64,000 bases of DNA, taken from assembly GCF_003003215.1 (NCBI RefSeq), contig NZ_PVUF01000001.1, positions 372,001 to 436,000 of the forward strand. The letters run 5' to 3'. Shown piece by piece: positions 1 through 64,000 of the stretch. The notes under the pieces are model-generated. The model was given only the letters and a program-made list of their open reading frames with translations, did no database searches and was not told the origin of the DNA. The position numbers were made by a program, and so were the translations under genes. Source of the DNA: Tritonibacter scottomollicae (GTDB lineage: Bacteria; Pseudomonadota; Alphaproteobacteria; Rhodobacterales; Rhodobacteraceae). Every line of letters starts with the position of its first letter. The stretch's first letter is position 1.

Positions 1-1065
1 AAGAACATCACCGAATACGGTGCGTTCGTTGACCTCGGCGGTGTTGACGGGCTGCTGCACGTCACCGACATGGCATGGCGCCGTGTGAACCACCCCTCCG
101 AGATCCTCGCCATCGGCGAGACCGTCAAGGTTCAGGTGATCAAGATCAACAAAGAGACCCACCGTATCTCCCTCGGCATGAAGCAGCTGCAGGACGATCC
201 GTGGGATCTGGTTGGCGCCAAGTACCCGCTGGCCTCCGTGCACAAGGGTCGCGTCACCAACATCACCGATTACGGTGCATTTGTTGAGCTGGAGCCTGGT
301 GTCGAAGGTCTGGTCCACGTCTCCGAGATGTCCTGGACCAAGAAGAACGTGCACCCCGGCAAGATCGTTTCCACCTCGCAGGAAGTGGACGTCATGGTGC
401 TGGAAATCGACGGCGCCAAGCGTCGCGTTTCCCTTGGTCTCAAGCAGACCATGCGTAACCCGTGGGAAGTCTTCTCCGAGACCCACCCCGAGGGCACCGA
501 AGTCGAAGGCGAAGTCAAGAACATCACCGAATTCGGTCTGTTCATCGGCCTCGAAGGCGACATCGACGGCATGGTTCACCTCTCCGACCTGTCCTGGGAC
601 GAGCGCGGCGAAGAAGCCATCCAGAACTACCGCAAAGGCGACATGGTTTCGGCCGTTGTCTCCGAAGTGGATGTCGAGAAGGAGCGCATCTCGCTCTCCA
701 TCAAGGCACTGGGCGGTGACAAGTTCGCAGACGCCATCGGCGGCGTGAAGCGTGGCTCCATCGTGACCGTGGAAGTGACCGCGATCGAAGACGGTGGCAT
801 CGAAGTGGAATATGAGGGCATGAAGTCCTTCATCCGCCGCTCCGACCTGTCCCGTGACCGTGCGGACCAGCGCCCCGAGCGCTTCTCCGTTGCGGACAAG
901 ATCGACGTGCGCGTCACCAACATCGACTCCAAGACCCGTCGTCTGGGTCTGTCGATCAAGGCACGCGAGATCGCAGAAGAGAAAGAGGCCGTCGAACAGT
1001 ATGGTTCCTCCGACTCCGGCGCGTCCCTCGGCGATATCCTTGGCGCGGCACTGAAGAGCGAGTAA
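1..1065 (+). CDS. rpsA: 30S ribosomal protein S1, C-terminal 354 residues (5' end outside window)
   Basis: The reading frame is open from base 1, so the gene starts before the window. Full S1 proteins are about 560 residues, so roughly the last two thirds is visible. Four S1 (OB-fold) RNA-binding repeats can be read. Their beta-strand motifs recur as NITEYGAFVDL, NITDYGAFVEL, NITEFGLFIGL and a more divergent last copy around codons 245-325. Each full copy ends in the RISLGMKQL / RVSLGLKQ type signature. S1 sits on the 30S subunit and helps unfold and bind mRNA during initiation. A strong intrinsic terminator follows 25 bases after the stop. ihfB often follows rpsA closely in proteobacteria. 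Here it is still downstream on the same strand, but zinT, glsA and a lipoprotein gene lie between. Confidence 0.97.
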   Translation, partial: KNITEYGAFVDLGGVDGLLHVTDMAWRRVNHPSEILAIGETVKVQVIKINKETHRISLGMKQLQDDPWDLVGAKYPLASVHKGRVTNITDYGAFVELEPGVEGLVHVSEMSWTKKNVHPGKIVSTSQEVDVMVLEIDGAKRRVSLGLKQTMRNPWEVFSETHPEGTEVEGEVKNITEFGLFIGLEGDIDGMVHLSDLSWDERGEEAIQNYRKGDMVSAVVSEVDVEKERISLSIKALGGDKFADAIGGVKRGSIVTVEVTAIEDGGIEVEYEGMKSFIRRSDLSRDRADQRPERFSVADKIDVRVTNIDSKTRRLGLSIKAREIAEEKEAVEQYGSSDSGASLGDILGAALKSE

Positions 1066-1090
1066 TCTCTCTTTAGATCGACATTAAGAA

Positions 1091-1123
1091 GCCCCGCAGG
1101 AGCAATCCTGCGGGGCTTTTTTT
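1091..1123 (+). terminator. Rho-independent terminator of rpsA
   Basis: A perfect 11-bp stem (GCCCCGCAGGA with its complement) closes a GCAA tetraloop of the stable GNRA class. It is followed directly by seven T residues. It lies 25 bases past the rpsA stop codon. Confidence 0.95.
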
Positions 1124-1202
1124 GCGTTCGATGCCTTGGGTCGAGGGAGGTTCGAGGTGTGGCGCCTCGACCGGAGGCGCCACCAGGAGGTCCTAGGACG
1201 TC

Positions 1203-1856
1203 TTAGTGCGCCAGCATCTCGTGCAGGATGTCCTCGCCGCTGAGGTCGGCGGGGTAGTAGGTCGGCCAGTTGGTCAGCTCTTCCAGGACCTTGGCGCGGT
1301 CGTCACCCCAGTAAAGATGGTAGTGACCGACGGTTTCCGGCGCGATGTGGTGATCGCTGAACTGGATGAAGTCGGGGGCCGCATCATCGCCGCTGTCTTT
1401 CTTGAAGATATAGCGCACGCCACGGTTGCCCTTTTTGTAGTTCAGGATCTCGTAACCGTCGGACACATATTCGCCGCCATAGCTCTCGCCATTAGCGGTG
1501 AAGGTCACGGTCTGACCGTCAAAGCTGATCGCGTCCACATCGGTGGCGTAGCCGGTATTGTAGTAGGCGCGATATTCTTCAGCCGTCTTGTCGCCATGCT
1601 CGGCCTTATGCGCCATCACCGGATCCAGCGTGCCATCCGCAAGATAGGGGTAGACCGATTGCCAGTCGCCCTGCCAGTCGGCGAGGGTGCGGGGCTGGAT
1701 CTGTGCGTCGTCGAAATAGCCCTTGTAGACCTGCTCGTCATGTTTGTGTGCGTGGTCATGATCGTGGTCGTGGTTGCTGCCAGCGGAAGCCGGGGCGGCG
1801 AGGCACAGGGTGGCGGAGGTCAAAAGCGCCAGCGCGCTGCGGGACAGGGATGTCAT
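1203..1856 (-). CDS. zinT: ZinT/YodA-family periplasmic zinc-binding protein
   Basis: A 217-residue protein. An N-terminal signal peptide ends in APASAG and is followed at once by a His/Asp-rich metal-capture stretch (HDHDHDHAHKHDE). The remainder matches the ZinT lipocalin-like fold: YKGYFDDAQI, the W-rich region WQGDWQSVYPYL, and the C-terminal metal-site histidines in SDHHIAPETVGHYHLYWG. ZinT binds Zn(II), and also Cd(II), in the periplasm and cooperates with ZnuA/ZnuABC in zinc scavenging. No znuABC is in the window. A palindrome 27-44 bases upstream of the start is a candidate metal-responsive operator. The gene is a single transcription unit, convergent with rpsA. Confidence 0.93.
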   Translation of the reverse strand: MTSLSRSALALLTSATLCLAAPASAGSNHDHDHDHAHKHDEQVYKGYFDDAQIQPRTLADWQGDWQSVYPYLADGTLDPVMAHKAEHGDKTAEEYRAYYNTGYATDVDAISFDGQTVTFTANGESYGGEYVSDGYEILNYKKGNRGVRYIFKKDSGDDAAPDFIQFSDHHIAPETVGHYHLYWGDDRAKVLEELTNWPTYYPADLSGEDILHEMLAH

Positions 1857-1882
1857 CTGAAAGGTCCTTTGATTCGGTATGT

Positions 1883-1900
1883 AATAACGTAACAGTTATT
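1883..1900. promoter_or_regulatory. Candidate zinc-responsive operator upstream of zinT
   Basis: AATAAC and GTTATT form 6-bp inverted arms separated by 6 bases, directly upstream of zinT. The A/T-rich palindrome recalls Zur boxes, but the half-sites are in the reverse order of the enteric consensus (GTTAT...ATAAC). The assignment to Zur is therefore an inference from the target gene. Confidence 0.4.
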
Positions 1901-1955
1901 GAAGGTGGTGACGCGCCGCAAGAGGGGGCGGGCAGGCGGGCGGGTTCTCCGGCAG

Positions 1956-2891
1956 TTAGCCGAAGACCGACCAGCCGGTGGCTTGGGCAAACCGCTCCAC
2001 CGCCAGCGTGCCGAGCTTGGAGTTGCCGTGCCGGTTCAGCCCCGGCGACCAGACGGCGATGGAGGCCCGCCCCGGCACGATCACCAGGATGCCGCCGCCC
2101 ACGCCGCTCTTGCCTGGCAGGCCAACCCGATAGGCAAAATCGCCGGAGCCATCATAATGTCCGCAGGTCAGCATCAGCGCATTGATCCGCCGCACTCGGT
2201 CGCGCGAGATCATGCTGGGCAGATCCGGGGAGCCGACGAGGAAGCGCCCTGCCATCGCCAGCTGATGCGGGGTCATTTCGATGGCGCATTGGTGAAAATA
2301 GGTGCCGCATGTCAGCTCAGGGCTATTCTCGAAATTGCCATGGGCCGCCAGGAAATGCGACAGCGCCATATTGCGGTCGCCGTGCTCGGTCTCGGAACGG
2401 GCCACCGCATCGTCGATATGGATATCATCGTCGCCGGCAGCGGCGCGCACAAAGCGCAGGATCTCGCCCAGCACCTCGCGTGGGGCGTTGCCGGCGAGGA
2501 TCGCATCGGTCACCACCAGGGCTCCGGCGTTGATGAAGGGATTGCGCGGAATGCCGTGTTCATGTTCGAGCTGCAGGATCGAGTTGAACGGCAGGCCCGA
2601 GGGTTCGCGCCCGACGCGACGCCAGAGATCCTCGCCCAGACGTCCCAGTGCGAGGGCGAGGGTGAAAACCTTGGACACCGACTGGATCGAAAAGCGCCTG
2701 TGCGAATCTCCCACCGCAAAGCTGCGCCCATCCGCCAGCGCCACCGCCATTCCAAACTGGTTCGTGTCGACGGAGGCAAGCTCCGGGATGTAGCCTGCGG
2801 CCGTTCCACGCTCCGTTTCCGCCTGCATGTCGGTTGCGATCTGCTGCAATATGCCTTCGAAATCCATGATACCTGCGTCCCGGTGCCTCAT
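1956..2891 (-). CDS. glsA: Glutaminase (serine-dependent beta-lactamase fold)
   Basis: A 311-residue glutaminase A family enzyme, which hydrolyses L-glutamine to glutamate and ammonia in the cytoplasm. Family signatures are all present: the catalytic Ser-x-x-Lys in [18 protein letters not shown], the [11 protein letters not shown] block carrying the active-site tyrosine, and the C-terminal [12 protein letters not shown] loop. The length matches bacterial GlsA (about 305-310). The start at 2891 has an AAAGGA Shine-Dalgarno six bases upstream. A second ATG at 2867 (MDFEGIL) fits homologue N-termini and cannot be excluded. The gene is monocistronic between zinT and a divergent small lipoprotein gene. 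Confidence 0.95.
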
Positions 2892-3080
2892 CCCATCCTT
2901 TGACCAGCCATAGGCCAGCCCGGAGGCGGAGGCAAAGTCTGTTTCCGCTCACACCCTGTTTACGTTGGCATGAGACAAAGGGCGGTGATGAAGCTCGGTG
3001 TCGCCTATAGCGGTGGACCTGTGCAAGGCACGCGCCCGAGGCGTTCAAGACCTGACCTGACCCGACCAGTGGAGAGACCG

Positions 3081-3353
3081 ATGCGCTATATGATCCTGAC
3101 CCTTGTGATGCTCTCAGTCGGAGCGTGTTCGGGGACCATTGATCGTGATCATATGGGCATGAACATGTCGCGACAGGGCGAGAATTACGCGATCTCCGGC
3201 CGCTATGGGCCAGGTTGGTCCGAGAGTGATATCCGCAGTGAGGCCGAGGCTGCCTGCCGCGCCCGGTCGATGCGGCTCAGCCGATTTGAAGGCCAGCCCT
3301 ATTCCAAGGCACGTGGGACACAGTTTTCGGCGAAATGCAGCCCCAAGCATTGA
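3081..3353 (+). CDS. Small predicted lipoprotein of unknown function
   Basis: A 90-residue protein starting MRYMILTLVMLSVGAC. This is a short hydrophobic signal with a lipobox (VGAC), so it is expected to be acylated at Cys16 and membrane anchored. The mature part is small and polar, with a second Cys pair (AACRAR, SAKC) that could form a disulphide. No catalytic motif is recognised. The start is preceded by GGAGAG at suitable spacing. It stands alone between glsA (divergent) and ihfB. The following 244 bases hold no gene and presumably carry the ihfB promoter. Confidence 0.7.
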   Translation: MRYMILTLVMLSVGACSGTIDRDHMGMNMSRQGENYAISGRYGPGWSESDIRSEAEAACRARSMRLSRFEGQPYSKARGTQFSAKCSPKH

Positions 3354-3597
3354 GGCGCGGTCCTGTTAAGGCTTCCGAATCAATGACTTTGCTGCCGCAG
3401 CATTTCCCCGGTCGCGCCTGAAACTTGGGCAGGGCGGGACCAATGGACGCAGAAATGCGGTGTATTCTCTGCCCTATTTGCCCCTGACACGCGGATTTCA
3501 GCCATGAGTGCTTGCCTAACCTGTTTCCGCAGAACAACTTTCTTCCTATAGTTAATCTACCCTATGTGTCAGACACGGGCTTTGGGAGGGCCATTAC

Positions 3598-3885
3598 ATG
3601 ATCCGTTCGGAACTGATCCAGAAGATTGCAGACGAGAACCCGCACCTGTATCAGCGGGATGTGGAGCGGATCGTCAACACGGTCTTTGAAGAGGTCACCA
3701 CCGCCATGTCGCGTGGGGATCGGGTTGAACTTAGGGGGTTCGGCGCCTTCTCGGTGAAGAAGCGCGACTCGCGCGTGGGCCGCAACCCGCGCACCGGAGA
3801 GACGGTCCATGTGGAGGAGAAGCACGTGCCGTTCTTCAAGACGGGCAAGCTGCTCCGGGATCGATTGAACGGAAAAGAAGAGTAA
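3598..3885 (+). CDS. ihfB: Integration host factor subunit beta
   Basis: A 95-residue HU/IHF-family DNA-bending protein. It starts [17 protein letters not shown] and has the family core [14 protein letters not shown]. The beta-arm motif [10 protein letters not shown] contains the intercalating proline, and the C-terminal helix is [12 protein letters not shown]. The N-terminal sequence and this location identify the beta subunit rather than IHF-alpha or HU. It forms a heterodimer with IhfA and bends DNA sharply at specific sites. The next gene begins on the base after its stop codon (TAAATG), so the two are co-translated. Confidence 0.97.
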
Positions 3886-4236
3886 ATGCGTTACATCCGC
3901 TATGCAGTCTGGGGCGTTTTGGCCGTGGTTCTGGTCTCCGTGTGCCTCGCCAATCGCGGTCTCGTGAACCTGAAGCTGATGCCAGAGGCCCTCGCGGAGC
4001 TGGTGGGGTTCAACCCAGCGATCACATTGCCCTTGTTTGTTGTGGTTTTGGGCGGTCTGGCCCTTGGTGTGGCGCTAGGCTACGTGCTGGAATACCTGCG
4101 CGAGCACAAGCATCGCCGGGAAGCCCGCGTGAAACACGGTGAGGTGAAGAAACTGTCGCGCGAGGTGAAGCGCCTCAAGCGCCAGAAACACGAAGGCAAG
4201 GACGAGGTGCTGGCTCTTCTCGACGATGCGTCCTGA
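3886..4236 (+). CDS. LapA-domain (DUF1049) inner membrane protein
   Basis: A 116-residue protein with two predicted membrane helices (about residues 5-24 and 45-67). A strongly basic, probably coiled-coil cytoplasmic tail follows ([15 protein letters not shown] onward). This is the LapA/DUF1049 layout: lipopolysaccharide assembly protein A-like proteins, which in E. coli work with LapB in controlling LPS synthesis. Position directly after ihfB is typical across proteobacteria. The ATG abuts the ihfB stop, and the 3' end overlaps trpF by 11 bases, so ihfB-lapA-trpF form one operon. The precise role in this organism is inferred only. Confidence 0.85.
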
Positions 4237-4885
4237 CATGACCGCGATCCGGTCCAAGATCTGCGGCATGAAGACGCCCGAGGATATCGCGGCGGCGGCT
4301 GAGGCCGGCGCGGCCTATGTGGGGCTGAACTTCTTTGCCAAGTCCGCGCGTTCGGTCAGCATCGCCCAAGCGGCAGTGCTGGCATCGGGCGCGCCGGTGG
4401 GCTTGGCGAAGGTTGGCCTCGTGGTTAATCCGACAGACGCGGAGCTGGATGCGATCACCGGCGCGGTGCCGCTCGACATGATCCAGTTGCACGGCGCCGA
4501 AAGCCCCGAGCGCGTGGCCGAGGTAAAGGCCCGCTATGGCCTGCCAGTGATGAAGGTCATTGGCGTGGCAGAGGCGGCGGATCTCGACCCCATCGACATC
4601 TATTCCCAGGTCGCTGATCAGATTATGATCGACGCCAAGGCCCCCAAGGGAGCGGTGCTGCCGGGCGGCAATGGCGTGGCCTTCGACTGGCAGCTGCTGG
4701 CGGGGAAGAAATACTGGCAGGCGCCTTGGATGCTGGCCGGTGGGCTGACGCCGGACAATGTTGCCGAGGCGATCCGCAAGACCGGCACCCGTCAGGTTGA
4801 TGTGGCTTCCGGCGTTGAAAGCGCGCCCGCGCAGAAGGACCCGCGGCTGATGCAGGCCTTTGTGGCGGCCACGCGCGATCTCTGA
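4226..4885 (+). CDS. trpF: Phosphoribosylanthranilate isomerase
   Basis: A 219-residue TIM-barrel enzyme of tryptophan synthesis (PRA to CdRP). The start motif SKICGMK contains the catalytic Cys. The phosphate-binding C-terminal strands read [11 protein letters not shown] and VDVASGVES. The ATG at 4226 overlaps lapA. A second in-frame ATG at 4238 ([10 protein letters not shown]) overlaps the lapA stop less and is an equally plausible start. trpB lies 1.4 kb downstream on the same strand, separated by a LysR gene, and trpA is 12 kb away on the other strand. The trp genes here are thus dispersed, as usual in Rhodobacterales. Confidence 0.96.
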
Positions 4886-4893
4886 CACGCGCC

Positions 4894-5064
4894 TCAGGCG
4901 TTTGGTCTCCCGCAATAGGACCCAATCCAGCGCAGCAGGCGCAACCAGCGCAGGCGGCGCTTGCGCCTGTGATAGGAGCGGAGCCGCCGGCGGGCGAGGT
5001 CGCGCTCCCGTTCCCAGCTGCTGGCGAGGGGCGGCGGAGAATGGGACTGCAGGTGGGCGCACAT
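4894..5064 (-). CDS. Possible 56-residue arginine-rich small protein
   Basis: A short leftward frame convergent with trpF. The ATG has an AAAGG Shine-Dalgarno seven bases upstream. The product is strongly basic with an amphipathic Arg/Trp/Leu C-terminal half (ARRRLRSYHRRKRRLRWL). Third codon positions are GC-rich like the neighbours. I do not recognise a family. It could be a genuine small membrane- or nucleic-acid-associated protein, or a chance frame in GC-rich DNA. Homologue conservation would decide. Confidence 0.35.
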   Translation of the reverse strand: MCAHLQSHSPPPLASSWERERDLARRRLRSYHRRKRRLRWLRLLRWIGSYCGRPNA

Positions 5065-5156
5065 CCGATGACCTTTCATTTTTGCCAAGGTTCCTGCAGT
5101 CTCATGTACGAGGCCTGCCCCGTTAAGCGGGTGTTTTTGCAAGGGGGCTTTCATAA

Positions 5157-6011
5157 ATGAAACATGCTCCGTCTCTGGATGATCTCGAGCTGTTTGCGCT
5201 GGTGGGGCAGGCAGGTGGGCTGGCGCCGGTGTCGCGGCAGCGCGGTGTGAGCGTGCCGACGCTGAGCCGTCGCATGCGGGCGCTGGAGGGGCAGCTCGGC
5301 TGGCAGCTGTTCGAGAGGGGGCCGCAGGGCTATAGACTGACGGCGCGCGGGCGCGCGCTGCTGGACGAGACCGAAGGCCTGCGGGCGGAGGCGCGGCGGG
5401 TGCGGCAGCTGGCGGCGGAGCCAGCACCGGTGGAGGTGCGGATCACCGCGGGCAGCTGGACCTCGGCCTATCTGGCGGCACAGCTGCCGCGGTTCTGGCA
5501 AGTGCAGGCGGGTTGGCGGCCCTCCTTCCTGGAGGCTTCGGCGCGACTCGACATTGCCCGGCGCGGTGCGGATATCGGCATCCGCAACCAGCGACCGCAG
5601 CAAAGCTGGCTGGCGGGACGGCGCACGGCACGGATCAGCTATGCGGAATACGCGCTGAGTGACAGCGTGCAGGGCTATGTGGCGTTGCGGGAAGGCGCGG
5701 TGGAGACGCCCAGCTCGGCCTGGGTGCGGGCGCAGCATGGCGAAGACATCACGGTGACCGCCAGCACGCCGCGGATGCTCGCGGATCTGGCCTGTACCGG
5801 AGCGGGGCGTGTGGTGCTGCCGAGGTTTGCAGCTCTGTTGTTCCCGGTGCTGCAGCAGGTGAGCCCGGAGATCGGCGCGCTGGCGCATGAGGAATGGCTG
5901 GTGAGCCACCACGAGGCGCGCCACGACCCGCCCCTGCGCGCCGCGCTGGACAGTCTGGCGGCGGTGTTGACGGATCCGGATCTGCGGAGGGGGCTTGTCG
6001 CGCCGGATTGA
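5157..6011 (+). CDS. LysR-family transcriptional regulator
   Basis: A 284-residue LysR-type regulator. The N-terminal winged HTH is clear (LDDLELFALVGQAGGL, then VSVPTLSRRMRALEGQLGWQLFERG). It is followed by a linker helix and an effector-binding domain (about residues 95-275). AAGGGGG precedes the ATG. It sits alone between trpF and trpB with its own downstream hairpins, and there is no adjacent divergently transcribed enzyme gene that would reveal a target. A link to tryptophan genes is only positional. The effector domain is on the short side of the family. Confidence 0.9.
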   Translation: MKHAPSLDDLELFALVGQAGGLAPVSRQRGVSVPTLSRRMRALEGQLGWQLFERGPQGYRLTARGRALLDETEGLRAEARRVRQLAAEPAPVEVRITAGSWTSAYLAAQLPRFWQVQAGWRPSFLEASARLDIARRGADIGIRNQRPQQSWLAGRRTARISYAEYALSDSVQGYVALREGAVETPSSAWVRAQHGEDITVTASTPRMLADLACTGAGRVVLPRFAALLFPVLQQVSPEIGALAHEEWLVSHHEARHDPPLRAALDSLAAVLTDPDLRRGLVAPD

Positions 6012-6112
6012 AGCGGACAGCAAGAGCGTGATGGGACAGGGCAAACGGGCCGGGCGGCTCCCGCCCGCTCTTGTGCTCCCTTGTGAGGGAGCCCGTCGAT
6101 CCGTTGGGCCAG

Positions 6113-6145
6113 CCGCCGCGCGCGCCCAAAGGGCGCGCGCGGCGG
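6113..6145. terminator. GC-only 15-bp perfect hairpin after the LysR gene
   Basis: A 15-bp inverted repeat composed only of G and C (arms 6113-6127 and 6131-6145) closes a three-base AAA loop. There is no T tract on either strand. A smaller hairpin (CTCCC/GGGAG) lies just before it at 6076-6091. It probably acts as a transcript 3'-end or barrier between the LysR gene and trpB. A similar GC-only hairpin occurs at 54908-54938. Confidence 0.55.
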
Positions 6146-6288
6146 GTCGCGTAAGGCTCTGCCTGACGCGAAAACCCTTCTCGAGCTGGGCTTTCGGCAG
6201 CATGTACTGTGAATTTACCGAGAAACCTGTTTCTCTTGCCCTAAATGCGCTTTAGAACCAGCGCATACGGAAGACGGAGATACCCCCC

Positions 6289-7548
6289 ATGGCCGATGAT
6301 CTCATCAACAGCTTCATGAACGGACCGGACGAGAATGGCCGTTTTGGCATCTTTGGCGGCCGCTTCGTCAGCGAAACGCTGATGCCGCTGATCCTGTCGC
6401 TCGAAGAGGAATATGAACGCGCCAAGGTGGACCCGGACTTCTGGGCCGAGATGGACGATCTGTGGAAGCACTACGTTGGCCGCCCCAGCCCGTTGTACCA
6501 TGCGGAGCGTCTGACCGAGCATCTGGGCGGCGCCAAGGTCTACCTGAAGCGGGACGAGCTCAATCACACCGGCGCACACAAGGTGAACAATGTGCTGGGT
6601 CAGATCCTGCTGGCACGGCGCATGGGCAAGACACGCATCATTGCCGAGACCGGTGCCGGCCAGCACGGTGTGGCCACAGCCACCGTCTGCGCCAAGTTTG
6701 GTCTGAAATGCGTGGTCTACATGGGTGCGCATGACGTGCGTCGTCAGGCGCCCAACGTGTTCCGTATGCGTCTGCTGGGCGCAGAGGTGATCCCGGTGAC
6801 CTCTGGTCGCGGCACGCTGAAGGACGCGATGAACGACGCCCTGCGCGACTGGGTGACCAATGTGCGCGACACGTTCTACTGCATCGGCACGGTGGCGGGT
6901 CCGCACCCCTATCCCGCCATGGTGCGTGACTTCCAGTCGGTGATCGGCAAGGAGGTGCGCTGGCAGCTGGCGGAGCAGGAAGGCGAAGGCCGTCTGCCCG
7001 ACACGTTGATCGCGGCGATCGGTGGCGGCTCCAACGCCATGGGCCTGTTCCACCCGTTCCTAGATGATCCAAGCGTCAACATTATCGGCGTCGAGGCCGG
7101 CGGCAAGGGCGTGGACGAGAAGATGGAGCATTGCGCCTCTCTCACCGGCGGTCGTCCCGGCGTGCTGCATGGCAACCGCACCTACTTGCTGCAGGATGAC
7201 GACGGGCAGATCCTCGAAGGTTTCTCGATCTCTGCGGGTCTCGATTATCCGGGCATCGGGCCGGAGCATTCCTGGCTGCATGAAACCGGGCGCGCAAAAT
7301 ATGTCTCCATCACCGACAAGGAGGCGCTGGAGGCGTTCCAGCTCTCCTGCGCGATGGAGGGGATCATTCCGGCGCTGGAACCGAGCCACGCGCTGGCCCA
7401 TGTGACGAAGATCGCCCCCGAGCTGCCCCGCGACCATATCATCGTGATGAACATGTGCGGGCGCGGTGACAAGGACATCTTTACCGTGGCGCGTCACCTC
7501 GGATTTGACATGTCCGACACCGAGGAAGGCCGCGATCTGGAGGAGTGA
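6289..7548 (+). CDS. trpB: Tryptophan synthase beta chain
   Basis: A 419-residue PLP enzyme that condenses indole with serine to give tryptophan. The PLP lysine is K98 in HTGAHKVNN. The phosphate-binding loop is GGGSNAMG, and [10 protein letters not shown] and CGRGDKD near the C terminus are diagnostic. The length is typical of TrpB1. Its partner TrpA is encoded at 18057-18860 on the opposite strand rather than immediately downstream as in many bacteria. The gene ends in a strong intrinsic terminator and has a 277-bp upstream region, so it appears to be transcribed alone. Confidence 0.98.
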
Positions 7549-7582
7549 CCTCCGCGCAGCTGAGCGCCGACAATACACCAAT

Positions 7583-7617
7583 AAAAAGGCGCGCCCCGTG
7601 GGGTGTGCCTTTTTTTA
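7583..7617 (+). terminator. Rho-independent terminator of trpB
   Basis: AAAAAGGCGCGCCCC pairs with GGGGTGTGCCTTTTT (a few G-T pairs) and runs straight into a T tract, 35 bases after the trpB stop. Confidence 0.9.
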
Positions 7618-7737
7618 TATGGCGATGCTCTAGTGCTGTGGAGCCCAGAACACTCGGCAAGGACCGCTTTCTTAACGGCATGTTATAGGCTCGCACCCCA
7701 TTCTGAGGCTGTTTTTTAACTGGTTTCAGGTTTTCCC

Positions 7738-10167
7738 ATGCAGGATACGACTTTGCAGGCCGTGCAGGAGCTGCAGCTTGCCGCTGATCATTTGTGGACG
7801 ATCATCGCCGCGGCACTGGTGCTGATGATGCAACTGGGGTTTCTGCTCGTCGAGGCCGGGATGTCGCGGTCGAAAAACAGCATTAACGTCGCGCAGAAGA
7901 ACATCACCGATTTTCTGGTCTCCGTCAGCGCATTCTATGTGCTTGGCTTTGGTCTGATGTTCGGCACGTCGCGGGCGGGTTGGTTTGGTACTGATACCTT
8001 CGCGATCAAGCAGGCGGACGACTGGCATTATACCTTTTTCGTCTTTCAGGCGGTATTCGCAGGTACGGCCGCGACAATCATGTCCGGGGCCGTCGCCGAG
8101 CGGATGCGCTATGGGGTCTATGTTGCCGCGGCGCTGTTCATCGGGTTGATTGTTTACCCGATCAGCGGCCACTGGGCTTGGGGCAACCTGTTGAACGGTG
8201 AGAACCCGGCCTATCTGGCGGACAAGGGCTTCATCGATTTTGCCGGCTCCACCGTGGTGCATTCGGTTGGCGCCTGGGTGGCGCTGGCTGGCATTGTGGT
8301 ATTGGGTGCGCGGATCGGCAAGTTCAATGCGGACGGCAAACCCAACCTGCTGCACGGTCACAGCTATGTGTTGGCCACGGGGGGCGCGATCATCCTCTGG
8401 GTGGGGTGGATCGGGTTCAATGGGGGCTCCACCACCGCAGCCAGTCCAGACATTGCCCACATTGTGCTGAACACGTTGCTTGCGGCTTGTTTCGGCGGCG
8501 TGATGGGCATTTTGACAGGGCGGGTCATTGATCCCGTGAATATTCCGCACCGTCCGATCAATGGCAGCCTTGCAGGTTTGGTTGCGATCACTGCCGGGTG
8601 CGATGCTGTCACTGTGCAGGGGGCTGTGATCATCGGGGCAGGGGCTGGCATGCTGGTCGTGGCCTCGGAATGGGTGATGGAAAACATTCTGAAGCTGGAC
8701 GATGTCGTGGGCGCAGTGTCTGTGCATGGCATTTGTGGTGCGTATGGGACGATTATTTTTGTCTTTTTTGCGCTGCCGGGCAAGCTTGCGCTCGATACGC
8801 CCGGCGCGCAGGCGCTGGTGCAATTGGAGGGCGTGGCGATCATCTTTGCTTGGGCTTTTGGTCTGAGCCTCGTGTTCTTCAAGGTGATTGATCTTTTGGC
8901 CGGAATTCGTGTGCCCGAAGAAGATGAGATCATCGGCCTGAACAGCACCGAACATGGCGCCACTCTGGGTACTGGGGCTCTGCAGAAGCAGCTGGAAGCG
9001 ATGACGAGGAACGGAGTCGATCTGACGCGCCGATTTGATGAATCCGCTGGGGATGAGGCGGCGGAGCTGGCCGGCCTGTTCAATCCCTTCATCGATCAGA
9101 TACACGCTCTGGTGTGTGATATCCGCGACAACGCCCGCAAGATGAAACAGTCCTCGTCCGGGCTGGAAACGCTGTCCAGTTCCTTTCGAGAGGGCGCGGC
9201 GCGGACGGGGGAGTTAACCGGAAGTGTCAGCGAAAGCTCAACCGAAGTGGTGGGGCAGGCGCGCAGTAACCGTGCGCTTGCAGAGAAAATTCTGGCGGAG
9301 ATGACGACGATATCGACCAGCGCTGAGGGTATGTCGGGCGAGGTAACCGCCGTTTCGGACGCGATTTCGGATATGATGACGTCGATCAGTCACATTTCAC
9401 AAAGCGCCAGCTCGACCAGTGGTGTGACCCATGAGGCCAACCAGCTGTCGGGCGACGCGGTCGAAACCATGCAAGCGTTGTCCAAAGCCTCCGAGGAAAT
9501 CGAGGCTGTGGTCGGGCTTATTCAGAAGATAACCATGCAAACCAATATGTTGGCAATCAATGCGGCGATCGAGGCCTCGCGGGCTGGGGATGCGGGCAAA
9601 GGATTTGCCATCGTCGCGGCACAGGTGCGCAGCCTGGCGGCAGAAACCGATATGGCTGCCGAGGAAATCCGAAGCCGGATCTCCAATATGCGATTGCAGT
9701 CGGATGATGCCTCTTCTGTCATTTCCGGGATCAAGGAATTGATGAAGGCCATTCATGCCTCGGTCGAGGGCATCACCACCGAAGTCGACTCGCAGCGTCG
9801 TGTCGCGGGGCAGGTTTCCGAACGCATGGCCAACGCCTCCAGCAAGGCCAAGTCGGTTGCGCGATCCATCGAGGATGTGCGGCAACAGGCCGACAGTGTG
9901 CGCAGCAACGCAACACGCAATGAGGAGCGCCTGTCGCAGAACGCACACACCGCCACGATCCTGCAGAATGACGCCCGACAAAGCGCGGAGCAATCCGGCG
10001 TGCTGGCGCAGGAAGCCAATGCCATCAATACGTTGTCTGACAAGCTGAGCGCCTCTGTGGCGCAGTTCGATCTCGACAGCGCCGAAGACAGGCAGGATGC
10101 AGAGTGGTCGGCAGAAGAGCTGCGTCGATCCCCTGCCGCGCCTCCGGGGCACACCGAAGCGTCATAG
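7738..10167 (+). CDS. Ammonium transporter fused to HAMP-like and MCP chemotaxis signalling domains
   Basis: An 809-residue single frame. Residues 1-400 are a complete Amt/MEP/Rh ammonium channel: QLGFLLVEAGMSRSKN, TAATIMSGAVAERM, the twin pore histidines H175 (VVHSVGAW) and H330 (VSVHGICG), and the typical Amt C-terminal tail (IGLNSTEHG). Residues about 404-460 resemble HAMP (DLTRRFDE ... GDEAAELAGLFNPFIDQI). Residues about 480-770 form a long methyl-accepting-type coiled coil, whose hairpin tip (about 590-640: KITMQTNMLAINAAIEASRAG, then GKGFAIVAAQVRSLA) matches the CheW/CheA-binding consensus. No NWETF-type tether is present at the C terminus. Inference: an ammonium sensor for chemotaxis, with the channel as ligand domain. 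Retained twin histidines suggest transport may still occur. No che, glnK or amtB genes are adjacent. Confidence 0.95.
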   Translation: MQDTTLQAVQELQLAADHLWTIIAAALVLMMQLGFLLVEAGMSRSKNSINVAQKNITDFLVSVSAFYVLGFGLMFGTSRAGWFGTDTFAIKQADDWHYTFFVFQAVFAGTAATIMSGAVAERMRYGVYVAAALFIGLIVYPISGHWAWGNLLNGENPAYLADKGFIDFAGSTVVHSVGAWVALAGIVVLGARIGKFNADGKPNLLHGHSYVLATGGAIILWVGWIGFNGGSTTAASPDIAHIVLNTLLAACFGGVMGILTGRVIDPVNIPHRPINGSLAGLVAITAGCDAVTVQGAVIIGAGAGMLVVASEWVMENILKLDDVVGAVSVHGICGAYGTIIFVFFALPGKLALDTPGAQALVQLEGVAIIFAWAFGLSLVFFKVIDLLAGIRVPEEDEIIGLNSTEHGATLGTGALQKQLEAMTRNGVDLTRRFDESAGDEAAELAGLFNPFIDQIHALVCDIRDNARKMKQSSSGLETLSSSFREGAARTGELTGSVSESSTEVVGQARSNRALAEKILAEMTTISTSAEGMSGEVTAVSDAISDMMTSISHISQSASSTSGVTHEANQLSGDAVETMQALSKASEEIEAVVGLIQKITMQTNMLAINAAIEASRAGDAGKGFAIVAAQVRSLAAETDMAAEEIRSRISNMRLQSDDASSVISGIKELMKAIHASVEGITTEVDSQRRVAGQVSERMANASSKAKSVARSIEDVRQQADSVRSNATRNEERLSQNAHTATILQNDARQSAEQSGVLAQEANAINTLSDKLSASVAQFDLDSAEDRQDAEWSAEELRRSPAAPPGHTEAS

Positions 10168-10183
10168 GGCGAAGCAGACCACA

Positions 10184-10228
10184 TTTCACCGAGGGGTCCG
10201 CCTGCGTGGCGCGGCCCCCTCGGTGAAA
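10184..10228. terminator. Bidirectional terminator between the Amt-MCP gene and the convergent monooxygenase gene
   Basis: A 13-bp perfect stem (TTTCACCGAGGGG with its complement) with a 19-base loop. The arms begin with TTT and end with AAA, so a T-run follows the stem on either strand. Confidence 0.8.
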
Positions 10229-10237
10229 AAAGAGTGC

Positions 10238-10558
10238 TCAGCCTTCGTGCAGGACCGTCTCGAAGCCTTCGAACTGTGGGGCACCCAGAATGGGGCTTTC
10301 GCCGTCACGCTTTCCGGCGCCGCGGTGGGATGCGCGGAACTGGTCGGACTTGGTCCAGGCCTCAAAATCCGCGCGGGACTCCCAGATCACATGGCTGGAG
10401 TACAAGGTGTGATCGTCGTGCTCGGGGCCCTTGAGCAGGCGAAATTCACGAAACCCCGGCATCTCGCGCAGGCGGCTTTCGCGTTCTCTCCAGATGGTTT
10501 CGAAATCGGTTTCGCGGCCGGGGCGAATTTTGAATCGGTTCATGGCGATAAAGCTCAT
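10238..10558 (-). CDS. IsdG/HmuQ-like antibiotic-biosynthesis-monooxygenase-domain protein
   Basis: A 106-residue single-domain dimeric ferredoxin-like (ABM) protein starting MSFIAMNRFK. The three residues used by IsdG-type heme-degrading monooxygenases are present at matching positions: N7, W68 and H78. EMPGFREFRLL and HTLYSSHVIW are further family blocks. The likely role is oxidative opening of heme with iron release. No heme uptake genes are nearby, so this rests on family resemblance. An upstream in-frame ATG at 10615 adds a Cys-rich 19 residues unlike the family and was not chosen. Confidence 0.75.
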   Translation of the reverse strand: MSFIAMNRFKIRPGRETDFETIWRERESRLREMPGFREFRLLKGPEHDDHTLYSSHVIWESRADFEAWTKSDQFRASHRGAGKRDGESPILGAPQFEGFETVLHEG

Positions 10559-10714
10559 GTGGCAGTGTCCATTCTTGCAGATGTGTGTGGAGCAAAGCTG
10601 GCTGATGCAACGCAAGCGTTCGGCTGGCCGATGCCCTGACCTACGCCAATAGGGCGGCCGCCTTCAAGTCAAAGGCCGCTCAATCCGGGCTTGGCGGTAG
10701 CCAGGATCTGCGCG

Positions 10715-11458
10715 TTACTTGAATTTATCCAGCAGCTTCTGCATCGGCGAACGGGCGTCCTCGGCAGGGGCCGCTTCAGGGGCGGGCGGCGTTGCGGCCT
10801 TGGTCGCAGCCGCTTTTTCCGGCGCGGCTTGCGGGGACGACTGTGTCCGCTTGGCAGGTTTGCTGCCCTCGGTTCCGGTCGAGCTTCGCGGTGGTGCGAC
10901 GCGCAGGGCGACCGCGTTCATGAACTTGCCGCTATCCCCAAGGGCGAGCGAGGGGGCGCCGTCGGCGATGCCGCGCAGGAGGTCGTCGAGCCAGTCCTGA
11001 TCCGCTTTTGGGAAGTCGCGCAGCACGTAGCCTGCCACAGCGTCCTTATGCCCCGGATGGCCAACGCCCAGACGGACGCGCCCGTAGTCCGCCCCGATAT
11101 GAGCATGGATCGAACGCAACCCGTTGTGACCGGCGTGGCCGCCGCCCTGTTTCACACGACATTTTCCTGGTGCCAGATCCAGCTCGTCATGGAACACCAT
11201 CACATCGGCTGGTGTGAGTTTGAAGAACCGCAGTGCTTCGCCGACGGACTGGCCGGAGTTGTTCATGAATGTCTGAGGTTTCAGCAGAATGGCCTTTTCG
11301 CGACCTATGCTTCCCTCGCTCAGCTGTCCCTGAAACTTGACCTTCCACGGTGAAAACCCATGATCCGCCGCGATCTGGTCCAGCGCCATGAAGCCGATAT
11401 TATGGCGGTTGCCCGCATATTTCGCGCCCGGATTGCCGAGGCCGACGAAGAGTTTCAT
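10715..11458 (-). CDS. pth: Peptidyl-tRNA hydrolase with C-terminal Ala/Pro-rich extension
   Basis: A 247-residue enzyme that frees tRNA from prematurely released peptidyl-tRNA. Pth signatures: MKLFVGLGNPG, RHNIGF (catalytic His), KPQTFMNNSG, FHDELDL and GGGHAGHNGLRSI. The catalytic core ends near residue 190. The last 55 or so residues are a low-complexity Ala/Pro/Ser/Lys tail ending SPMQKLLDKFK. The ATG has GGAG six bases upstream. It lies downstream of rplY on the same strand, a common pairing, but an oppositely oriented lipoprotein gene is inserted between them. Confidence 0.96.
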   Translation of the reverse strand: MKLFVGLGNPGAKYAGNRHNIGFMALDQIAADHGFSPWKVKFQGQLSEGSIGREKAILLKPQTFMNNSGQSVGEALRFFKLTPADVMVFHDELDLAPGKCRVKQGGGHAGHNGLRSIHAHIGADYGRVRLGVGHPGHKDAVAGYVLRDFPKADQDWLDDLLRGIADGAPSLALGDSGKFMNAVALRVAPPRSSTGTEGSKPAKRTQSSPQAAPEKAAATKAATPPAPEAAPAEDARSPMQKLLDKFK

Positions 11459-11637
11459 GATGTGCTCCGCTGGTTCCTGTTGGTGCAGTGATGCCTGTTT
11501 TGTCGGCAAGAATCCAGTGTCGGCAGTCGGCTTCCTTTCGCGCGAGTTCTGCCACAAATTGGTCCAATACGTTTGTCAGATCTTGCGAAGGCTGTGCCGT
11601 TTGTGCGGTATGGTGTGGGGATTTAGGGGCAAGAATT

Positions 11638-12117
11638 ATGTTTAAAGTACTTTTGAAACGGGACCAACGCGACTGCACGAATGGCTCTCGGGGTCGAGCG
11701 CGGGGCGTTGCGGCGTTCCTCATCGGCACAGTTGTGGCTGGCTGCGCGGTGGAGCCGGGGCCGTCGGTGCCCACTAAGACCGGAAGCTCCGTCTTTGAGG
11801 CGCGCCAGTCGTTGGCGTTTTGTGCGCCGCAGGGACCGAAGGGCGGAAAGGCGGCGGTGACGTCCAGCTATATCGCCTCGATGATCTTTCTCGGTATTTT
11901 GCCCGGCGCAATCGCTGCGGCGAGCGGAGAGGAACACACCCGACGTCATGGCGCGATTGATGCGGTGGATGATTGTCTGTCGGAACAGGGGTTTGAGCGT
12001 CGCGAGCTGACTGCGCAAGAGGCTGTCGCGATCAAACAGCGAGACCGCTACGCGCGCGATCAGCTTCTGACACATCTCGTCAACGGCGGTACATTGGCAA
12101 CCTACGACGGCCCGTGA
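11638..12117 (+). CDS. Predicted lipoprotein of unknown function
   Basis: A 159-residue protein from the ATG at 11638. An unusually long polar N terminus is followed by a hydrophobic signal and lipobox VAGC at about residue 36. A second hydrophobic stretch (SSYIASMIFLGILPGAIAAASG) may insert in or across the membrane. The C-terminal part contains two cysteines in all and charged helices (DDCLSEQGFERREL). No family is recognised. It lies on the opposite strand between rplY and pth and converges on rplY. Confidence 0.6.
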   Translation: MFKVLLKRDQRDCTNGSRGRARGVAAFLIGTVVAGCAVEPGPSVPTKTGSSVFEARQSLAFCAPQGPKGGKAAVTSSYIASMIFLGILPGAIAAASGEEHTRRHGAIDAVDDCLSEQGFERRELTAQEAVAIKQRDRYARDQLLTHLVNGGTLATYDGP

Positions 12118-12205
12118 GGCGACCTCAGAAGGTGGCGAGCGGTCATGGGTCTGCCCGCCGCGTCGCCGCCACATGCAGCAGGTCTGACACCTGAATAGTA
12201 GGCAC

Positions 12206-12234
12206 ATAAAAACGGGCCCCGCGAGGGACCCGTT
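12206..12234 (-). terminator. Terminator of rplY
   Basis: AACGGG(C)CCC pairs with GGG(A)CCCGTT around a GCGA loop. Read leftwards, the stem is followed by a T-run (TTTTTATG), placing it 34 bases past the rplY stop. Confidence 0.8.
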
Positions 12235-12267
12235 CTGTAAAATCGTCAGCCCGGAATGGGCGAGATC

Positions 12268-12903
12268 TTATTCTTCTGCAGCCGCTTCCGCTTCTTCGGC
12301 TTCGTCCTCGGCTTCATCGTCCGCGGATTTCAGGCCGGACGGGGCAGAGACATTCGCGATCACGAAGTCACGGTCGATGGTCGGCTTGGAGCCCTGGGGC
12401 AGGGTGACGTCGGAGATGTGGATCACATCGCCGATGGCCTTGCCTGCGAGGTCGACGGTCAGTTTTTCCGGAATGTCACCGGCGGTCACGACCAGTTCGA
12501 CTTCGGCGCGGACAACGGTCAGGACACCGCCACGCTTGAGGCCAACACATTCTTCTTCGTTGATGAACTCAACGGGGATGAACAGGTTGATCTTCGAGGT
12601 GCGACGCAGACGCATCAGGTCGAAGTGGGTCGGCAGGTCTTTGACGATGTCACGCTGGACGTCGCGGCAGATCACGCGCACATCGTCGTGGCCTTCAACC
12701 TTGAGGTTGAACAGGGTCGACTTGAAGCGGCCGGCTTTCAGCTTTTTCAGCAGTTCGTTGTAGGGGATCTGAATCGCCAGCGGATCCACGTCACCACCAA
12801 ATACAACTCCAGGAACCAGATGCGCACGGCGTGCAGCGCGAGCGGCGCCCTTGCCCGTCCCCGCGCGTTCCTGGCATACGAGATCAGGAATCTCATTCGC
12901 CAT
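12268..12903 (-). CDS. rplY: 50S ribosomal protein L25/general stress protein Ctc
   Basis: A 211-residue long-form L25 (Ctc) protein with an N-terminal 5S rRNA-binding domain ([24 protein letters not shown]) and a C-terminal beta domain ([19 protein letters not shown]). The tail is very acidic ([17 protein letters not shown]). It binds 5S rRNA in the large subunit. It is transcribed towards pth and followed by its own terminator. Confidence 0.96.
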
Positions 12904-12995
12904 TTTTATTCTCCATATATAATCGGGGGTGCCTCCAAGGCTGTCACCCCGCGTGAAGCCGCTCTGTTAGACGGAAAAGCCCTGTTTGGAAAGCC

Positions 12996-13640
12996 CTAAA
13001 CTGCCGCTTTTGCCTGTCTCGGCGCCAGTTTCCCGTCAGAGTCCATCAGACGTGCATGAAGGTCGAACTCTGCCGCGCGCGCCGCACGCAAGCGCGCACG
13101 AGTCTGCTCTGACAGATCCGTGGGCACCTGTGGTGATACGTTGCGTGGTTCGAAGGTGATTCTCTGCTTGAACCGGTCACTCAGAAAGGTTTCCAGTTGG
13201 TCCCAACGTTCGTAGGCGAACAAATGGTCAATCAAAAGCCGTCCGCCGCGCCCGCTGAGCATGCGAAGCTGGCTGCCGATCTGGGTGCAAGGGGGAGGGG
13301 TCTCGGAGAGGAGCGCCTCGACAAATTCCTCGAACGTCAGGTGGCCAGAATATTCCGGTTTGTCCCTGATCTCGTCACGCGTGCGATATTTATACCAGCT
13401 GCGGATCTGGTCCTCGGGCTCGCGCAGCACCGCAAAGCTCTCCAGGGCGACGTCGAAGGTTTCGCTGATGAACGGGCGGACCTTGCGGTGAAAGCGCTTG
13501 GTGGAAATATGCTTGCGGGCGCCGCGAAACACGATGTCCGCGTGCGGGCGCAACGCCTGCTCAATGGCGGTGGTCCCGGTTTTGGGAATCGCGACAAATG
13601 CGAGAGCTTGGGGCGTGAAGATCAGCATGTTCATTGGCAT
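12996..13640 (-). CDS. Sulfotransferase-family protein
   Basis: About 214 residues. The N-terminal strand-loop-helix FVAIPKTGTTAIEQALRP is the 5'-phosphosulfate-binding loop of PAPS-dependent sulfotransferases. AVLREPEDQIRSWYKYR matches the 3'-phosphate-binding motif. The family transfers sulfate from PAPS to hydroxyl or amino groups of glycans or small molecules, and roseobacters carry many such genes. The acceptor cannot be told from sequence. Three closely spaced ATGs (13640, 13634, 13628) make the exact start uncertain. It is divergent from the MFS gene. Confidence 0.8.
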   Translation of the reverse strand: MPMNMLIFTPQALAFVAIPKTGTTAIEQALRPHADIVFRGARKHISTKRFHRKVRPFISETFDVALESFAVLREPEDQIRSWYKYRTRDEIRDKPEYSGHLTFEEFVEALLSETPPPCTQIGSQLRMLSGRGGRLLIDHLFAYERWDQLETFLSDRFKQRITFEPRNVSPQVPTDLSEQTRARLRAARAAEFDLHARLMDSDGKLAPRQAKAAV

Positions 13641-13724
13641 AGCCCTGCCGAGGCCGCTGGACCAGATCTGTAGCGGTACAATTTGCCGATTGTGGCGCCG
13701 TGCGCACTGTGCATCCTCACGCGC

Positions 13725-14891
13725 ATGGAATTTTTTACGGATATGCGCACCAGCGCGGTGCATGGGCGGGCCTTTGCTGTCATGGGGTTCTGTGTCGGAG
13801 CCTTCGCAGCCTATGCGCCGCAACTGAAGTCACAGGCGGGATTGGGCGACGCCGAATTTGGTCTGGCACTTCTTGTCGGGGCCGTAGGGGCCGTTGGCGC
13901 GATGTGGTTGGCGCCGCGGGTGGATCGAAGGCTTGGTCCTGCAGCCATGGTGATTTGCGCTCTGATTTTGGCCGCAGCGTTTCTGTTGCCAGGGCTGGCG
14001 TACAGTTGGGTCACCTTCGCAGCGGCCATGTTCGTGGCCTCCGGAGCCGCTGGTCTGCTGGACGTGGTGATGAACGCGCGGCTCAGCGGGTTGGAAGCCC
14101 GCACGGGTCGGTCGCTGATGAACCTCAATCACGGTTTGTTTTCGCTGGCCTATGCGCTGGCCGCGCTGGTGGCCGGGCTGGTACGGGAGGCTGGTGTGCC
14201 GCCGATTTGGTGTTTTGCGGGAATTCTTGCGGTGTCGGCACTGCTGGCGCTTGGCATGCGCGATGCGGTGCCATCAGATCGCACCGGCGAAGAGGATGGC
14301 ACACCACCTGCGGCGTTGCCGGGGCTGATGGTCGTTCTGGCAGGGGTGATCGTGTTGATCGCCTTCACTGCGGAACAGGCGACGGAAAACTGGTCTGCCC
14401 TACATCTGGAGCGCGCCTTTGGAGCCAGTGCCGCCGAAGGTGCGATCGGGCCGGCGATCCTTGGTCTGACTATGGGGATCGGGCGTTTGTCCGGACAGGA
14501 GGTGGTGCGCCGTATTGCCGAAGGCAAGCTGATGCAGATCGCGGCAGCACTCGCGGCTTTCGGGCTCTTGCTGGCCGCTTTCGCGCCGGTGCAGGGGCTG
14601 GCCTATGCAGGGTTTGCAATTCTTGGGCTGGGTGTGTCGGTCATTGGCCCAACTGCGTTGGCTTGGGTGGGGAAGACGATCCCATCCCGACTGCGCGGTG
14701 CCGCGATTTCGCGCATGGTGATGATTGGCTACTGCGGTTTTTTTATCGGCCCGCCGGTGATCGGTTTCATGGCGGAAGCTTTTGGATTGCGGCTGGCCTT
14801 GGCGATGATGGGCGGAATGCTCCTGTGCATCACCGCCATTCTGGTGCCCGCCCTGCGGGCCTCGGCGCGCAGGGCGGGTGTGGTGGCTTAG
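13725..14891 (+). CDS. Major facilitator superfamily permease
   Basis: A 388-residue integral membrane protein with about 12 hydrophobic segments, arranged as two halves around a polar loop (about residues 190-205, rich in Asp/Glu). Its style (VMNARLSGLEARTGRSLMNLNHGLFS, WSALHLER) is close to the FucP/YbjJ-like MFS group. The substrate is unknown. The start at 13725 is chosen because it begins just before the first amphipathic and hydrophobic segment. An ATG at 13743 is also possible. It ends 10 bases from the convergent lldD-like gene. Confidence 0.85.
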   Translation: MEFFTDMRTSAVHGRAFAVMGFCVGAFAAYAPQLKSQAGLGDAEFGLALLVGAVGAVGAMWLAPRVDRRLGPAAMVICALILAAAFLLPGLAYSWVTFAAAMFVASGAAGLLDVVMNARLSGLEARTGRSLMNLNHGLFSLAYALAALVAGLVREAGVPPIWCFAGILAVSALLALGMRDAVPSDRTGEEDGTPPAALPGLMVVLAGVIVLIAFTAEQATENWSALHLERAFGASAAEGAIGPAILGLTMGIGRLSGQEVVRRIAEGKLMQIAAALAAFGLLLAAFAPVQGLAYAGFAILGLGVSVIGPTALAWVGKTIPSRLRGAAISRMVMIGYCGFFIGPPVIGFMAEAFGLRLALAMMGGMLLCITAILVPALRASARRAGVVA

Positions 14892-14901
14892 GTCTGGGCG
14901 T

Positions 14902-16065
14902 TCAGGCCCAGCGACCGGTGAAATCCTCTGGCACCATAAGATTGTGTCGTCCAAGATTGCTGACAGATTTCTCGCCGCAGAGTGCCATCGAGGTGTCCAG
15001 TTCCTTGTGGATGACCTCCAGCGCTCGGGTGACGCCCTGTTGCCCCATTGCGCCAAGCCCGTAGACAAAGGCGCGCCCGATCATCGTGCCGGTGGCGCCA
15101 AGCGCCAGCGCCTTCAGCACGTCCTGGCCGGAGCGGATGCCGCTGTCCAGGTGCACTTCTACCTGATCGCCGACCGCATCCATGATCCGGGGCAGCATGC
15201 GAATCGATGACAGTGCGCCATCCAGCTGGCGGCCACCGTGGTTGGACACTGTAATCGCATCCGCACCAACCTTGGCGGCCATCTTGGCATCTTCCTCATC
15301 GAGGATGCCCTTCAGGATCACCTTGCCGCCCCACATCTCCTTGAGCTTTTCGATTTTGCCCCAGTCGAGTGAGGGGTCGAATTGTTCGGCGGTCCAGGCA
15401 CCGAGTGATGAGGCGTCGGAAATGCCTTCAACATGGCCGACAATATTGCCGAAATTGCGCCGCTTAGCGCCCAACATTTCGATCCCCCAGGCCCATTTGG
15501 TCATCAGGTTCGCGATGGTCCGCGGTGTCAGCTTCGGTGGTGCGGAGAGGCCGTTCTTCAGGTCCTTGTGGCGCTGGCCGAGGATCTGCAGGTCGAGGGT
15601 GATCACCAGGGCCGAGCAATTGGCGGCCTTGGCGCGCCCGATCAGGCGGCGCATATAGTCCTCGTCCTTCATAGTATAAAGCTGGAACCAGAAGGGCTTG
15701 GTCGTTGCCTCGGCCACCTCTTCGATGGAATTGATTGACATTGTCGACAGCGTGAAAGGCACGCCGAAGGCTTCTGCGGCACGGGCGGCCTTGATCTCGC
15801 CATCGGCGGATTGCATGCCGGTCAGCCCCACGGGTGCCAAGGCCACAGGCATGGCCACCTCCTGTCCGATCATTCGAGAGGCGGTGGTGCGGCCGGCCAT
15901 GTCGACAGCCACGCGTTGACGCAGGCGAATTTGCTCGAAATCGTTGGTGTTGTCGCGAAAGGTCTGTTCGGTCCAGGAGCCACTCTCGGCATAATCGAAG
16001 AACATCTTTGGCACACGCCGCGCGTAGATGCGCTTCAGATCCTCTATATTGGTAATGACGGGCAT
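14902..16065 (-). CDS. lldD: FMN-dependent alpha-hydroxy acid dehydrogenase (L-lactate dehydrogenase-like)
   Basis: A 387-residue enzyme of the LldD/glycolate oxidase family. FMN and substrate motifs are in order: FFDYAESGSWTEQT, MPVALAPVGLTGM, QLYTMKD, the catalytic-His loop SNHGGRQLDGA, and HLDSGIRSGQDVLKALALGA. The product would oxidise L-lactate or a related 2-hydroxy acid to the keto acid at the membrane face. GAGGAG lies seven bases before the ATG. The substrate beyond the family level is not certain. No lactate permease or LldR regulator is adjacent. Confidence 0.92.
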   Translation of the reverse strand: MPVITNIEDLKRIYARRVPKMFFDYAESGSWTEQTFRDNTNDFEQIRLRQRVAVDMAGRTTASRMIGQEVAMPVALAPVGLTGMQSADGEIKAARAAEAFGVPFTLSTMSINSIEEVAEATTKPFWFQLYTMKDEDYMRRLIGRAKAANCSALVITLDLQILGQRHKDLKNGLSAPPKLTPRTIANLMTKWAWGIEMLGAKRRNFGNIVGHVEGISDASSLGAWTAEQFDPSLDWGKIEKLKEMWGGKVILKGILDEEDAKMAAKVGADAITVSNHGGRQLDGALSSIRMLPRIMDAVGDQVEVHLDSGIRSGQDVLKALALGATGTMIGRAFVYGLGAMGQQGVTRALEVIHKELDTSMALCGEKSVSNLGRHNLMVPEDFTGRWA

Positions 16066-16414
16066 GAATAAACTCCTCGACGTGCGCGCGACTGGTAATG
16101 TTTTCTTACCAATCTGACGCTGGCATGGCAAGCGAGGCCGTCGTAATCTTGCATTTACGGTTTTGTGCAAGTTTATTGACGGACACCTGCCGGAATCGCG
16201 ATGTCATGATATGCGGACCGGACACCTGCGAAGCTTCTGGAGAATTGCCGGAGTTTCATGAGCTGACCAGTGCGCAGCTTTGAATTTATGCCGCCCCGCG
16301 TGCAGAGCGCTCGGGGTCGTTTCTTGATTTTAGACCTGATGCGTGTCCTGCCTGGAATTTATCCATGCAGACAGGGGCCTAACGGCTGCGGCATCTTCTG
16401 GAGGTAGAAGCAAC
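16066..16414. other. Intergenic region without a recognisable gene
   Basis: 349 bases between the divergent lldD-like gene and the kinase unit. Only short frames without ribosome binding sites are found. It must contain both promoters, but no motif stands out. Confidence 0.5.
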
Positions 16415-16555
16415 GTGAAGGTTGTGTTCATATCGAATCTGGACGACGGGGATATTGCCGCCCTGGTTGTCCGTGCTCCGCGTGTGCCTTCGCATCGCGT
16501 GCCGAAGTGTCGTTGTCCACTGTGTCCCGAAGCCGCCCCTCAGAGACCGTCATGA
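16415..16555 (+). CDS. Possible 46-residue leader peptide coupled to the hybrid kinase
   Basis: A GTG-start frame with a strong GGAGGT Shine-Dalgarno whose stop codon overlaps the kinase ATG (ATGA). The kinase start has no good ribosome site of its own. The product (KVVFISNLDDGDIAAL...) carries a CRCPLC motif near its C terminus. It resembles no family I know. The arrangement suggests translational coupling. Confidence 0.45.
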   Translation: MKVVFISNLDDGDIAALVVRAPRVPSHRVPKCRCPLCPEAAPQRPS

Positions 16556-17967
16556 CACTGCGGCCCGAGGATCCATTGGTGCCCGAACGCGCGTCAGATG
16601 ACCCGTCCTATCGTGACCTTCTCATCGAGTTGGAGCGGGAGAAGGAGCGGAGCGCGGAGCTGGAAACACAGCTGGAGCGCAAGTCCCAGTCGTTGCGCCG
16701 CGCCAATGGATCGCTAGTGGCATTGGCGCGACAAGTGGACCGGATGGTGAAGGAACGCACAGAGGACCTCGCACGTGATCGGGCCGAGGCAGAGGCGGAA
16801 AGCGCTGCCAAGACACAGTTTCTAGCCACCATGAGCCATGAGATCCGTACGCCTCTGAACGGGGTCCTGGGTATGGCTTCGGCTCTGGCGGATACCACGC
16901 TGGTCGAGGAGCAGGCGCAGATCCTTGATGTCCTGCGCGAGAGCGGGCGCCTGTTGCTCAGTATTGTTGATGACATCCTTGACCTGTCGAAGATTGAGGA
17001 GGGCAAGCTGGAGCTGGAGCGTCTGCCTATCGACGTGGTGGATCTTCTGGATGCGGTCTGTCGCCAGTTTCAGCCTCGAATGGAGGCGAAGGGGCTGGAT
17101 TTCACCCGCCTTTATGGTGGTGCGCTTTCATCCGGCGGGACTTGGGTGAATATCGATCCGACCCGGTTTCAGCAGGTGCTGACAAATCTGCTGTCCAATG
17201 CGGCGAAGTTCACTGATCGTGGCGCGATCACCCTGACAGCTGATTTGACGGACCATCAGGACGGCACGCTGATCTTGTCGGTGACAGTGCGGGATACCGG
17301 TGTCGGCTTGTCGCAGGCGCAGGTCGAGAGATTGTTTCAGCCCTATGTGCAGGCCGATGCCAGCGTGCATCGCAACCATGGTGGAACCGGACTGGGCTTG
17401 GCGATCTCGCGCCAGATCTGTTTGCGTATGGGCGGTGAGCTGGAGTGCCGAAGTGCCAAGGGCGAGGGGAGCGAATTTTGCGCGACCTTCCGCGTGTCGC
17501 GTGCCACGCCGCTGGAAAAGACGCCTGAACCGGATCAGAAGGCGGATGTGGACGTGATCGCCCGGCGGCGCTGGCGGGTCCTCGTGGCAGAGGACAATCG
17601 CACCAATCGCATGGTGCTTCACCATATCCTGCGCCACCATGATCTCGATCTTCTTTGGGTCGAGAACGGCGAGCAAGCGGTGGAGGCCTGTCGTCGGGTC
17701 GAGCCCGATCTGGTGCTGATGGACGTGAATATGCCGTTGATGGATGGGGTGACTGCAGCCGGGCAGGTCCGGGCCGAGGAACGTGCACAGGATCGCACGC
17801 CGGTACCGATCATTGCTGTGTCGGCGAATGCGCTGGTGCATCAGGTCAGGCATTATCTTGAGAGCGGTATGAACTACCATGTGGCAAAGCCGATCCGTAA
17901 GGACCGCCTGCTTCGCGTGATGGCGCAGGCCTTGCTGGATGCTCCAATCGTCGAAGATAGCGCTTAA
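16552..17967 (+). CDS. Soluble hybrid sensor histidine kinase with receiver domain
   Basis: 471 residues without membrane helices. A coiled coil (about 20-90) leads into HisKA with phospho-His H96 (MSHEIRTPLNG). HATPase_c follows with N-box TNLLSNAAKF, G1 RDTGVGL and G2 GGTGLGLAIS. The C-terminal receiver (about 340-465) has AEDN, the phospho-acceptor D391 (LMDVNMPLMDG) and K446. No PAS or other input domain is seen, so the coiled coil or a partner protein must provide the signal. There is no output regulator adjacent. It is likely part of a phosphorelay through an Hpt protein elsewhere. GTG at 16507 is an alternative start. Confidence 0.93.
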   Translation: MTLRPEDPLVPERASDDPSYRDLLIELEREKERSAELETQLERKSQSLRRANGSLVALARQVDRMVKERTEDLARDRAEAEAESAAKTQFLATMSHEIRTPLNGVLGMASALADTTLVEEQAQILDVLRESGRLLLSIVDDILDLSKIEEGKLELERLPIDVVDLLDAVCRQFQPRMEAKGLDFTRLYGGALSSGGTWVNIDPTRFQQVLTNLLSNAAKFTDRGAITLTADLTDHQDGTLILSVTVRDTGVGLSQAQVERLFQPYVQADASVHRNHGGTGLGLAISRQICLRMGGELECRSAKGEGSEFCATFRVSRATPLEKTPEPDQKADVDVIARRRWRVLVAEDNRTNRMVLHHILRHHDLDLLWVENGEQAVEACRRVEPDLVLMDVNMPLMDGVTAAGQVRAEERAQDRTPVPIIAVSANALVHQVRHYLESGMNYHVAKPIRKDRLLRVMAQALLDAPIVEDSA

Positions 17968-18004
17968 ACTTCGTCCCCGGGCGACGCTCAGCAGCAGAAA
18001 TAGA

Positions 18005-18031
18005 AAACGGCGGCCCGCTAGACCGCCGTTT
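18005..18031. terminator. Bidirectional terminator between the kinase gene and trpA
   Basis: A perfect 9-bp stem (AAACGGCGG with its complement) and a 9-base loop, flanked by A and T runs, between convergent genes. Confidence 0.75.
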
Positions 18032-18056
18032 AGCATTCTGTGTCAGGACGCCGGGG

Positions 18057-18860
18057 TCAGCCCGCGTGTGCGCCATCCGCAAGTGATTTCACGAAAGCGA
18101 GCACCTCGGACGCGGATTTTCCGGCACCAATTTCGGCAACGATGGCACTGCCGACGACGGCGCCGTCAGAGACCGACGCAATGGTCTGCGCGCGCTCCGG
18201 TGTTTTGATACCAAAGCCTACGATCACGGGGAGGTCGGTCGCCGCTTTGATGCGCGACACCTCTGGGCCAACATCCGATGCTTCGGCCTCTGCCGCACCG
18301 GTGATGCCGGTGATCGAAACATAATAAACAAATCCGGAGGTGTTTTGCAGCACGCGGGGCAGGCGGGCGTTGTCGGTGGTGGGGGTGGCCAGCCGGATGA
18401 AGTTAAGACCCGCTGCCTGGGCAGGCAGACACAACTCGCTGTCTTCCTCGGGCGGCAAATCTACCACGATCAGCCCGTCGATGCCTGCAGCCTTGGCATC
18501 GGCAAGGAATGTCTCCACACCGCGAGAATAGATCGGATTATAGTAGCCCATTAGCACGATCGGCGTTGTGTCGTCCTCTTTGCGGAAGTCGCGCGCCAAC
18601 TGGAGCGTGCGCTCCAATGTCATGCCGCCTTCCAACGCACGTTGCCCGGCAAGCTGAATGGTCGGGCCGTCGGCCATCGGATCGGTGAAGGGCAGGCCGA
18701 GTTCGATGATGTCTACGCCAGCGCCGGGCAGGCCTTTGACCATTTCCAACGAAGTGTCATAGTCTGGGTCGCCCGCCATCACATAGGTGACGAAGGCCTT
18801 CTTGCCCGCTGCAGACAGTTCGGCAAACTTGGCGTCGATACGTGTGGTGGGACGGGTCAT
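18057..18860 (-). CDS. trpA: Tryptophan synthase alpha chain
   Basis: A 267-residue TIM-barrel enzyme that cleaves indole-3-glycerol phosphate to indole and glyceraldehyde 3-phosphate. Markers: [12 protein letters not shown], the catalytic Glu in [18 protein letters not shown], the catalytic Asp region [11 protein letters not shown], and phosphate-binding GFGIKTPE and GSAIV. AGAAGG precedes the ATG. It is unlinked to trpB (6.3 kb) and transcribed the opposite way, so the stoichiometric partners are expressed from separate promoters. Confidence 0.97.
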
Positions 18861-18973
18861 GTGCGGGCCTTCTGAGATCTCTGTTGCTTGGTTTGATGTG
18901 CCGAAACTTCCCGGCAAAATCAATCCCGACGAGACCTCAGGGCGATGTTTAACTTTAAGCCGTCTTGGAAAGC

Positions 18974-19486
18974 TCAGTTTCTTGCGCGATGTCGCAGGGG
19001 GACGTGAAGGCGCAAACTGATGGCGTTGAGGCCTGGATTCTGGTCGCCGATGGAGGCGTTGGAGATATGTGTGAATGCCAGCGTCAGACGACGCCCGCCG
19101 CGCAGCTCGCGCCCGATACCAACGAGCGAGCGGATCTCGAAGGTAGATCCGAGATCATTGGCTTTTTCCCCTTCGAAGAACGCGCCCGGCATCACGCTGG
19201 CCTCGATAAACCAACGCTGTCCCAGGTCGCGCTGGGCCTGAAGGCCGCCGCCGAGGAAAATGTCACCCGTTTCATGCACCAGTGCGGTGACACCAAGGCC
19301 GGCATCAAACCCGAGTAGGCGCCAGTCTCGCGTGCCGAGGTAATCGGCTGAAAGATAGGCGCCATCGTCGGCCTGTTCCGCAAGGAAGTCGGCATGCCCG
19401 AAGCCGAAAACAAGCTCCTGAGCCTGTGCTACAGATGTGAAGAGCAGAGACGGGAGAAGGGCAAACGTGGTTGCAAGTCTGCGCAT
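18974..19486 (-). CDS. PagL-like lipid A 3-O-deacylase (acyloxyacyl hydrolase family)
   Basis: A 170-residue outer membrane protein: signal peptide to SVAQAQ, alternating beta-strands, and the FTHISNAS motif containing the catalytic His and Ser of PagL. PagL removes the 3-O-linked acyl chain of lipid A in the outer membrane. The residue 12 after the catalytic Ser, which should be the Glu of the Ser-His-Glu triad, is Asn here (NPGLNA). Activity therefore needs checking. It is monocistronic and divergent from ychF. Confidence 0.75.
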
Positions 19487-19671
19487 GAGATCCTCGCGAA
19501 CTGGGGCTGCCGGCGCGTGGCGCATCGGCCTGCGGGTTGCGTGAAATCAGGATAAAGGAATGTGACAGTTATGTGTCAACTGTTATGAGCCGCCTGCTCA
19601 GACGCTGTGCGCTTGCGAAAATGGTAGATAGAGCCTAAGTGCTGGCTCCCAAATGGCATCAGGAGGCCGGT

Positions 19672-20769
19672 ATGGGCTTTAAAATGGGAATCGTGGGTCT
19701 GCCGAACGTCGGCAAGTCGACCCTGTTCAACGCACTGACCAAGACCGCATCGGCGCAGGCGGCAAATTTTCCGTTCTGCACGATCGAGCCGAACGTGGGC
19801 GAGGTGGGGGTTCCCGACGCCCGATTGGAGAAACTGGCCGGGATCGCGCAATCGAAATCGATCATCCCGACGCGGATGACGTTTGTCGATATTGCAGGCC
19901 TTGTGAAGGGCGCCTCCAAGGGCGAAGGGCTGGGCAATCAGTTCCTTGCCAATATCCGCGAAGTGGACGCGATCGCCCATGTTTTGCGGTGTTTTGAGGA
20001 TGGTGACGTCACCCACGTGGATGGTCGCGTCGATCCGGTTGCAGACGCTGACACCATCGAGACCGAGCTGATGCTCTCCGACCTTGAAAGCATCGAAAAA
20101 CGCCGCGCCAACCTGGTGCGCAAGCTGAAGGGCAACGACAAGGAGGCCCAGCAGCAGGACCGGTTGCTGGCCGCCGCGCAGGCGATGCTGGAAGACGGCA
20201 AACCGGCCCGGCTGGTGGAGGTCGACGCGGACGACCAAAAGGCCTGGACGATGCTGCAGCTTCTGACCACCAAACCGGTGCTTTATGTCTGCAATGTCGG
20301 TGAGAGCGAGAGCGTTGACGGCAACGCCCATTCCGCCAAAGTGGCAGAGATGGCGGCGGCCCAAGGTAACAGCCATGTGATCATTTCGGCGCAGATCGAA
20401 GAGGAAATCAGCCAGCTGGAATCGGAAGAGGCGCAGATGTTCCTCGACGAAATGGGGCTGGAGGAGGCGGGTCTCGACCGTCTGATCCGCGCAGGCTACG
20501 AGTTGTTGCACCTCGAGACTTATTTCACCGTAGGCCCCAAGGAAGCCCGTGCCTGGACTATCAAGACCGGCACTGCCGCGCCCCAAGCGGCTGGTGTGAT
20601 CCACGGCGATTTCGAGAAAGGCTTCATTCGTGCCGAGACCATCGCCTATGATGATTTCATCGCCTGTGGCGGCGAGAGCGGTGCCAAGGAAGCGGGCAAG
20701 ATGCGCGCAGAGGGCAAAAGCTACATCGTCAAGGATGGCGACGTGCTGCACTTCCTGTTCAACACCTGA
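19672..20769 (+). CDS. ychF: Redox-regulated ATPase/GTPase YchF (Obg family)
   Basis: A 365-residue protein, the usual YchF length. P-loop [29 protein letters not shown], a coiled coil (about 120-180), and a C-terminal TGS domain ([22 protein letters not shown]). The G4 site is divergent (CNVGE rather than NKxD), which gives YchF its ATP preference. It associates with ribosomes and the oxidative stress response. Start at 19672 (MGFKMGIVG), preceded by AGGAGG. A terminator follows. Confidence 0.97.
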
Positions 20770-20798
20770 CCGGCGCGCTCTGAACCGAATGGTCCGCA

Positions 20799-20830
20799 AT
20801 GCCCGTCTTTGAAAAAAGGCGGGCATTTTT
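20799..20830 (+). terminator. Rho-independent terminator of ychF
   Basis: AATGCCCGTCTTT pairs with AAAGGCGGGCATT (one G-T pair) and is followed by a T-run. Confidence 0.9.
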
Positions 20831-20927
20831 CTGGTGCTGGTGTTTCGCCTCGCCGAACGCGGCAGGCGCTTGAGTTGCCGCTAACACATTGCTACACCCA
20901 TCCGATTATTCAGTGGTAGGGATAACA

Positions 20928-21851
20928 ATGACAACAAAACTCATCATCGACACGGATCCCGGCATCGACGATGCCATGGCGATCTTCTATGCCGCCGCCG
21001 CCCCGGATATCGAGCTTTTGGGCCTGACGACGATCTTTGGCAATGTGACCACCAAGACCGCCACCCGCAACGCGTTGCGCCTGCTGGAGGCAGCAGAACT
21101 GGACCTGCCGGTGGCCCATGGCGCCGAACAGCCGCTGGTGCTGCCGCCGTTCGAGCCCTCTGCTCATGTGCATGGTGATGAGGGCTTTGGAGAAATACCC
21201 GCCGCCACGCCCAAGGGCGCCGCTGTGGCCGAAGACGCCGCCGATTTCCTGATCCGCATGGCGCGGGAGCACAAAGGCGAGCTGGTGGTGTGTCCTATCG
21301 GCCCCTTGACCAACATCGCCGTCGCCATCCAGCGTGACGCGCAATTCGTCAAGAATTGCAAACGGATCGTCATCATGGGCGGCTCGCTCGAGGCGGGCGG
21401 CAACATCACTCCTCACGCCGAAGCCAACATCTACCACGACCCGCATGCGGCGGAAGTGGTGTTCGCCGCGGCTGCGGGCAAGGTGGTCATGGTGGGCTTG
21501 GATGTAACGCTGAAGATCCTCTGCACGCCCGAGGATTTCGACGCCATCAAGGAGCGTTCGCCCGATCTAGGCGGCATGCTCAAGGAGATGAGCGTCTTTT
21601 ACATCAAATTCTATCAGGAGGTTGCGAACCTCAATGGCTGTTCCCTGCACGATCCGGCCGCAGTGATCGCCTGCACCCATGCAGAGCTGTTTGAGACGCG
21701 CGCGGTGAAGGTCACGGTGTCGACCGAACAAGTAACATCCGGTGAGACCCGCGTTGCAGAAGATGCTCGCGGCGACACGCATGTGGCGATGGGCGTTGAT
21801 GCGGAGGCTGTGAAATCCCTCTTTCTCAAGCGCTTGTCACTTCTTCCCTGA
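20928..21851 (+). CDS. Inosine-uridine preferring nucleoside hydrolase
   Basis: A 307-residue nucleoside hydrolase. The N-terminal calcium-binding DTDPGIDDA cluster is intact. GPLTNIA, IVIMGGS and the C-terminal LHDPAAV (His/Asp of the active site) are in the expected order. It splits ribonucleosides into base and ribose for salvage. Start at 20928 (MTTKLIID), preceded by GGTAGGGA. No nucleoside transporter is adjacent. Confidence 0.93.
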   Translation: MTTKLIIDTDPGIDDAMAIFYAAAAPDIELLGLTTIFGNVTTKTATRNALRLLEAAELDLPVAHGAEQPLVLPPFEPSAHVHGDEGFGEIPAATPKGAAVAEDAADFLIRMAREHKGELVVCPIGPLTNIAVAIQRDAQFVKNCKRIVIMGGSLEAGGNITPHAEANIYHDPHAAEVVFAAAAGKVVMVGLDVTLKILCTPEDFDAIKERSPDLGGMLKEMSVFYIKFYQEVANLNGCSLHDPAAVIACTHAELFETRAVKVTVSTEQVTSGETRVAEDARGDTHVAMGVDAEAVKSLFLKRLSLLP

Positions 21852-21859
21852 CATTGCAT

Positions 21860-21893
21860 CTCTTCAGCGGAAGGTGATCCTTTCGCTGAAGAG
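21860..21893 (+). terminator. Strong hairpin after the nucleoside hydrolase gene
   Basis: A 15-bp stem (CTCTTCAGCGGAAGG with near-perfect complement, one G-T pair) and TGAT loop starts 9 bases after the stop. There is no T tract, so it may be a Rho-assisted or transcript-protecting 3' end. Confidence 0.65.
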
Positions 21894-22706
21894 GCCCGCG
21901 AATTTGTCGATTTTATCGACCAAGGGACCTGCAAAGCTTCGCTAATCTACTGCACGAAGCCTGTCGCTTTTTGGCGGAGGCGTATCCTCGCGTTCTTCAG
22001 GACTTTTCTGAGTCGGATCGTGTCATAGCCCCCCCCCGAGCATCCATCTGACCTTTGGCAGGCCGCGGCACTAAGTCCGCGTGCCGACGTGATCGCTGAC
22101 CTGTCCGGCGTTTCTAAGGGCTCCCATGGCTGTTGCAGGTGGCATGCAGTTTCATGTTCATGACGCCCTTCGTTCGGCTGTTGAGGTGCCCACGCCTCAC
22201 TGTTTCATCGCGAGGCTGGCCGCCGTGCGCTGCGCTTTGCGATATGTTGCTTCGCTCATGATAGTTCTCTTTTCACCATGATCGGCGGGCAAGCTGGCCA
22301 GCCTCTGCGCGACGATGCCTCTATCGCTTCAGCACTTCTGCTTCTGTAGGGCATTTCAGGGACCTACGTGGCCCCAATGGAGCCACGGTCCCCTCAACTA
22401 TGCCGCTCCAGGTGCGCAGATCATCAATGCAGGAGGTGCCGTGGGTCTCCGAAAAGACCAGCCCTCAGACTCTGCAATTGCGCTTCATTCAAAAAGCTGA
22501 GGTTGCTCATTGATCAGATCTGCATGAGCAGCCTCAATCATGCCAATTGACAAAAAAACAATGAACTTTGAGTTTGAGAGATTTCTTAATGGGGCAATTG
22601 ACTGCTGGGGGTTGTGTGAAATATCAATTTTGAGGTGCGTAAGTAATCAACTTGAGATTGTTACTGTTGGTGTGATCTTAAATCGCCGTCTTGGGCAACC
22701 TCTTAA
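21894..22706. other. Gene-poor 0.8-kb region at the edge of the accessory stretch
   Basis: No convincing gene. It includes a run of eight or nine C near 22029 and an A/T-rich promoter-like zone at about 22530-22690 ahead of the autotransporter. A 20-codon frame lies on the minus strand (about 22207-22266). Degraded mobile-element sequence is possible, but no transposase motif could be read. Confidence 0.4.
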
Positions 22707-25700
22707 ATGGAACTGGCAGACATGACGTTCTCGTTTGGATATTTGATTGCGACATTCCTTGGGCTAGGACGCGGCAACGGCCAGACCTGTCAACGCGCTC
22801 GCCTGATATCCAGGCTGACGCGAAACTGCCTCCCGACGCTCATTGGCGTGATGCTCTGGTTCACGGCAGCGGTGCCCGCGCAGGCGCAGTACAACGATTG
22901 TCCTCCACTCAATAACATCCCGCCCAACGGTGGAGAGGTCTGGTTGGACCTGACTCTTGATCAATGCACCCACGCCGAACCTGCAGCGACCTCGGATGTG
23001 ATCCAAATCCAGTTTGACGCGATTAATGGCGACTTCAATGTCGGCTACTACGAAGCTGTCCCGGCCAATGCCACATCGTTCGGCGCGGTGGTGTTCGAAG
23101 GAATTACGCTCACGGAAGGCGTGCAAATAAACAATATCTCTTGCTCGGGTGCTGGTACCACACCTGACTGTGATCTGTCGGGCACCTTTGACGGGTCTCC
23201 CATCAGCGCAACTGCGTCAGACTCCGATGGCTCGGTGGGGTCAACACCGCCCGCCAACGCGGCGCCGACAGCGAATGCGGGTGCGGATCAGTCGGAGGTC
23301 TCGGGCACGGCGGTGACGCTGGACGGCAGCGGCAGCAGCGACAGTGACGGCACGATTGCAAGCTACGCCTGGAGCCGCACGGGCGGGACCGGGACAGCGG
23401 GCAATGCGGTGCTGTCGGATGCGACGGCGGTCAACCCAAGCTTCACGGACGCCTCACTGACCTCGAACGACGGGGCGGTGACGCATATCTTCGCGCTGGT
23501 GGTGACCGATGACGACGGCGCCACCTCCGTGGCGGATAGCGTGACGGTGACGATCACTCCGCCCGCCAACGCGGCGCCGACGGCGAATGCGGGTGCGGAT
23601 CAGTCGGAGGTCTCGGGCACGGCGGTGACGCTGGACGGCAGCGGCAGCAGCGACAGTGACGGCACGATTGCAAGCTACGCCTGGAGCCGCACGGGCGGAA
23701 CCGGGACAGCGGGCAATGCGGTGCTGTCGGATGCGACGGCGGTCAACCCAAGCTTCACGGACGCCTCGCTGACCTCGAATGACGCGGCGGTGACGCATAT
23801 CTTCGCGCTGGTGGTGACCGATGACGACGGCGCCACCTCCGTGGCGGATAGCGTGACGGTGACGATCACACCGCCAGCGAATGCGGCGCCGACAGCGAAT
23901 GCGGGTGCGGATCAGTCGGAGGTCTCGGGCACGGCGGTGACGCTGGACGGCAGCGGCAGCAGCGACAGCGATGGCACGATTGCAAGCTACGCCTGGAGCC
24001 GCACGGGCGGGACCGGCACGGCGGGCAATGCGGTGCTGTCGGATGCGACGGCGGTCAACCCAAGCTTCACGGACGCCTCGCTGACCTCGAATGACGCGGC
24101 GGTGACGCATATCTTCGCGCTGGTGGTGACCGATGACGACGGCGCCACCTCCGTGGCGGATAGCGTGACGGTGACGATCACACCGCCTCTCGACACGGAG
24201 CCCCCAGTCATTGACGAAATTGCGGATGTCGCGGTGGACACAGATTCCGGGGTCAATACGGCCTCGGTCGCGCTTGTCGCAAATGTCGCCGACAATTCCG
24301 GTGAAGTCATAGCCGCCGACTTTTCGATTGATGGCACAGTGATTGCCAGCCCGTATGATTTCTCCGTCGGCACAACGCAGGTGACCGCGACGGCGCAGGA
24401 CAGCGCGGGCAATGCGGCGACGCCGCAGACCTTCGAGGTGACGGTCACTGACACGACACCGCCCGAAGCTCCGGTTGTCGCAGCCCCGACCACAAGGTCG
24501 GACGGCCGAGCAGAGGTGGCCGGCACTGCCGAGCCGCTCAGCACCGTCACCGTTACCTTTCCTGATGCAAGCGTCGAGACTGCCGCGGCGGGCCCCGGTG
24601 GTACCTTCGAGGTCGTGTCCGCGACGGCCCAAAGCTCAGGCGAGATCAAGATTGTGGCCGAGGATTCCGCCGCAAACAGATCGGAGACAACGACCATAGC
24701 CTATGTTGGTGATGATACACGGCCAACACTCACCATCAGCGCGTTGACCGGGCCGAGCAACGGAACCTTCAGTGCCGCGATCACCCTGTCCGAGGCGAGT
24801 ACAAATTTCGATGCCAGCGATCTTACACTGACAAATGCCAGCGCAACTATGACTGGATCAGGAACGCAGTACTCCGTCGTCCTGACCCCGGATGCGGATG
24901 GCACGGTTGCTGTCTCAGTCGGCACAAACAGGTTCAGCGATGCCGCCGGAAATGGCAATGAGGCGTCAAACACGTCGAGTGTCGAGTACGACGGCACTGC
25001 CCCCACGGTCAGCATCACCGGGGCGCCAGAGGTTTTGGCTGGAGCCTCCTTGATAAACGTGAACGTTACATTCTCTGAAAGCGTAACAGGCTTCGCCGCT
25101 GGCGATATCACCACCACAAACGCAAATGTGGTCGGCCTAAGCGGCAGTGGTTCGGATTATGTGGCGACCCTTCGCGCATTCGGGACCGGGGCCGTCGGGA
25201 TCACCGTTCCCGCCAATGTGGCCGTGGACGCGGCTGGCAACGGCAACCTGGAGTCCAATGCGGTTACGATCGAGGATCAAACAGTCGAACAAACACAGCG
25301 CCTTATCGCCTCGTTCATGCAAAGCCGGGCCAATCAGTTGATCAGCAATCAACCGGATCTCGTGCCCTTCCTGTCGGGGAGCAAGCAGGCGAGCTTTGGC
25401 CTGATGGCAACACGGGGTGTCGGCAATTTCAATGTGGCAACGGGGACGAAGTATCCGGTCTGGGCCCAGGTGAAAGGGGCGTGGTCAAGCAGTGGTGATA
25501 GCGATAGCACCTATGTCTTCGGCGCGTTTGGGGTTCATCGGGCGATCAGTAAGAACGTGTTGCTCGGTGCGACGCTGCAATTCGACCATATTGCTCAGGA
25601 CACCGGAGCCTCCACGGTCAGCGGAACCGGTTGGATGCTTGGGCCTTATTTCGTCGCGAAGAGTTCAAACCATCCGCTGTATTTCGAAGGGCGGCTTCTT

Positions 25701-26198
25701 TACGGCGAAACGACGAACGACATTTCTCCCTTCGGCACATATGAGGATCGGTTCTACACGACCCGTATGCTTGCCAACCTGAAAGTCGCGGGCGACCTGT
25801 CCATGGGCACCACGATCCTCAGCCCGTTTCTGGATGCCTCTTACTCGACGGAGGATCAGCACAGCTATGTAGATACCCTGGGCAACACGATCCCCGGACA
25901 AGACTTCAAGCTGGGCCAGGTCGAGGTCGGTCTTGATTTCAGCCAGATGCTTTCGGTGAACACGGGTGAGTTGGAGCTGTGGGGCGGGGTCTCTGGCATC
26001 TGGTCCTACAGCAACGGCACGGGATCGGTAACGACCGCGGATCCGGCGTATGAGGGCGGCCGCGCGCGGGTCGAGCTGGGGTTCAATCGCCAGATCACCG
26101 CGGGACAAAGCGTCACGGGGGCCGCCTTTTATGACGGTATCGGTGCAGCCGGGTTTGAAAGCTATGGGTTGAGCCTGGGCTACCAGCTGCAGTTCTAG
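22707..26198 (+). CDS. Large autotransporter adhesin with PKD/Ig-like repeats
   Basis: A 1163-residue secreted protein. A long N-terminal signal region ends near VPAQAQ. A unique head (about 60-180) with Cys pairs is followed by three near-identical 104-residue PKD-like domains (residues 181-492, each with TANAGADQSEVSGTAVTLDG and FALVVTDDDGATSVAD). Then come HYR-, Ig- and Big-like domains (TATAQDSAGNAATPQTFEVTVTD type, about 493-860). The last 280 or so residues form an autotransporter beta-barrel ending in aromatic QLQF. Expected role: surface exposure, adhesion or aggregation. The first ATG is weak and M6 at 22722 is a possible start. It stands alone, next to the Mdp gene group. Confidence 0.88.
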   Translation: MELADMTFSFGYLIATFLGLGRGNGQTCQRARLISRLTRNCLPTLIGVMLWFTAAVPAQAQYNDCPPLNNIPPNGGEVWLDLTLDQCTHAEPAATSDVIQIQFDAINGDFNVGYYEAVPANATSFGAVVFEGITLTEGVQINNISCSGAGTTPDCDLSGTFDGSPISATASDSDGSVGSTPPANAAPTANAGADQSEVSGTAVTLDGSGSSDSDGTIASYAWSRTGGTGTAGNAVLSDATAVNPSFTDASLTSNDGAVTHIFALVVTDDDGATSVADSVTVTITPPANAAPTANAGADQSEVSGTAVTLDGSGSSDSDGTIASYAWSRTGGTGTAGNAVLSDATAVNPSFTDASLTSNDAAVTHIFALVVTDDDGATSVADSVTVTITPPANAAPTANAGADQSEVSGTAVTLDGSGSSDSDGTIASYAWSRTGGTGTAGNAVLSDATAVNPSFTDASLTSNDAAVTHIFALVVTDDDGATSVADSVTVTITPPLDTEPPVIDEIADVAVDTDSGVNTASVALVANVADNSGEVIAADFSIDGTVIASPYDFSVGTTQVTATAQDSAGNAATPQTFEVTVTDTTPPEAPVVAAPTTRSDGRAEVAGTAEPLSTVTVTFPDASVETAAAGPGGTFEVVSATAQSSGEIKIVAEDSAANRSETTTIAYVGDDTRPTLTISALTGPSNGTFSAAITLSEASTNFDASDLTLTNASATMTGSGTQYSVVLTPDADGTVAVSVGTNRFSDAAGNGNEASNTSSVEYDGTAPTVSITGAPEVLAGASLINVNVTFSESVTGFAAGDITTTNANVVGLSGSGSDYVATLRAFGTGAVGITVPANVAVDAAGNGNLESNAVTIEDQTVEQTQRLIASFMQSRANQLISNQPDLVPFLSGSKQASFGLMATRGVGNFNVATGTKYPVWAQVKGAWSSSGDSDSTYVFGAFGVHRAISKNVLLGATLQFDHIAQDTGASTVSGTGWMLGPYFVAKSSNHPLYFEGRLLYGETTNDISPFGTYEDRFYTTRMLANLKVAGDLSMGTTILSPFLDASYSTEDQHSYVDTLGNTIPGQDFKLGQVEVGLDFSQMLSVNTGELELWGGVSGIWSYSNGTGSVTTADPAYEGGRARVELGFNRQITAGQSVTGAAFYDGIGAAGFESYGLSLGYQLQF
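23247..24182 (+). repeat. Three tandem 312-bp coding repeats
   Basis: Copies at 23247-23558, 23559-23870 and 23871-24182 each encode 104 residues. They differ by only a handful of bases. Several are synonymous, and one is G/A in the SNDGAVT versus SNDAAVT position. The copy boundaries fall at the PPANAAPT junction. Confidence 0.97.
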
Positions 26199-26467
26199 GC
26201 ATCTCTGCGGAGCGGGGGGCGCCAAGCGCGGCCCCGCCCGTGAACCAGATCGTGGCGGCAAGCACACCCTGGCGTACCCCAAGCACGCAGGCGTCGAACC
26301 GGGAGGGCAAAATGGTGGGTAGAACGACGTCGAACCAACGTTCTATGCTGATGAGGCAAAGACCCGAAGCGATTTAAATGCAGCCTTGTACCGAAGCGTA
26401 TATTAGGGCTCTTCGGATGAGGCGAAACAGACGCAGTCTTACGTCAAACTACGAAAAGAGGATGTCC

Positions 26468-26761
26468 ATGCCAGACCCGACGAATTTGACCGCAGCGGAT
26501 TTTAGCCCGCTTGAAGGGGACGCTGTAAAGGTTGAGGCCGACGGCATCGGGATTGAAGCGACGCTGTTGGAAATCACGACGGGGGGCAGCGCCTTGCGTG
26601 ACGGCGGCGGTTTTGCACTGCTGTTTCAGGGGCCTGCCGAACCTGGTCTGCCACAGGCCACCTATCAGGTGTCGCATGCTGCCATTGGGACGCAGCAGCT
26701 CTTTCTCGTGCCGGTCGCCAAAACCGAGGCCGGTTATCAATATGAGGCGATTTTTACCTGA
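26468..26761 (+). CDS. DUF6916-family protein
   Basis: A 97-residue single-domain protein matching the DUF6916 pattern: TAADFSPLEGDAVKV at the start, then FALLFQGP, LPQATYQVSHAAIG and QQLFLVPV, and YQYEAIFT at the end. Function is unknown. The family is commonly found beside tail-collar (microcystin-dependent-type) proteins, as here. The ATG at 26468 has AGAGG six bases upstream, while the ATG at 26462 overlaps that site. It converges with the GNAT gene and overlaps it by 8 bases. Confidence 0.75.
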   Translation: MPDPTNLTAADFSPLEGDAVKVEADGIGIEATLLEITTGGSALRDGGGFALLFQGPAEPGLPQATYQVSHAAIGTQQLFLVPVAKTEAGYQYEAIFT

Positions 26762-27287
26762 TCGCTTTGGCGTCCGTTGACCGGCGTAGCAGGTCATAGA
26801 CACCTTTGTCCTCGACGGTGACAAAGCCCAAGCGGTGGTAAAGCGCCATCGCTGGGTTCGCTTTTTCGACGTGGATGCCGACAGCTTTGTTTGCGGCTGA
26901 TGCTTCGTCCGTCAGGTCGCGCAGAATAGCGCCGCCGATACCAGCGCCGCGATGGGCGGGCAGTAGGGCGATGTCGATGATGCGGTGCTCGCTTTGCCAA
27001 CGTTCAAGATAAAGACGGCCTATTGCTTCGCCTGATCGCTGAATGATCAACCAAAGCGCGTCGGGGTAGTGGGCCTGATAATGCTCGTGCTGCGCGCGAA
27101 ATTGCATTGAAATGAAGGCGTGCTTTTGGTCTTCATTCCACGGGGTAAGCGCCAGTTCCTCTTCGCGGGTCGAACGGTAGACCTGCGCGAGAAACTGCAT
27201 ATCACGCGCGGTCATCTCTCGGAGTGAGATCCCCAAGGATGCCGCGTGTGTCAAAGCCGGTATCGGCGTTGCCGATTTAAGGGTCAT
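26754..27287 (-). CDS. GNAT-family N-acetyltransferase
   Basis: 177 residues. The acetyl-CoA-binding core IDIALLPAHRGAGIGGAILRDL (R-G-x-G-I-G) and the C-terminal AMALYHRLGFVTVEDKG motif are typical of Gcn5-related acetyltransferases. The substrate is unknown. It is the last gene of the leftward group after three tail-collar genes, a combination that recurs with these proteins and suggests it may modify one of them. The link is positional only. Confidence 0.85.
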   Translation of the reverse strand: MTLKSATPIPALTHAASLGISLREMTARDMQFLAQVYRSTREEELALTPWNEDQKHAFISMQFRAQHEHYQAHYPDALWLIIQRSGEAIGRLYLERWQSEHRIIDIALLPAHRGAGIGGAILRDLTDEASAANKAVGIHVEKANPAMALYHRLGFVTVEDKGVYDLLRRSTDAKAIR

Positions 27288-27342
27288 GGGTGCTCCCGAC
27301 TGTATCGCCTTTCCATCGGATGCTGCAGCATTCGGGCCATGA

Positions 27343-27873
27343 TTAGCTACGCGACGGATAGATGCCCTGAAGCGCGATGATGAAGTTCAGCGCAAGATAG
27401 GGCTGCATGTTGTCATGCGCCTGATTGCCGCCTGATGCTTGAAGTGTCTCATCTGCAAGCGGCACGAGATTGGAGGTGCCAGCGGAATAGAGGGCGTCGC
27501 CGCGTCCACCAGTTGCAGAAAGCGATGTCGCATTCGATGGCACAGCCTCGCCACCCGGAGACAGATTTGCGCGCACCGGGTGATTGTGCGACGGTATCTG
27601 ACTTTCGCTCAGCGTCACGGTCGAAGACCCTAATTCTTCACCCAGCCTTCGTGCGGTCAAACCGGGACCGCGCCCTTGCTCCATCGGCGCTCGGCCCTTC
27701 ATATTGGGAAGGGCGGTGGTGTTTCTTCCATCGCCGCCATAGACTGTACCGATCAGCGAAAACAACGCAGTGTTGTTTGCAATGGGCAAAAGTTGCCCGT
27801 CGCAGAACGCCCAGCCTCTGGGCGCGAAATCACCTGCAAAAATGCGGATTTCGGCAATAAAAGGTTCTGACAT
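27343..27873 (-). CDS. Phage tail collar domain protein (Mdp-like), copy 3
   Basis: 176 residues: MSEPFIAEIRIF, FAPRGWAFCDGQLLPI, LFSLIGTVYGGDGRNTTALPNMKGR, and a His/Ser-rich C-terminal part (SQIPSHNHPV ... NMQPYLALNFIIALQGIYPSR). This is the tail-collar fold shared with the microcystin-dependent protein family. There is no signal peptide and no capsid or tail genes around it, so it is not part of a recognisable prophage. AGGAG precedes the start. Third gene of the leftward set, 13 bases from copy 2. Function unknown. Confidence 0.85.
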   Translation of the reverse strand: MSEPFIAEIRIFAGDFAPRGWAFCDGQLLPIANNTALFSLIGTVYGGDGRNTTALPNMKGRAPMEQGRGPGLTARRLGEELGSSTVTLSESQIPSHNHPVRANLSPGGEAVPSNATSLSATGGRGDALYSAGTSNLVPLADETLQASGGNQAHDNMQPYLALNFIIALQGIYPSRS

Positions 27874-27885
27874 GCCTTATATCTC

Positions 27886-28404
27886 CTAACTACGGCTGGG
27901 GTAGACGCCGAACAGTGCAATAATGAAGCTGACACAGAGCGATGGCATCATGTTGTTGTGGCTACGCGAGCCGCCTGAATTCGTTGTCGCGTTATGGGCG
28001 AACGACGTGTCCGGCGATGCATTGCTATAGAATGTCGTGCCAACGCCCTGGGCGACGACCTTGCCTTGCGGCGACTGATCGGTGGCAAGTTCGGTGTTGG
28101 CCAAGAAGTCATGAGTGTGGCTTGGCAACTGATTTGTGGTCAGCGTGACATGCTCTGCGCCACTTTTGCTCCCCAAGCGGCGTTCGCTCAGACCGGGTCC
28201 GTGCCCCTTGTGAATAGGGATTCTGCCGCGCATATCGGGCAGACCGAATGTGGTGCGACCGTCTCCGCCGTAGATCGTTCCCAAGAGGGAAAAAAGCGCG
28301 TCGTTCTGTGAAACCGCAAGCAGTTGCCCGTCGCAAAAGGCCCAGCCGCGTGGGGCGAAATTCCCCGCAAACATGCGAATCTCACCTACATATGGTTCAG
28401 ACAT
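27886..28404 (-). CDS. Phage tail collar domain protein (Mdp-like), copy 2
   Basis: 172 residues, paralogous to the flanking genes: MSEPYVGEIRMFAGNFAPRGW, FSLLGTIYGGDGRTTFGLPDMRGRIPIHKG, LPSHTHDF, and a C terminus NNMMPSLCVSFIIALFGVYPSR. The N-terminal collar part is conserved between the copies, while the central loop (about 95-140) is divergent. That suggests a common scaffold with variable exposed tips. It is co-directional with copies 1 and 3, with gaps of 18 and 12 bases. Confidence 0.85.
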   Translation of the reverse strand: MSEPYVGEIRMFAGNFAPRGWAFCDGQLLAVSQNDALFSLLGTIYGGDGRTTFGLPDMRGRIPIHKGHGPGLSERRLGSKSGAEHVTLTTNQLPSHTHDFLANTELATDQSPQGKVVAQGVGTTFYSNASPDTSFAHNATTNSGGSRSHNNMMPSLCVSFIIALFGVYPSRS

Positions 28405-28422
28405 GGAATAATCTCCGGTATC

Positions 28423-28935
28423 TTAATTGCGCGAGGGGAATAGGCCGTGCATTGCTATGCAGAAGTTCAGCGTCTGATAGGGCTGCATGTTATTGTGGGC
28501 TTGTCCTCCGCCAGACGCGGCCACAGTTGCGGACGTCAGCGGCGTCATGTTGGCGGCCTCAGCGTCGCGATAGGCGGCGTCTGGTAGCACCTCCGCCGCC
28601 AGCACATGATCGGTCGGAGACCCGGACTGCGCCTGGCTCGCCGAACTCATCGCCGCGTGGGTATGGGTCGGAATTTCCGTCTTGGACAGCGCTACGCTCT
28701 CCTCGCCGGATCTGGCGCCCAGCCGGTAGTCGCTGTCTCTGTGAATCGGTGTGCGGCCCCTCAGATCAGGCAGAGCAAAGGTGGTGCTACCATCCCCGCC
28801 GTAGGTCGTGCCAAGCAGTGAGTAAAGCGACTGGTTCTGGTTGATCGGCAGGAGTTGCCCATCCAGAAACGCCCAGCCCCGTGGCGCAAAATCAAAGCCG
28901 AACATGCGAACTTCGGCAAGAAAGGGTTCGGACAC
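28423..28935 (-). CDS. Phage tail collar domain protein (Mdp-like), copy 1
   Basis: 170 residues and the first gene of the leftward operon: MSEPFLAEVRMFGFDFAPRGWAF, LYSLLGTTYGGDGSTTFALPDLRGRTPIHR, IPTHTHAAM, NNMQPYQTLNFCIAMHGLFPSRN. Upstream lies an unusually A/T-rich segment that is the likely promoter. Function is unknown. The family was named from a Sphingomonas-type microcystin-dependent protein, but no toxin-degradation genes occur here. Confidence 0.85.
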   Translation of the reverse strand: MSEPFLAEVRMFGFDFAPRGWAFLDGQLLPINQNQSLYSLLGTTYGGDGSTTFALPDLRGRTPIHRDSDYRLGARSGEESVALSKTEIPTHTHAAMSSASQAQSGSPTDHVLAAEVLPDAAYRDAEAANMTPLTSATVAASGGGQAHNNMQPYQTLNFCIAMHGLFPSRN

Positions 28936-29411
28936 GAAATTCTCCTTTAATAAACTGTCGGCGCGTTCAATTTATGGCGATAAAACACCGATATCTATTA
29001 TCAACCATGCGTTGCGTAAAAAATAAAGCAAGGAAAAAAGAAAATTTAGTTGGACTGAACAGTTTAGATTTCGGCTTTTGATGGGGCTTCACTTTTATCG
29101 ATGACACTATGCCAAGCGCCTAATCTGGGCGGTGCCGAATGCGTTTAAGGAGTTGATGAGGGCGATGCCGACGTTGAATTCTGCGGCCTGCCTGTCTGGG
29201 CTTAGCGAGCGATGCGCGCGACAAAGGGCCAAAGGCATCGCATTTTCGCCGCGCGCCTGTTTTGTGAGTGGTGGCCTGAGCCGCGCTTCCAGATCGCGTG
29301 ACCAAGGTAGCAGGTCGCGCTCATGGAACCCTTGCGGTGGGGCAACGCCTTCTTTTTAGATCGTGAAGGGGGCGCCGCCTTCTCCGTGCAAGGAGGGCGG
29401 ACGCGCCGCCT
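28936..29411. other. A/T-rich promoter region plus possible gene remnant
   Basis: Bases about 28955-29085 are far richer in A/T than the surroundings and include long A runs. They probably hold the promoter of the tail-collar operon. On the minus strand, 29107-29355 is a start-less open frame (DLLPWSRDLEARLRPPL ... ALINSLNAFGTAQIRRLA, stop). It may be the C-terminal scrap of a decayed gene. I do not recognise the family. Confidence 0.3.
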
Positions 29412-30185
29412 CTAAACTGAAAATGCAGCCTTGAATGCCGCAAGGGCGTCTTCCTCAACACCTGAGGCAAACGCCTCCATCGCGACGGGGCCGGTGTAGC
29501 CCATCGCGTTCAATGCGCGGGCTATGCCGGGGTAGTTGATTTCCCCGGTTCCGGGTTCAAAGCGGCCCGGTACGTCCGCAACTTGGATCTCGCCGACCCA
29601 GGGCAGGCACGCCTGGCAAAGCTCGATCAGGTTCCCTTCGCCGATCTGGGCATGATACAGGTCCAGATTAAGGCGCAGTTCCGGCCGGTTGACTGCAGAG
29701 ACCAGTGCAAGAGTGTCTTCCGCGCGGGCAAATGGGACGCCTGCATGGTCAGTCGGGAGGTTGAGGTTTTCGAGCGTGAAAACCACCTCCAGCTCTTCTG
29801 CAAGGTCACAGATGCGATTGAGCGTATCCAGTGCCTTCACCCATTTGAGCGGCGTTGCGGTCTCAGCTTGTTTGGGGCGTCCGCCGTCGCCAAGCCCGGT
29901 GCCGTGCAGGTTCAATCGCTGGACGCCGAGCCGTTTGCCAACAAGGGCGGCCTCTCTTGCCGACGCCAGTAGCGTGTCAGCGCCATCGTCGTCCGCCAAG
30001 CGCCCGTCCAGATAGCCGTTCATGATCGAGAACGTCGCGCGCGACTTTGCCAGAGCTGCGATGTCGTGATCGGCCCAGTTCCACAAGCCGACCTCGAACC
30101 CCATCTCGTCAAGGCGCGCGCAGCGCCAGTCTATCGGTCTGTCGCGCCAGAGCATTTCGGCGCAGGCGGCAAGGGTAAACGCCAT
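29412..30185 (-). CDS. TIM-barrel isomerase, hydroxypyruvate isomerase-like
   Basis: 257 residues of the sugar-phosphate isomerase/epimerase (AP endonuclease 2) fold. Metal and active-site segments are VFTLENLN (Glu), LNLDLYHAQIGEG (Asp/His), EIQVADVPGRFEPGTGEI, and a final VAMEAFASG (Glu). These match Hyi-type hydroxypyruvate isomerases. In this inositol locus it is more likely to act on an inosose or sugar intermediate (IolI/IolE-like) than on hydroxypyruvate. It is the last gene of the leftward operon, 3 bases after iolG. Confidence 0.8.
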   Translation of the reverse strand: MAFTLAACAEMLWRDRPIDWRCARLDEMGFEVGLWNWADHDIAALAKSRATFSIMNGYLDGRLADDDGADTLLASAREAALVGKRLGVQRLNLHGTGLGDGGRPKQAETATPLKWVKALDTLNRICDLAEELEVVFTLENLNLPTDHAGVPFARAEDTLALVSAVNRPELRLNLDLYHAQIGEGNLIELCQACLPWVGEIQVADVPGRFEPGTGEINYPGIARALNAMGYTGPVAMEAFASGVEEDALAAFKAAFSV

Positions 30186-30188
30186 GCC

Positions 30189-31190
30189 TCACGCCTCCGA
30201 CAGGAACGGGGCCACCTCAACTGGCCGTCCTTCCGCCAAGGAGCGATTGGCCGCCTCGGCCAGTGCCAGCGCGTTGACGCCGTCTTGGATTGTTGCGGGC
30301 ACAGCCTTTCCATCCACGACGGCATCTACAAAGGCGGACCATTCGATGGAGAAGGCGCGCATGTAGCGTTCGAGAAAGAAATACACAGGTTTTGCCGAGA
30401 TGACGCCCGCGCTGGTGGATTTCACGACGGTGTTTTCCAGTTCGTTGTCGGCGGCCAGTGCGCCGTCAGAGCCCAGAACCTCAACCCGCTGATCGTATCC
30501 GTAAGGAGCCCGGCGAGAGTTGCGGATCGTGGCGATCCGGCCGTCGGCGTAGGACAGCACGACGACAGCTGTGTCGATGTCCCCAGCTGCGCCGATTTCG
30601 GGGTCAACAAGGCAGGAGCCATGTGCTGTCACGGTCGTCGGCATGCCAAACAGAAACGAGCACATGTCGAAGTCATGAATCATCATGTCGCGATACAGCC
30701 CGCCGGATACCTTGATGTAGCTGACGGGCGGCGGGGCAGGGTCGTAGGATGTAACCGAGAGCAGCTCACTGTTGCCGATTTCTCCCGCATCGAGTGCTGC
30801 CTTGAGTGCTGAGAAATTCGGATCGAACCGACGGTTGAAGCCCATCATCATGGGTTTGTCATGATTGGCGACGGTTGCGGACACTTGCAGCGCGCGCTCC
30901 AGCGACAGGTCAATCGGTTTCTCGCAAAAGATCGCCTTGCCAGCCTTCGCGCCGGCTTCGATCAGGTCGGAGTGGGTGTTGGTCGAGGACGCGATCAGAA
31001 TGGCGTCAATGCTGGTGTCGGCGAGGATGTCGTCGGCGCTGCGGGCCTCAATGCCATGGTCCTGTGCCAGAGCCTCCGCGGCCTCTTGCATGACGTCGGT
31101 GACCGCGACCAGCTCAGAGCGCGGATCCATCTTGATCGAAGCTGCGTGGACCTTGCCGATGCGACCGGCCCCGAAAAGAGCGACTTTCAT
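30189..31190 (-). CDS. iolG: Inositol 2-dehydrogenase
   Basis: 333-residue Gfo/Idh/MocA oxidoreductase. NAD-binding GAGRIGKVHAASI, the EKPIDLS motif with catalytic Lys, GFNRRFDPNF, and the inositol-dehydrogenase-like catalytic helix GGLYRDMMIHDFDM (Asp/His). It oxidises myo-inositol to scyllo-inosose, the first step of the pathway completed by IolE, IolD, IolB and IolC encoded at 36-42 kb. AAAGGAA precedes the ATG. It is co-transcribed with the flanking dehydrogenase and isomerase. Confidence 0.92.
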   Translation of the reverse strand: MKVALFGAGRIGKVHAASIKMDPRSELVAVTDVMQEAAEALAQDHGIEARSADDILADTSIDAILIASSTNTHSDLIEAGAKAGKAIFCEKPIDLSLERALQVSATVANHDKPMMMGFNRRFDPNFSALKAALDAGEIGNSELLSVTSYDPAPPPVSYIKVSGGLYRDMMIHDFDMCSFLFGMPTTVTAHGSCLVDPEIGAAGDIDTAVVVLSYADGRIATIRNSRRAPYGYDQRVEVLGSDGALAADNELENTVVKSTSAGVISAKPVYFFLERYMRAFSIEWSAFVDAVVDGKAVPATIQDGVNALALAEAANRSLAEGRPVEVAPFLSEA

Positions 31191-31214
31191 ATGCGTATTC
31201 CTTTCGTGGAAAAA

Positions 31215-32330
31215 TCAGAGAGTGACGCGGCGGCCTTCGCGGGCCGATATGTCGATAGCGTGAATGATGCGCTCGAACTCCAGAGCGTCGGTGAAGCTGG
31301 GTAACGCGTTCGTGCCAGCGGTGATGGCGCGCAGGAATGTGGCCACCTCGATGGTCTTCAGGTCGCCAAATCCCAGCTGATGGCCGGGTGCTGGGCAGAA
31401 GCTATCATAGGGTGCATGCTCCGGGCCCGTCAGGATCGTACGAAAGCCCTGCTGCGATTTTGGGCCGTCATTGGTGTAGAGCTGTAGCTCGTTCAGCCGT
31501 TCCTGACTGAAGGTGAGCATGCCTTTGGTGCCATGCAGTTCCCAGTCAAGCTTGTTCTTGCGGCCCCAGGCGGAGCGAGACGTGCAAACTGTTCCCTGCG
31601 CGCCCGTCTTGTAGCGCAGAATGGCAGAGGCGGTATCTTCATTCTCAACTGTGCCACGGCCTGATCCATCGGGCAGGGGGCGGGTGTCATGGATGATCTG
31701 TGTGTCGGCAATCAGGCTCTCGATCTCGCCCATCAGAATATGGGACATGGAGACGAGATGGCACCCGAGATCCCCCAGCGCACCAAGGCCGGCGTCCGCG
31801 CGTTTTGCGCGCCAGGTCCAGGGAAGATCGGGGTCAGCCTGGTAATCCTCATCCACCCAGCCACGAAAATGAACCGGCTTGCCGATCACACCTTCACTGA
31901 TGAGGCGACGCGCATGGGTGATCGCCGGATTATGGATGTAATTGTAGCCCACCATGGTGCGCACACCTGCGGTGCGAGCGGCGGCCTCCATCTCCTCTGC
32001 GTCGTTGATCGTCAGGGCGAGGGGTTTTTCGCAATGCACGTGTTTACCCGCGGCGATGGCGGCCAGTGCCATTTCCTTGTGGAGCGCGTTGGGGGTCGTG
32101 ATGGAGACGATGTCCACGTCAGGCGCGGCGATCAGCGTGCGCCAATCGTCGGTGGCGACATCAAAGCCAAACTGTGTCGCATATCGCCTCGCATTTTCGA
32201 CAGGCGTGTCACAGAGCCTTGCAAGCCGCACCGGCGGCACATCCCCAAAGACAGCTTCTGCGGCGCGATAGGCCAAGGCATGAGCCTTGCCCATGAAGCC
32301 CGTTCCGATCAAACCAAGGCCTAGAGACAT
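31215..32330 (-). CDS. Second Gfo/Idh/MocA-family dehydrogenase
   Basis: 371 residues: LIGTGFMGKAHALAY (NAD fold), HCEKPLALT (catalytic Lys), MVGYNYIHNPAI, GALGDLGCHLVSM (Asp/His pair). It is longer than IolG and of a different subgroup, plausibly a scyllo- or D-chiro-inositol or inosose dehydrogenase (IolX/IolW-like role). The substrate is not proven by sequence. First gene of the leftward operon. Its ATG lies 15 bases from an IolR-type palindrome. Confidence 0.85.
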   Translation of the reverse strand: MSLGLGLIGTGFMGKAHALAYRAAEAVFGDVPPVRLARLCDTPVENARRYATQFGFDVATDDWRTLIAAPDVDIVSITTPNALHKEMALAAIAAGKHVHCEKPLALTINDAEEMEAAARTAGVRTMVGYNYIHNPAITHARRLISEGVIGKPVHFRGWVDEDYQADPDLPWTWRAKRADAGLGALGDLGCHLVSMSHILMGEIESLIADTQIIHDTRPLPDGSGRGTVENEDTASAILRYKTGAQGTVCTSRSAWGRKNKLDWELHGTKGMLTFSQERLNELQLYTNDGPKSQQGFRTILTGPEHAPYDSFCPAPGHQLGFGDLKTIEVATFLRAITAGTNALPSFTDALEFERIIHAIDISAREGRRVTL

Positions 32331-32345
32331 GTTTTCCTCCGTTAT

Positions 32346-32359
32346 GGAATTTTAATTCC
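32346..32359. promoter_or_regulatory. IolR-type operator GGAA-N6-TTCC in the divergent iol promoter
   Basis: GGAATTTTAATTCC, extended to TGGAATT-TT-AATTCCA, lies between the leftward dehydrogenase gene and the rightward RpiR-type regulator. It matches the GGAA-N6-TTCC site described for rhizobial IolR. Confidence 0.8.
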
Positions 32360-32410
32360 AATTTCGGTGATGCGGGATTAGAGTGTCTCTGTCAAGCGAG
32401 AGGGGTGTAA

Positions 32411-33241
32411 ATGATAGAACGCGAACCGCAACCAGAGACGCCGGAAAATGTGACGCAGACCATCGCACGTCTGGATCATGTCATGGACACATTGCCAAAG
32501 CGGCTACGGCAATGTGCGGTCTTTACCCGGCATCACCTGCATCTCATTGCTGTGTCGACGGTCTCTGACATGGCGTCGGCATCTGGTGTGGCGCCGTCTG
32601 CTTATATCCGCTTTTGCCAGGCGGTCGGCTTCTCCGGGTATTCCGAAATGCAGACCCTGTTTCGGGCGCAATACACCAGTTTCCGGCCGGACTATGAGCA
32701 ACGGCTTGCGCAGTTGTCACCTGATGTGTCTCAGGGCAGTGGTGAGCTGTTGGCCGAGTTCGCGGAGTCAGGGCATCAATCATTGATCGGTGTCGGTAAT
32801 TCGGTTGCAAATGAAGGGCTTGCGAGGGTCGCGTCCGGTATGGCGCAGGCGCGTATTGTTCATCTTGTCGGCCTGCGGCGGGCGTTCGCAGTGGTCAGTA
32901 ACATGTCCTATCTTCTCGGTAAGTTGGACGTCCCAGCCGTGCTTCACTCCAACATCGGCAATCTGCATGCCGGGCTTGTGGCGGGGAGTGGGGATGTGAT
33001 GTTTGCCATTACATTTGCGCCGTTCTCTGAGGAGACAATCACGCAGGCGCATGCTGCAGCGGAGCGGGGTGTGACGGTCTATGGGCTGACCGATGCCGAC
33101 GACTGTCCGCTCTTTGAATTCGCCGCTGAGGTGCTGGTCGTGAAGGAGCACGAAGTGGCAGGGTTCCGGGCGCTCAATGCATCCATCACGCTGACCACTG
33201 CGCTGTCGGTTTTGGTTGGCGCGCAGCGCGCGAAAACTTGA
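32411..33241 (+). CDS. iolR: RpiR-family transcriptional regulator, probable inositol repressor IolR
   Basis: 276 residues: an N-terminal RpiR helix-turn-helix (about 15-80, SDMASASGVAPSAYIRFCQAVGFSGY) and a C-terminal SIS sugar-binding domain (about 110-270; IVHLVGLRRAFAVVSN, FAITFAPFSEETI). Rhizobial IolR belongs to this family and responds to a phosphorylated pathway intermediate. GAGAGGGG precedes the ATG. It is divergent from the dehydrogenase operon, and the shared upstream palindrome implies autoregulation. Confidence 0.88.
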   Translation: MIEREPQPETPENVTQTIARLDHVMDTLPKRLRQCAVFTRHHLHLIAVSTVSDMASASGVAPSAYIRFCQAVGFSGYSEMQTLFRAQYTSFRPDYEQRLAQLSPDVSQGSGELLAEFAESGHQSLIGVGNSVANEGLARVASGMAQARIVHLVGLRRAFAVVSNMSYLLGKLDVPAVLHSNIGNLHAGLVAGSGDVMFAITFAPFSEETITQAHAAAERGVTVYGLTDADDCPLFEFAAEVLVVKEHEVAGFRALNASITLTTALSVLVGAQRAKT

Positions 33242-33258
33242 CACGGAGCCTCTAAAAC

Positions 33259-33272
33259 GGAATGAATGTTCC
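33259..33272. promoter_or_regulatory. Second IolR-type operator, upstream of the ABC/iolCDEB operon
   Basis: GGAATGAATGTTCC fits GGAA-N6-TTCC exactly. It lies 131 bases before the start of the binding-protein gene and 17 bases after the regulator stop. Confidence 0.75.
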
Positions 33273-33402
33273 ATAGGTGTGATTCGAGATTGAAGCGCAT
33301 CGACCGGTGGGAGGCCGGTCTGGAGGAGGCCCGTTTGCGTGAAGGCATCGGATATCGGGCTAAGAGCCGGCTTGACCGGTCAACTGTCTAAGGGAGGATA
33401 AA

Positions 33403-34329
33403 TTGAAAACACTTATCAAAACTGCCGTTGCTGCTGCCAGCTTCGCACTGGCTGCCCCAGTTATGGCGCAGGACATCATCGTGGTCGCGCATGGTCAGGC
33501 CAACGATCCATTCTGGTCGGTCGTCAAAAATGGTGTCGAAAAAGCTGCTGCCGATACGGGTGCCAGCGTGGATTTCCGTTCGCCGGAGACGTTTGACATG
33601 GTGCAGATGAGCCAGCTCATCGATGCTGCTGTGAATCAGGAACCTGACGGCCTGGTGGTTTCGATCCCGGACGCGGATGCGTTGTCGCCGTCGATCCGCC
33701 GTGCGGTCGAGGCTGGTATCCCGGTCATTTCCATGAACTCTGGTTCGGATGTGTCCAAGGATCTCGGTGCGCTGCTCCACGTGGGGCAGGACGAATACAC
33801 GGCGGGCAAGGCCGCCGGCGAGAAACTGGCTTCGATGGGCGGTACCGTTGGCATCTGTGTGAACCAGGAAGTGGGCAACGTCGCGCTCGATCAGCGTTGC
33901 CAGGGTTTCTCTGACGGGTTCGGTGGTTCTGTCGAGGTGATCCCGACCCAGAACGACCCGGCCGAAGTCGAAGCGAAGGTGAAGGCGGCGCTGGAATCCA
34001 ACCCCGACATCGACACCGTGATGGGCCTGGGTGCATCGCTGGTGGGTGAGCCTGCCGTCCGTGCCGTGGCTGCCGTGGGCCGCACCGGCGAGGTGAACGT
34101 GGCGACCTTCGACCTGTCGGCCAGCTTCCTGGAAAGCGTGGCCAAGGGCGACGCGGCCTTTGCTATCGACCAGCAGCAGTTCCTGCAGGGCTACCTGCCG
34201 GTGTCCTTCCTCGCGCTCAACGCAAAGTTCGGCCTGATCCCGGGTGGCAACGTGCCGTCTGGCCCGAACCTCATCACGCAGGACAAGGCGTCCCAAGTGG
34301 TTGAGCTGAGCGCCCAGGGCATCCGCTAA
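33403..34329 (+). CDS. Inositol/sugar ABC transporter periplasmic binding protein
   Basis: 308 residues of the ribose/inositol binding-protein family (Peripla_BP_4). Signal peptide ends VMAQD. Core motifs: VVAHGQANDPFWSVVKNG, DGLVVSIPDADAL, VISMNSGSD, LHVGQDEYTAG, AIDQQQFLQGYLP. The context with iolC-iolD-iolE-iolB and an IolR site makes myo-inositol the most likely ligand. The start is TTG, chosen because GGGAGG lies correctly upstream and the signal peptide begins there. A strong hairpin separates it from the permease gene. Confidence 0.88.
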   Translation: MKTLIKTAVAAASFALAAPVMAQDIIVVAHGQANDPFWSVVKNGVEKAAADTGASVDFRSPETFDMVQMSQLIDAAVNQEPDGLVVSIPDADALSPSIRRAVEAGIPVISMNSGSDVSKDLGALLHVGQDEYTAGKAAGEKLASMGGTVGICVNQEVGNVALDQRCQGFSDGFGGSVEVIPTQNDPAEVEAKVKAALESNPDIDTVMGLGASLVGEPAVRAVAAVGRTGEVNVATFDLSASFLESVAKGDAAFAIDQQQFLQGYLPVSFLALNAKFGLIPGGNVPSGPNLITQDKASQVVELSAQGIR

Positions 34330-34358
34330 CCCACTAAGGCACAACGCTGAATCGCTGA

Positions 34359-34393
34359 AGGGGCCGTGGCGCAAATGCCGCGCCACGGCCCCT
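34359..34393 (+). terminator. Hairpin between binding-protein and permease genes
   Basis: A 14-bp perfect stem (AGGGGCCGTGGCGC and complement) with a 7-base loop and only a weak T tract. It probably stabilises the binding-protein mRNA or attenuates read-through, giving more binding protein than permease. Confidence 0.7.
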
Positions 34394-34417
34394 CTTTGTC
34401 TCAAGGAGGAGCACGCC

Positions 34418-35524
34418 ATGGCCGACGCGGCCCAAACCGTCGATGACGAACGCCTGAAGAAAGAAGGGCTTGGTGCCCGGTTGATGAAGCGCCCCGAGCT
34501 TGGCGCGATCGCCGGTGTCATTCTTGTCACCACTTTCTTTTTGATCACCGCAGACAGCAGCATGTTCACGCTGTCCGGTATCATGAACTTCATGACCCCT
34601 GCGGCGCAGCTGGGCATTCTGGCCATCGGTGCGGCGATGCTGATGATCGGCGGCGAGTTCGACCTGTCGATCGGCTCCATGGTGGCCTTTGCGGGTCTGA
34701 TCTTTGGCGCCTGCGTAGTGACGCTTGGGCTGCCGCTGATCCTGGCGATCCCGCTGACGCTGGCCGTTGCGGCTGGCCTTGGGGCGCTTAACGGGACCAT
34801 CGTGCTGAAGACCGGCCTGCCGTCCTTCATCGTGACACTGGCCTTCCTGTTCATCCTGCGCGGCGCATCGCTGGTCGGGCTGAAACTGGCCTCCGGCGGC
34901 TCCACCCAGCTGCGCGGCGTGCGCGACGCGGTCGAGGGCGACTGGCTGGCGCCGATGTTCTCGGGCGATGCCTTTGGTCCTGTCTTTGCCTGGCTGGCAC
35001 AAGTCGGGGTGATCGACACCTTCAAGAACGGCACCCCCAAGGTGCCCGGCATCCCGGTCGAGATCCTGTGGTTCGTGGCGCTGGCATTGGTGGCAACCTA
35101 CGTGCTGCTGCGCACGCCACAGGGCAACTGGGTGTTTGCCTCCGGCGGTGATCGCACTGCGGCCTCCAACTCCGGTGTGCCGGTGCGCAAGGTGAAGATC
35201 TCGCTCTTCATGGTGACCGCGATGTGTGGCGCGCTGGTGGCGATCATCACGGTGATGGATGCCGGATCGACCGATGCGCGGCGCGGCTTCATGAAGGAGT
35301 TCGAGGCCATCATCGCAGCGGTGATTGGCGGCTGCCTGCTGACCGGCGGCTATGGATCTGCCATCGGGGCATTCTTTGGCGCCATCATCTTTGGCATGGT
35401 GACGATCGGGCTGACCTACACCAACTTCGATCAGGACTGGTTCCAGATCTTCCTGGGCGGCATGCTTCTGATCGCGGTGCTCTTCAACAACTATATTCGC
35501 AAGCGCGTGACGGGGGAACGCTGA
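34418..35524 (+). CDS. Inositol/sugar ABC transporter permease
   Basis: 368-residue membrane protein of the RbsC/BPD_transp_2 family. Eight to ten hydrophobic helices, and the family motif MLMIGGEFDLSIGSMVAFAGL. The C-terminal EAA-like stretch is AVIGGCLLTGGYGSAIGAFFGA. CAAGGAGGAG lies ahead of the ATG. One base separates its stop from the ATPase start, so it is translationally linked. The N terminus (residues 1-35) is polar and cytoplasmic. Confidence 0.92.
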   Translation: MADAAQTVDDERLKKEGLGARLMKRPELGAIAGVILVTTFFLITADSSMFTLSGIMNFMTPAAQLGILAIGAAMLMIGGEFDLSIGSMVAFAGLIFGACVVTLGLPLILAIPLTLAVAAGLGALNGTIVLKTGLPSFIVTLAFLFILRGASLVGLKLASGGSTQLRGVRDAVEGDWLAPMFSGDAFGPVFAWLAQVGVIDTFKNGTPKVPGIPVEILWFVALALVATYVLLRTPQGNWVFASGGDRTAASNSGVPVRKVKISLFMVTAMCGALVAIITVMDAGSTDARRGFMKEFEAIIAAVIGGCLLTGGYGSAIGAFFGAIIFGMVTIGLTYTNFDQDWFQIFLGGMLLIAVLFNNYIRKRVTGER

Positions 35525-35525
35525 G

Positions 35526-36347
35526 ATGACCCAGGACACGACATTTCACCACGGTGATCCGCAGGCCGCGACCCAGCCGATCATCAAGATGCAGAACATC
35601 GAAAAGCACTTTGGCAACATCATCGCGCTGGCGGGCGTCAGTTTCGACGTGAGGCCGGGCGAATGCCACTGCCTGCTGGGCGACAATGGGGCTGGCAAGT
35701 CGACCTTCATCAAGACGATGTCAGGTGTACACAAGCCCACAAAGGGCACCATCACCATCGACGACCAGCCGATGAATTTCGACAGTCCGCGCGATGCGAT
35801 GGAAGCCGGGATTGCCACCGTCTTTCAGGATCTGGCGATGATCCCGCTGATGAGTGTGACGCGGAACTTCTTCATGGGGCGTGAGCCGGTGAAGGGACGC
35901 AAACCCTTCCGCCGCATGGATGTCGAGATGATGAACGAGACCGCGGTGGAGGAGATGCGCAAGATGGGCATCAACCTGCGTGGTCCCGATCAGGCGGTCG
36001 GCACGTTGTCGGGCGGTGAACGCCAGACGGTGGCGATTGCCCGCGCGGTCTATTTCGGTGCGCGGGTGCTGATCCTGGATGAGCCCACCTCAGCGCTGGG
36101 CGTGCGGCAGACCTCGAACGTGCTGGCGACCATTGACCGGGTGCGCAAGCAAGGGGTGGGGGTGGTCTTCATCAGCCACAACGTACGGCACGCGCTGGCG
36201 GTCGGGGACCGCTTTACCGTGCTCAATCGCGGCAAGACGCTGGGCACGGCGGAACGGGGCGACATCACGCCCGAGCAACTGCAGGACCTGATGGCGGGTG
36301 GCCAGGAAATGGCGCAGCTTGAAGGCTCGCTCGGGGGCACCGTCTGA
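35526..36347 (+). CDS. Inositol/sugar ABC transporter ATPase, single domain
   Basis: 273 residues. Walker A GDNGAGKST, Q-loop VFQDLAMIPLMSVTRNFF, signature LSGGERQ, Walker B VLILDEPTSALG, H-loop FISHN. It has one nucleotide-binding domain, unlike the duplicated RbsA/MglA type, so it should act as a homodimer. The stop overlaps the kinase start by one base (TGATG). The substrate is assigned from the iol context. Confidence 0.92.
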   Translation: MTQDTTFHHGDPQAATQPIIKMQNIEKHFGNIIALAGVSFDVRPGECHCLLGDNGAGKSTFIKTMSGVHKPTKGTITIDDQPMNFDSPRDAMEAGIATVFQDLAMIPLMSVTRNFFMGREPVKGRKPFRRMDVEMMNETAVEEMRKMGINLRGPDQAVGTLSGGERQTVAIARAVYFGARVLILDEPTSALGVRQTSNVLATIDRVRKQGVGVVFISHNVRHALAVGDRFTVLNRGKTLGTAERGDITPEQLQDLMAGGQEMAQLEGSLGGTV

Positions 36348-38260
36348 TGGCAAAGGATCTGGACCTCATCACCATCGGGCGCTCGTCGGTTGACCTTTAC
36401 GGCGCGCAGATCGGTGGCCGTCTTGAAGACATGCGCAGTTTCGAGAAATACGTCGGCGGATCGCCCACCAATATGGCGACGGGCACTGCCCGGCTGGGGC
36501 TGCGCTCGGCCCTGCTGACCAAGGTCGGCGACGAGCACATGGGCCGCTTCCTGCGCGAGGAACTGGTGAAGGAGGGCGTCGACGTCACCGGCGTTCTCAC
36601 CGATCCGGAACGGCTGACGGCGCTGGTGCTGCTGGGCATTCGCGATGAGGACCAGTTCCCGCTGATCTTCTACCGCGAGAATTGCGCCGATATGGCGCTG
36701 AGCGCACAAGACGTGGACGAAGGGTTCATCTCCCGGGCGCGGGCGGTTGTGGCCACCGGCACCCACCTCAGTAATCCGCGTACCGAGGCAGCAGTGCTGA
36801 AGGCGCTGGAACTTGCCCGCAAACACGGCGCACAGACCGCGCTGGACATTGATTTCCGCCCCAACCTCTGGGGGCTCTCCGGACATGGCGACGGTGAAAA
36901 CCGCTTTATTGCCTCAGCAGCGGTGACGGAAAAACTGCAATCCACCCTGCATCTGTTTGACCTGATTGTCGGCACCGAAGAAGAATTCCACATCGCAGGC
37001 GGCACCACCGACACGGTCGCAGCACTGCGGGCGGTGCGCGCGGTCTCGGGTGCGACGCTGGTGTGCAAGCGCGGTGCCGATGGCGCGGTGGCCTTCACCG
37101 GCGCGATCCCGGACAGGCTGGACGAGGGTCAAAGCGGCCCCGGTTTTCCCATCGAGGTTTTTAACGTGCTCGGTGCTGGTGATGGCTTCATGTCCGGTCT
37201 TCTGAAGGGCTGGCTCGACGGCGAAGACTGGCCCACCTCGCTCAAATACGCCAATGCCTGCGGGGCCTTTGCCGTCAGCCGTCATGGCTGCACCCCCGCC
37301 TATCCCAGCTGGGAAGAGCTGCAATTCTTCCTCCAGCGCGGCGTGGTGGAGAAAGCCTTGCGCAACGACACCGCGCTGGAGCAGATCCACTGGTCCACCA
37401 CCCGCAAGCGTGACTGGGACGATCTGCGGGTCTTTGCCTTTGATCACCGCATGCAGATGGAAGAGATGGACGGCGCCACGCCCGAGCGCATCGGCGCGTT
37501 CAAGGAGCTTTGCCTCAGGGCCGCCGTTGCGCAGGCCGCAGGCCGCCCCGGTCACGGCATCCTCTGCGATGGCCGCCTTGGCGCGCGCGCGCTCTATGCC
37601 GCAGCGGGGCAGGGGCTTTGGATCGGCAGGCCGGTCGAATGGCCCGGCTCTCGCCCCTTGCGGCTTGAACCGCAGGTGGGCGAGGATGCAGGCGGGCTGA
37701 AGGAATGGCCCGGCGAACATGTGGTCAAATGCCTGTGCTTCCCGCATCCCGACGATGACGACGCGATGTGGGCCGACCAGATCGCCACCATCACCCGCGT
37801 GTTCCAATCCTGCCGCCGCAACGGGCTCGAGTTTCTGCTGGAGGTGATCCCCTCCAAGGTCGGCCCCTTTGACGATAAAACTACGCCAGATGTCATTCAG
37901 CGCGTGTACGATGCCGGCATCTACCCTGACTGGTGGAAGCTTGAACCCTTCCGCTCCGAGGCCGCATGGTCTGCAAGCTGCGATGCGATCGAGCGCAACG
38001 ACAAACGCACCCGTGGTATCGTGGTGCTGGGTCTGGACGCCCCGGAGGACGAGCTGCGCGAGAGCTTTGCCCTCGCCGTGCGCTTCCCGCTGGTCAAGGG
38101 GTTTGCCGTCGGGCGGACGATCTTTGGCGATGTGGCCCGCGACTGGTTTGCGGGCCGCATTGACGACGACAGCGCCGTGGCGCGCATGACAGAGAATTAC
38201 GCCCGGCTTTGCGATGTCTGGGCGCAGGCACGCGCACGCACAATGGAGGCGGCACAATGA
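36347..38260 (+). CDS. iolC: IolC kinase fused to DUF2090 domain
   Basis: 637 residues. The N-terminal half (1-335) is a PfkB sugar kinase (VGGSPTNMATGTARLG; catalytic D279 in NVLGAGDGF) expected to phosphorylate 2-deoxy-5-keto-gluconate. The C-terminal half (about 350-630) is DUF2090 (COG3892). It has an aldolase-like look (FAFDHRMQMEEM, HGILCDGRLGARALYAA, KCLCFPHPDDD, GFAVGRTIF). No separate iolJ aldolase gene is in the locus, so the second domain may supply that step; this is an inference. The next gene overlaps by 4 bases. Confidence 0.93.
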   Translation: MAKDLDLITIGRSSVDLYGAQIGGRLEDMRSFEKYVGGSPTNMATGTARLGLRSALLTKVGDEHMGRFLREELVKEGVDVTGVLTDPERLTALVLLGIRDEDQFPLIFYRENCADMALSAQDVDEGFISRARAVVATGTHLSNPRTEAAVLKALELARKHGAQTALDIDFRPNLWGLSGHGDGENRFIASAAVTEKLQSTLHLFDLIVGTEEEFHIAGGTTDTVAALRAVRAVSGATLVCKRGADGAVAFTGAIPDRLDEGQSGPGFPIEVFNVLGAGDGFMSGLLKGWLDGEDWPTSLKYANACGAFAVSRHGCTPAYPSWEELQFFLQRGVVEKALRNDTALEQIHWSTTRKRDWDDLRVFAFDHRMQMEEMDGATPERIGAFKELCLRAAVAQAAGRPGHGILCDGRLGARALYAAAGQGLWIGRPVEWPGSRPLRLEPQVGEDAGGLKEWPGEHVVKCLCFPHPDDDDAMWADQIATITRVFQSCRRNGLEFLLEVIPSKVGPFDDKTTPDVIQRVYDAGIYPDWWKLEPFRSEAAWSASCDAIERNDKRTRGIVVLGLDAPEDELRESFALAVRFPLVKGFAVGRTIFGDVARDWFAGRIDDDSAVARMTENYARLCDVWAQARARTMEAAQ

Positions 38261-40086
38261 GCACGATCCGGCTAACCGCAGCGCAGGCGATGGTGAAATA
38301 CATCGCCGCACAACTGAACGAGGAGGGCGAGCCCTTCCTCGCCGGGATCTGGGCGATCTTTGGCCACGGAAATGTGGCCGGTCTGGGCGAGGCGCTGCAT
38401 GGCGCGCGCGAAGAATTTCGCACCTATCGCGGCCACAATGAGCAGACCATGGCCCATGCGGCGATTGCCTATGCCAAGCAGTCCGCGCGCAAGCGGGCGA
38501 TGGCGGTCACCTCCTCCATCGGCCCCGGTGCCACCAATATGGTGACAGCGGCGGCACTGGCGCATGTGAACCGGCTGCCGCTCTTGCTGATCCCCGGCGA
38601 TGTCTTTGCCAACCGGGGTCCCGACCCTGTGTTGCAGCAGATCGAGGATTTCGGCGATGGCACCACCAGCGCCAATGACTGTTTCAAACCGGTCACGCGC
38701 TATTTCGACCGCATCATGCGCCCCGAGCAGCTGCTGACCGCCCTGCCGCGCGCCTTTCGCACCATGACCGATCCGGCAGACTGCGGCCCGGTCTGCCTGT
38801 CGTTCTGTCAGGACGTGCAGGCAGAGGCCTACGACTGGCCCGAGGCCTTCTTTGCGCCGCGCATCTGGCAGACCCGCCGTCCCCGCCCGGATGAGGGCGA
38901 GCTGGCGCGGGTTGCCGACCTGCTGAAAGCGGCGAAATCTCCGGTGATCGTGGCCGGGGGAGGCGTGCATTACGCGGACGCCTGCGCCGCGCTGCAACGC
39001 TTTGCCGAGGCGCATCAGATCCCGGTTGTCGAAAGCCAGGCGGGCAAATCCGCCCTCGCGTGGGATCACCCGCTTAACCTTGGCCCCGTCGGCGTGACCG
39101 GTGCGGGCTCCGCCAATGAGGCCTGCGCCGGGGCCGATCTGGTTCTGGGTGTTGGCACAAGGTTTCAGGATTTCACCACCGGCTCGTGGAACCTGTTCCA
39201 GAACCCGGCTCGCACGCTCGTCTCGCTCAATGTTGCCGCCTATGACGCAATGAAACATGGCGCAGAGCCGCTCTGCTGCGATGCCCGCGTCGGGCTGGAG
39301 CTGCTGGGCGCGGCGCTTGCTGATCTGCAATTCGCTGCCCCCTCCACCGCACTCAAGGAGGCGTGGTTCAGCGCGGTTGACCCGCTCACCGCCGCCCCGC
39401 GCGAGGACATCCAACTGCCGACCGACCAGCAGGTGATCGGCGCGGTGCAACGGGCCTCTGGTCCCGACACGGTGGTGATGTGCGCGGCAGGCACCATGCC
39501 GGGCGAGCTGCACAAACTCTGGAAAGCCCCGCGCCCCGGGGCCTATCACATGGAGTACGGCTATTCCTGCATGGGCTATGAGATCGCCGGTGCCATGGGC
39601 ATCAAGATGGCGCAGCCAGACCGCGATGTGGTCTGCATGATCGGCGACGGCAGCTATATGATGGCCAATTCGGAACTGGCGACGGCGGCGATGCTGGGCA
39701 TCGACATGACCGTGGTGATCACCGACAATCGCGGCTACGGCTGCATCAACCGGCTGCAAATGGGCACCGGCGGGGCAGAGTTCAACAACCTCCTCGACCA
39801 CTCCCATCACGTGACGCCGTCGAACATCGACTTTGCCGCCCATGCCGCATCTATGGGCGCGGCAGCCGTACATGTCAGCAGCATTGCAGAGCTGGAAGAG
39901 GCCCTCAGCCGCGCAAAATCCGCCAAAGGGCCGTTTGTGGTGGTGATCGACACCGACCCCTACCCCTCGACGCCCGATGGTGGCCATTGGTGGGACGTGG
40001 CGGTGCCCGAAGTGTCCGAGCGGGCCGAGGTGCGCGCCAAACGCGCCGAATATGAAAAACAGATCAAGGCCCGCGCGCTCAACTGA
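38257..40086 (+). CDS. iolD: 3D-(3,5/4)-trihydroxycyclohexane-1,2-dione hydrolase
   Basis: 609-residue ThDP-dependent enzyme, which opens the trione ring to 5-deoxy-glucuronate. The N-terminal pyrimidine-binding domain has YRGHNEQTMAHAA and SSIGPGATNMVTAA. The middle domain has PVIVAGGGVHYA. The C-terminal ThDP motif is GDGSYMM ... VITDNRGYGCIN. ATGA overlap with iolC. A hairpin lies between it and iolE. Confidence 0.96.
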   Translation: MSTIRLTAAQAMVKYIAAQLNEEGEPFLAGIWAIFGHGNVAGLGEALHGAREEFRTYRGHNEQTMAHAAIAYAKQSARKRAMAVTSSIGPGATNMVTAAALAHVNRLPLLLIPGDVFANRGPDPVLQQIEDFGDGTTSANDCFKPVTRYFDRIMRPEQLLTALPRAFRTMTDPADCGPVCLSFCQDVQAEAYDWPEAFFAPRIWQTRRPRPDEGELARVADLLKAAKSPVIVAGGGVHYADACAALQRFAEAHQIPVVESQAGKSALAWDHPLNLGPVGVTGAGSANEACAGADLVLGVGTRFQDFTTGSWNLFQNPARTLVSLNVAAYDAMKHGAEPLCCDARVGLELLGAALADLQFAAPSTALKEAWFSAVDPLTAAPREDIQLPTDQQVIGAVQRASGPDTVVMCAAGTMPGELHKLWKAPRPGAYHMEYGYSCMGYEIAGAMGIKMAQPDRDVVCMIGDGSYMMANSELATAAMLGIDMTVVITDNRGYGCINRLQMGTGGAEFNNLLDHSHHVTPSNIDFAAHAASMGAAAVHVSSIAELEEALSRAKSAKGPFVVVIDTDPYPSTPDGGHWWDVAVPEVSERAEVRAKRAEYEKQIKARALN

Positions 40087-40098
40087 CGCCCGTGGCCT

Positions 40099-40146
40099 GC
40101 CTTTCCGGAGTGCGTCCTCCCGCGCGTCGGAAAGGCCCCAGTTTTG
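40099..40146 (+). other. Inverted repeat between iolD and iolE
   Basis: GCCTTTCCG and CGGAAAGGC form a 9-bp stem around a 30-base loop, 13 bases after the iolD stop. It could be an RNA processing or stability element. No T tract is seen. Confidence 0.4.
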
Positions 40147-40187
40147 GATCAGGCGCGGACATGCGCCCACAACGAAAGATACCGCCC

Positions 40188-41093
40188 ATGAGCGTCAAGA
40201 TCGGCATCTCCCCCATCGCATGGCAGAACGACGACCTACCCGACCTCACCGCCGCCTACACGATGGAACAGGCCCTGAGCGAAGCGCGCGAGATCGGCTA
40301 TACCGGGGTCGAACGTGGCCGCCGCATGCCCCAGGACACCGAAGGGCTGCGCAAGTATCTGAACGAATACGACATTTCGCTCTGTGGCGGCTGGTGCTCG
40401 GGCAACCTGTTGGTGAATGACGTCGACACCGAAAAAGCCGCTATCGCAGAGCAGGTCGAACAATTCGCCGCTTTGGGCGCGCCCTGTCTGGTCTATGCGG
40501 AATGCTCCAACACCGTGCAGGGCGACCGCACGACCCCGGTGAACAACCGCCCCAAGCTCGCGCGGGACGACGTCCGCGCCTATGCGGCCAAGCTCTCTGA
40601 ACTGGCCAAGTGGATGACCGACAAGGGCCTGCCTCTGGCCTATCACCACCATATGGGGGCCTTTGTCGAGGATCAGGACGACATCGACTGGCTGATGGAG
40701 GCCAGCAGCCCCGAGGTGACGCTGCTTTATGACACCGGCCATCTGGTCTTTGGCGGCGGCGATCTTCTGGGCACGCTCGACAAATGGGGCGACCGCATCC
40801 ACCACGTCCACTACAAGGATCTGCGCGCCAATATCGCTGCGCAGGCCCGCACTGAGAGCTGGTCCTTTCTGGATGCGGTCATCGCCGGGGCCTTCACCGT
40901 GCCGGGGGATGCCGAAGGGTCCATCGATTTTGCCGCAGTGACCGAACGTCTGGCCAAAATGGGCTATCAGGGCTGGATCGTGGTCGAGGCCGAGCAAGAC
41001 CCCGCCAAGGTCGCGCCCTATGCGGCCTCAAAACTGGGCTATCAGACCATTCGCGACCTCTGCGCGCGCTATGGGCTAGAGGTTGCGGGTTAA
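40188..41093 (+). CDS. iolE: Myo-inosose-2 dehydratase
   Basis: 301-residue TIM-barrel metal enzyme that dehydrates scyllo-inosose to the trione used by IolD. Start MSVKIGISPIAWQNDDLPDL. Metal and active-site regions include GYTGVERGRRMP (Glu), LAYHHHMGAFVED, LLYDTGHLVFGG and HVHYKD, with a final IVVEAEQDP (Glu). The ATG at 40188 agrees with family N-termini. Followed after 32 bases by iolB. Confidence 0.95.
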   Translation: MSVKIGISPIAWQNDDLPDLTAAYTMEQALSEAREIGYTGVERGRRMPQDTEGLRKYLNEYDISLCGGWCSGNLLVNDVDTEKAAIAEQVEQFAALGAPCLVYAECSNTVQGDRTTPVNNRPKLARDDVRAYAAKLSELAKWMTDKGLPLAYHHHMGAFVEDQDDIDWLMEASSPEVTLLYDTGHLVFGGGDLLGTLDKWGDRIHHVHYKDLRANIAAQARTESWSFLDAVIAGAFTVPGDAEGSIDFAAVTERLAKMGYQGWIVVEAEQDPAKVAPYAASKLGYQTIRDLCARYGLEVAG

Positions 41094-41125
41094 TCCCCGC
41101 GCCCCAACAACAGGAGGCAAGACCC

Positions 41126-41932
41126 ATGAGCGATCTGCTGCGCAAACCCTTTGGCACCCATGGCGAGGTGCATCGCATCACACCCGAAAGTGCAGGCTGG
41201 CGCTACGTGGGCTTTGCCCTGCACCATCTGCGCGCGGGCGAGACCGTGGCTGACGTCACCGGCGACCGCGAGGTGATCCTCGTGATGGTGGAAGGCAAAG
41301 CCAACCTGACCGGCGCGGGACAGGACTGGGGCGAACTGGGCGAGCGCATGTCGGTGTTTGAGAAAACCCCGCCCCATTGCCTGTATCTGCCCAATGGCAG
41401 CGACTGGAGCGCCGAGGCCACCACCGATTGCACCATCGCGGTCTGCTCCGCACCGGGCAAGGGCGGCCATGCGGCACGCCGGATCGGCCCCGAGGGCATC
41501 ACCCTCACAGAGCGCGGCAAGGGCACCAACACCCGCTACATCAACAATATCGCGATGGAGAACGAGGACTATTGCGACAGCCTGCTGGTCACCGAGGTCT
41601 TCACCCCCGCCGGCCATTGGTCGTCGTTCCCGAGCCACCGCCACGATGAGGATGATTTCCCCCGGATCACCTATCTGGAGGAGACCTACTATCACCGCCT
41701 GAACCCGGCCAGCGGCTTTGGCGTCCAGCGCGTCTATACCGATGACGGGCAGCTGGATGAAACCATGGCAGTCGCGGATGGCGATGTGGTCCTGGTGCCG
41801 CGCGGCCACCACCCCTGCGGCGCGCCCTACGGGTTTGAGATGTATTACCTCAACGTCATGGCCGGCCCCTTGCGCAAATGGCGCTTTGTCGCCGCCCCGG
41901 AGGTCGAATGGATCATGGAGCGCGACAGCTGA
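41126..41932 (+). CDS. iolB: 5-deoxy-glucuronate isomerase
   Basis: 268-residue bicupin of the KduI/IolB family. It isomerises 5-deoxy-glucuronate to 2-deoxy-5-keto-gluconate, the IolC substrate. The metal-binding motif is WSSFPSHRHDEDD with downstream GHHPCGAPYGFEMYYLNVMAG. AGGAGG precedes the ATG. Last gene of the iol operon, followed by a strong hairpin. Confidence 0.96.
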   Translation: MSDLLRKPFGTHGEVHRITPESAGWRYVGFALHHLRAGETVADVTGDREVILVMVEGKANLTGAGQDWGELGERMSVFEKTPPHCLYLPNGSDWSAEATTDCTIAVCSAPGKGGHAARRIGPEGITLTERGKGTNTRYINNIAMENEDYCDSLLVTEVFTPAGHWSSFPSHRHDEDDFPRITYLEETYYHRLNPASGFGVQRVYTDDGQLDETMAVADGDVVLVPRGHHPCGAPYGFEMYYLNVMAGPLRKWRFVAAPEVEWIMERDS

Positions 41933-41975
41933 CGGCGCACAGGCTTGGGTGGGACAGAAGCTTCCGCCATGTGAA

Positions 41976-42010
41976 CCTGCGACGCGCGCTGAGCGGGCGC
42001 GCGTCGCAGG
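41976..42010 (+). terminator. GC-rich 14-bp hairpin at the end of the iol operon
   Basis: CCTGCGACGCGCGC and its perfect complement around a 7-base loop, 43 bases after the iolB stop, without a T tract. Confidence 0.65.
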
Positions 42011-42188
42011 TCAATCATCGGTCAGAAACCGGAACTGTGTCAGTGACGCGGAGACCACCTGCCTGGCGTCGTCTTGCCGCCCCGGCTGAGGGGGCGGCGG
42101 AGCAACGCGCTGCGGCAAAAAAACTCTGCGGATAATCCGGAGTTTGCTTGCCGACCCAACCGAAACGACGCTACCGTCTCGTTTCATC

Positions 42189-43208
42189 ATGAACGCGACA
42201 CATCACCCTTCATCTGACAACGAACAGCGCGAAGAGGCTTCGATCGGGCCCCGGCTGACCGTTGAACTGTTTGTACAGCCGGGATTCTCCCATTTAGAGC
42301 TGTCGTCGATCATCGCTGTCTTGGACGCTGCCAATACCCTTGATGCGGGCACTTGGTTTTCGTGGTGCATCACCTCGGACTCGCCCGGCATCGTTGCAAG
42401 CAATTCCGACCTGCTGGTGCGCGCAGATCCTGCGATCGGTGTCCAATATCTCAAGGACGTTCTGTTCGTCGTCGGGGGGCATAACTACGGCGGCGGGAGT
42501 TGGTTGGCACGGATCCGCGCCATGCAGAAACTGCGCCGTCCGGCGTTTCTGTTGTCCGAGGCCGCAACCTCTTATATCCGGCGCTCTGCACCACTTTCAG
42601 GGCCGGCAACCACACATTGGCTTGATGTGCGCACGTTGCGCGAGGCTGGCGATTATCCGACGGTCAGCAATCGGTTGGTTGAAGACAATGCGGGAATTCT
42701 CACCTGTGCCGGTCGCTCACATACCGCTGAACTTGTCATTCGGTTCCTCTCGCAATTCTTGTCCCCGCAGCACTGCGCAGAGTTGGCGAGCATTTTGATG
42801 ATCGATACGGCGCGGGGTTATTCGGGTGAGCAGCCCAAGGGAGCCGCGCGCAACACCAACCTGTTGGAGGGGCGCCTGGTCAAGGCCATGGCGGTCATGG
42901 AAGAGTGTATTGAACACCCGTTGCCGACAGCAGAGATCGCGGAGCGGGCAGGGGTGTCGGTGCGTCACCTTGAAAGGCTGTTCCTTGCACATCTCAACAC
43001 CACACCCGCAAAGCACTACATGCAGTTGCGGCTGAAGCTCGCAAACAAGCTGATCACCGATACCAACCTTCCGATTGCGGAGATCGCATTTGCCAGCGGC
43101 TTTGCGTCTTCGACATCGTTGTCGCGTGCTTATCGGCGTGAATACGGGATGACGCCCTATCAGGTGAGGGCGCGGGATCGTGCGGGGGCCAGCCTGCGCG
43201 GCGCATGA
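42189..43208 (+). CDS. GlxA-family (DJ-1/PfpI plus AraC) transcriptional regulator
   Basis: 339 residues: an N-terminal amidotransferase-like sensor domain (about 20-190, VELFVQPGFSHLELSSIIAVLDAAN) without an obvious catalytic Cys, and a C-terminal AraC DNA-binding domain (about 240-335, LPTAEIAERAGVSVRHLERLF and IAEIAFASGFASSTSLSRAYRREYG). Such regulators often sense amino-acid-like or quaternary amine compounds. It is the nearest regulator to the doe genes, which lack the usual MocR-type EnuR here, and is a candidate activator of them. Confidence 0.88.
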   Translation: MNATHHPSSDNEQREEASIGPRLTVELFVQPGFSHLELSSIIAVLDAANTLDAGTWFSWCITSDSPGIVASNSDLLVRADPAIGVQYLKDVLFVVGGHNYGGGSWLARIRAMQKLRRPAFLLSEAATSYIRRSAPLSGPATTHWLDVRTLREAGDYPTVSNRLVEDNAGILTCAGRSHTAELVIRFLSQFLSPQHCAELASILMIDTARGYSGEQPKGAARNTNLLEGRLVKAMAVMEECIEHPLPTAEIAERAGVSVRHLERLFLAHLNTTPAKHYMQLRLKLANKLITDTNLPIAEIAFASGFASSTSLSRAYRREYGMTPYQVRARDRAGASLRGA

Positions 43209-43377
43209 TCGGAGTTGGCCGCGCGGCGTGAGGCTGAACGGGCGCCAGCTGCCATGCTTCGGGTGGCACACGCTCACACAAGGCTTTGAATTCAGTGCAA
43301 GCATTCGTATTGATTGCAAGGAACACAAGTCAGGCGCTGTGTGTATCCACTGAAATAGGCTGGCAAAGGATAGAGAC

Positions 43378-44370
43378 ATGAAGGCAAACCCGATCTCCCC
43401 GACGATTCCACTGGATCAGGACGGTGTGCACCATGGGTTTCTGAAATTGCCCTACAGCCGCGACGACAGCGCCTGGGGCTCGGTGATGATCCCGATCACG
43501 GTGATCCAGAACGGGGCAGGCAAGACCGCGCTATTGACCGGGGCCAACCATGGCGACGAATACGAGGGCCCCGTGGCGCTGCAAGAGCTTGCGGCCACCA
43601 CGCGCGCTGAGGATGTGACCGGGCGGCTGATCATCGTGCCCTATTTCAACTATCCCGCTTTTCGCGCCAGTGCGCGGACCTCGCCCATCGACCGGGGCAA
43701 CCTGAACCGCGCGTTTCCGGGCCGCCCCGATGGCACAGTCACGGAAAAGATCGCCGACTATTTTCAACGCACGTTGCTGCCGATGGCAGATGTGGCGGTG
43801 GATTTCCACTCTGGCGGAAAAACGTTGGATTTCGTCCCCTTCGCTGCCGCGCACATCCTTGAGGACAAGGGCCTTCAGGAGGCCTGCTACGCTGCGATGC
43901 AGGCCTTTAACGCGCCCTATTCAGTGCAACTGTTGGAGATCGACAGCGAAGGCATGTACGACACTGCCGTCGAGGATATGGGCACGGTGCTGGTTACCAC
44001 GGAACTGGGCGGCGGTGGCATGTCCACGGCGCGCAGCAATGCCATTGCCAAGAAGGGCCTGCGCAATGTGTTGATCCATTTTGGTATTCTGCAGGGCGAG
44101 ATGGAGATTGATCCCTCCGTGACCCTCGATATGCCGGATGGGGATTGTTTTGTGTTCAGTGAGCACGACGGTCTTTTTGAGATCATGATCGATCTTGGCG
44201 ATCATGTGGAAAAGGATGATGTGGTCGCGCGCGTCTGGTCGCCGGATCGCACCGGGCAGGCACCGGTAGAGTATCGCGCGCGCCGCGGTGGCGTGCTGAT
44301 CAGCCGCCATTTTCCGGGCATGATCAAATCCGGCGACTGTGCCGCCGTGATTGGTGTGGTCGAGGGCTGA
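43378..44370 (+). CDS. doeB: N-alpha-acetyl-L-2,4-diaminobutyrate deacetylase (DoeB/EutE)
   Basis: 330 residues of the succinylglutamate desuccinylase/aspartoacylase family. Zinc ligands are in GANHGDEYEGP (His, Glu) and VDFHSGGKT (His). Further markers are NLNRAFPG and a C-terminal beta domain. The gene order doeB-doeX-doeC-doeD identifies it as the deacetylase that releases 2,4-diaminobutyrate during ectoine breakdown. Another acyl-amino acid substrate is possible if doeA is really absent from the genome. One base separates it from doeX. Confidence 0.85.
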   Translation: MKANPISPTIPLDQDGVHHGFLKLPYSRDDSAWGSVMIPITVIQNGAGKTALLTGANHGDEYEGPVALQELAATTRAEDVTGRLIIVPYFNYPAFRASARTSPIDRGNLNRAFPGRPDGTVTEKIADYFQRTLLPMADVAVDFHSGGKTLDFVPFAAAHILEDKGLQEACYAAMQAFNAPYSVQLLEIDSEGMYDTAVEDMGTVLVTTELGGGGMSTARSNAIAKKGLRNVLIHFGILQGEMEIDPSVTLDMPDGDCFVFSEHDGLFEIMIDLGDHVEKDDVVARVWSPDRTGQAPVEYRARRGGVLISRHFPGMIKSGDCAAVIGVVEG

Positions 44371-44371
44371 C

Positions 44372-44851
44372 ATGCATCTGGATCAGCGCGACCTCGAAAT
44401 TCTCCGCATTCTGTCCCGCGATGGCCGCATCACCAAGGCGGCGCTGGCCGATCAAGTGGGCCTGTCGCCCACCCCCTGCTGGGAACGCCTGAAGAAGCTG
44501 GAGAAGGCCGGGCTGATCGAAGGCTATAACGCCCGCATCAACCTCAAGAAAATCGCCCCGCACGTCACCGTTTTTGTGGCTGCCGAACTGACCGATCACA
44601 CCGCTGCCAGTTTTCAGTCCTTTGAGGCGGCGATGCAGCGCTATGATGAGGTCGTGGCTTGCTGGGCGCTGGGCGGTGGCTTCGACTATCTGTTGCAGAT
44701 CGTCACCTGCGATATCGACGCCTATCAGAGATTGATCGATGCGATGCTGGATGCGCGCATCGGTTTGAGCCGCTATTTCACCTATATCGTGACCAAACCG
44801 GTAAAGGGGGCAGGTGTGCCGCCTTTGGAGATACTACTCAACGGCAGTTGA
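44372..44851 (+). CDS. doeX: Lrp/AsnC-family regulator DoeX
   Basis: 159 residues: winged HTH (LDQRDLEILRILSRDGRITKAALADQVGLS) and an AsnC ligand domain (VACWALGGGFDYLLQIV). DoeX-type regulators are embedded in ectoine-catabolic operons and respond to pathway intermediates such as ADABA or diaminobutyrate. The ATG at 44372 follows the doeB stop by one base. It probably autoregulates this operon. Confidence 0.88.
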   Translation: MHLDQRDLEILRILSRDGRITKAALADQVGLSPTPCWERLKKLEKAGLIEGYNARINLKKIAPHVTVFVAAELTDHTAASFQSFEAAMQRYDEVVACWALGGGFDYLLQIVTCDIDAYQRLIDAMLDARIGLSRYFTYIVTKPVKGAGVPPLEILLNGS

Positions 44852-44936
44852 ATCCTCTGCCTGCCGGGCAAACTTCAGTCACATCTTCTGAAAGGAACCC
44901 TGCACACTCCTTGATAGAATTTCAGGAGGAGCAGAC

Positions 44937-46412
44937 ATGTCGTTAACGGCCCTGTCCGCGCGTGCGGAGATCAATGACAAATCGCTGGTGCGCTCATTTT
45001 CCTACATAAACGGGAAATGGTGCGCCTCATCCAATGGTGAGGTTGTCGCCGTTCATGACCCCGCCACCGGGGATGTCATAGGTGATGTGACCGCAATGAC
45101 GGCAGAAGATTCCTCTGCTGCGGTGGATGCGGCGCATGCGGCGTTTGCCAGCTGGGCGCTGATGCTGCCGCAGGACCGTTGCGCCATCCTGCGCCGTTGG
45201 TTCGAGCTGATGATCGAACACAAAGAGGACCTTGCCCGGCTGATGGTGCTTGAGCAGGGAAAACCCTTGTCCGAGGCACGCGGCGAGATCGATTACGGCG
45301 CGGCCTTCCTTGAATTTTATGCCGAGGAATCCAAACGTCCCAACATCGAGGGCGTCACCAGCCATCTGCCGGATGCGGAGGTTGAGCTGTGGCGCGAACC
45401 GGTGGGCGTGGCCGCACTGATCACGCCGTGGAATTTCCCGTCCGCGATGCTGACGCGCAAGGCCGCGGCGGCGCTGGCGGCGGGCTGCACGGTGGTGGCA
45501 CACCCCTCAGGCGAGACGCCTTTCAGTGCGCTGGCGTTGGCGGAGCTTGCCGAACGGGCAGGCATCCCAAAGGGTGTCTTCAACGTGGTCACAGGAAAAG
45601 CCCCGGTGGTGGTGGAACCTTGGACGCGGGATGCGCGGGTGCGGGCTTTGTCCTTCACCGGGTCCACCGAGGTGGGCAAGCTCCTGTACCGTCAGTCCGC
45701 CGAGACGGTTAAACGGCTGGTGATGGAACTGGGAGGTCATGCGCCGGTCATCGTCTTCAAGAATTGCGATCTGGATCGCGCGGTTGCCGAGACCATGAAG
45801 GCGAAATTCGCCACCTCCGGGCAGGATTGCCTCGGCGCGAACCGCATCTTTGTTGAGCGCGACATTTATGATGAGTTCTGCACCCGCTTTGTGGCCGCCA
45901 CGCAGGCGCTTACTGTGGGGAAAGGGATTGATGATCCCGACATTGGCCCCTTGATGAATGAAAAAGCGGTGCAAAAGCAGGAACAACATGTGGCCGACGC
46001 GCTGGAAAAAGGCGCCACATTGGCCTGCGGAGGCAATCGTCACCCGCTGGGGCCGCTGTTCTATGAACCGACCGTGTTGACTGATGTGCCTGCAGATGCG
46101 GCCATCCTGCACGAGGAAACTTTTGGCCCGGTCGCGCCGATCACGCCGTTTGACACCGAGGATGAGGTGATCCAGCGTGCGAACGACAGTGAATATGGCC
46201 TTGTCGCCTATGTGCACAGCCACGACCCGCGCCGGATCTATCGCCTGAGCCGCGCGTTGCAGTTCGGCATGGTGGCGGTCAATCGCACCAAGGTCACCGG
46301 CGCGCCGATCCCCTTTGGCGGCACTAAACAGTCCGGCATGGGGCGCGAGGGCGCACGGCTGGGCATGGAGGAATTCACCGAGATCAAATACGTTTGTCGC
46401 GACTGGGCGTAA
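44937..46412 (+). CDS. doeC: Aldehyde dehydrogenase DoeC (aspartate-semialdehyde oxidation)
   Basis: 491-residue NAD(P)-dependent aldehyde dehydrogenase of the succinate-semialdehyde subgroup: ITPWNFPSAM, catalytic Glu in MELGGHAP, catalytic Cys in GQDCLGANR, EETFGPVAPI. In the doe pathway it oxidises aspartate 4-semialdehyde to aspartate. AGGAGG precedes the ATG. The assignment rests on operon context, since the fold alone does not separate it from GabD. Confidence 0.87.
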   Translation: MSLTALSARAEINDKSLVRSFSYINGKWCASSNGEVVAVHDPATGDVIGDVTAMTAEDSSAAVDAAHAAFASWALMLPQDRCAILRRWFELMIEHKEDLARLMVLEQGKPLSEARGEIDYGAAFLEFYAEESKRPNIEGVTSHLPDAEVELWREPVGVAALITPWNFPSAMLTRKAAAALAAGCTVVAHPSGETPFSALALAELAERAGIPKGVFNVVTGKAPVVVEPWTRDARVRALSFTGSTEVGKLLYRQSAETVKRLVMELGGHAPVIVFKNCDLDRAVAETMKAKFATSGQDCLGANRIFVERDIYDEFCTRFVAATQALTVGKGIDDPDIGPLMNEKAVQKQEQHVADALEKGATLACGGNRHPLGPLFYEPTVLTDVPADAAILHEETFGPVAPITPFDTEDEVIQRANDSEYGLVAYVHSHDPRRIYRLSRALQFGMVAVNRTKVTGAPIPFGGTKQSGMGREGARLGMEEFTEIKYVCRDWA

Positions 46413-46474
46413 CCCTCGGACCACGCGAGATTTTCCACCCCGCGGGTGGAGCACGGAAATAGGAAGGACACGAA

Positions 46475-47848
46475 ATGCTGAAGAACGATCAACTGGACCA
46501 ATGGGACCGCGACAACTTCTTTCACCCCTCGACCCATCTGGCGCAACATGCGCGCGGTGAGAGCGCAAACCGGGTGATCAAGACCGCCTCCGGCGTCTTT
46601 ATCGAGGACCGGGACGGCAACAAGCTCCTGGATGCCTTTGCCGGGCTTTACTGCGTGAACGTCGGCTATGGCCGTCAGGAGATTGCCGAGGCGATCGCCG
46701 ATCAGGCGCGCGAGCTGGCCTATTACCACTCCTATGTTGGTCACGGCACCGAGGCGTCGATCACGCTCGCGAAGATGATCCTGGATCGTGCGCCCAAGAA
46801 TATGTCGAAGGTTTATTTCGGCCTTGGCGGCTCCGACGCTAATGAAACCAACGTCAAACTGATCTGGTACTACAACAACATCCTTGGCCGCCCCGAGAAG
46901 AAGAAAATCATCTCGCGTTGGCGCGGCTACCACGGTTCCGGTCTGGTCACCGGCTCCCTGACAGGGCTTGAGCTGTTCCACAAGAAATTCGATCTGCCCG
47001 TCGAGCAGGTGATCCACACCGAGGCACCCTATTACTTCCGCCGCGAGGATCTGAACCAGACCGAAGAGCAGTTCGTGGCCCATTGCGTGGCCGAGCTGGA
47101 AGCGTTGATCGAGCGTGAAGGCGCAGACACAATTGCGGCCTTCATCGGCGAGCCGATCCTGGGCACCGGGGGTATCGTGCCGCCGCCCGCAGGCTATTGG
47201 GAGGCGATCCAGACAGTCCTGAAGAAACACGACATTCTTCTGGTTGCGGATGAGGTTGTCACCGGCTTTGGCCGTCTTGGCACCATGTTCGGCTCTGACC
47301 ATTACGGCATCGAGCCCGACATCATCACCATCGCCAAGGGTCTGACCTCGGCCTATGCGCCGCTTTCCGGCTCCATCGTGGGTGACAAGGTTTGGAAAGT
47401 GTTGGAGCAGGGCACCGATGAGAACGGCCCCATCGGCCACGGCTGGACCTACTCCGCGCATCCCATCGGCGCGGCAGCGGGTGTTGCCAACCTGAAACTC
47501 ATCGACGAGCTGAACCTCGTGAGCAATGCTGGCGATGTCGGCACATACCTCAATGCCACCATGGCAGAGGCGCTGGGCGAACATGCCAATGTCGGTGATA
47601 TACGCGGCGATGGCATGCTCTGCGCGGTGGAATTTGTCAAAGATCGCGACAGTCGCACCTTCTTTGACGCGGCTGACAAGATTGGCCCGCAGGTCTCCGC
47701 CAAACTGCTGGAGCAAGACAAGATCATCGCGCGTGCCATGCCGCAGGGCGATATCCTGGGCTTTGCGCCGCCCTTCTGTCTCACACGCGCCGAGGCCGAT
47801 CAGGTGGTCGAGGGCACTGTGCGCGCGGTGAAATCCGTGCTGGGCTGA
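46475..47848 (+). CDS. doeD: Class III aminotransferase DoeD (diaminobutyrate transaminase)
   Basis: 457-residue PLP enzyme: FAGLYCVNVGYG, GSDANETNVKL, WRGYHGSGLVTGS, DEVVTGFGRLG and the PLP lysine in TIAKGLTSAYAPL. In ectoine catabolism DoeD converts 2,4-diaminobutyrate to aspartate semialdehyde for DoeC. Sequences of this group are also close to beta-alanine/taurine-pyruvate transaminases, so context carries the specificity. Last gene of the operon, with an intrinsic terminator. Confidence 0.87.
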   Translation: MLKNDQLDQWDRDNFFHPSTHLAQHARGESANRVIKTASGVFIEDRDGNKLLDAFAGLYCVNVGYGRQEIAEAIADQARELAYYHSYVGHGTEASITLAKMILDRAPKNMSKVYFGLGGSDANETNVKLIWYYNNILGRPEKKKIISRWRGYHGSGLVTGSLTGLELFHKKFDLPVEQVIHTEAPYYFRREDLNQTEEQFVAHCVAELEALIEREGADTIAAFIGEPILGTGGIVPPPAGYWEAIQTVLKKHDILLVADEVVTGFGRLGTMFGSDHYGIEPDIITIAKGLTSAYAPLSGSIVGDKVWKVLEQGTDENGPIGHGWTYSAHPIGAAAGVANLKLIDELNLVSNAGDVGTYLNATMAEALGEHANVGDIRGDGMLCAVEFVKDRDSRTFFDAADKIGPQVSAKLLEQDKIIARAMPQGDILGFAPPFCLTRAEADQVVEGTVRAVKSVLG

Positions 47849-47880
47849 TCTGCGGTTTCGACCCTGGTCTGATGTCAGAA

Positions 47881-47911
47881 AAACCGTCCACGCCCTTGGC
47901 GTGGGCGGTTT
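47881..47911 (+). terminator. Terminator of the doe operon
   Basis: A 14-bp stem (AAACCGTCCACGCC and complement, one G-T pair) with a CTT loop, preceded by A's and ending in TTTA, 32 bases after the doeD stop. Confidence 0.8.
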
Positions 47912-48185
47912 AGTCTATGCGACCCATGGGTTGCAGTCGATGTTTGAGAGGCGTGCGGTGTCTTGTTGTTGCGCCTCAAATATTCGGCTTTTGGTTTTTA
48001 ACCGCTATTAACCGTTCTCCTCTATGGTTCTCCAAGCGGCATTCCGGTCTGCAGTGGCTCTGCCTCCGAGGTGCCGCAGCGAGGTGTGGTTGACCCGGGG
48101 CGTGTTGGTGTCCCCTGTCAGGGCTGCCGCCCATTTGGATGTGAGCCCATGCAGTGCAGTGTGAAAGGGGGCGTGCGGAAATAAG

Positions 48186-50411
48186 ATGACAACTTATGTC
48201 GTAACAGCCACCAACTACCAGGACCCTGCGTTCTGGTCTGCAATCGTGGAAGCGAGCAGCGGTCACACGCTGGATTTCAGTACCCTGCCTTCGGGGTATG
48301 AGCTGAGCATTGATGCTGAGGCCCATACGATCTCGATCTGGAATGGGTCCTCTTGGTATCGTGTCGGCGAAAGTGGGAATGCTGGTACTGATGCAACGCT
48401 GGGCAGCCCGACAAGTATTCAACATTTCACCACGATTGTCGGAACCGACGGTGGCGACTATGTCGAGGCGTCAGATAACGACGATAACCTGTTCGGAAAC
48501 TCCGGCGATGATACCCTTTCGGGCGATCAGGGCGATGACACAATTCATGGCGGGGCGGGCAACGACATCCTTGCAGGAGGTGATGGACGAGACATTATCG
48601 TCGCGGGAAGCGGGAATGACTCGATCTATGGGGACAATGCCTGGGCAACCTTGGGATCTGCCGCGTCGGGGCCGGGGACGACCCCGACAACTTTGACGGT
48701 TACCAATTCAGCTGATGGCCCGATTGAACTGTGGTGGGTCGATACCAGCGGTCAGCTGCAATACTATGCAACGATCGAGCCTGGCGATACGTGGAACCAG
48801 AGCACCTTTGAAGATCACAACTGGGAGCTGCGGCATCCAGATGGCTGGTATCTCGAAATGATCGAGGGTGGCAGCAATCTTACGGTGGATTTTGGTGCTG
48901 AGGGTTTGAGCGACACCGTGATGGCTGGCGATGGGGATGATCTGGTCCTCGGAATGTACGGTGACGATATTCTCTATGGTGAAACGGGCCGCGATACCAT
49001 TCACGGGGACTATGGAAACGATACGATCTGGTCCGGCGCCGATGCTGACAGTGTGACCGGCGGAGAGGGCGATGACTACCTGTCAGGGCAGGAAGGCGAC
49101 GACACGATATATGGCGGTGCCGGCGCTGATACGCTGGTCGGGGGCGCGGGAAACGATCAACTGAAGGGGGATGCAGACGCTGACACTTTTCAGATCTTCG
49201 ACAACTCTGGTGACGACACCATTCTGGGTGGCGAAACGGGAACCGATGATGATGCAATCGACCTGTCTGCTCGCAGCAGTAGCATCAATGTTGGCTATAC
49301 CGGCAATGAGGCGGGCATTATTCAAGGTGGCGGGGATACCGCCTATTTTCAGGAGATTGAGCGACTTCGGCTGACCGATCACGATGACAGCCTCGACGCC
49401 AGCGCAGCCTCGTCCGGCGTGAATGTGGACGCCGGCGCCGGCGATGACACGCTGACCGGTAGCGGTGGTGACGATACGCTCACGGGGGGCGATGGGGACG
49501 ACCGTTTTGTGATGACGACGTCCGGCGGAGCTGACACCGTATCTGACTTTGATGTGACGGACGATGACGCGGATGGCTTCTACAACGATCAGATCGATGT
49601 CAGCGGCCTAACCGGCGGCTCCGGATTGGGGGGGCTGGTCACTGCGGCCGACGTCGTGGTGACCGATGACGGGTTTGGCAATGCGACATTGACCTTCCCT
49701 GGGGGTGAGCAACTGGTTCTGACCGGGGTTGCCCCGAACCAGATCAATACACAACCTCAGCTCCATGCAGCGGGTATTCCCTGTTTCACACCGGGTATTC
49801 GTGTTGCAACGTCACGCGGTGCTGTGCCTGTCGAGGAGGTCCGCGTCGGCGACCTGCTGCAGACGGCAGACAATGGGTTTCAGCCGGTGATCTGGATCGG
49901 GCGACGGGACTTGAGCGCGCTGGAATTGGCTGAAAAGCCACATCTCCGCCCACTTCTGATCCGCCCCGGTGGTCTCCTCGCGAACGAACGCCCGCTTCTG
50001 GTGTCTCCACAGCATCGGTTTATGCTGAACCGTCGACGGCTTGGCGAACTTGGCTCCATGCATGAGGCCTTCGTGCGGGCCCGATTGCTGGAAGGCCTGA
50101 CCCCGGCCTCTGTCGCGGTGGCTGAAGGGGGGGCTGGTGTCAGCTATATCCACCTCATGACAGAGCATCATCAGGTCATTTTTGCCGAAGGTGTTGCGAC
50201 CGAGACGTTTTGGCCGGGACCAGAGGCGTTGCGTGGCATCTCAGCCGAAGGCCGCAGAGAGTTGTTCGACCTGTTCCCCGAACTTTTCTTGGCCAATAAC
50301 CTCTGCGGAAAGCTCGGTCGACATTACGTGGCCGAGGCCTACTGCCAACTCGCTCGGGTGGATCTTGGACGTGGTGACTTGAAGGCGCTGCATGGTCGCA
50401 CGGCGGCTTGA
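48186..50411 (+). CDS. RTX calcium-binding protein with VHL-beta-like and Hint domains
   Basis: 741 residues, acidic, no classical signal peptide (as for type I secretion substrates). RTX-type GGxGxDxLx repeats occur in three blocks (about 95-150, 240-345, 415-440). Residues about 167-237 match the VHL beta domain (PIELWWVDTSGQ, YATIEPGDTWNQSTF, HNWELRHPDG). Residues about 532-690 are a Hint_2 domain beginning CFTPGIRVATSRGAVPVEEVRVGD, with SPQHRFML and EHHQVIFAEGVATETF. Hint-type RTX proteins are common in roseobacters, and the Hint part may self-process at C533. The function is unknown, probably surface or secreted. No type I exporter genes are adjacent. Confidence 0.9.
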   Translation: MTTYVVTATNYQDPAFWSAIVEASSGHTLDFSTLPSGYELSIDAEAHTISIWNGSSWYRVGESGNAGTDATLGSPTSIQHFTTIVGTDGGDYVEASDNDDNLFGNSGDDTLSGDQGDDTIHGGAGNDILAGGDGRDIIVAGSGNDSIYGDNAWATLGSAASGPGTTPTTLTVTNSADGPIELWWVDTSGQLQYYATIEPGDTWNQSTFEDHNWELRHPDGWYLEMIEGGSNLTVDFGAEGLSDTVMAGDGDDLVLGMYGDDILYGETGRDTIHGDYGNDTIWSGADADSVTGGEGDDYLSGQEGDDTIYGGAGADTLVGGAGNDQLKGDADADTFQIFDNSGDDTILGGETGTDDDAIDLSARSSSINVGYTGNEAGIIQGGGDTAYFQEIERLRLTDHDDSLDASAASSGVNVDAGAGDDTLTGSGGDDTLTGGDGDDRFVMTTSGGADTVSDFDVTDDDADGFYNDQIDVSGLTGGSGLGGLVTAADVVVTDDGFGNATLTFPGGEQLVLTGVAPNQINTQPQLHAAGIPCFTPGIRVATSRGAVPVEEVRVGDLLQTADNGFQPVIWIGRRDLSALELAEKPHLRPLLIRPGGLLANERPLLVSPQHRFMLNRRRLGELGSMHEAFVRARLLEGLTPASVAVAEGGAGVSYIHLMTEHHQVIFAEGVATETFWPGPEALRGISAEGRRELFDLFPELFLANNLCGKLGRHYVAEAYCQLARVDLGRGDLKALHGRTAA

Positions 50412-50426
50412 AGCGATGTGCCGGCA

Positions 50427-51647
50427 CTACTGCGCAGCGAGGCGCCGCAAGTAGCTGCAGGTGACGCGAATCGCGGCATCCATATCCGCATCGGACGCAT
50501 ATTCTTCCGGACAATGGCTCACGCCATCCTTGCATCGTACAAAAAGCATCGAAATGTCGCACAGGTCGGCCATCGCCGAGGCATCATGGGTCGCCCCCGA
50601 AGGCAGGCGTGGGGCATTGATGCCCTCGTCCGTTGCCGCCGCCTCGAGGCAGACCATCAAGTCGGGATTACAGGGCACTGCCGCCTGATCGTATGTGCGT
50701 GACATCGCAAAGGACACGCCGCGCGCGTTGGCGATTTCCGTGCCAAGGACCTGAGCGGAGGCGGCAAACTCCGTGCGAACCTGATCCGAAAGAGCGCGCA
50801 TTTCCAGTGTGAGTTGGGCTTCCCGTGGGATTGCATTCACGACATCTGGCTTCAGGGAGAGGGTGCCAACTGTGGCGCGAAGCCCGTCGATCTGGCGGGC
50901 CGCATCATGGACGCGAGTGATGAACTCTGACGCCGCCACCAATGCATCACGTCGGCCATTCATCGGCACAGTGCCTGCGTGGCCTGTCTCGCCGCTGAAG
51001 GTCACGGTGTTGCGCTCAATGCCGCAGATCCCGGTGACGATACCGCAGGGGGCGTCGCTTTGCTCCAGAACTGGCCCTTGTTCGATATGGACCTCGAGAT
51101 ATGCGCGCACGGCATCTTGCGCGCGCTGTTGCGTGGTGACTGCTTCCGGGGTGCCGCCAAAATCCGACAACGCGGACTGCAAGCTGACGCTGTTTGCATC
51201 CTGCATGTCCAAAACCGACGGGTCGAACCGACCGGACAGCGCGCGTGGACCTATGAGAGCAGTTGGGAAACGAACGCCTTCCTCATCAGCGAAGGCCAGG
51301 ACCTCGACCGGGAAGGGTAGTTCAACCCCCTCAGAGGCCAGACGTTCCAGCGCAAGGCAGCCGATCAAGACCCCCATGATGCCATCGTAGCGACCGCCCT
51401 CACGCACGCTGTCTTGATGTGATCCGATCAGCACGGCCGGTCCATTGGCAGCAGACGCGCTGGACCCAACCAATGTTGCCGCGGCGTCCAGTCGCGGTGT
51501 CAGTCCGGCCTGCCGCATCCAGTCACTGATGTGTTCCAATGCGCGCGCATGTTCAGGGGTGTAGGGGAGGCGGGTCACACCGGGGCCTGCCGTGCTGCAT
51601 TGTGCGATTTTGCTCAAGCGATGCTGCGCTTCTTGTCCCCAGTTCAT
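50427..51647 (-). CDS. M20-family Zn-dependent amidohydrolase (allantoate amidohydrolase/N-carbamoylase type)
   Basis: 406 residues. Metal and catalytic motifs: GSHQDSVREGGRYDGIMG (His, Asp), FADEEGVRF (Glu), YLEVHIEQGP (His), and the dimerisation insert SGETGHAGTVPM. The family hydrolyses N-carbamoyl amino acids, ureidoglycolate/allantoate or related amides. It is controlled with the neighbouring GntR gene (palindrome just upstream). Start at 51647 chosen because GAGG lies six bases before; ATG 51659 overlaps that region. Confidence 0.88.
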   Translation of the reverse strand: MNWGQEAQHRLSKIAQCSTAGPGVTRLPYTPEHARALEHISDWMRQAGLTPRLDAAATLVGSSASAANGPAVLIGSHQDSVREGGRYDGIMGVLIGCLALERLASEGVELPFPVEVLAFADEEGVRFPTALIGPRALSGRFDPSVLDMQDANSVSLQSALSDFGGTPEAVTTQQRAQDAVRAYLEVHIEQGPVLEQSDAPCGIVTGICGIERNTVTFSGETGHAGTVPMNGRRDALVAASEFITRVHDAARQIDGLRATVGTLSLKPDVVNAIPREAQLTLEMRALSDQVRTEFAASAQVLGTEIANARGVSFAMSRTYDQAAVPCNPDLMVCLEAAATDEGINAPRLPSGATHDASAMADLCDISMLFVRCKDGVSHCPEEYASDADMDAAIRVTCSYLRRLAAQ

Positions 51648-51661
51648 CTGTGACCTCATAA

Positions 51662-51675
51662 TTTATCGTGATTAA
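51662..51675. promoter_or_regulatory. GntR operator site 1 (amidohydrolase promoter)
   Basis: TTTATCGTGATTAA, an imperfect palindrome 15 bases upstream of the amidohydrolase start. It shares its core with three other sites in this locus. Confidence 0.6.
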
Positions 51676-51712
51676 TTAGAGGTCTATCCCCGGAACGCTT
51701 TCCCGTCTATAT

Positions 51713-51728
51713 TTTTATCATGATAAAA
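51713..51728. promoter_or_regulatory. GntR operator site 2 (gntR promoter)
   Basis: TTTTATCATGATAAAA is a perfect 16-bp palindrome 13 bases before the preferred gntR start. It is the best-conserved member of the four-site set. Confidence 0.75.
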
Positions 51729-51740
51729 GAGCGCCAAACT

Positions 51741-52508
51741 ATGAGCATAAAAACATCATCCTCAGGTCAGCCAAAACGCTCACGCCCGGTGCGCGTTGCG
51801 GATGAAATCAAGACCTGGGTGGTGGAGCGAGATCTCCAGCAGGGCGACAAACTGCCCAACGAAACCGAGATGATCGCGCAATTCGGCGTCTCCAAGGGCA
51901 CCGTGCGCGAGGCCATGCGCATTCTCGAAGCGCAAGGCCTGATCGTCACCCGTACCGGGCCCGGCGGCGGCAGCTTCGTCGACAAGGTCTCTGCCAAGCG
52001 CGCCCGGTCGCTGTTGGCGAATTATTTCTACTTTCAGAACCTGTCGATTGCCGACATCTACCAGATGCGCCGGGCGCTGGAGCCTGAGCTTGCAGCGAGC
52101 CTTGCGGGCCAGTTGAGTGATGCGCAACTGACCGAGATGGAGGTCCTTGCGGCGCGCTATCCGGAACCGGCGCAGTCGGCAGAGGAGGAGAAGGAGCAAC
52201 ATGTCTCTTCGCTCGAATTCCATGCGCGGTTGGCGGAGTTTTCAGGCAATGCGTTGTTGGGATTTGTGATTTCCTTCATGGCGCGGGTGCTCACTGATAT
52301 GACCATCTATCGCAAACTCTACGAGCCACCGAACCCGGAACTCTGGCGGCGCGGGCGCGAGCATCAGATGCAATTGGTGAAAGCCCTGCGCGATGGCGAT
52401 GCGGGGGCTGCGCGGCAGATCATGGCCTCGCATATGCAGGGCGCCGAGGAGCAAATGCAATCGCAAGAAGCGCAACTGGCGCGGCGTTTTATTGGCGAGC
52501 AGCGTTAG
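51741..52508 (+). CDS. GntR/FadR-family (FCD) transcriptional regulator
   Basis: 255 residues: winged HTH (about 17-85, VADEIKTWVVERDLQQGDKLPNETEMIAQFGVSKGTVREAMRILEAQGLI) and a C-terminal FCD ligand domain (YQMRRALEPELAASLAG, EFHARLAEFSGN, HMQGAEEQM). FCD regulators bind small carboxylates or amino acids and usually repress the neighbouring operon. The ATG at 51720 lies inside palindrome 2, so 51741 (MSIKTSSSG) is preferred. The 3' end overlaps the convergent DUF1028 gene by 4 bases. Confidence 0.9.
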   Translation: MSIKTSSSGQPKRSRPVRVADEIKTWVVERDLQQGDKLPNETEMIAQFGVSKGTVREAMRILEAQGLIVTRTGPGGGSFVDKVSAKRARSLLANYFYFQNLSIADIYQMRRALEPELAASLAGQLSDAQLTEMEVLAARYPEPAQSAEEEKEQHVSSLEFHARLAEFSGNALLGFVISFMARVLTDMTIYRKLYEPPNPELWRRGREHQMQLVKALRDGDAGAARQIMASHMQGAEEQMQSQEAQLARRFIGEQR

Positions 52509-53179
52509 CTGGCATCCGGCAGCACCGCGCGGTAGCGATCCTTCAAGACCGGAACCTCTGTAAGCCAGTCGTAATAGGGCGAGCGATGCGCCCGCAGGCA
52601 CAGGGTACGCAAGGCGGGTAGCGGGTCGTCGCTATAATCGATTCTCAGGTCCAGCGGCGGGCGCTCCGGTGACAGCACCAAAAGGGCTGCGGATTGCAGC
52701 CCGCGCGCGTCCCCCCCAACCGTTGCGGCGGCATCCAGAACTGCCAGCATCCGGTCAGATAGCGTAGCATATTCGCCCTGTGCCGCCTCATTCATCGCCG
52801 TCAAAACTTGAGGTCCTGCCAGCATATTGCCAGCGATCGCCAGATCGCGATCTGTCATATGGCCTGCGTAGCTTACGCTCTGCATGCCAGTGAACCCGCC
52901 AGTGCCGCCGCAACGATCAATCGCCAGCAATTGCCGATGTCCGCGCCCCGGATCCGCATCTGTAACCTGCGCCACCGCCGCTTCTGCCCGGTCTCCGCTA
53001 TACATCCGCCGCAGCACGTCATCGCGCCAGAATGTACTGGGTGCGGTTCCCTGCGAGGCCACCAGCCCTGATTCGATATCTCCGCGCAAAACCCAGCCCC
53101 CGACGCATAGGCTGCCGGTCGCCGCCGCCGCTGCAAAACTGCCTGTCTCACGGTCATACATCAGGATTGAAAAGGTCAT
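52505..53179 (-). CDS. DUF1028-family putative Ntn-hydrolase
   Basis: 224 residues. Start MTFSILMYDRETGSF; markers ATGSLCVGG, SQGTAPSTFW, DPGRGHRQLLAID, GNMLAGPQVL. DUF1028 proteins have an N-terminal-nucleophile hydrolase-like fold and often accompany peptide importers and amidohydrolases, as here, though the chemistry is not established. GGAG lies six bases before the ATG at 53179. An upstream ATG at 53227 falls within palindrome 3. Confidence 0.85.
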   Translation of the reverse strand: MTFSILMYDRETGSFAAAAATGSLCVGGWVLRGDIESGLVASQGTAPSTFWRDDVLRRMYSGDRAEAAVAQVTDADPGRGHRQLLAIDRCGGTGGFTGMQSVSYAGHMTDRDLAIAGNMLAGPQVLTAMNEAAQGEYATLSDRMLAVLDAAATVGGDARGLQSAALLVLSPERPPLDLRIDYSDDPLPALRTLCLRAHRSPYYDWLTEVPVLKDRYRAVLPDAS

Positions 53180-53219
53180 TGTGGTCTCCGGACGGGGGTC
53201 TTGCAGGTTTAGACTTGTA

Positions 53220-53233
53220 TTTATCATGAAAAT
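53220..53233. promoter_or_regulatory. GntR operator site 3 (DUF1028 promoter)
   Basis: TTTATCATGAAAAT has one perfect half and one degenerate half of the palindrome found at 51713. It lies in the divergent DUF1028/ABC promoter region. Confidence 0.5.
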
Positions 53234-53247
53234 TTGCGTGGATACAA

Positions 53248-53261
53248 TTAATCATGAAAAA
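53248..53261. promoter_or_regulatory. GntR operator site 4 (ABC operon promoter)
   Basis: TTAATCATGAAAAA, same core ATCATGA, 26 bases before the binding-protein start. Confidence 0.5.
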
Positions 53262-53286
53262 TAAATCTCAGCAGAGAGGATCCAAC

Positions 53287-54873
53287 ATGAAATTTCTTGA
53301 GATGACGCGGCGCGGCGCGATGGCCGCAATGTTCGCGACGACGGCTCTGGCCGGTGTTTCGATGGGGGTGGCACCCGCGGCGGCGCAGACACCGCCGGGC
53401 GTGTTGATCGTCGGCCAGATCGCAGAGCCGAAGGCGCTTGATCCGGCGGCGGTGACGGCGGTGAACGATTTCCGCATCCTGATGAACGTCTATGACGGCC
53501 TCGTGCGCTACAAGGACGGCGCGTTGGAGGTGGAGCCCGCACTGGCCACCGACTGGAGCATTTCCGAGGATGGCACCGAATATACATTCACGCTGCGCGA
53601 GGGCGTATCCTTTCACGATGGCAGCGCCTTGAATGCCGAGGCGGTGGTGTTCAACTTCGAGCGGATGCTCAATGAAGACCACCCCTTCCACAACACCGGC
53701 CCGTTCCCGCTGGCCTTCTTCTTCTCCGCCGTCGAGAGCGTCGAGGCGGTCGATGACCTGACGGTGAAATTCAAGCTGAACGCGCCCTATGCGCCGTTCC
53801 TGTCGAACCTTGCCTACCCAACGGGCCTGATTGTATCGCCCGAGGCGGTCAAGACCCATGGCGTGGAGTTTGGCCGCAACCCCTCCGGCACCGGCGCATT
53901 CAAATTTGCCGAGTGGCGCTCGAACGAGGCCGTGGTGGTTGAGAAAAACCCCGACTACTGGGACGGCGCGGCAGAGCTGGACGCGGTGGTCTTCCGCCCG
54001 ATCACCGATGCCAACACCCGCACGGCAGAAATGCTGGCCGGCGGTATTGATCTGATGGTTGAGGTGCCGCCGGTGGCGCTGTCGGAATTTCAGGGCGATG
54101 CTTTCACCGTGCATGAACAGGCTGGCCCGCACGTTTGGTTCCTGATCCTCAACGCCAAGGAAGGCCCCTTTGCCGACAAGCGCGTCCGCCAAGCGGCGAA
54201 CTACGCGATCAACAAATCCGCGATCGTGAACGATGTGCTTGAGGGCACCGCCGAGGTGGCCGCAGGCCCGACCCCGCCCGCCTTTGCCTGGGCGTATAAT
54301 GAATCTCTGGAACCCTATCCATATGACCCCGACAAGGCGCGCGAACTCCTGGCCGAGGCGGGCGCCGAGGGGGCGGAGCTGACATTCTATGTGACCGAGG
54401 GGGGCTCTGGTATGCTTGATCCTATCGCCATGGGCACCGCCATTCAGGCGGATCTGAGCGCGGTGGGTTTGGATGTGAAGATCGAAACCTACGAGTGGAA
54501 TACCTTCCTGGGCGAGGTCAATCCGGGGCTGGAGGGCAAGGCCGACATGGCCGAGATGGCCTGGATGACCAATGACCCGGACACATTGCCTTTCCTTGCG
54601 TTGCGCACAGATGCATGGCCCGACAAGGGCGGCTTCAACTCCGGTTATTATTCCAACCCGAAGGTGGATGAGCTTTTGGAAGCGGCCCGCGTTGCAACCG
54701 ATCAGGACGAGCGCGCCAAGCTCTATCGGGAGATGCAGACCATCGTGCAGGAAGATGCGCCTTGGGTCTTTGTCGCCAACTGGAAGCAGAACGCGGTGAC
54801 ATCGGAGCGGGTGGGCGATTTTGCCTTGCAGCCTTCGTTCTTCCTGCTGCTCGATGATGTGACCAAGAACTGA
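53287..54873 (+). CDS. Peptide/nickel-type ABC transporter substrate-binding protein
   Basis: 528 residues of SBP_bac_5. A Tat-like or Sec signal (MTRRGAMAAMF ... AAAQ) precedes the mature protein. LATDWSISEDGTEYTFTLREGVSFHDG and GTGAFKFAEWRSNEAVVVEKNPDYWDG are family hallmarks. It delivers short peptides or other amides to the DppBCDF-type complex. Together with the amidohydrolase and DUF1028 gene this suggests an amide or N-acyl/carbamoyl amino acid substrate. AGAGAGG precedes the ATG at 53287, and an ATG at 53254 lies in palindrome 4. Confidence 0.9.
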   Translation: MKFLEMTRRGAMAAMFATTALAGVSMGVAPAAAQTPPGVLIVGQIAEPKALDPAAVTAVNDFRILMNVYDGLVRYKDGALEVEPALATDWSISEDGTEYTFTLREGVSFHDGSALNAEAVVFNFERMLNEDHPFHNTGPFPLAFFFSAVESVEAVDDLTVKFKLNAPYAPFLSNLAYPTGLIVSPEAVKTHGVEFGRNPSGTGAFKFAEWRSNEAVVVEKNPDYWDGAAELDAVVFRPITDANTRTAEMLAGGIDLMVEVPPVALSEFQGDAFTVHEQAGPHVWFLILNAKEGPFADKRVRQAANYAINKSAIVNDVLEGTAEVAAGPTPPAFAWAYNESLEPYPYDPDKARELLAEAGAEGAELTFYVTEGGSGMLDPIAMGTAIQADLSAVGLDVKIETYEWNTFLGEVNPGLEGKADMAEMAWMTNDPDTLPFLALRTDAWPDKGGFNSGYYSNPKVDELLEAARVATDQDERAKLYREMQTIVQEDAPWVFVANWKQNAVTSERVGDFALQPSFFLLLDDVTKN

Positions 54874-54907
54874 TGAGAGGTTTCGGATCGGGCTTTGCCC
54901 GATCCGA

Positions 54908-54938
54908 CCCGCGCGCGCCCCTGCGGGGCGCGCGCGGG
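54908..54938 (+). terminator. GC-only 14-bp hairpin after the binding-protein gene
   Basis: CCCGCGCGCGCCCC pairs perfectly across a TGC loop, 35 bases after the stop, with no T tract. A second, imperfect hairpin (TGTTTCC ... GGAAACA) follows. It likely protects the binding-protein mRNA or attenuates the downstream permease genes. Confidence 0.65.
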
Positions 54939-55015
54939 CCCTGTTTCCCCGGAGTGTCGGCTAAAGTCTCCCCGGAAACACGCTCCCCCCAATCGGCAGA
55001 GCAGGAAGGCACGCC

Positions 55016-55963
55016 ATGACTGGCTACATTATAAAAAGGCTCATCTCCGCGGTGCCGGTCCTTCTGGGGATCTCGGTCATCGTGTTTCTGATCATGGCAA
55101 TGATCCCGGGCGACCCGGCTACGGCGATCCTTGGCTCTTATGCGACGCCCGAGAATGTGGAGAAGCTAAATCGCGATCTCGGTCTCGATAAGCCCTTGGT
55201 GCAGCGGTACTTTATCTGGCTTGGCAATATGTTGCAGGGCGATTTTGGACGCAGCTTCTCGCTCAATCGCGCGGTTCTGGACGAGGTGCTGGAGCGGTTC
55301 AATGCAACGCTGGTGCTGGCGGGCACGTCCTTTGTGATCTGTTCGATCCTTGGCGTTGCTGCAGGTGTGGTCTCGGCGTCGCGCCAATACGGGCTGGCGG
55401 ATAAGGCGATTACATTTGCGGTGCTTCTGGGCATTTCGATCCCGTCGTTTTTCCTCGGCATGATGATGATCCTGATTTTCGCGGTGAATCTGCGCTGGTT
55501 CCCGGTCTCCGGCATGTGGCCGATCTACGGGGCGCGGGATCTCTCGGCCCTTGTTAGCCACCTGACCCTTCCGGCCATTGCGCTGGCGGTGGTGGCCACT
55601 GGCGTCATCGCGCGCCTGTCGCGTTCCGCCATGCTGGAGGTCCTGCGACAGGATTTCATCCGCACCGCCCGCGCCAAAGGCGTGCATGAGCGCAGCGTGA
55701 TCTGGCGCCATGGTCTGCGCGCGGCGATGGTGTCGATCATCCCGGTGCTGGGCATTCAGGCCGGGTTTGTGCTCTCGGGTGCGGTTTATATCGAGATGGT
55801 GTTTCAGTGGCCCGGCGTCGGGCGCATGCTGGTCGATGCCATCCTCAAACGCGACATCCTGTTGGTGCAGGGCGGCGTGGTCTTTGTGGCTGCCTGCTAT
55901 GTGCTCTTTAACATTGCCGTCGATGTCGCCCAAAGCCTTCTGGACCCGAGGATCAAAGCATGA
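55016..55963 (+). CDS. Peptide-type ABC transporter permease (DppB-like)
   Basis: 315 residues with six hydrophobic helices. The N-terminal RLISAVPVLLGISVIVFLIMAMIPGDPA is the DppB/OppB signature. The EAA loop is EVLRQDFIRTARAKGVHERSVIWRHGLRAA. It forms the translocation pore with the permease part of the next gene, which overlaps its 3' end by 4 bases. Confidence 0.94.
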   Translation: MTGYIIKRLISAVPVLLGISVIVFLIMAMIPGDPATAILGSYATPENVEKLNRDLGLDKPLVQRYFIWLGNMLQGDFGRSFSLNRAVLDEVLERFNATLVLAGTSFVICSILGVAAGVVSASRQYGLADKAITFAVLLGISIPSFFLGMMMILIFAVNLRWFPVSGMWPIYGARDLSALVSHLTLPAIALAVVATGVIARLSRSAMLEVLRQDFIRTARAKGVHERSVIWRHGLRAAMVSIIPVLGIQAGFVLSGAVYIEMVFQWPGVGRMLVDAILKRDILLVQGGVVFVAACYVLFNIAVDVAQSLLDPRIKA

Positions 55964-57843
55964 GCTTCCTGCGTCTTTTGTCTCGCAACCGTCTCGCGCT
56001 GGCGGGGCTTATAGTGATGTCCGTGGTGGTGCTGCTGGCGGCGCTGACACCCCTCCTGCCGCTGCCCGACCCGGATGTGACCAACACGGCAGAGCGGTTC
56101 AAGAAACCCTTCAGCGAAGGGGCCTTGCTTGGCACTGACCACCTTGGTCGGGATCTTGCCAGCCGCCTGATGTGGGGCACGCGACTGTCGCTGGCGGTGG
56201 GCTTTGCGGCGGCGGTGGCGGCGGCCACCATCGGTGCGGCCATTGGCGTGATCGCGGGGTTTTACGGCGGGCGCGTGGACAATGTGATCATGCGCGGCGT
56301 CGATATGTTGATGGGCTTTCCCTATATCCTGCTGGCGCTGGCGATTGTCGCCGCGCTTGGTCCGGGGCTGATGAACGCGCTGATCGCAGTGGCCGCCGTC
56401 AACATCCCCTTCTTCGCGCGCAACATTCGCGGTGTCACCGTGGGTATCGCGCATAAGGAATTTGTTGATGCGGCGCGGCTGTGCGGGATGTCGAATGCGC
56501 GCATTATTATCACCGAGGTGGTCCCGAATGTGATCCCGGTGATCGTGATCGCCATGTCCACCACCGTCGGCTGGATGATCCTTGAGACGGCGGGTCTCAG
56601 TTTCCTCGGTCTTGGCTCGCAACCGCCGCAGGCGGATCTGGGCTCCATGCTGGGGGAGGCGCGTTCGGCGCTGATTACCAATCCGCATAGCTCCGTGGTG
56701 CCCGGTGCGATGATCCTTGTGATCGTGATGGCGATCAATCTTCTGGGCGACGGCGTGCGCGACGCCCTTGATCCGCGTCTGAAATCCGGCGCGCTTAGCC
56801 GCCCGATGCCCACCACCATGGTGCGCCGCACAGACCCCGTGCCGCAGCCCGAAGGCGACGGCATCCTGAGCCTGCGCGACCTGCAAACCCAGTTCCACGT
56901 CAAGGATCGCATCTACAAGGCCGTGGGCAGAGTGGACCTCTCGGTAAGGCCGGGCGAATTCCTTGGAATCATTGGGGAAAGTGGCTCTGGGAAATCCGTG
57001 ACGGCGCTGTCGATCATGGGGCTGGTGGCCTCGCCTCCCGGTGTCATCACCGGCGGTGCCGTGCATTACAAGGGCGAAGACCTAATCGGTGCCCCCTATG
57101 CGACCCTGCGCCGTCTGCGTGGTGATCGTGTGGCCTATATCTTTCAAGATCCACAGGCGACGCTGCACCCCCTCTATACGGTTGGTGCGCAGCTCATCGA
57201 GGCGATCCAGAGCCATCATCGCACCAGTACCTCCGAGGCCCGCGCCCGCGCGATTGAGTTACTGAAATCCGTGCGCATCCCCAATGCCGAGGCGCGCGTG
57301 GACAATTACCCGCATGAGATGTCGGGCGGCATGCGCCAACGGGTCGGCATCGCCGTGGCGCTGGCCAATGACCCGGAGGTCATCATCGCGGATGAACCCA
57401 CAACCGCGCTCGACGTGACGGTGCAGGCGCAGATCCTTGCGCTCCTCGGTGATTTGCGGCGCGAGCGGGGCTTGGCGATCATCTTCATCACCCATGATTT
57501 TGGCGTGGTGGCGCAGCTCTGTGATCGGGTGGCGGTGATGTATGCGGGCCGCATTGTCGAGGAAGGCCCCACCGATGCCATCCTCAATGCGCCCGCCCAT
57601 CCCTATACCGCGCGGCTGATGGCCTGCGTGCCGGAACTGGGTCAGGGCAGACGCCAATTGGCAGCCATTCCCGGTCTGCCGCCGGTGGTGGACAAACTGC
57701 CCGCAGGCTGTGCCTTTGCTGATCGCTGTCCCAAGGCCGCAAGTGCCTGTCGCAGTGGGGATATTGCGCTTGGTGCCTTGGGGCCTGCGCGCAAGATCCG
57801 CTGCATCGATCCTGAAATCCCAGTGCAGGAGGCCACGGCATGA
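55960..57843 (+). CDS. Fused ABC permease-ATPase (DppC-DppD in one chain)
   Basis: 627 residues. Residues 1-285 are a DppC permease ([26 protein letters not shown] loop [23 protein letters not shown]). After a Pro-rich linker (about 285-305), residues 306-625 are a DppD ATPase: Walker [10 protein letters not shown]-loop [15 protein letters not shown], signature MSGGMRQR, Walker [14 protein letters not shown]-loop FITHDFG, and the Cys-rich oligopeptide-type C terminus [14 protein letters not shown]. The frame is continuous. Its stop overlaps the next start by 4 bases. Confidence 0.94.
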
Positions 57844-58793
57844 GCGCGGCACTGAAACTCACCGACCTCAGCAAGACTTTCCCGGTGGGCAAACGCCTGT
57901 TCGGCGCACCCAAGGCGGGCGTCAAGGCGGTGCAGCCGCTCTCGCTGACGGTGGAAAAGGGCGAAACCCTCGGCATCGTAGGTGAGTCAGGTTGTGGAAA
58001 ATCCACATTGGCGCGGATGCTGGTGGGCTTGCTGCCGCCCACCACCGGCCAGATTGAGATCGACGGCGCGCCGCTTGATAACGCGGACCCGGCCACCTTT
58101 GGGCAGAAGATCCAATATGTCTTTCAGGACCCGATCAGCAGCCTCAACCCGCGCAAAACCATCCGCCAGATCATGGAATCCCCCCTGCGTTATCTGCACG
58201 GCATGGATGCCAAGGCGCGCACCGCCCGCATTGCGGAGATCTTTGCCGCGGTGAACCTGCGCGAAGAGTTTCTTGATCGCTACCCGCATGAATTCTCCGG
58301 CGGACAGGCGCAGCGGATCGGCATTGCGCGCGCCTTGGCAGCGGAGGCGCGCATTCTGATTCTGGACGAGCCTGTCTCGGCGCTGGATGTCTCGGTGCAG
58401 GCGCAGGTGCTCAATCTGCTCGCTGATTTAAAGAAGAAATTTGGCCTGACCTATATCTTTATCAGCCATGATCTTGCGGTGGTGGAGGCTGTGAGCGATC
58501 GGGTTGCGGTGCTGTACTTTGGCTCTGTGGTGGAGGTCGGTCCAGCGGATCAAGTCTTTGCCGCTCCGCGCCATCCGTACACCAAGCTACTCGCTGACAG
58601 CGCACCTGTCGTAGGGCGCCCGCTTGCTGTGCCAGAAGCCAAGGAGACCGAACTACCAGATCCGCTCAATCCACCACAGGGCTGTGCCTTCCGTGCGCGA
58701 TGCCCCCGTGCGACGGAAGTTTGCGGCGTCGCGATGCCGCCCCTGGAAACACATGATGATCGCGTGGCGAGCGCTTGTTTCTATCCCTATTGA
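57840..58793 (+). CDS. Peptide-type ABC transporter ATPase (DppF-like)
   Basis: 317 residues. Walker A GESGCGKST, Q-loop FQDPISSLNPRKTI, signature FSGGQAQR, Walker B ILILDEPVSALD, H-loop ISHDLAVVE, C-terminal oligo_HPY region CAFRARCPRATEVC. It heterodimerises with the DppD-like half of the fusion. End of the operon. No clear terminator is seen downstream. Confidence 0.94.
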   Translation: MSAALKLTDLSKTFPVGKRLFGAPKAGVKAVQPLSLTVEKGETLGIVGESGCGKSTLARMLVGLLPPTTGQIEIDGAPLDNADPATFGQKIQYVFQDPISSLNPRKTIRQIMESPLRYLHGMDAKARTARIAEIFAAVNLREEFLDRYPHEFSGGQAQRIGIARALAAEARILILDEPVSALDVSVQAQVLNLLADLKKKFGLTYIFISHDLAVVEAVSDRVAVLYFGSVVEVGPADQVFAAPRHPYTKLLADSAPVVGRPLAVPEAKETELPDPLNPPQGCAFRARCPRATEVCGVAMPPLETHDDRVASACFYPY

Positions 58794-59315
58794 ACACTGT
58801 AAAAGGTTAGAAAACCGCATGTTGGGGCCCAGTCAGACTCGACGAAGACTTCGCAATCTATGTGTTTGGATGAAGAATGCGAGTGCTTAGGCATTTTCGC
58901 ATAGGATCTTGATCAGTCATTAGCGCTGGCATTCCCGGGCTGAGATCGCTTCCTCTCGTCCACTGACCCGGCTGCATGATCCGGTCTGAATGAATGTGGA
59001 ACCCGTGCGTAACTCAGGCGTCGCCAAGGGGTGCAGCTCACTGTTGGTCGAGTTTTAGATGGGAATTCCTGTGGAGACGCGGCTGACGCAGGTTCGCCGG
59101 GTGTTAGCTTTGGCGACTGACGCACGCAAAGTCTGCCATCTTGTAGGCGAGCATGCGGTTGAGATACGGGCAAGGTGATGCCCCCCGTTGCGAATGTCTT
59201 GTGTCGATGTACGCAGACCCCGCCGGATTGCGATGGTTTGTCTGTTTCTGGATCGGAGGTCGCGATTGCTGATCTATATCCGGCTCTTAGGGCGGTGTTT
59301 CGTCTCTGCGCGTGG
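58794..59315. other. 522-bp intergenic region between convergent operons, no gene recognised
   Basis: Somewhat lower in GC than the flanks. Short frames on both strands lack ribosome sites and family motifs. It separates the peptide-type ABC operon from the leftward metallophosphoesterase operon and could contain a decayed gene. Confidence 0.4.
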
Positions 59316-60134
59316 TCAGGCCTCGAATGGCCAGGGACCGGGGAACAGGCCCGTCGGAATGACCTCTGAAACCAGTCCTGCTCCGGGTTGGTCGAGCCAT
59401 CGATGGACCGTCACGGCGCCCGGTTCGAGCACCAGCTGCGGGGCAGGCCCGGTCCGATGATCGGTCAATACCGCGTGGCAGGTCGCAGGGGCGATCTGGC
59501 AGGTTACGCGACCGATTTGGCCGGTCACCGCGCGGTGGACGTGGCCGGACAGCATGCGAACCGGCCCTCGATGCGCCCCAAGTCGCGCGATCATCGCAGC
59601 ACCGTTGCGCAGATTGTCCGCATCCATGGCGGGAAGCCCTGCATGCATGAAGGGGTGATGCGTGGCCACGATGGCGGGTTGAGCACCGATGGCGGCCAGT
59701 GTCGTGTCGAGAAAATCCATGCCCCCCTCGCAGAGCATCCCATGATGAGCGCCTTCCAGCAGCGTGTCGAGGCCGATCACCGAGAAGGCGCCGAAGTCCC
59801 GCACCCAATGCACGGGACCTGTGCTGGGCATCCAGGGCGCATCCGAAAGCGCCGCGCGCATCGGTGCGCGCTGATCGTGATTGCCGGGAATGGCAATCCA
59901 CGGCAGGGCGAGTTCGTCCATGATCGACAGGAAATGCGCGTATTCCTCGGGCGTGCCATGATCGGTCAGATCGCCGGTGACGATGGCACAGTCGATCCCC
60001 TCCCACAGTGGCAGCTTCGCGTTGATCGTCTCGACCGCGCGGCGCAGTGCCTGTGCCGTATCCGAATGCCCGCAGACCAGGGTGCCGGGAGCAACGATAT
60101 GCGTGTCGGTAATCTGAATGAATCCATGTATCAT
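59316..60134 (-). CDS. Metallophosphoesterase (CpdA/GpdQ-like phosphodiesterase)
   Basis: 272 residues with the complete calcineurin-like metal set: ITDTHI, GDLTDHG, GNHD, ATHHPFMH, SGHVHRA. This arrangement is typical of class III cyclic-nucleotide and glycerophosphodiester phosphodiesterases (CpdA, GpdQ). There is no signal peptide, so it is cytoplasmic. Its ATG overlaps the ATPase stop (ATGA), so it belongs to the import operon. That suggests the imported solute is a phosphodiester or is hydrolysed to one. Confidence 0.88.
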   Translation of the reverse strand: MIHGFIQITDTHIVAPGTLVCGHSDTAQALRRAVETINAKLPLWEGIDCAIVTGDLTDHGTPEEYAHFLSIMDELALPWIAIPGNHDQRAPMRAALSDAPWMPSTGPVHWVRDFGAFSVIGLDTLLEGAHHGMLCEGGMDFLDTTLAAIGAQPAIVATHHPFMHAGLPAMDADNLRNGAAMIARLGAHRGPVRMLSGHVHRAVTGQIGRVTCQIAPATCHAVLTDHRTGPAPQLVLEPGAVTVHRWLDQPGAGLVSEVIPTGLFPGPWPFEA

Positions 60135-61162
60135 GCGGCCATCTCCATCGGCAGAACCAACAGAGCCTCTGGTGGGATAGACAGGCGCACCTCGTCTCCG
60201 GGCTTCGGTGCGCTGAGCCCCGCATGCAGCATAAACAGCGGCCCGGCCATCACGCCGGACAAGGCGATGCGGTAATGCGTGCCAAGAAAGGTCACGGTCT
60301 CGACCCGACCAGTGATCGGGCCTTGCGGATCGATGCTGATATCCTCGGCACGGACCAGGACTTGCTGACCGTCGCCGGCCTGAGGCAGCGTCAGGACACC
60401 CCCCGGAAGATGCATGTGAGCGCGCTCTATGCGCCCCTCCAGAGGCATCGCATCGCCGACGAAGCGGGCCACAAAGCCGGTCGCGGGATTGCGGTAAAGC
60501 GCCTCGGGCGTGCCGATCTGGGCAACCTGGCCCTGGCTCATTACGGCCACGCGGTCCGCGATGGCCATCGCCTCGTCCTGATCGTGGGTCACGAAGATCG
60601 CGGTGATCCCGAACTGGCGCAACAGCAGCGCCAACTCGTCGCGCAGATGGTTGCGCAGCGCGGCGTCCAGCGCCGACAGCGGCTCGTCCAGCAGCAAAAC
60701 TCGAGGACGCGGCGCCATCGCGCGCGCCAGCGCGACGCGCTGCTTCTGACCACCCGAGAGCGCGGTGACTGCCCGGTCGGCATAGGGGGCCAGCTGACAC
60801 AGGCCAATGACCTCGTCTACCCGCGCGGCAATTTCCGCCTTCGGAAGCTTCTGCATCTTCAGGCCGTAGCCGATATTGCTGCGCACCGACATGTTCGGAA
60901 ACAGCGCGTAGGACTGGAACACCATGCCGATCTTGCGGCTTTCGACGGATTGATGTGTCACATCGTCGCCGTCAAAGACGATTGAGGCGCCGGGGTCCGG
61001 TGTCTCCAACCCCGCGATGATGCGCAGCAAGGTGGATTTGCCGCAACCGGACGGTCCAAGCAGCGACAGGATCTCGCCCTTGGCGATTTCCAGATCAGTG
61101 GGCAGCAATGCCTTCGTGCCGCCGGGGAAGGTCTTGGCGATATTGGTGAGTGTCAAAGTCAT
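60131..61162 (-). CDS. ABC transporter ATPase (PotA/FbpC/PhnT type)
   Basis: 343 residues. Walker A GPSGCGKST, Q-loop VFQSYALFPNMSV, signature ALSGGQKQR, Walker B VLLLDEPLSALD, H-loop VTHDQDEA, and a C-terminal TOBE domain (about 270-335). This belongs to the group serving polyamine, iron, sulfate and 2-aminoethylphosphonate importers. ATGA overlaps on both sides. The substrate is unknown; phosphonate or phosphoester fits the phosphoesterase partner. Confidence 0.93.
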   Translation of the reverse strand: MTLTLTNIAKTFPGGTKALLPTDLEIAKGEILSLLGPSGCGKSTLLRIIAGLETPDPGASIVFDGDDVTHQSVESRKIGMVFQSYALFPNMSVRSNIGYGLKMQKLPKAEIAARVDEVIGLCQLAPYADRAVTALSGGQKQRVALARAMAPRPRVLLLDEPLSALDAALRNHLRDELALLLRQFGITAIFVTHDQDEAMAIADRVAVMSQGQVAQIGTPEALYRNPATGFVARFVGDAMPLEGRIERAHMHLPGGVLTLPQAGDGQQVLVRAEDISIDPQGPITGRVETVTFLGTHYRIALSGVMAGPLFMLHAGLSAPKPGDEVRLSIPPEALLVLPMEMAA

Positions 61163-61950
61163 TGCATGATCCTTTGTGCGCGGGCGCTGGCCCATTGCAT
61201 GGCCATCAGAAGCGGGACGATCATCACGAAGAAGACCAGCGTGTAGGCCGAGGCCACTTCGAGCCGCATCGAGGCATAGCTGTCGGCAAGACCGACGGGC
61301 AGCGTCTTGAGGTAGGGTGTGTGCAGCATCCACGTCAGGTTGAACTCGCCGATGGACAGGGTCACCACGGTCAGCGCACCGGCAAGGATGCCGGGCATGG
61401 CGTTGGGCACCACGACGTCGACAAAGCGTCGTGCCGGGCCTGCCCCAAGGCTGGCTGCCCCTTCCTCAAGCGTTCTGAGGTCGATGGCAGCCAGAACCGA
61501 CAGGACAGAACGGACCATGAAGGGCAGCGTGTAGAGGACATGCCCCACAAGGATGAAGGTCCAGCTGGTGCGGAACCCTTGAACGGTCCCGTACAGCTGC
61601 AGTAGCGCCAGCGCCAACGCGAGGCCCGGAATGGCCAGCGGTAGCGAGATGAATTCTTCCAGAACGCGGGTGATCCGGCCAGGGTTGCGCGCCAGCACAT
61701 AGGCCGCAGGGACCCCGATGACGAGCGTCGCCGCCAGACAGGTCAGTGCCAGCCAGATCGACAGGAATATGCTGTCGGAGTACAGCTCCCAGACTTGAAC
61801 GATCCATTTCAACGTCAGGCCCGAGGACAGGCCGCGGAAGTAATTGACCGTCAGCCCGGCCAGGATCGACTGGATGATCGGGATCAGAAGGAAGGCGCAG
61901 GCCAAAAGCGTGACGGCAAGCGGGACGTGGCGGGTTATAAGTCTCATCAT
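61159..61950 (-). CDS. ABC transporter permease 2 (PotC-type)
   Basis: 263 residues, six hydrophobic helices, EAA loop LRTLEEGAASLGAGPARRFVDVVVPN followed by a Pro-rich strand. It begins MMRLITRHVP one base after the stop of permease 1 and overlaps the ATPase by 4 bases. Confidence 0.92.
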   Translation of the reverse strand: MMRLITRHVPLAVTLLACAFLLIPIIQSILAGLTVNYFRGLSSGLTLKWIVQVWELYSDSIFLSIWLALTCLAATLVIGVPAAYVLARNPGRITRVLEEFISLPLAIPGLALALALLQLYGTVQGFRTSWTFILVGHVLYTLPFMVRSVLSVLAAIDLRTLEEGAASLGAGPARRFVDVVVPNAMPGILAGALTVVTLSIGEFNLTWMLHTPYLKTLPVGLADSYASMRLEVASAYTLVFFVMIVPLLMAMQWASARAQRIMQ

Positions 61951-61951
61951 A

Positions 61952-62755
61952 TCAGCCCCCCGCCGCGACGGCGCCGCCAGAGAAGCTGCGCGCGATCAAC
62001 AGCATCGCCCAGGTCACCAGCCCCAGAACGACCGACAGAGCCGAGGCCATGGCGATGTTCGCCGACAGGGTGAATTCGGTGTAGATCACCATCGGCAGCA
62101 CGTCGATGTCGGTGGCCAGCGTAAAGGCGGTGCCAAAAGCCCCCATGGCGGTCGCAAAGGCGATGGCCCCGGCAGCGATCAGCGCGGGCGCGAGCGCGGG
62201 CAGCAGCACATCCGTCACGATCCGCCAAGGCGACGCCCCAAGCGTGCGCGCGGCCTCTTCCAGCGCGGGGTCGATCTTTTCCGCCGCGGCCATGACAGTC
62301 AGCAACACCCGCGGGATCGAGAAATACAGATAGCCCAGGAACAGCCCTATGATCGAATAGGCAAAGACCCAGTACCCGGGCAACAGTTGGTTCACCAGGC
62401 CTTGGCGCCCGCCCAGCAGGATGATCATGAAGCCCACCACGACGCCTGGAAAGGCCAGCGGCAAGGTCAGGATCGACAACAGCACGTTGCGCCCAGGAAA
62501 GTGGTTGCGCACCAGGTAAAGCCCTGCCGTGGTCGAAATCGCCAGAGCCGCGACCGTAACGGCGAGCGAGACGACGACAGTCTGGCCCAGCGTCGACAGG
62601 TAGCGCGGGGTTTGCAGGATTTGCAGGTAGATCCCCCAGCCTGCCTCGCTTTCGCCTGACGCCAGGATCAACCGCCCAAGCGGGATCGCCAGAAAGGCCA
62701 GGGTAAAGATCGCCAAGGGCAGCAGGCAAAGCGATATGAAGTGTCGCTGTGTCAT
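61952..62755 (-). CDS. ABC transporter permease 1 (PotB-type)
   Basis: 267 residues, six hydrophobic helices, EAA loop DPALEEAARTLGASPWRIVTDVLLPALAP. It forms the heterodimeric pore with permease 2. The 62-base gap to the binding-protein gene contains a GC-rich CCCCTGCTCGG-type potential hairpin. Confidence 0.92.
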   Translation of the reverse strand: MTQRHFISLCLLPLAIFTLAFLAIPLGRLILASGESEAGWGIYLQILQTPRYLSTLGQTVVVSLAVTVAALAISTTAGLYLVRNHFPGRNVLLSILTLPLAFPGVVVGFMIILLGGRQGLVNQLLPGYWVFAYSIIGLFLGYLYFSIPRVLLTVMAAAEKIDPALEEAARTLGASPWRIVTDVLLPALAPALIAAGAIAFATAMGAFGTAFTLATDIDVLPMVIYTEFTLSANIAMASALSVVLGLVTWAMLLIARSFSGGAVAAGG

Positions 62756-62817
62756 GAATGGTCCGATTTGAATGGGGCCGAGCAGGGAAAGACCCCTGCT
62801 CGGCTGGCTGAGTGCCG

Positions 62818-63813
62818 TTACTTGACTTCGTTCAGGTAACGTTCGCCAAAGGCGGCCTGTGCGCGCTCCATTTCGGCGTAATCCACCGCGACGGCGCGTT
62901 CGTAGTCGGAGGCCGGCAGGAACTTCTCGGCCACTTCTGCGGGCAGCTCGACCGGGCGAGCAGGCTGAAGATAGGCGTTGGTCCAGATCGCCTGGCCCTC
63001 ATCCGACAGAATGAAATCCAGAACGCGCTTGCCGGCATCCGGGTTGGGCGCGTCGGCGACGAGGCTCATGACATAAGGCACGCGGACCGAGCCTTCGCAG
63101 GGCAGCACGAATTCGAAGTTCCCGTCCTCTTCATACTTTCCGCGATAGGCGTTGAAATCGTAGTCGAACAGGATAGGGATTTCGCCCGACACCACACGTG
63201 CATAGGATGTCTGCTTGGGCACGATCGGATCGTTCTCGGCCAGGGTGTTGAAGTACGCGATGGCCGGGTCGAAATTGCCCAGGTCGCCGCCATTGGCGAG
63301 GTTCACCGCCACTGCACCGGCATAGCCGACGAAGGCCGATGACGGGTCAAGGTATCCTACCATGCCACGATATTCAGGCTTGGTCAGGTCGGCCCAGCAC
63401 TGCGGGACGGGCGCACCGGCCAGCGCGTCGACGTTCACGAACATCCCCAGCGTACCGTAGTGAATGGCGAACCAGTTGCCCTCTGGGTCTTTCAGGCCTT
63501 CGGGAATGTCTTCGAAGCCTTCGGGCTTGTAGGGCTGAACGACCCCTTCTGTGCCTGCCTTGATGCCGGTCGTGACGCCGTAATAGGCTACGTCGGCCAC
63601 TGGTGCGGCGCGTTCAGCCAGAAGCTGGCTCAGGGTCTGGCCCGAGTTCTTGTTGTCATGCGGCATCTGGATGTCGAGCTTGTCGTCGATGGCTTCAAGC
63701 ATCGAGGCCCAGTCGGCCCACTGCGGCGGGCAGTTGTAGCAGATGGCATCCTCGGCCAGCACCGGCGCGGCGATGGCGGTTGCGAAAAGCGCGGTCAATA
63801 CAGTATGTTTCAT
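62818..63813 (-). CDS. ABC transporter substrate-binding protein (AfuA/PhnS/PotD-like)
   Basis: 331 residues: signal peptide to PVLAED, then a two-lobed class-II binding protein (LLAERAAPVADVAYYGV, GTLGMFVNVDAL, KPEYRGMVGYLDPSSA, IPILFDYDFNAYRGKY, LDFILSDEGQAIW). A CYNC pair near the mature N terminus (CYNCPPQW) is notable. The family binds iron, polyamines, phosphonates or phosphorylated sugars. The ligand is not evident. It begins 4 bases after the LacI-type gene stop. Confidence 0.9.
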   Translation of the reverse strand: MKHTVLTALFATAIAAPVLAEDAICYNCPPQWADWASMLEAIDDKLDIQMPHDNKNSGQTLSQLLAERAAPVADVAYYGVTTGIKAGTEGVVQPYKPEGFEDIPEGLKDPEGNWFAIHYGTLGMFVNVDALAGAPVPQCWADLTKPEYRGMVGYLDPSSAFVGYAGAVAVNLANGGDLGNFDPAIAYFNTLAENDPIVPKQTSYARVVSGEIPILFDYDFNAYRGKYEEDGNFEFVLPCEGSVRVPYVMSLVADAPNPDAGKRVLDFILSDEGQAIWTNAYLQPARPVELPAEVAEKFLPASDYERAVAVDYAEMERAQAAFGERYLNEVK

Positions 63814-63817
63814 GGGT

Positions 63818-64000
63818 TCATCCTTGTTTGAGATCGGTCTCGAGCGAGTGAACTGACGGCGGCCAGGTGGCACCCTGGTCGTCGTCGCGGAATTCCGGGC
63901 GGGGCGGCGCAAGCGTAGCGCCCGCACGGAAATTGAAGGGCAAGGGCGGCTGCTGTGCGCAGTCCTTGCCTTGGATCAGGTCCAGAAGGGTCTGCGCGGC
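63818..64000 (-). CDS. LacI-family regulator, C-terminal 60 residues only
   Basis: The frame is open to the window edge. The visible end (AAQTLLDLIQGKD ... FRAGATLAPPR) matches the last helix and strand of LacI/GalR regulators (usual R-x-S-T-A-P-P end), followed by an extra 26 polar residues. The stop lies 4 bases before the binding-protein ATG, so the regulator is probably first in, and controls, this operon. Confidence 0.75.
   Translation of the reverse strand, partial: AAQTLLDLIQGKDCAQQPPLPFNFRAGATLAPPRPEFRDDDQGATWPPSVHSLETDLKQG

Follow-up and report, generated by a model that had tools for sequence, protein, structure and literature searches.

An Amt-MCP fusion in Tritonibacter scottomollicae and its relatives: a candidate membrane receptor for external ammonium

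Introduction

What would a bacterium do with an ammonium channel that ends in the signalling rod of a chemoreceptor? The question is raised by one gene in a 64,000-nucleotide stretch of DNA from Tritonibacter scottomollicae (the whole of which we call the window), in which an ammonium transporter-like (Amt) domain, a HAMP-like segment and an MCP-type hairpin follow one another in a single frame. The original prediction, made from the letters of the sequence, took the product for a chemoreceptor with an Amt ligand domain. Comparison with relatives leads us to a reading to which we give a probability of roughly two in three: the fusion protein (Amt-MCP) would sit in the membrane, sense external ammonium and feed CheA through its chemoreceptor output.

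Besides kinases, the sensor-Amt family has cyclase outputs. The kinase output is already known from Ks-Amt5 of Candidatus Kuenenia stuttgartiensis (PDB 6EU6), which is reported to bind NH4+ and to control a fused histidine kinase (PMC5764959). The same paper places two ammonium ions among Q24, E31, N47, D50, T51, T109 and T112 and describes NH4+ as bound and not efficiently moved, F27, Y30 and F34 being said to close the pore (PMC5764959). An MCP output on that family is what appears to be new here. Our literature search, in which subscription journals were thinly covered, found no paper or experiment on an Amt-MCP and turned up no bacterial chemoreceptor that takes its input from an Amt; its text matches to 'Amt-MCP' were only to AMT-mcpGFP, and the excerpts of PMC3699834, PMC12918730, PMC10433425, PMC8534201 and PMC7666581 that it included yielded no Amt-MCP paper.

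Results and Discussion

The fusion gene and its distribution

The gene and its upstream surroundings comprise the following features.

7738..10167, + strand: Amt-HAMP-MCP fusion gene, 809 aa (open frame, Pfam matches, full-length homologues)
6289..7548, + strand: trpB-like gene (PALP), upstream neighbour, separate from the fusion
7583..7616, + strand: GC-rich inverted repeat, then a T run; probable trpB terminator (by eye)

The frame had been described as uninterrupted over 809 codons, and this was confirmed: it runs from ATG to TAG without an internal stop, with its domains identified by Pfam. A stop or frameshift between the domains, on which the original prediction would have fallen, was not found. 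The same stop-free fusion is present in other assemblies, namely those of Epibacterium sp. Ofav1-8, Tritonibacter mobilis A3R06 and NBRC101030, Phaeobacter inhibens P88, Roseobacter sp. SK209-2-6, Roseibium marinum and Pelagibius marinus, and chance read-through or an artefact of joining is consequently excluded. Among named relatives, Epibacterium sp. Ofav1-8 and T. mobilis are the nearest in which the gene was found; the window genome itself comprises 4.68 Mb in 72 contigs. The fusion looks like a single-gene unit, because a probable terminator precedes it and the genes downstream, an ABM-family monooxygenase and a peptidyl-tRNA hydrolase, point in the opposite direction. Note that this terminator was seen by eye and is absent from the output of a scan. 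A trpB-like neighbour also accompanies the Amt-MCP at loci L023, L024, L004, L138 and L139.

A survey of Rhodobacterales for the same architecture, which had been called for, found it there and beyond. We recovered 18 other Amt-MCP genes; their hosts are Rhodobacterales, further Alphaproteobacteria and a single proteobacterium outside that class. Amt and MCPsignal both exceeded their Pfam cut-offs at L138, L139, L141, L143, L144, L146, L147, L148, L149 (part of a gene), L150, L151, L152, L153 (a partial gene), L154, L155, L157 and L158. The architecture occurs in at least 7 of 394 genomes of the family sample (the window genome, G380, G168, G065, G293, G097 and G034), at least 5 of 385 of the class sample (the window genome, G697, G532, G443 and G618) and at least 3 of 398 of the phylum sample (the window genome, G1117 and, outside the class, G924), all of these being lower bounds because the counts rest on the best matches, few candidates were scored per genome and some fusions stayed unclassified, such as the Amt fusions listed without a locus (e.g., G016:C4, G026, G443:C2, G545 and G908). 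The G034 copy ends at a contig end past the tip, and the G097 copy, which starts at a contig edge, is short in its C-arm. G872, with a tail that is kinase-like by reading and no MCP match, was dropped; G520, where a contig edge cuts the gene before the output, was excluded from the count; and L145, from a gammaproteobacterial MAG, is an Amt fusion with no MCP match.

Occurrence within the genus is patchy. The gene is intact in 3 of 18 genomes (the window genome, G005 and G016), is interrupted by an in-frame stop in G002 and exists as a broken copy in G007, while the other 13 gave no orthologue among the matches listed. A tblastn search of plasmids at 80% coverage or more returned three records, two of T. 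mobilis (80%) and one of P. inhibens P88 (67%). The P88 copy, annotated simply as 'ammonium transporter', has genes for a transposase and a recombinase nearby and is carried by a conjugative plasmid.

An Amt domain of the sensor type

The input half and the codons of its candidate ammonium site are located as follows.

7795..8964, + strand: Amt (ammonium transporter-like) sensor domain, residues 20-409 (PF00909, match to 6EU6)
7831..7833, + strand: codon of Q32 (Ks-Amt5 Q24, ammonium-site residue; alignment, conserved in fused Amts)
7909..7911, + strand: codon of D58 (Ks-Amt5 D50, ammonium-site acid; alignment, conserved in fused Amts)
8074..8076, + strand: codon of T113 (Ks-Amt5 T109, ammonium-site residue; alignment, conserved in fused Amts)

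The domain search bore out the claim of a complete Amt with its twin histidines. Ammonium_transp (PF00909) matches residues 20-409 over its full length (E = 7.7e-98; 328.3 bits against a cut-off of 23.2), and all transport motifs are kept: H175 and H330, which align with the pair H171/H326 of Ks-Amt5, the Phe gate F107/F227, the filter residues W148 and S231, and D167. The window genome also has an ordinary amt gene with a glnK-like gene adjoining it. A third PF00909 match in this genome (L003, 28 bits) was rejected as due to chance; its frames read as another membrane protein.

Among solved structures the closest to the Amt half is Ks-Amt5 (317 bits), followed by 8QJ3 and 8QPF (275 bits) and AmtB (about 145 bits). 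Five of the seven site residues of Ks-Amt5 are identical in the window protein (Q24 = Q32, E31 = E39, N47 = N55, D50 = D58 and T109 = T113); of the other two, T112 is conservatively replaced by S116 and T51 differs (F59). E39 and N55 do not discriminate, as they are kept in 57 and 56 of 57 stand-alone Amts, and the discriminating residues are Q32, D58 and T113. These are invariant in the readable Amt-MCP rows (Q in 19/19, D in 20/20 and T in 20/20, two of the 20 rows being the window gene), present in 24/24 Amt-HK rows each and kept in 16/16, 15/16 and 15/16 Amt-GGDEF rows. Stand-alone Amts have them in 12, 13 and 11 of 57 rows, with mostly A, L or S otherwise, although all rows are best matches to the window protein and the stand-alone Amts are thus no random sample. 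Judged from sequence, the Amt half is of the ligand-binding sensor type, because Ks-Amt5 is its closest solved relative and the Q, D and T residues of the site are kept.

Comparison with known systems sharpens this assignment. The window protein resembles Ks-Amt5 in being a sensor-type Amt with its output joined to the Amt C-tail, and differs in having HAMP and an MCP hairpin where Ks-Amt5 is reported to have a histidine kinase joined without HAMP (PMC5764959). The 8QJ3 protein is likewise a sensor-type Amt, identical at all seven site positions (Q/E/N/D/F/T/S). We take 8QJ3, 8QJ4 and 8QPF, deposited as 'Ammonium transporter', to be Sd-Amt1 with HAMP and a diguanylate cyclase; its coupling would then be HAMP-type as in the Amt-MCP, and the difference would lie in an enzymatic cyclase output in place of a CheA-coupling hairpin. 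The AmtB/GlnK channel shares the family fold, the twin histidines, the Phe gate and a similar C-tail motif, but is a far weaker match than Ks-Amt5.

A quick tree of 76 Amt domains placed the fused rows in one branch (57 of the 76 rows; SH-aLRT 98), which also holds five lone Q/D-type rows. This tree was subsampled (12 of 24 HK rows and 12 of 45 plain stand-alone rows) and omits L025 (in-frame stop), L020 (a duplicate of the window gene) and L024 (a near copy of L004). Thirteen of its 18 Amt-MCPs form one branch (SH-aLRT 95), and 17 fall in a branch (94) shared with two GGDEF fusions and one HK fusion, with the G924 copy outside. Output swaps, or more than one origin of the Amt-MCP, are possible because the tree requires the MCP label to change at least four times, although the starred branches force only one such change.

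The full set of pore motifs is also what would be expected if the Amt domain still moved ammonium and the hairpin reported uptake rather than binding alone. The pore-closing residues of Ks-Amt5 are mostly unmatched: F27 corresponds to F35, a Phe present in 57/57 stand-alone Amts and so not diagnostic of closure, and the other two positions are occupied by V38 and M42, which are not bulky aromatics. However, Ks-Amt5 keeps all transport motifs and is nevertheless described as lacking efficient translocation (PMC5764959), and the separate amt gene is available for uptake. Such a transceptor is possible, although we hold it to be less probable than a receptor that responds to binding.

The HAMP-like segment and the chemoreceptor hairpin

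The output half divides into three features.

8971..9105, + strand: degenerate HAMP linker, residues ~412-456 (PF00672 below threshold, model)
9106..10062, + strand: MCP-type antiparallel hairpin, residues ~457-775 (model, Foldseek, homologue alignment)
9505..9687, + strand: hairpin tip, residues 590-650 (PF00015; low dN/dS, measured on residues 581-650)

The segment that joins the two halves was aptly called HAMP-like: PF00672 matches residues 415-456 with 15.8 bits, below its cut-off of 25. In other Amt-MCPs HAMP exceeds the cut-off at the same position (L154, 29.8 bits) or exceeds it with models that lie further along (L147, L148 and L149). The segment directly adjoins the Amt C-tail motif EHG and is modelled as helix-connector-helix (pLDDT ~45-79). 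The suggestion that a GlnK-sensitive conformational change was re-used for signalling found no evidence; the C-tail motif is merely kept, up to EHG, before HAMP.

MCPsignal (PF00015) matches residues 555-721 (E = 6.7e-28; 98.1 bits against a cut-off of 34.6), within which residues 590-650 presumably form the region that contacts CheA and CheW in MCPs. A whole-protein AlphaFold2 model built from six sequences was discarded (mean pLDDT 50.3), and a model of residues 400-790, also from six sequences, was used at fold level only (mean pLDDT 82.5, pTM 0.41). All 15 Foldseek matches of the latter at E <= 0.001 are chemoreceptors, and the predicted hairpin rests on these matches because DSSP reads one helix through the tip of the model. 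The HAMP and hairpin of six homologues, which are 31-77% identical to the window protein, align over 391 columns with no internal gap. In 10 of 19 Amt-MCPs exactly 169 residues separate the HAMP DE motif from the tip Asn, and six of the ten come from the close clade of the window gene.

The original prediction of a full MCP signalling hairpin thus stands for the predicted fold and the tip, which are also those of Tsr (1QU7, 3ZX6) and the Thermotoga MCP (2CH7), and does not stand for the methylation region. No strict methylation motif occurs in the window hairpin (one relaxed motif does), and none occurs in 18 of 19 Amt-MCPs, one of which (L027) is without a C-arm; the single exception, L110, has one. 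This sets the Amt-MCP apart from Tsr and the Thermotoga MCP, as does its Amt-type membrane input, presumably of 11 helices by homology. Each of the 13 co-resident MCPs (the 15 MCP matches of the genome minus the Amt-MCP itself and the broken fragment L021) has one to four strict motifs, and the MCP genes adjoining other Amt-MCPs have at least one (3/3). A looser motif is found zero to two times per Amt-MCP and two to seven times per co-resident MCP. Since a strict motif arises in 17% of cases when the window hairpin is shuffled, its absence is unremarkable and its presence in ordinary MCPs is the selected state. Because consensus methylation sites are absent, we would file the output as chemoreceptor-like and not as a methyl-accepting protein.

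The rod also departs from its co-resident counterparts in other respects. The N-arm, the only arm compared, was measured between the HAMP Phe/Asn position and the tip Asn. It has 160 residues in the window protein, 31-35 more than in the 13 co-resident MCPs, all of which have an intact tip; among these, pairwise alignment gives 125 in 12 of 13 and 129 in one, and measurement by motif gives 125 in all seven MCPs so measured, including the one at 129. The tip reads MQTNMLAIN against mostly FQTNLLALN in the near-uniform co-resident tips. The last four residues of three co-resident MCPs are WTDF, WADF and YEDF, and those of another are WGNF, ends that we take to resemble a CheR/CheB docking tail; the Amt-MCP has no such end.

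The link to CheA

Absence of CheA or CheW would have spoken against the chemoreceptor reading. A single CheA is encoded in the window genome, together with a separate CheW, also single; the CheA is clustered with genes that, by reading of the sequence, we take to be CheY-, CheW-, CheR- and CheB/CheD-like. CheA was found in all 15 Amt-MCP genomes tested, the match in G1117 being weak (30.8 bits), and in all 19 genomes tested overall, where the four non-carriers are two with broken copies, one contig-edge case and one Amt-kinase. In the family sample CheA is present in 187 of 394 genomes and in all seven carriers (P = 0.005, kinship ignored); leaving out the window genome and G380, it is present in the remaining five (P = 0.023, kinship again ignored).

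One relative carries the gene beside a chemosensory cluster. In G034, genes for an MCP, a triple CheW, CheB, a HEAT protein, CheR, a receiver, CheA, another receiver, a 239-aa frame with no family match and the Amt-MCP lie on one strand, the last at the contig end. This cluster is a second system, as another CheA lies elsewhere in the genome. An MCP gene is directly upstream of the Amt-MCP in Pelagibius marinus and about 2.9 kb from it in G618; the other carrier stretches read gave no match to CheA, CheW, CheB, CheR or a further MCP near the Amt-MCP. The stretches of G1117 and G520 hold two receiver-type matches, both within genes of other kinds.

The G034 cluster and the unusual N-arm length would both suit an alternative chemosensory pathway, in which CheA acts not on flagellar taxis but, for example, on attachment to surfaces or on gene control. 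The window genome, against this, has only its one clustered CheA, and we consider a non-taxis output rather unlikely there.

Selection on both halves

Against Epibacterium sp. and T. mobilis, dN/dS is about 0.05 in the Amt domain, 0.03-0.04 in the tip and 0.11-0.18 in the arms, values to be read with dS near saturation (1.3-2.2) in the parts compared. The comparison with Roseobacter sp. SK209-2-6 reaches saturation in most parts, with dN/dS of 0.10 in the tip and 0.24 in the C-arm. Both halves are, by these estimates, under purifying selection against the two close relatives, and the tip is the most constrained part of the rod.

These patterns bear on two further alternatives. Should the rod be a structural or localising tail that clusters the Amt or places it at a pole without kinase control, the missing methylation motifs and odd arm length would cause no surprise. 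A tip more constrained than the arms shows, however, that constraint is not confined to the coiled coil, and the gap-free alignment of HAMP and hairpin and the constant presence of CheA in the carriers tested also make such a tail improbable. A dispensable, decaying gene spread by mobile elements with no selected function would fit the stop in G002, the broken copy in G007, the patchy occurrence and the plasmid setting of the P88 copy. Low dN/dS in both halves against two relatives and the site residues Q, D and T, invariant in the readable rows, speak against this, and we regard decay as very improbable.

A proposed mechanism

The preferred reading remains a receptor for external ammonium. 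Its Amt domain, which like other Amts is presumably trimeric, would bind ammonium at a site of the Ks-Amt5 type, and the change on binding would pass through the Amt C-tail to the HAMP helices. These would shift the coiled-coil hairpin, the tip of which would set CheA activity through CheW, and the outcome would be steering in gradients of ammonium or a change in some other behaviour under CheA control.

What survives of the original idea of a chemoreceptor with an Amt ligand domain is a real and conserved fusion, an apparently sensor-type Amt and a genome equipped with CheA and CheW; what does not fit is that it lacks the strict methylation consensus of the 13 co-resident MCPs and differs from them in N-arm length. 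Because of these two departures we expect the Amt-MCP to be a non-methylated or atypically adapting receptor, which would bypass the usual CheR/CheB adaptation and work apart from the main receptor array. Receptors differing in length are reported to segregate into independent arrays (PMC6628036), and coupling to the one CheA of the window genome is for this reason uncertain. We favour a separate and poorly adapting signalling unit over a place in the main array.

Amt proteins form trimers whereas MCPs form dimers, a 3-to-2 mismatch that is also met in Amt kinases and cyclases. Two Amt trimers have six chains, as does one trimer of MCP dimers, and pairing of rods between neighbouring trimers might therefore solve the mismatch. 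On this view Amt-MCPs would be chemoreceptors of a class of their own, with a dimer-based kinase-control rod that is driven by a trimeric transporter fold and does without methylation adaptation; the paired rods would form a separate, membrane-templated array that reads absolute ammonium and not its change over time. This view, the pairing of rods included, is speculative and we think it doubtful.

Significance

One sensor module, the Amt domain, appears to drive at least four outputs (kinase, diguanylate cyclase, nucleotide cyclase and MCP rod), and the coupling of a trimeric sensor to a dimeric output is therefore testable by comparison. The missing methylation motifs pose the question of whether a chemoreceptor would function without classical adaptation. 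Ammonium is one of the main nitrogen currencies in the sea, and a dedicated ammonium receptor, if the Amt-MCP is one, would explain how bacteria might steer towards algae or other sources of ammonium.

Variation and replicon context of Amt-MCP homologues

Among the homologues in which an ammonium transporter-type domain is fused to a chemoreceptor signalling hairpin (Amt-MCP), three (L053, L054 and L055) have extra HAMP-type segments N-terminal to the hairpin, and a Pfam scan matched HAMP_2 in L147, L148 and L149, which are the same genes. The hairpin tip of L053 and L054 contains a few additional residues. At G000:C4:356607-356849 (L021), the window's own genome holds an incomplete MCP signalling domain whose reading frame contains a TGA.

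The Amt-MCP gene of Phaeobacter inhibens P88 (L005) lies on a 215-kb conjugative plasmid, with transposase and recombinase genes nearby. That of Tritonibacter mobilis (L004) is in record NZ_CP110385.1, a 1.19-Mb replicon named plasmid p2. Because this record carries trpB and a gene that resembles that of ribosomal protein S1, p2 may be a piece of the chromosome.

Stand-alone Amts and other outputs

The ordinary amt of the window's genome (L001, G000:C8) is immediately preceded by a PII (glnK-like) gene. At each of two loci from two genera of Rhodobacteraceae (L058 and L059), two unfused Amts stand in tandem and possess the sensor-type residues (Q32, D58 and T113 of the window protein). Amt domains were also joined to other outputs:

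L057, 778-2877, minus strand: Amt and adenylate/guanylate cyclase fusion, assigned by Pfam
L060, 853-2886, minus strand: Amt and adenylate/guanylate cyclase fusion, assigned by motif only
L061, 1405-4200, plus strand: Amt, PAS and histidine kinase fusion

The host genomes of L057 and L060 belong to the Rhodobacteraceae, as does the window. These two fusions add adenylate/guanylate cyclase to the outputs of the sensor Amt family.
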